DNA of 10,454 bases from Nostoc sp. CHAB 5834 (lineage in GTDB: Bacteria; Cyanobacteriota; Cyanobacteriia; Cyanobacteriales; Nostocaceae): the NCBI GenBank assembly GCA_020829485.1, contig JAIVFU010000173.1, forward strand, positions 1-10,454, in the 5' to 3' direction. A program made the translations under genes and the position numbers. The notes under the pieces are model-generated. The model worked only from the letters and a program-made list of their open reading frames with translations. It searched no databases and was not told the origin of the DNA. How positions within the stretch are numbered: position 1 is the first letter of the stretch; the number at the start of each line of letters is the position of its first letter. This document shows positions 1 to 10,454 of this stretch, piece after piece.

Positions 1-1450
1 TGCCGTCGCTGTCGACCGCGACCGTCACGGGGAAGTCCTGCACCTCGAACTCGTAGATCGCTTCCATCCCAAGGTCGGCAAAGCCAACGACCTTGCTGCC
101 CTTGATCGCGCGCGCCACCAGATAAGCCGCGCCGCCCACGGCCATCAGATAGGCGCTTTTGTGTTTCGCGATTGCCTGTGTCGCGGCTGGGCCGCGTTCC
201 GCCTTGCCGACGCAGGCGAGCAATCCCTGATCGAGCATCATGTCCATAAACTTGTCCATCCTTGTGGCCGTCGTCGGGCCAGCCGGGCCAACGACTTCCT
301 GGCCGACGGGATCGACGGGGCCGACATAATAGATCATTCGGCCTTTAAAGCTGACCGGCAATTCCTCGCCAGCCGCAAGCATATCGGCGATGCGTTTGTG
401 CGCCGCGTCGCGCCCCGTCAGCATCTTGCCGTTGAGCAGGAGCCGGTCGCCCTGTTTCCAGCCCTGCACCTCAGCTGGCGTAAGCGTATCGAGATTTACG
501 CGTTTCGCGGCGGCATCGGGTTGCCAATCGACCTTGGGCCATTCATCCAGATTCGGCGCCGCCAGATAGGCTGGCCCCGCCCCGTCGAGTGTAAAATGCG
601 CATGACGGGTCGCGGCGCAATTCGGGATCATCGCGACTGGCTTGCCAGCCGCATGGCACGGCGCGTCCAGTATTTTCACGTCCAATATGGTCGACAAACC
701 GCCCAGCCCCTGCGCGCCGATACCAAGCGCATTCACGCGGTCGAATATCTCGATGCGAAGCGCCTCGATATCGTTCTGCGGCCCACGTGCTTTTAACGGC
801 CCCATGTCGATCGGCTCCATCAGCGCCTGCTTGGCGAGCAGCACGCAATGCTCCGCCGTGCCGCCGATGCCGATGCCAAGCATCCCCGGCGGGCACCAAC
901 CGGCACCCATCAGCGGCAACATCTCGACCACCCAGTCGGCAATATTATCCGAAGGGTTCATCATCTTGAACTTCGACTTATTCTCGCTGCCGCCGCCCTT
1001 GGCCGCGACATCGACGCTGACCTTATCGCCGGCGACCATTTCGACATGAAGAACGCACGGCGTGTTGTCCTTGGTATTGCGCCGCGTAAAAGCGGGGTCA
1101 GCCAGCACCGAGGCGCGCAACTTGTTATCGGGGTGGAGATAGGCGCGGCGCACGCCTTCGTCGACGACGTCCTGCAAAGACCGCGAGGTGTCATCCAAAC
1201 GGCAATCCATGCCCCATTTGACGAACACATTGACGATGCCGGTATCCTGACAGATCGGCCGGTGCCCCTCGGCACACATCCGGCTGTTGGTCAGGATCTG
1301 CGCGATGGCGTCCTTGGCGGCGGGACTTTGCTCGGCCTCATAGGCTTCGCCCAGCGCATGGATATAATCCATTGGGTGGAAATAGCTGATATATTGTAGC
1401 GCGTCGGCAATGCTTTCGATCAGATCGGCGGTTTTGATAGTGATGGTCAT
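1..1450 (-). CDS. Class I fumarate hydratase (partial, C-terminus beyond the window)
   Basis: This gene encodes the oxygen-sensitive [4Fe-4S] fumarase that interconverts fumarate and malate in the TCA cycle in the cytoplasm. Reading the minus strand from an ATG at 1450-1448 gives 483 codons without a stop up to the window edge; class I fumarases are usually about 500 residues, so roughly 20 are missing. Three cysteines sit in family-typical contexts and are the expected cluster ligands: C67 (RPICQDTG), C186 (GWCPPG) and C278 (PNCAATRH). The N-terminal alpha and C-terminal beta parts are fused, as in the single-chain FumA type. The start is supported by the N-terminus MTITIKTADLIESIADAL, typical of sphingomonad homologues; only a weak GGAA lies upstream. 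A 10-bp hairpin lies in its leader (1460-1498). It is transcribed divergently from the EF-hand gene. The family call is firm; paralogue naming (fumA or fumB) is not attempted. Confidence 0.95.
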   Translation of the reverse strand, partial: MTITIKTADLIESIADALQYISYFHPMDYIHALGEAYEAEQSPAAKDAIAQILTNSRMCAEGHRPICQDTGIVNVFVKWGMDCRLDDTSRSLQDVVDEGVRRAYLHPDNKLRASVLADPAFTRRNTKDNTPCVLHVEMVAGDKVSVDVAAKGGGSENKSKFKMMNPSDNIADWVVEMLPLMGAGWCPPGMLGIGIGGTAEHCVLLAKQALMEPIDMGPLKARGPQNDIEALRIEIFDRVNALGIGAQGLGGLSTILDVKILDAPCHAAGKPVAMIPNCAATRHAHFTLDGAGPAYLAAPNLDEWPKVDWQPDAAAKRVNLDTLTPAEVQGWKQGDRLLLNGKMLTGRDAAHKRIADMLAAGEELPVSFKGRMIYYVGPVDPVGQEVVGPAGPTTATRMDKFMDMMLDQGLLACVGKAERGPAATQAIAKHKSAYLMAVGGAAYLVARAIKGSKVVGFADLGMEAIYEFEVQDFPVTVAVDSDG

Positions 1451-1459
1451 AACATGTTT

Positions 1460-1498
1460 CCGTGGCGCTGCATCTTGCCAACGCCCATAGCGCCACGG
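1460..1498 (-). promoter_or_regulatory. 10-bp hairpin in the fumarase leader
   Basis: CCGTGGCGCT (1460-1469) is a perfect inverted repeat of AGCGCCACGG (1489-1498) with a 19-nt loop. On the fumarase mRNA the stem ends about 9 nt before the ATG and would lie against the weak ribosome-binding region. It could modulate translation or mRNA stability, or be a binding site. There is no T-run, so it is not an intrinsic terminator. The structure is visible; its role is inferred. Confidence 0.4.
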
Positions 1499-1558
1499 CA
1501 CGGGGATTCAAGCATTTGCGCTGACTTCAATTGTGTTCGGGTCGAACCAGATCAGATC

Positions 1559-1603
1559 TCGGGTTGTTAAGCTGAAGTGCAACGCTTCACCCGATATTTT
1601 TTT
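1559..1603 (+). terminator. Orphan terminator-like hairpin with T7 run
   Basis: TCGGGT (1559-1564) pairs with ACCCGA (1589-1594), and GAAG (1574-1577) pairs with CTTC (1585-1588). Seven Ts follow at 1597-1603. It faces plus-strand transcription, yet no plus-strand gene lies upstream within the window. It could end a small RNA transcribed from about 1500, or it could be chance in an AT-rich stretch. The internal loop is asymmetric, so the stem is not strong. Confidence 0.3.
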
Positions 1604-1759
1604 CCAAATAAAGATGAACCGACGCGGTTCTGATGTTGAGCTGTCATCTGCACCGGAATCAGGATTTAATGTGGAAACCTTATCTCTATCTAGTGTGTTG
1701 AGCTACCCGATATCATCCGGCTTTGTGCATTTCACACTGCATATGTTGTGATGAGATCA

Positions 1760-1772
1760 GCGGAAGTTCCGC
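1760..1772. promoter_or_regulatory. Short palindrome upstream of the EF-hand gene
   Basis: GCGGAA-G-TTCCGC is a perfect 6-bp inverted repeat with a one-base centre, ending 12 bases before the AGGAG ribosome-binding site at 1785-1789. Its symmetry and place fit a repressor operator or a 5' UTR hairpin. No regulator is recognised. Confidence 0.3.
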
Positions 1773-1796
1773 ACATACTAATTCAGGAGATTGACT

Positions 1797-2201
1797 ATGT
1801 TACGCATATTAACCGCTTCGAGCATATTGGCGCTGGCCACTGTTCCAGCCATGGCGCAGCAAGCAGATCCAGCGGCTCCAGCCGGCCCGGAAATGACGAC
1901 CGAAACAACGACCGAGACTGCACCCACGACAGCCGCTGCACCCGCAGCAGAGCCACGTGAAGTCACCGTTGCCAAATTGGTCGACGCCGAATTTCCTGTC
2001 TATGACGCTGACAAGAGCGGCGAACTGGAAGAACCCGAATTCTCCAAATGGCTGCTCGCGCTTCACGCCGCTGGCGGTGATGCAAAAGCCATGGACGATG
2101 CAGCGAAGGCCAAATGGGCGAAGGATGGTTTTTCAGCCGCCGATGCCGACAAGAGCCAGAAAATCAGCCAAGCCGAGATGAACAAATTTCTCGCAGGCTA
2201 A
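1797..2201 (+). CDS. Secreted EF-hand calcium-binding protein
   Basis: This encodes a 134-residue exported protein. Residues 1-20 form a Sec signal peptide (short positive start, hydrophobic core, AMA-QQ cleavage site). A low-complexity Ala/Pro/Thr/Glu linker spans about 21-55. Two EF-hand loops follow: loop 1 at residues 70-81 (DADKSGELEEPE, with D70, D72, S74, G75 and E81 in canonical positions) and loop 2 at 116-127 (DADKSQKISQAE), where the usual glycine at position 6 is Q121. The ATG at 1797 is chosen because AGGAG (1785-1789) is 7 nt upstream; the in-frame TTG at 1791 would sit too close. It probably binds calcium in the periplasm. Small secreted EF-hand proteins of this layout are common in sphingomonads, but their specific role is not known to me. 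It stands alone, closed by a strong terminator. Confidence 0.85.
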   Translation: MLRILTASSILALATVPAMAQQADPAAPAGPEMTTETTTETAPTTAAAPAAEPREVTVAKLVDAEFPVYDADKSGELEEPEFSKWLLALHAAGGDAKAMDDAAKAKWAKDGFSAADADKSQKISQAEMNKFLAG

Positions 2202-2224
2202 CTTAAAAAAATCCCTCTCCCCTG

Positions 2225-2284
2225 GGACCGGACCAGTCCGGTCCACCTGTCGGGCCTGGATATCACATCCGGGCCCGAATTTTT
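2225..2284 (+). terminator. Double-hairpin intrinsic terminator after the EF-hand gene
   Basis: Two hairpins follow the stop codon. The first pairs GGACCGGAC (2225-2233) with GTCCGGTCC (2236-2244). The second is a 12-bp stem, 2250-2261 with 2267-2278 (one G-U pair), with a 5-nt loop ATCAC, followed directly by ATTTTT (2279-2284). The second has the full form of a Rho-independent terminator. Confidence 0.85.
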
Positions 2285-2492
2285 ATGGTTGGGCGTTTAA
2301 AAGAGCGCGGACAGCTCAATCGGCGCCCATATCAACGCATCTGCATAAATTTTTCGATACCGTAGTTTTCCATCTTGCGCGCAAAAAACTGCTTAGCAAG
2401 TCCACGCGTCGCTGCGTTGCAACAGCCTTTTGACTGCGATGAGTGGAATCACAATAGCGACGAATTGAGTGGTTAATTTACCATTTACCCTC

Positions 2493-2521
2493 TTGCGTCT
2501 GAAATTGGTTGAGGCACTATA
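2493..2521 (+). promoter_or_regulatory. Candidate nrdA promoter (-35/-10)
   Basis: TTGCGT at 2493-2498 and ACTATA at 2516-2521 are separated by exactly 17 bases, a good sigma70-like arrangement. The -10 overlaps the first candidate NrdR box, as expected of a promoter repressed by NrdR. The implied transcription start is near 2528. Confidence 0.45.
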
Positions 2522-2561
2522 GGTAGCGGTAGGCCGTAGGGGGCATCACCACAGATTGTGC
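2514..2561 (+). promoter_or_regulatory. Candidate tandem NrdR boxes
   Basis: Compared with the NrdR-box form ACACTATATATAGTGT, positions 2514-2529 match 11 of 16 (core CACTATA) and positions 2546-2561 match 10 of 16. They start 32 bases apart, about three helical turns, the spacing known for paired NrdR boxes upstream of ribonucleotide reductase genes. NrdR is the ATP/dATP-sensing repressor of nrd genes. Individual matches are imperfect; spacing, position and overlap with the -10 are what make the case. Confidence 0.45.
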
Positions 2562-2684
2562 TCAAAGCTGCAGACAGCGATTCTGCCGGTGGGGATATTT
2601 TCCCGTCGATAAGCTGGGGACAAGTCGAATTTAGCACCCCCTAAGGTCCAAATAATGTTAATAGGGTCACTTGCGTCCCGAGTC

Positions 2685-2699
2685 GAACAAGACGGGAAC
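2685..2699 (+). promoter_or_regulatory. SOS (LexA) box upstream of nrdA
   Basis: GAAC (2685-2688), seven bases, then GAAC (2696-2699) matches the alphaproteobacterial LexA site GAAC-N7-GAAC. It lies 83 bases before the chosen nrdA ATG. The spacer is more GC-rich than in the best LexA sites, so affinity may be modest. The same stretch can also fold as a weak hairpin (CCC 2677-2679 with GGG 2694-2696), an alternative reading. Confidence 0.5.
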
Positions 2700-2782
2700 A
2701 ACGATTTCCGTCGCATATATCGGGCGGTTGCGGCCACGGGGTGATCCCGCGACTCGCCAAACAGAATGGAGCTGGGGCTAAA

Positions 2783-4750
2783 ATGGATTTCAGAGATACA
2801 GGCCGGGAGGCCGGAGCGGATATCATGTCGGACATATTGGAAAGTGAAATGGTCGAAAATTTGGCGAGCGAAGCGCTTGTTAAAATGGCCAAAGCCGCGA
2901 CCAACACCGACGACGGCTATGAAAAAGCTGAGAGTGACAGCAAGTCGGTCGACGTGCGCCGTTTCAGCATCGTTACCGACAACAGCCGTGACGCGCTGCT
3001 GACCGAATTCGGCAAGGACACGTTGCAGGACCGCTATCTGTTGCCGGGCGAGAGCTATCAAGACCTGTTTGCGCGTGTGGCGTCGGCTTATGCCGATGAT
3101 CAGGACCATGCGCAGCGGCTCTATGATTATATCTCGAAGCTCTGGTTCATGCCAGCGACGCCCGTTCTCTCGAACGGCGGCACCGGTCGCGGTCTGCCCA
3201 TTTCATGCTACCTCAACAGCGTCGACGACAGCCTTGAAGGCATTGTCAACACCTGGAACGAGAATGTCTGGCTCGCCAGCCGCGGCGGCGGCATCGGCAC
3301 CTATTGGGGCCATGTGCGCGGCATTGGCGAGCCTGTCGGCCTCAATGGCAAGACCAGCGGCATCATCCCGTTCGTCCGCGTGATGGACAGCCTCACGCTG
3401 GCGATTTCGCAAGGTTCGCTTCGCCGTGGCTCGGCCGCCTGCTATCTTGACGTCTCGCACCCCGAAATCGAGGAATTTCTCGAAATCCGCAAGCCGTCGG
3501 GCGATTTCAACCGTAAGGCGTTGAACCTGCACCACGGCGTATTGCTGACAGACGAATTCATGGAAGCCGTCCGCAATGGCGACGAATTCGACCTGCGCAG
3601 CCCTAAGACTGGCGAAGTGCGCTCGACCGTCGATGCGCGCAGCCTGTTCCAGAAGCTCGTCGAAACCCGCCTTGCCACCGGCGAACCCTACATCATCTTC
3701 AGCGACACCGTGAACAACGCGATGCCGAAGCATCACCGCGATCTCGGGCTGAAGGTTTCCACTTCCAACCTTTGCAGTGAAATCACTTTGCCCACGGGTC
3801 GTGACCATCTGGGTAATGATCGCACCGCGGTCTGCTGCCTGTCGTCGCTCAACCTTGAAACCTGGGATGAGTGGAATGGCGACAAGGTCTTTATCGAAGA
3901 CGTGATGCGAATGCTCGACAATGTGCTTCAGGATTTTATCGACCGCGCACCCAAGGAAATGGCCAGAGCGAAATATTCCGCCGCGCGCGAACGCTCGGTT
4001 GGCTTGGGCGTCATGGGCTATCACAGCTTCCTGCAATCACGCGGCGTTGGCTTTGAAAGCGCGCTCGCCAAATCGTGGAATATGAAGTTCTTCAAGCATA
4101 TTCGCGCGCAGGCCGACGAGGCATCGATGATGCTGGCCAACGAGCGCGGCGCCTGCCCCGATGCCGAGGATATGGGCGTGATGGAGCGGTTCTCCTGCAA
4201 GATGGCAATTGCGCCCACCGCGTCGATCTCGATCATCTGCGGCGGCACCAGTGCCTGCATCGAGCCGATCCCGGCCAATATCTACACGCACAAGACTTTG
4301 TCGGGCAGCTTCATCGTCAAGAATCCGTATCTGGAGAAGCTGCTTCAGGCGAAGGCGAAGGACAGCACGAACGTGTGGAACTCCATCCTCGAAAAGGGCG
4401 GCTCGGTCCAGCATCTCGATTTCCTGACGCCAGAGGAAAAGGACACGTTCAAGACCAGCTTCGAGATTGACCAGCGCTGGCTGATCGAACTTGCCGCCGA
4501 CCGCACGCCCTATATCGACCAGGCGACCTCGCTGAACCTTTACATCCCCGCCGATGTGGAAAAATGGGATCTCCTCATGCTCCACTTCCGCGCTTGGGAA
4601 TTGGGTGTGAAGTCGCTATATTACTTACGTTCGAAGAGCATCCAGCGCGCTGGCTTTGCCGGCGGCGTAGAGGCGGACAACACCGTCGAAGCCCCCGTGA
4701 TGGAGCTCGCCGCGCAGACTGATTACGAGGAGTGCCTTGCATGTCAGTAA
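2783..4750 (+). CDS. nrdA: Class I ribonucleotide reductase large (alpha) subunit NrdA
   Basis: This is the catalytic subunit that reduces ribonucleoside diphosphates to deoxyribonucleotides with NrdB in the cytoplasm. It has 655 residues from the ATG at 2783. Catalytic features are all visible: redox pair C142 (ISCYLN) and C351 (TAVCCLSS), active-site N329-C331-E333 (NLCSEITLP), radical-transfer tyrosines Y613-Y614 (SLYYLRSKS), and the C-terminal CLAC pair C651/C654 that is re-reduced by thioredoxin or glutaredoxin. C142 corresponds to C225 of the 761-residue E. coli protein, so about 85 N-terminal residues, the ATP-cone, are absent. The start is not certain: in-frame alternatives are GTG 2741 (would overlap a possible leader peptide stop) and ATG 2825. 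The 2783 start is preferred because its N-terminus MDFRDTGREAGA resembles sphingomonad homologues and GGAG lies 11 nt upstream (2768-2771). nrdB follows after a 487-base interruption carrying a DUF559 gene. Confidence 0.95.
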   Translation: MDFRDTGREAGADIMSDILESEMVENLASEALVKMAKAATNTDDGYEKAESDSKSVDVRRFSIVTDNSRDALLTEFGKDTLQDRYLLPGESYQDLFARVASAYADDQDHAQRLYDYISKLWFMPATPVLSNGGTGRGLPISCYLNSVDDSLEGIVNTWNENVWLASRGGGIGTYWGHVRGIGEPVGLNGKTSGIIPFVRVMDSLTLAISQGSLRRGSAACYLDVSHPEIEEFLEIRKPSGDFNRKALNLHHGVLLTDEFMEAVRNGDEFDLRSPKTGEVRSTVDARSLFQKLVETRLATGEPYIIFSDTVNNAMPKHHRDLGLKVSTSNLCSEITLPTGRDHLGNDRTAVCCLSSLNLETWDEWNGDKVFIEDVMRMLDNVLQDFIDRAPKEMARAKYSAARERSVGLGVMGYHSFLQSRGVGFESALAKSWNMKFFKHIRAQADEASMMLANERGACPDAEDMGVMERFSCKMAIAPTASISIICGGTSACIEPIPANIYTHKTLSGSFIVKNPYLEKLLQAKAKDSTNVWNSILEKGGSVQHLDFLTPEEKDTFKTSFEIDQRWLIELAADRTPYIDQATSLNLYIPADVEKWDLLMLHFRAWELGVKSLYYLRSKSIQRAGFAGGVEADNTVEAPVMELAAQTDYEECLACQ

Positions 4751-4755
4751 ATAAT

Positions 4756-4809
4756 TCCCTCTCCCATAGGGAGAGGGAGGGAGGCGCGTAGCGCCGGAAG
4801 GGTGAGGGT
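4756..4809 (+). repeat. REP-like palindromic unit, left flank of the DUF559 gene
   Basis: Starting 5 bases after the nrdA stop, this unit contains a perfect hairpin CCCTCTCCC-ata-GGGAGAGGG (4757-4777), a second perfect hairpin GGCGC-gta-GCGCC (4783-4795), and then GGAAGGGTGAGGGT (4796-4809). A related unit in opposite orientation lies at 5162-5219. GC-rich dispersed intergenic repeats of this type are common in sphingomonads. The first hairpin lacks a T-run but could slow transcription or protect the nrdA mRNA end. Confidence 0.7.
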
Positions 4810-5185
4810 CACCAGTTTGCGGACCTATCGAAACCAACCTTCTGGCACTATCTCCCGCGCAAGAGAATTGCGCAAAAATGCCACCGAAGCTGAAAAGCGG
4901 ATGTGGCGGGCGCTTCGGGAAAATTTCCGGGGCGCAAAGTTCCGGCGGCAGGTGCCCATTGGCCCCTATTACGCCGATTTTTTCAGCTTCCCCGGGAAGC
5001 TGGTCGTCGAAGTCGATGGCGGGCAGCACGGGGAAGCACAGGACTATGACGCAAGGCGCACAGCCTTTCTGGAAGCTCAAGGCTTCCGCGTCATCCGGTT
5101 CTGGAACAATGATGTGCTGTCCAATATGGAAGGCGTTATAGCCACTGTAGCGGAGAGCATGTCACCCTCACCTTCCCAAGCCTGA
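4802..5185 (+). CDS. DUF559 endonuclease-fold protein
   Basis: This 127-residue protein belongs to the DUF559 family, which has a PD-(D/E)XK/Vsr-like nuclease fold. Family marks are ARELRKNATEAEKRMWRAL (20-38), KFRRQVPIGPYYADF (46-60), VVEVDGGQH (68-76) and GFRVIRFWNNDV (94-105). D59, E70 and D72 are the likely metal ligands. Its substrate is unknown. The start is unclear: GTG 4802 lies inside the left repeat with no spaced ribosome-binding site, while TTG 4817 has GAGG (4804-4807) 9 nt upstream. The last residues (SPSPSQA) are encoded by the right-hand repeat, so both ends of the frame run into palindromic units. It splits nrdA from nrdB, genes normally adjacent, which marks it as an insertion. 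A role in mobilising its own repeat-bracketed cassette or in DNA repair is conceivable but unproved. Confidence 0.85.
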   Translation: MRVTSLRTYRNQPSGTISRARELRKNATEAEKRMWRALRENFRGAKFRRQVPIGPYYADFFSFPGKLVVEVDGGQHGEAQDYDARRTAFLEAQGFRVIRFWNNDVLSNMEGVIATVAESMSPSPSQA

Positions 5186-5219
5186 CGGCTCGGGCCCCTT
5201 CCTCTCCCGGTGGGAGAGG
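5162..5219 (-). repeat. REP-like palindromic unit, right flank of the DUF559 gene
   Basis: In mirror order to the left unit it has TCACCCTCACCTTCC (5162-5176), the reverse complement of the left unit's end with one base missing; a small hairpin AGCC-tgac-GGCT (5179-5190); and CCTCTCCC-ggt-GGGAGAGG (5201-5219). The two units are therefore inverted repeats around the DUF559 gene. It ends just before the nrdB ribosome-binding site (GGAG 5227-5230). Confidence 0.7.
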
Positions 5220-5237
5220 CGAATTTGGAGCAAGAAG

Positions 5238-6290
5238 ATGTCACTGTTAGAAGCCCGTAATAGCTACAAGCCCTTTGAATATCCCTGGGCCTATGACTTC
5301 TGGAAACGCCAGCAGCAGATTCACTGGTTGCCCGAAGAGGTGCCGCTGGGTGAGGATTGCCGCGACTGGGCGCAGAAGCTTTCGGATCATGAACGCAACC
5401 TGCTCACGCAAATCTTCCGCTTCTTCACTCAGGCCGATATCGAGGTGCAGAATTGCTACCATGAAAATTACGGCCGCGTGTTCAAGCCGACCGAGGTCAA
5501 GATGATGCTGACCGCGTTTTCCAACATGGAAACCGTCCACATCGCGGCGTACAGCCACTTGCTCGACACCATCGGCATGCCCGAAAGCGAATATAGCGCC
5601 TTCCTCGAATATGAGGAAATGGCCGCAAAAGTCGATTATATCCACCAGTTCGGCGTCGACAGCGATGAAGATATCGCCCGCACGCTCGCGATGTTCGGCG
5701 GCTTTACCGAAGGGCTACAGCTGTTCGCCTCGTTCGCGATGCTGATGAACTTTCCGCGCTTCAACAAGATGAAGGGCATGGGGCAGATCGTATCCTGGTC
5801 GGTCCGCGACGAAAGCCTGCACTGCGAAGGCATCACAAAACTGTTCCACGCTTTTTGTGCAGAGCGCGGCTGCCTGACCAAGGCGGTGAAGGAAGACATT
5901 ATCGATTGCTGCCAGAAGGTCGTCCGTCTGGAAGACAGCTTCATCGACCTCGCGTTCGAAATGGGCCCCGTGCCCGGCATGACCGCCAAGGAAATCAAGC
6001 GCTACATCCGCTACATCGCCGACTGGCGTCTGGGCCAATTGGGCCTGCCCGCGATCTACATGGTCGAAGACCACCCGCTGCCCTGGCTCGCGCCATTGCT
6101 CAACGGAGTCGAGCACGCCAACTTCTTCGAAACCCGCGCAACCGAATATAGCAAAGCCAGCACCCGCGGCGATTGGGGCCAGGTGTGGAACAGCTTCGAC
6201 AACCGCAAAAAGAAGATCATCGGCATTGAGCCAGCCGCCGAGAATGACGGCATGGATATGTTTGAGCAGGCAGGGGTTGCGGCTGAATAG
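5238..6290 (+). CDS. nrdB: Class I ribonucleotide reductase small (beta) subunit NrdB
   Basis: This is the radical-generating subunit that partners NrdA. It has 350 residues. The di-metal ligands are visible in order: D67 (QADIEVQ), E98 and H101 (METVHIAAY), E158 (FTEGLQLF), E192 and H195 (RDESLHCEG). Y105, seven residues after E98, is placed like the tyrosyl-radical Y122 of E. coli. There is no N-terminal ATP-cone. The ATG at 5238 has GGAG (5227-5230) 7 nt upstream. The stop (6288-6290) shares its last base with the GTG of the brnT-type toxin gene. The last 89 bases (6202-6290) are repeated, diverged, at 6801-6888; because the intact frame ends here, this copy is the functional end. Transcription probably comes from the nrdA promoter through the DUF559 interruption unless an internal promoter exists. 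Confidence 0.95.
   Translation: MSLLEARNSYKPFEYPWAYDFWKRQQQIHWLPEEVPLGEDCRDWAQKLSDHERNLLTQIFRFFTQADIEVQNCYHENYGRVFKPTEVKMMLTAFSNMETVHIAAYSHLLDTIGMPESEYSAFLEYEEMAAKVDYIHQFGVDSDEDIARTLAMFGGFTEGLQLFASFAMLMNFPRFNKMKGMGQIVSWSVRDESLHCEGITKLFHAFCAERGCLTKAVKEDIIDCCQKVVRLEDSFIDLAFEMGPVPGMTAKEIKRYIRYIADWRLGQLGLPAIYMVEDHPLPWLAPLLNGVEHANFFETRATEYSKASTRGDWGQVWNSFDNRKKKIIGIEPAAENDGMDMFEQAGVAAE
6202..6290 (+). repeat. First (functional) copy of duplicated nrdB 3' end
   Basis: These 89 bases, encoding RKKKIIGIEPAAENDGM through the stop, recur at 6801-6888. Aligned by eye, the copies differ by five substitutions and one single-base deletion. All five substitutions are synonymous in the nrdB frame. Confidence 0.9.
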
Positions 6291-6577
6291 TGTTTGAAAT
6301 TGACGACGCAAAGGCCATGATCAATTTTGAAAAGCACGGCCTGCCGTTGAAAGCCGCTATTCTTCTGTTCGACGGGCCCTTTATCGAAGAGGAAGATAAA
6401 CGGATCGATTACGGCGAAACGCGTTTCGTTGCCACCGGGCCAGTTGCCCGATTTGCCAACCGTATATGTGTTGCGGTATACACGTGGCGCGGCCCGGTTC
6501 GCCGCATCATCAGTTTCAGGAAAGCCAATGACAAAGAAGTCAGAAAATATCAGGCAAGTGTCCAGGGAAGAAGCTGA
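6290..6577 (+). CDS. brnT: BrnT-family toxin (RelE-like ribonuclease)
   Basis: This 95-residue protein matches the BrnT family of type II toxins, small RelE-fold ribonucleases that cleave RNA and are neutralised by BrnA. Family marks are the N-terminal FEIDDAKAMINFEKHGL (2-18), with the F-x-x-D-x-x-K-x-x-x-N-x-x-KHG pattern, VAVYTWRGPVRRIISFRKAN (61-80) and the closing DKEVRKY (81-87). The GTG start at 6290 overlaps the nrdB stop by one base (TAGTG), implying translational coupling to nrdB. The antitoxin frame begins inside it with a 50-base overlap, the usual BrnT-then-BrnA order. It lies between the two nrdB 3' ends, so it probably arrived by insertion or recombination. BrnTA modules normally autoregulate; no own promoter is seen, so expression may depend on nrd transcription. 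Confidence 0.85.
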   Translation: MFEIDDAKAMINFEKHGLPLKAAILLFDGPFIEEEDKRIDYGETRFVATGPVARFANRICVAVYTWRGPVRRIISFRKANDKEVRKYQASVQGRS

Positions 6578-6752
6578 TGCTGAAGCCAAGGCTTGGGCCA
6601 CGCCCGAGAATTTGGCGTGGTTTGACGCCCTGACTGACGAAGACATCGCCAAACAGATCGCCGACAACCCGGACGCCGCGCCAGAGCTAGACGACGAATG
6701 GTTCGAAAATGCGCGGCTGGTTATTCCGTTGAAGGGAAAGAGGGCAGCGTGA
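6528..6752 (+). CDS. brnA: BrnA-like antitoxin, apparently lacking the ribbon-helix-helix domain
   Basis: This 74-residue protein follows and overlaps the BrnT gene. The ATG at 6528 is preceded by AGGAAA (6518-6523). Residues 33-48 (DALTDEDIAKQIADNP) and 52-64 (PELDDEWFENARL) are typical of BrnA-family toxin-binding parts. In most BrnA proteins a basic beta-strand and a ribbon-helix-helix DNA-binding domain follow the 'FENARLV.P' segment; here the protein ends ten residues later (KGKRAA). This is therefore either a naturally short form or a C-terminal truncation. The stop lies 27 bases from a REP-like palindrome and 48 from the nrdB remnant, a recombination junction, which favours truncation. 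If so, it may still bind the toxin but not repress transcription. Pairing with BrnT is secure from position; the truncation is inferred. Confidence 0.7.
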   Translation: MTKKSENIRQVSREEADAEAKAWATPENLAWFDALTDEDIAKQIADNPDAAPELDDEWFENARLVIPLKGKRAA

Positions 6753-6778
6753 GTAAAAATCATTCACTTGCCCCGAAT

Positions 6779-6799
6779 GCCCTGAGCCTGTCGAAGGGC
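6779..6799. repeat. REP-like palindrome at the recombination junction
   Basis: A 21-base element with arms GCCCT (6779-6783) and AGGGC (6795-6799) around GAGCCTGTCGA. This matches a dispersed intergenic repeat I recognise as frequent in sphingomonad and other proteobacterial genomes. It ends one or two bases before the nrdB remnant begins at 6801. Confidence 0.65.
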
Positions 6800-6800
6800 G

Positions 6801-6888
6801 ACCGCAAGAAGAAGATCATCGGCATTGAGCCAGCGGCCGAGAATGACGGCATGATATGTTCGAGCAGGCAGGGGTTGCGGCGGAGTAG
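6801..6888 (+). pseudogene. Detached, frameshifted second copy of the nrdB 3' end
   Basis: These 88 bases repeat the last 89 bases of nrdB (6202-6290), ending at the same stop (TAG 6886-6888). Relative to the functional copy there are five substitutions, all synonymous in the nrdB frame, and one deleted base near 6853 (ATGATATG against ATGGATATG) that shifts the frame. No start or upstream nrdB body is attached. It is a remnant left by insertion or recombination that placed brnTA and the REP-like element in between. The synonymous-only divergence shows both copies once evolved as real nrdB ends. Confidence 0.9.
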
Positions 6889-6899
6889 GGACGACCTGA

Positions 6900-7400
6900 A
6901 TGTTCGACAAACTCGACGCCTACAATATCGTCGCAAATTTGGTGCCTGGCGCTGCACTTGTTTATGCACTTCACTTTTCTGGATTTCCTTCTCCTAACCC
7001 AGAAAAAATAGGTGCATTTTTGTTAGTTGCTTTTGTCGCGGGGGTGACGGCCAATCGTATTGGATCGTTGGTTTTGGATCCCTTATTGCGCTGGAAGAAA
7101 ATTGGTTTCTTATTTGAGAAAGACTATCCAGCTTTTGTTGGCTTGGAAAAGGAAGATGAGAAACTCGAAACTCTTGTTGCGAATTCAGGACTATACCGAA
7201 CATTTTTTACTGCTGGGTTGATATATCTTATGCTGTTAGGCACTGACCTATGGCTTACTAAAATAGATGCTACCAATCGTGAAATTTTCATAGATTTAGT
7301 AGTTATCGGTATGATAGTATTTTTGTTCGCTCTCCGTAAAGAGGATGGATATATCAAAAGTCGGATAGATAAAGTAAAGAAAGAATCTACGAATACATAA
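6900..7400 (+). CDS. AT-rich four-helix membrane protein of unknown function
   Basis: I do not assign this 166-residue protein to a named family. Four membrane segments are visible at about residues 10-28, 37-58, 99-120 and 128-145. A charged segment (65-97, with FEKDYPAFVGLEKEDEKLE) lies between helices 2 and 3, and a basic tail (146-166) follows. Both termini are probably cytoplasmic. The start ATG follows AGGGA (6887-6891) by 8 nt; that site overlaps the stop of the nrdB remnant. The gene is conspicuously AT-rich: sampled 60-base lines at 7201 and 7261 are 38% and 28% GC, against 63% in an nrdA line, pointing to transfer. It sits directly upstream of a restriction-modification system, so a role in defence (a membrane effector, for example) is possible but is an inference from neighbourhood only. 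Confidence 0.75.
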   Translation: MFDKLDAYNIVANLVPGAALVYALHFSGFPSPNPEKIGAFLLVAFVAGVTANRIGSLVLDPLLRWKKIGFLFEKDYPAFVGLEKEDEKLETLVANSGLYRTFFTAGLIYLMLLGTDLWLTKIDATNREIFIDLVVIGMIVFLFALRKEDGYIKSRIDKVKKESTNT

Positions 7401-7404
7401 ATTT

Positions 7405-7433
7405 TTGACGTCTAACCGTGCTCAATCTTAATT
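7405..7433 (+). promoter_or_regulatory. Candidate promoter of the restriction-modification operon
   Basis: TTGACG (7405-7410) is followed after 16 bases by CTTAAT (7427-7432), a fair sigma70-like pair in an AT-rich gap, giving a leader of about 50 nt to the ATG at 7491. A second TTGACG (7454-7459) closer to the gene has only a poor -10 (CAAGAT, 7479-7484) and would give a nearly leaderless mRNA. Either could be used. Confidence 0.3.
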
Positions 7434-7490
7434 GGAAATGTTGAACTTCCCTCTTGACGATTGCCTAGCACCGCTTCACAAGATCTCATT

Positions 7491-8150
7491 ATGTTCTCAT
7501 CTGAAACGCCTTTGAGTGAAGCCACCATTGATCTGCTAGCAAAAGCGCGAGGGCGACGATTTGGAACGATCCTTGCCGATCCCCCTTGGCAATTTCAAAA
7601 TAGAACTGGAAAGGTCGCACCTGAGCATAAGCGGCTGAACCGCTACGATACAATGACTTTAGATGAAATTTGCTCGTTACCGGTGGCGGATGTCGCCGCC
7701 GAGCCGTCGCACCTTTACCTCTGGGTACCGAATGCACTGTTGCCAGATGGTCTCAAAGTGATGGACGCTTGGGGTTTTAGATACATTTCGAATATAGTCT
7801 GGCATAAGGTTCGCAAGGATGGCGGGTCGGATGGGCGCGGTGTCGGTTTTTATTTCCGCAATGTGACTGAAATCCTACTGTTCGGCGTGCGCGGCAAAAA
7901 TGCGCGGACGCTTGGTCCAGGTCGAAGTCAAGTTAACATGATCCAGTCGATGAAGCGCGAACATAGCCGCAAGCCCGACGAGCAGTATAAGATTATCGAA
8001 GAATGCAGCTGGGGTCCACGCCTCGAAATGTTCAGCCGGGGCAAACGGCAGGGCTGGGACGTATGGGGCAATCAGGCCGATGATAGTTATAAGCCGACAT
8101 GGGACACTTACGCATATAATAGCCGGACGACACTGGAGGCTGCGGAATAG
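7491..8150 (+). CDS. MT-A70 family DNA adenine methyltransferase (type II modification subunit)
   Basis: The 219-residue product carries the MT-A70 family pattern: catalytic DPPW at residues 30-33 (ILADPPWQFQ), LYLWVPNALL (75-84), the GFRYISNIVWHKV segment (95-107), ILLFGVRG (128-135), HSRKPDE (158-164) and LEMFSRGKRQGWDVWGN (178-194). The family transfers methyl from S-adenosylmethionine to N6 of adenine. The next gene is a BglII/BstYI-type endonuclease 3 bases downstream, so this is most likely the protecting methylase of a type II system. ATG 7491 is preferred; no Shine-Dalgarno is evident, and a TTG at 7461 in frame is an alternative. An AGATCT site at 7481-7486 lies just ahead of the ATG. 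Recognition sequence is not determinable here, though an A within a GATC-centred site fits both genes. Confidence 0.88.
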   Translation: MFSSETPLSEATIDLLAKARGRRFGTILADPPWQFQNRTGKVAPEHKRLNRYDTMTLDEICSLPVADVAAEPSHLYLWVPNALLPDGLKVMDAWGFRYISNIVWHKVRKDGGSDGRGVGFYFRNVTEILLFGVRGKNARTLGPGRSQVNMIQSMKREHSRKPDEQYKIIEECSWGPRLEMFSRGKRQGWDVWGNQADDSYKPTWDTYAYNSRTTLEAAE

Positions 8151-8153
8151 GCT

Positions 8154-8744
8154 GTGACCACCGCACATCTCGTTCCACCAGAAATTGCTGCACGTTACGA
8201 AGTCCATGAGTGGCGCAATGCCGTCGGCGTGCTGACCACAGCCTGCCCTCAAGAATGGGCTGAGATATTGGTGGCCTTACAATCGTTCAAATTGCTTCGA
8301 AGCGAGGTCCTTGCAGCGGGTGGCAATCGATCCTCGATAGTTGAGCGGCTTGAACGTCCTCTTAAAGAACTTGATTGGGTCGAAAAGCATTTTGCGACGG
8401 CCATTGTCGTTGATGGCGTAGAAACCGCGTCGCCAACGCATAGTGTTGATTGCTTCAAAGGCCGGGTAGCGCTGGAAGTGGAATGGAACAACAAGGACCC
8501 ATTTTACGACCGTGACCTAAACAATTTCCGTCTGTTATTCGATTTGCAAGTAATTGACGTTGGCATAATCATCACCCGCTGCTCTGAATTACAGTCGATT
8601 TTCAATTCGCTCGGTAAAGGCAGCAGCTATGGCGCTTCAACCACGCACATGAATAAGCTACTTCCACGCTTAAAAGGTGGTTCCGGCGGCGGATGCCCTA
8701 TTGTCGTTTTCGGGATCAGCTCTGCGCTTTACGTTGAAGACTGA
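8154..8744 (+). CDS. BglII/BstYI-type type II restriction endonuclease
   Basis: This 196-residue protein fits the BglII/BstYI endonuclease family. The active-site segment is at residues 96-121: D99, E108 and E110 (VDCFKGRVALEVEW), followed by NNKDPFYDRDL. The spacing D-x8-E-x-E equals that of BglII residues D84, E93 and Q95, with E in place of Q. The family cuts GATC-centred hexamers (AGATCT for BglII, RGATCY for BstYI), so a related target is likely but unproved. The GTG start at 8154 follows the methylase stop by 3 bases; GGAGG (8135-8139) inside the methylase end is rather far, so translation is probably coupled. Methylase-before-nuclease order and tight coupling are usual for type II systems. 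No controller protein gene is seen. Confidence 0.85.
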   Translation: MTTAHLVPPEIAARYEVHEWRNAVGVLTTACPQEWAEILVALQSFKLLRSEVLAAGGNRSSIVERLERPLKELDWVEKHFATAIVVDGVETASPTHSVDCFKGRVALEVEWNNKDPFYDRDLNNFRLLFDLQVIDVGIIITRCSELQSIFNSLGKGSSYGASTTHMNKLLPRLKGGSGGGCPIVVFGISSALYVED

Positions 8745-8780
8745 CTAAAGTCCCCCTTCAACCTCCCCTTAACCACCCCC

Positions 8781-9045
8781 ATGCCATTCTCCACGAACGG
8801 CCCGCGACTCGTTCCTTAAAACCGCTGCTCCTTTGGTCGTCCTGACCTTTCTTGCCGTATATAACTTTCCGGCCGTGACCGAGGAAGAAATCGCGGCGCG
8901 CGATGCGGTGGAACAATCCGTATATTATGAAGGCTGCAACGAAGTGCGCGCCGCCGGCAAAGCCCCGCTATATCGCGGCAACCCCGGCTACGGCGAACAT
9001 ATGGACGGCGATGGCGACGGCGTGGCGTGTGAGCCGTATTACTGA
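8781..9045 (+). pseudogene. Excalibur-domain small secreted/anchored protein, N-terminus apparently frameshifted
   Basis: The open part runs 8833-9045 (70 residues from a TTG). Its C-terminal half is an excalibur calcium-binding domain: YYEGCNEVRAAG (31-42), YRGNPGYGEHMDGDGDGVAC (47-66), with aspartates D58, D60 and D62 and the cysteine pair C35/C66. The N-terminus reads as a cut-off signal anchor (VVLTFLAVYNF). The same frame continues upstream as FLKTAAP without a usual start until a stop at 8770. An ATG at 8781 in another frame gives MPFSTNGPRL; removing one base near 8811 joins it to FLKTAAPLVV, giving a normal positively charged, hydrophobic leader. So either a one-base insertion (real or a sequencing error) has broken the gene, or translation starts at TTG 8833 without a Shine-Dalgarno. 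Such proteins are usually exported. Confidence 0.65.
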
Positions 9046-9086
9046 GAGCGAATTCTCCTCTCCGGCTTCATAAATCACCTCGAAAA

Positions 9087-9101
9087 GAACATATATAGAA
9101 C
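9087..9101 (+). promoter_or_regulatory. SOS (LexA) box
   Basis: GAACATATATAGAAC is a perfect alphaproteobacterial LexA site (GAAC-N7-GAAC) with the AT-rich alternating spacer typical of strong sites. It lies 37 bases before the ATG at 9139 in a 93-base intergenic gap, placing it in the promoter of the 9139 gene. Confidence 0.8.
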
Positions 9102-9138
9102 ATAAGCTGCCGACGGGATCACAGCGGCGGGCGATCAA

Positions 9139-9408
9139 ATGGACGAAATCACCAATGCCGACCGCGCCGAATGGGCTTTGGCTGCACTTAGCAATTTTGT
9201 CGCGGCGACAAAAGTTGACACTGCGCGCGACGCTATCGCCGACCTGATCGCCAACCTGCTTCACCTCGCGCGCGGTCGCGGACTGGAAGTGGATTTGCTA
9301 TTGGATCAAACCCGAAAGTTGATGACCGAAGAATTTGCCGAGGACCCCGAAGGCGACATGGCCATCGTTCAAGAACGCTTTCGCGAGTTGCTTCCTTATG
9401 ACGGTTAA
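9139..9408 (+). CDS. Uncharacterised 89-residue protein behind an SOS box
   Basis: I do not recognise a named family. The product is small, acidic and probably all-helical: NADRAEWALAALSNFVAAT (6-24), TARDAIADLIANLLHLARGR (28-47) and VDLLLDQTRKLMTEEF (51-66), ending in an acidic stretch and a final helix. There is no signal peptide or membrane segment, so it is cytoplasmic. The pattern 'DLIANLLHLARGRGLEVDLLLDQ' resembles short hypothetical proteins I associate with sphingomonads, without known function. The ATG at 9139 has only a weak G-rich sequence upstream. A strong SOS box lies in its promoter, so induction by DNA damage through LexA cleavage is expected. The DUF4160/DUF2442 pair begins 33 bases after its stop and may be co-transcribed, though a hairpin separates them. 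Confidence 0.75.
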   Translation: MDEITNADRAEWALAALSNFVAATKVDTARDAIADLIANLLHLARGRGLEVDLLLDQTRKLMTEEFAEDPEGDMAIVQERFRELLPYDG

Positions 9409-9416
9409 TCTTGAAA

Positions 9417-9434
9417 AACCCATCCGATTGGGTT
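9417..9434. promoter_or_regulatory. Hairpin between the SOS-linked gene and the DUF4160 gene
   Basis: AACCCA (9417-9422) and TGGGTT (9429-9434) form a perfect 6-bp stem with a TCCGAT loop, 7 bases before the DUF4160 ATG. On the plus strand no T-run follows, so it is not a clear terminator for the upstream gene. On the minus strand it is followed by TTT, but no minus-strand gene ends here. It may be an operator or may limit translation of the next gene. Confidence 0.35.
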
Positions 9435-9441
9435 ATAGCAT

Positions 9442-9690
9442 ATGGTAACGGTGCATCGCGAAGCCGGATTTCGCTTTGTGATCTTCAAGGACGATCATGA
9501 ACCGGCGCATGTTCATGTCTATTACGGCGGCGCTGAAGTGAAGATTGCATTGGGAATAAAACGTGGCAGCCCCGAGAACATTCGGAATTACGGTATGCGA
9601 ATGTCCGATGTCCGGAAGGCTTTGAAAATGGTAACCGCGCAGCAACCGCTGCTGCTGGAGAAATGGAAAGAAATTCATGTCGGAAAATAA
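9442..9690 (+). CDS. DUF4160 family protein
   Basis: This 82-residue protein has the DUF4160 pattern: GFRFVIFKDDHEPAHVHVYY (9-28) with the EP-x-HVHV core, a short strand region (AEVKIALG, 31-38), and a C-terminal helix pair (MRMSDVRKALKMVTAQQPLLLEKW, 52-75). The function of the family is not established. Its last 14 bases overlap the start of a DUF2442 gene, a pairing seen repeatedly in bacteria that suggests a two-component module, possibly toxin-antitoxin-like; that role is inference. ATG 9442 has no clear Shine-Dalgarno and is preceded by a small hairpin. Confidence 0.85.
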   Translation: MVTVHREAGFRFVIFKDDHEPAHVHVYYGGAEVKIALGIKRGSPENIRNYGMRMSDVRKALKMVTAQQPLLLEKWKEIHVGK

Positions 9691-10105
9691 GTCGGCCAAG
9701 AAAAAGCCAATACTGACCAAAGCCGAATATGATGCGGCGGTCGAACGCGGGCGCGTCTTTCGCGAAACCGTCCCCCACGCGGTCGCCGCGCGTTACGACG
9801 CTGGATCGGGCCGGGTCATTGTTGACCTCACCAACGGCTCCACCTTCGCCTTCTTCCCGCAATATCTGCAAGATATGGAGCATGGAACGCCCGAGCAGTT
9901 TGCCGAAGTCGAAGTACTTGGTTCGGGCTACGGCTTACATTGGGAATCGCTGGACGCCGACTTTACCGTTCCCGGCCTGCTCAACGGCATATTCGGCACC
10001 GCCAAATGGATGGCACAAAAAGCGGGCCAGACCACCTCGCCTGCCAAGGCCGCTGCCGCACGCGCCAATGGGGCGAAGGGCGGACGGCCACGCAAGGCGG
10101 CTTAA
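9677..10105 (+). CDS. DUF2442 family protein with basic C-terminal tail
   Basis: The 142-residue product contains a DUF2442-type core at about residues 35-95: ARYDAGSGRVIVDLTNGSTF (38-57), FFPQYLQDM (59-67), then EVEVLGSGYGLHWESLDADF (78-97), the closing 'GYGLHWESLDADFTVPGLL' pattern typical of the family. The C-terminus (PAKAAAARANGAKGGRPRKA) is Ala/Gly/Arg/Lys-rich with GRPRK, an AT-hook-like sequence that may bind DNA. The start at 9677 lies inside the DUF4160 gene with GGAAAG (9665-9670) 6 nt upstream. The tail makes it the likelier DNA-binding, regulatory partner if the pair is a toxin-antitoxin-type module. No enzyme activity can be assigned. Confidence 0.85.
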   Translation: MSENKSAKKKPILTKAEYDAAVERGRVFRETVPHAVAARYDAGSGRVIVDLTNGSTFAFFPQYLQDMEHGTPEQFAEVEVLGSGYGLHWESLDADFTVPGLLNGIFGTAKWMAQKAGQTTSPAKAAAARANGAKGGRPRKAA

Positions 10106-10109
10106 GCCG
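10098..10109. repeat. 12-bp perfect palindrome
   Basis: CGGCTTAAGCCG spans the DUF2442 stop codon and ends 3 bases before the DUF1294 ATG. It could be an operator or a translation-blocking stem for the downstream gene. Only the symmetry is seen. Confidence 0.3.
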
Positions 10110-10112
10110 TCC

Positions 10113-10403
10113 ATGCAATATCTCACCCCAACCAACCTGGTCTGCGCCTTCGCACTGGTGAACCCGTGGACCTTCATGCTGTTCGGCCTCGACAAGATCC
10201 GCGCCGAGGAAGGCACGTGGCGTGTGTCGGAGGGGACGCTGCTGACCTGGGCGTTTCTCGGCGGCATCATCGGCGCTTACACCGGCCGCGCGGTGTTCCG
10301 GCACAAGACGCGCAAGCAGCCCTTTTCAAGCCACCTGCACCAGACTGCGATATTTCAGCTCTTCGCCGCCGCGCTCGCTGGTGGATGGATGCTTGCAGGC
10401 TGA
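10113..10403 (+). CDS. DUF1294 family membrane protein
   Basis: This 96-residue protein matches DUF1294: an N-terminal hydrophobic segment (8-26, CAFALVNPWTFMLFGLDKIR) that includes the family's 'GLDK' motif, RVSEGTLLTWAFLGGIIGA (37-55) and the strongly conserved FRHKTRKQPF (62-71), then a third hydrophobic segment (78-95). It is an inner-membrane protein of unknown function. The ATG at 10113 begins 7 bases after the DUF2442 stop with no proper Shine-Dalgarno (AAGGCGG 10094-10100 is 12 nt away), suggesting translational coupling or a leaderless start. Length is normal for the family. It looks like an ordinary chromosomal gene. Confidence 0.85.
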   Translation: MQYLTPTNLVCAFALVNPWTFMLFGLDKIRAEEGTWRVSEGTLLTWAFLGGIIGAYTGRAVFRHKTRKQPFSSHLHQTAIFQLFAAALAGGWMLAG

Positions 10404-10419
10404 CCTGCACATCATTTTT
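10394..10419 (+). terminator. Candidate terminator at the end of the DUF1294 gene
   Basis: TGCAGG (10394-10399) pairs with CCTGCA (10404-10409) around the loop CTGA, which holds the stop codon, and TTTTT follows at 10415-10419. The stem is short and the T-run begins 5 bases late, so this is a moderate candidate. Confidence 0.4.
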
Positions 10420-10454
10420 CCCCGCCTCCCGAAAAACACCGGATAGCCATTCTA

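Follow-up and report, generated by a model that had tools for sequence, protein, structure and literature searches.

The DNA that follows the nrdB stop codon forms a slot in which defense and toxin–antitoxin genes are interchangeable. Different defense systems occupy this one conserved chromosomal site across strains, and differently named genera carry the same cargo families there. In 11 of the 41 nrdB loci of the window's genus (Sphingorhabdus-like; a search of one strand), a second nrdB 3′ end lies downstream of the gene. Our preferred explanation, to which we assign a probability of about 55%, is that a second cargo came to be stacked behind the first by recombination through the tail of nrdB, the spare tail staying as its 5′ junction. 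By the window we mean the whole stretch of DNA analyzed, 10,454 nt in length.

Results

The window contains a direct repeat of the nrdB 3′ end that flanks an insert, with 510 bp between the two copies (Table 1). When aligned, the copies agree in 83 of 89 columns. Five substitutions separate them (at 6209, 6236, 6263, 6284, and 6287), all of them third-position changes that are synonymous in the nrdB frame, and copy 2 lacks one base opposite 6254, which disrupts its nrdB frame. The repeat runs in two registers with a one-base offset, 53 nt at 96% and 36 nt at 92% identity. Its local alignment score is 146, and none of 20 shuffles exceeded 27. A random single change in this region has about a 20% chance of being synonymous; five out of five has a probability of 0.0003 if both copies were free to change and of 0.004 if copy 2 alone was free. 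In the stretch searched downstream of nrdB there is no third copy below an E value of 0.1 (next best 0.2). An assembly error is unlikely, because a clearly different genome, G022 (nrdB 87% identical to the window's at the nucleotide level), has the same gene order with different bases.

A previous sequence-only reading of this DNA had described the repeat with its five synonymous changes and one deletion, which the alignment confirms. It had also noted that the GTG of the toxin overlaps the nrdB stop, and indeed the two share the last base of the TAG at 6290 (1-nt overlap). Its view that a recent, simple tandem duplication does not explain the repeat is supported as well.

Table 1. Features of the window behind and including nrdB.
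Feature	Position	Strand	Evidence or remark
nrdB, ribonucleotide reductase small subunit; left flank and anchor of the slot	5238..6290	+	Pfam PF00268, E 8.4e-76
Apparent recombination breakpoint relative to the closest relative, G006	6149	.	Identity ~97% up to this point, 0.83 across the final 150 nt
Copy 1 of the nrdB 3′ end, functional tail	6202..6290	+	
BrnT toxin (predicted), GTG start	6290..6577	+	PF04365, E 2.2e-19; 87% amino acid identity to G022, same place
BrnA-like antitoxin (putative), overlaps BrnT	6528..6752	+	95% amino acid identity to the G022 gene, 65% to L068
Possible leader frame, broken by 1-nt deletion	6749..6888	+	GTG overlaps the BrnA stop; enters copy 2 in the nrdB frame
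CCCTGAGCCTGTCGAAGGG motif, adjoins the left edge of copy 2	6780..6798	.	Sequence
Copy 2 of the nrdB 3′ end, 1-nt deletion	6801..6888	+	TAG ends 11 nt before the next ATG
Membrane-type protein, PDC-M48A candidate defense family	6900..7400	+	PADLOC, E 4.7e-31; no Pfam match
MT-A70 methyltransferase	7461..8150	+	PF05063, E 3.5e-29; PADLOC MTase_II
BglII-type restriction endonuclease	8154..8744	+	PF09195, E 4.9e-45; no PADLOC match
DUF4160 (DhiT-like toxin, predicted)	9442..9690	+	PF13711, E 5.5e-13; NCBIfam toxin_DhiT below cut-off
DUF2442, antitoxin-like	9677..10105	+	PF10387, E 6.2e-17
DUF1294 gene, right flank	10122..10403	+	PF06961, E 1.1e-22

The nrdB product shares 98% amino acid identity with those of S. 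rigui and S. contaminans. The toxin gene that starts at its stop codon scores above the BrnT family cut-off of Pfam and has no NCBIfam match. We call the downstream ORF BrnA-like because of its position and its pairing with BrnT, which is conserved in G022 and L068; the window protein scan gave it no Pfam match. The pair resembles BrnTA type II toxin–antitoxin systems in its toxin family and overlapping partner, but differs from them in that the toxin start overlaps the nrdB stop and the partner goes unrecognized by Pfam. In G022, too, BrnTA directly adjoins the nrdB stop, as it does in L068, which is not part of the genus set and lacks a second tail. Hence, brnTA need not be the newcomer.

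The sequence-only reading had proposed an insertion at the end of nrdB with brnTA as the incoming DNA. Accessory DNA is indeed variably present there and a tail was exchanged (see G006 below), but the part concerning brnTA is not supported in this form; in the window the M48A and restriction–modification cargo, with its own tail, may be the later arrival. A strain was also predicted that lacks brnTA and carries the membrane gene about 12 nt after nrdB. We did not see such a strain in the first 4 kb behind nrdB of 114 loci: the membrane gene occurs in two of them (the window and G022), in both cases behind BrnTA and a second tail. The M48A protein of the window is 64–70% identical in amino acids to the one behind copy 2 of G022. 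Further downstream, DUF4160 and DUF2442 correspond to the pair dhiTA as listed in PMC8198452, and the counterpart of the DUF1294 gene in G006 starts within about 260 nt of nrdB. A single Rfam match lay under its gathering score and was taken as chance. The core of the motif that adjoins copy 2 has matches in 3 of 220 fetched loci.

The cargos behind second tails include dCTP deaminase, Drt4 reverse transcriptase, bSEFIR, ThsB-type TIR, and GmrSD/NsnA, and the M48A protein behind second tails is followed by either a C5-methylase with NaeI or MT-A70 with BglII. The cargo starts between −4 and +14 nt from the stop of copy 2 or of the leader in 9 of the 10 measurable loci. Of the 30 genus loci that lack a second tail, nine (eight when G037, with its split nrdB, is excluded) have an ORF in the same direction as nrdB that begins −3 to +28 nt from the nrdB stop. 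The BglII-type nuclease is present in 28 of 298 genomes of the family, and in 15 of these 28 it lies within about 2.1 kb of nrdB. Relics of toxin–antitoxin genes in the inner slot are clear in one of the seven clade A loci (G029) and marginal in G001, and were not shown in the other five; the slot of G044, a locus without a second tail, holds a clear relic. A relic in the G006 slot was considered as an antitoxin and rejected for lack of Pfam support. We found no molecule of the form “nrdB tail plus cargo” on the plasmids or phages searched, the phage records giving no such match and the plasmid matches coming from two records (nrdB on a Qipengyuania plasmid and a BrnA stretch on an Azospirillum plasmid). 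Plasmids do bear relatives of the BglII-type nuclease and of BrnT, all below 60% identity. Among the papers listed by keyword searches of the literature, none reported a defense slot at nrdB.

Second tails in the genus begin 143–732 bp downstream of nrdB, all within about 850 bp, and a search of both strands found eight second matches, all on the nrdB strand. Comparable self-repeats were found for 10 of 41 nrdB genes versus 2 of 286 other long ORFs (Fisher p ~2e-8). Among the 80 closest loci (L063 being without downstream sequence), only L001 and L003 have a second tail, with scores of 58 and 66 and the next best at 34, and both belong to the genus. Outside the genus, no second tail was taken as real in either the DNA search (best score 34, L009 and L013) or the protein search (best score 44, L071); L071 equals G003 in the protein scan, which we read as chance. 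On the nrdB tree, which omitted G020, G035, and G037, the carriers were not shown to cluster (9 changes, as low in 300 of 500 shuffles). We also considered a collapsed nrdAB duplication, in which the promoter-like stretch of clade A would be a copy of the nrdA promoter. No convincing match turned up in the sequence preceding nrdB, either in six loci or in the window; promoter-like matches in clade A were no more numerous than in shuffles (1 vs 0.8).

Copy 2 of the window is closest to its own copy 1 (0.933, runner-up 0.888). Hence, this locus does not show an import of the tail from another sampled lineage. The same proximity would also fit local duplication or gene conversion.

One exchange of the nrdB tail in the group is visible when the window is compared with G006. 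The two genes are about 97% alike until 142 nt before the end and then diverge abruptly, with identities of 0.967 in the head, 0.969 in the body, and 0.827 in the tail. The G006 tail has no close match in our sample, so that the exchange is seen from one side only, and the G006 gene also lacks 33 internal nt. The best breakpoints of 12 chosen pairs lie at −141, −75, −101, −105, −144, −441, −105, −101, −74, −108, −93, and −60, most of them between −75 and −144. In other pairs a less constrained NrdB C-terminus may mimic a breakpoint, and two pairs involving G024 show a drop in identity at the 5′ end that is as large or larger.

Discussion

How could two cargos and two tails come to lie in series? 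Genes would enter the slot such that their start codons coincide with the nrdB stop or lie close to it, and could hence be read together with nrdB or re-initiated after it. Because nrdB would be the left homology arm, the incoming block would consist of an nrdB tail plus cargo. RecA-type recombination in roughly the last 150 nt of nrdB would then replace everything behind it. If the slot was occupied beforehand and the exchange was incomplete or one-ended, both cargos would be kept in series, cargo 1 directly behind nrdB and cargo 2 behind the spare nrdB tail. For the window, this would make BrnTA cargo 1, and the M48A protein with the MT-A70/BglII restriction–modification genes cargo 2. The spare tail would remain the 5′ junction of cargo 2 and may act as a short leader frame that terminates next to the start of this cargo.

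Another history would be that part of nrdB was duplicated locally and then changed by drift and gene conversion, without any transfer of tails. It would account for the window, G022, and G014, where copy 2 is nearest to copy 1 of the same locus (0.933, 0.893, and 0.834, respectively). We nevertheless consider it unlikely, since in all seven other loci compared a tail from another genome is nearer to copy 2 than the locus's own tail, different cargo begins close to the end of most copies, and control genes seldom show self-repeats. Equally improbable is site-specific integration at the nrdB 3′ end, integration being a route that the sequence-only reading had offered beside recombination. In this model an integrase inserts an element that brings a replacement tail, attL and attR correspond to the two tails, and the integrase has been lost or acts in trans. 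The repeat length and the largely synonymous divergence do resemble e14 at icd, where a 165-bp duplication with 12 exchanges and two conservative replacements is described (PMC11148124), and the second tails of G014 and G017 as well as the break between the window and G006 begin 139–148 nt before the stop. The model is weakened by the absence of a Phage_integrase (PF00589, tyrosine integrase) within 10 kb of nrdB in 18 genomes (contigs being shorter in G024, G035, and partly G036); one lies at about 11 kb in G029, and the window proteins scanned contain no Pfam integrase, as the earlier reading had observed for the segment between the copies. Moreover, 510 bp alone lie between the copies, the restriction–modification genes lie outside them, and the apparent breakpoints vary from −60 to −441.

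What the spare tail does, if anything, can be explained in two ways. It may have been kept as a leader ORF to which translation of the displaced cargo is coupled, or which gives that cargo its initiation context. This is a tentative idea that we would not bet on, and retention as a translated leader is modestly supported. In G014, G022, G003, G031, G017, and G043, frames 34 codons or longer terminate next to the cargo start (in G043 the tail homology is lost near the end, but a new stop is present 3 nt ahead of the cargo ATG), and in G035 a 14-codon frame does so. Such frames were retained in six of nine loci compared to a mean of 2.5 in randomized decay (p ~0.008, with criteria chosen after the frames were known and shared ancestry ignored). 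Of our simulations of leader selection the first was too lax and the second gave a modest result. Randomized decay itself yields such frames in 20–53% of runs for the six loci that pass a 25-codon test; the window, where the 1-nt deletion destroyed the frame, fails this test together with G001 and G024 (G029 and G035 were not included), and the amino acids are poorly conserved in clade A. Alternatively, the tail could encode a C-terminal peptide of NrdB that would bind NrdA and reduce the activity of ribonucleotide reductase in defense. R2 C-terminal peptides bind R1 and inhibit the mammalian and yeast enzymes (PMC3483043), phages escaping DRT9 acquire nrdA and nrdB mutations (PMC12483538), and the tails of G022, G024, and G014 are near-native. 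However, most of clade A has a degenerate tail and the window a broken frame, and such a role is very hard to believe.

The arrangement shares features with several known systems. As with e14 at icd of E. coli, foreign DNA lies at the 3′ end of a metabolic gene, with a mostly synonymous replacement tail and the displaced tail on the other side (PMC11148124, PMC6379469). However, e14, a prophage, spans about 15 kb and includes an integrase, whereas the nrdB slot holds small cargos with no integrase found nearby, and both its apparent breakpoints and the cargo past the second tail vary. Direct repeats of about 100 bp are also reported beside restriction–modification genes that inserted with a long target duplication (PMC3874152, citing Nobusato 2000 and Furuta 2010). 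Unlike those described there, the repeats of the window enclose BrnTA and not the restriction–modification genes (7461–8744, outside 6202–6888), and in each of the 11 loci the repeat is the nrdB tail. Comparable, too, are cDHS1/2 of Pseudomonas aeruginosa (PMC10250203) and a locus in S. suis (PMC5398294), where interchangeable defense systems occupy one conserved chromosomal place. Compared to these core-gene-flanked hotspots as described, the nrdB slot is small, often abuts the nrdB stop, and has duplicated gene tails in a quarter of the loci.

Our results bear on how defense genes move between chromosomes without an integrase. Homology may be provided by the essential gene itself; incoming genes would then bring an nrdB end with them, and spare ends would record past arrivals. 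One could go further, speculatively and at long odds, and regard nrdB as a portable 3′ end: immune genes would be stacked and swapped by homologous recombination without any enzyme of a mobile element, tails would be kept as leaders that give displaced defense genes the start context they once had behind nrdB, and in some lineages the leader peptide would touch ribonucleotide reductase. The route is testable in environmental, partly cultured bacteria. It also provides a search rule: looking ahead of accessory genes for spare ends of conserved genes may lead to further slots and to unknown defense genes.

A slot for defence genes behind nrdB

The DNA behind nrdB is a slot for defence genes. In the window, nrdB ends at 6290, and BrnT and a BrnA-like gene fill the space between its own 3' end (copy 1) and a second tail (copy 2). 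Behind copy 2 come, in order, a PDC-M48A protein, an MT-A70 methylase, a BglII-type nuclease, two small ORFs, a DUF4160/DUF2442 pair and a DUF1294 gene. The DUF1294 counterpart in the closest relative, genome G006, starts at most about 260 nt from nrdB; the window therefore carries about 3.6 kb of extra DNA compared with G006. Between nrdA and nrdB, the window also holds a DUF559 gene flanked by inverted repeats that are 88% complementary, and the G006 alignment is gapped over most of this place.

The genus search covered 45 genomes, from which 40 nrdB loci were fetched, giving 41 analysed loci with the window. Outside this set are G008, G025 and G026 (nrdB fragments) and G013 and G039 (no nrdB match); in G037, nrdB is divided between contigs. 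Slot genes were counted as first after the nrdB stop or copy 2, or as second or later. They are weak or lack an assignment in G010, G021, G028 and G040, a transposase interrupts the slot of G029, and several genus loci have no such defence gene near nrdB.

Features of the window and contents of the nrdB slot in the genus
Locus	Place	Window coordinates	Content
Window	between nrdA and nrdB	4802-5185	DUF559 gene
Window	flanks of DUF559 gene	4758-4781, 5196-5219	inverted repeats
Window	inner slot (between the copies)		BrnTA
Window	left edge of copy 2	6780-6798	CCCTGAGCCTGTCGAAGGG motif
Window	behind inner slot	6801-6888	copy 2
Window	between R-M genes and DUF4160/DUF2442 pair	8833-9045	Excalibur calcium-binding protein
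Window	between R-M genes and DUF4160/DUF2442 pair	9139-9408	89-aa ORF without family
G022	inner slot		BrnTA + DUF2442
G024	inner slot		DUF4160/DUF2442
G003	first gene		dCTP deaminase
G017	first gene		Drt4 reverse transcriptase
G001	first gene		bSEFIR
G011	first gene		AAA protein of PDC-S59
G023	first gene		HNH
G045	first gene		AbiTii
G046	first gene		AbiD
G020	first gene		AbiJ-type
G033	first gene		PDC-M04A
G035	second or later gene		ThsB-type TIR
G014	second or later gene		GmrSD/NsnA
G022	second or later gene		C5-methylase with NaeI
G012	second or later gene		PDC-S35 TIR protein
G031	weak assignment		SIR2 (E 4e-4)
G043	weak assignment		HEPN below cut-off
G009	weak assignment		TIR effector (E 5e-8)

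Second nrdB tails

The sequence-only reading was right that the last 89 bases of nrdB recur in copy 2, with five synonymous third-position changes and one base lost, and that the toxin overlaps nrdB: the GTG of BrnT starts on the final base of the nrdB stop codon. Run on the nrdB strand only, a profile built from 3' ends of nrdB (E <= 3e-7) found a second 3' end in 11 of the 41 genus loci, starting 143-732 bp downstream. Searching both strands of the genus genomes gave eight second matches, none of them on the strand opposite nrdB. Self-repeats of comparable score occur in nrdB at 10 of 41 loci, versus 2 of the 286 remaining long ORFs that these loci contain (Fisher test, p about 2e-8; G031 lies under the score threshold). 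Among the 80 closest loci, where the downstream stretch is short in some and absent in L063, only L001 and L003 have a second tail, and both belong to the genus. The protein-scan score of L071 equals that of G003, a match that we read as chance. The CCCTGAGCCTGTCGAAGGG motif, which we take to be a common sphingomonad repeat, directly adjoins the window's copy 2 on the left, where the copy is cut short, and may have shortened it; the core of the motif was matched in 3 of 220 fetched loci.

The cargo behind copy 2 begins close to the stop of copy 2 or of its leader, the frame reading through it: at -4 nt in G014 and G003, -1 in G017, 0 in G035, 3 in G043 and G001, 9 in G031, 11 in the window, 14 in G022 and 49 in G024. 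Starts follow a longest-ORF rule, except for a 72-aa ORF picked by eye in G035; in G029 the distance is not measurable. Among nine loci with a second tail (all but G029 and G035), six have an open frame of at least 25 codons that crosses copy 2 and ends where the cargo begins, versus a mean of 2.5 in randomised decay (p about 0.008, with criteria set after the frames had been seen and shared ancestry ignored). The two G022 tails differ by eight synonymous codons (stop codon included) and three amino-acid changes. In clade A (G001, G003, G017, G029, G031, G035 and G043) the copy-2 amino acids have drifted widely, and in the window the frame is broken. It is possible that copy 2 acts as a leader, chiefly as start context and less as a peptide; a bold alternative would be a peptide acting on NrdA.

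Five of the seven clade A loci share a terminator-like sequence and six a promoter-like stretch, although the promoter match does not exceed chance. Of the seven clade A loci, G029 has a clear toxin-antitoxin relic, of DUF2442, in its inner slot and G001 a marginal one; none was seen in the remaining five. A DUF4160 relic is clear in G044, a locus without a second tail. By eye, a stretch about 170-320 nt past nrdB in G038 (L158) resembles the clade A promoter-like sequence; it seems to run into the interior of a channel-like gene at CGCGGCGATTG, a short sequence also present in nrdB, which would fit the loss of a second tail by a microhomology-mediated deletion. About 200-250 nt past nrdB, G020 (L178) resembles the G017 sequence preceding copy 2, without copy 2 itself, and its AbiJ-type gene begins there.

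Tail exchange and the origin of the repeat

Identity between the window and G006 is 97% in the nrdB body and head but drops abruptly near 6149, to 83% in the final 150 nt; G006 nrdB also lacks 33 nt internally. The window tail resembles its kin (0.92 to G009, body 0.924), whereas the G006 tail has a best match of 0.833 and none close, which suggests that the exchange probably took place in G006. This break is direct evidence for one tail exchange in the group, but not for the event behind the window's repeat. Over 25 close pairs, the median tail identity lies 0.023 under the body and the head 0.003 over it; in two pairs with G024 the drop at the head equals or exceeds that at the tail. Breakpoints of other chosen pairs lie elsewhere, mostly at -75 to -144, and weaker C-terminal constraint may contribute to them.

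The proposal that integration replaced the nrdB tail survives in part: accessory DNA at the nrdB end is variable, and one exchange occurred in the group. Copy 2 was compared with nrdB tails in ten loci, all those with a second tail except G035. In G024 and the six clade A loci among them, tails of other genomes resemble it more than its own copy 1 does. In the window, as in G022 and G014, copy 2 is most like its own copy 1; for the window this does not support an imported tail and would also fit local duplication or gene conversion. Nor need BrnTA be the newcomer. In L068, BrnTA directly follows nrdB without a second tail, and the repeat may thus be younger than the BrnTA position. Behind this BrnTA we see a DUF2442-like end by eye, with no tblastn match. 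L068 is titled Actinobacteria bacterium 21-64-8, has an NrdB 81% identical to that of the window, and is probably mislabelled or contaminated. Between the window and G022, identity is 0.83-0.85 for BrnTA, 0.87 for nrdB and 0.69 for the M48A gene, as if inner slot and nrdB were of common age and the outer cargo had a separate history. In the proposed mechanism, a second cargo would have been stacked behind nrdB.

Precedents and reach of the slot

Word searches found, among the matches listed, no publication on an nrdB slot or on spare gene tails before defence genes. The prophage e14 at icd is the nearest analogue of the repeat itself (PMC11148124, PMC6379469), and R-M genes with long target duplications (PMC3874152) and defence hotspots (PMC10250203, PMC5398294) parallel other aspects of the locus.

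A BglII-type match is present in 28 of 298 family genomes (weak in G220), within about 2.1 kb of nrdB in 15 of them. Thirteen of these lie behind nrdB and two directly in front (G053, L204; G071, L193), so there may be a second slot upstream. In the other 13 genomes, the match is far off on the same contig (four), on another contig (seven) or in a genome without an nrdB match (two). Other cargo recurs as well: beyond the genus, nrdB is followed by MT-A70 and BglII relatives in L019, L026, L032 and L040, by a C5-methylase in L007, L041, L047 and L055, by DUF4160/DUF2442 in L008, L012, L045 and L056, and by BrnTA in L068, which lies outside the genus set. The nrdB slot reaches past the genus.
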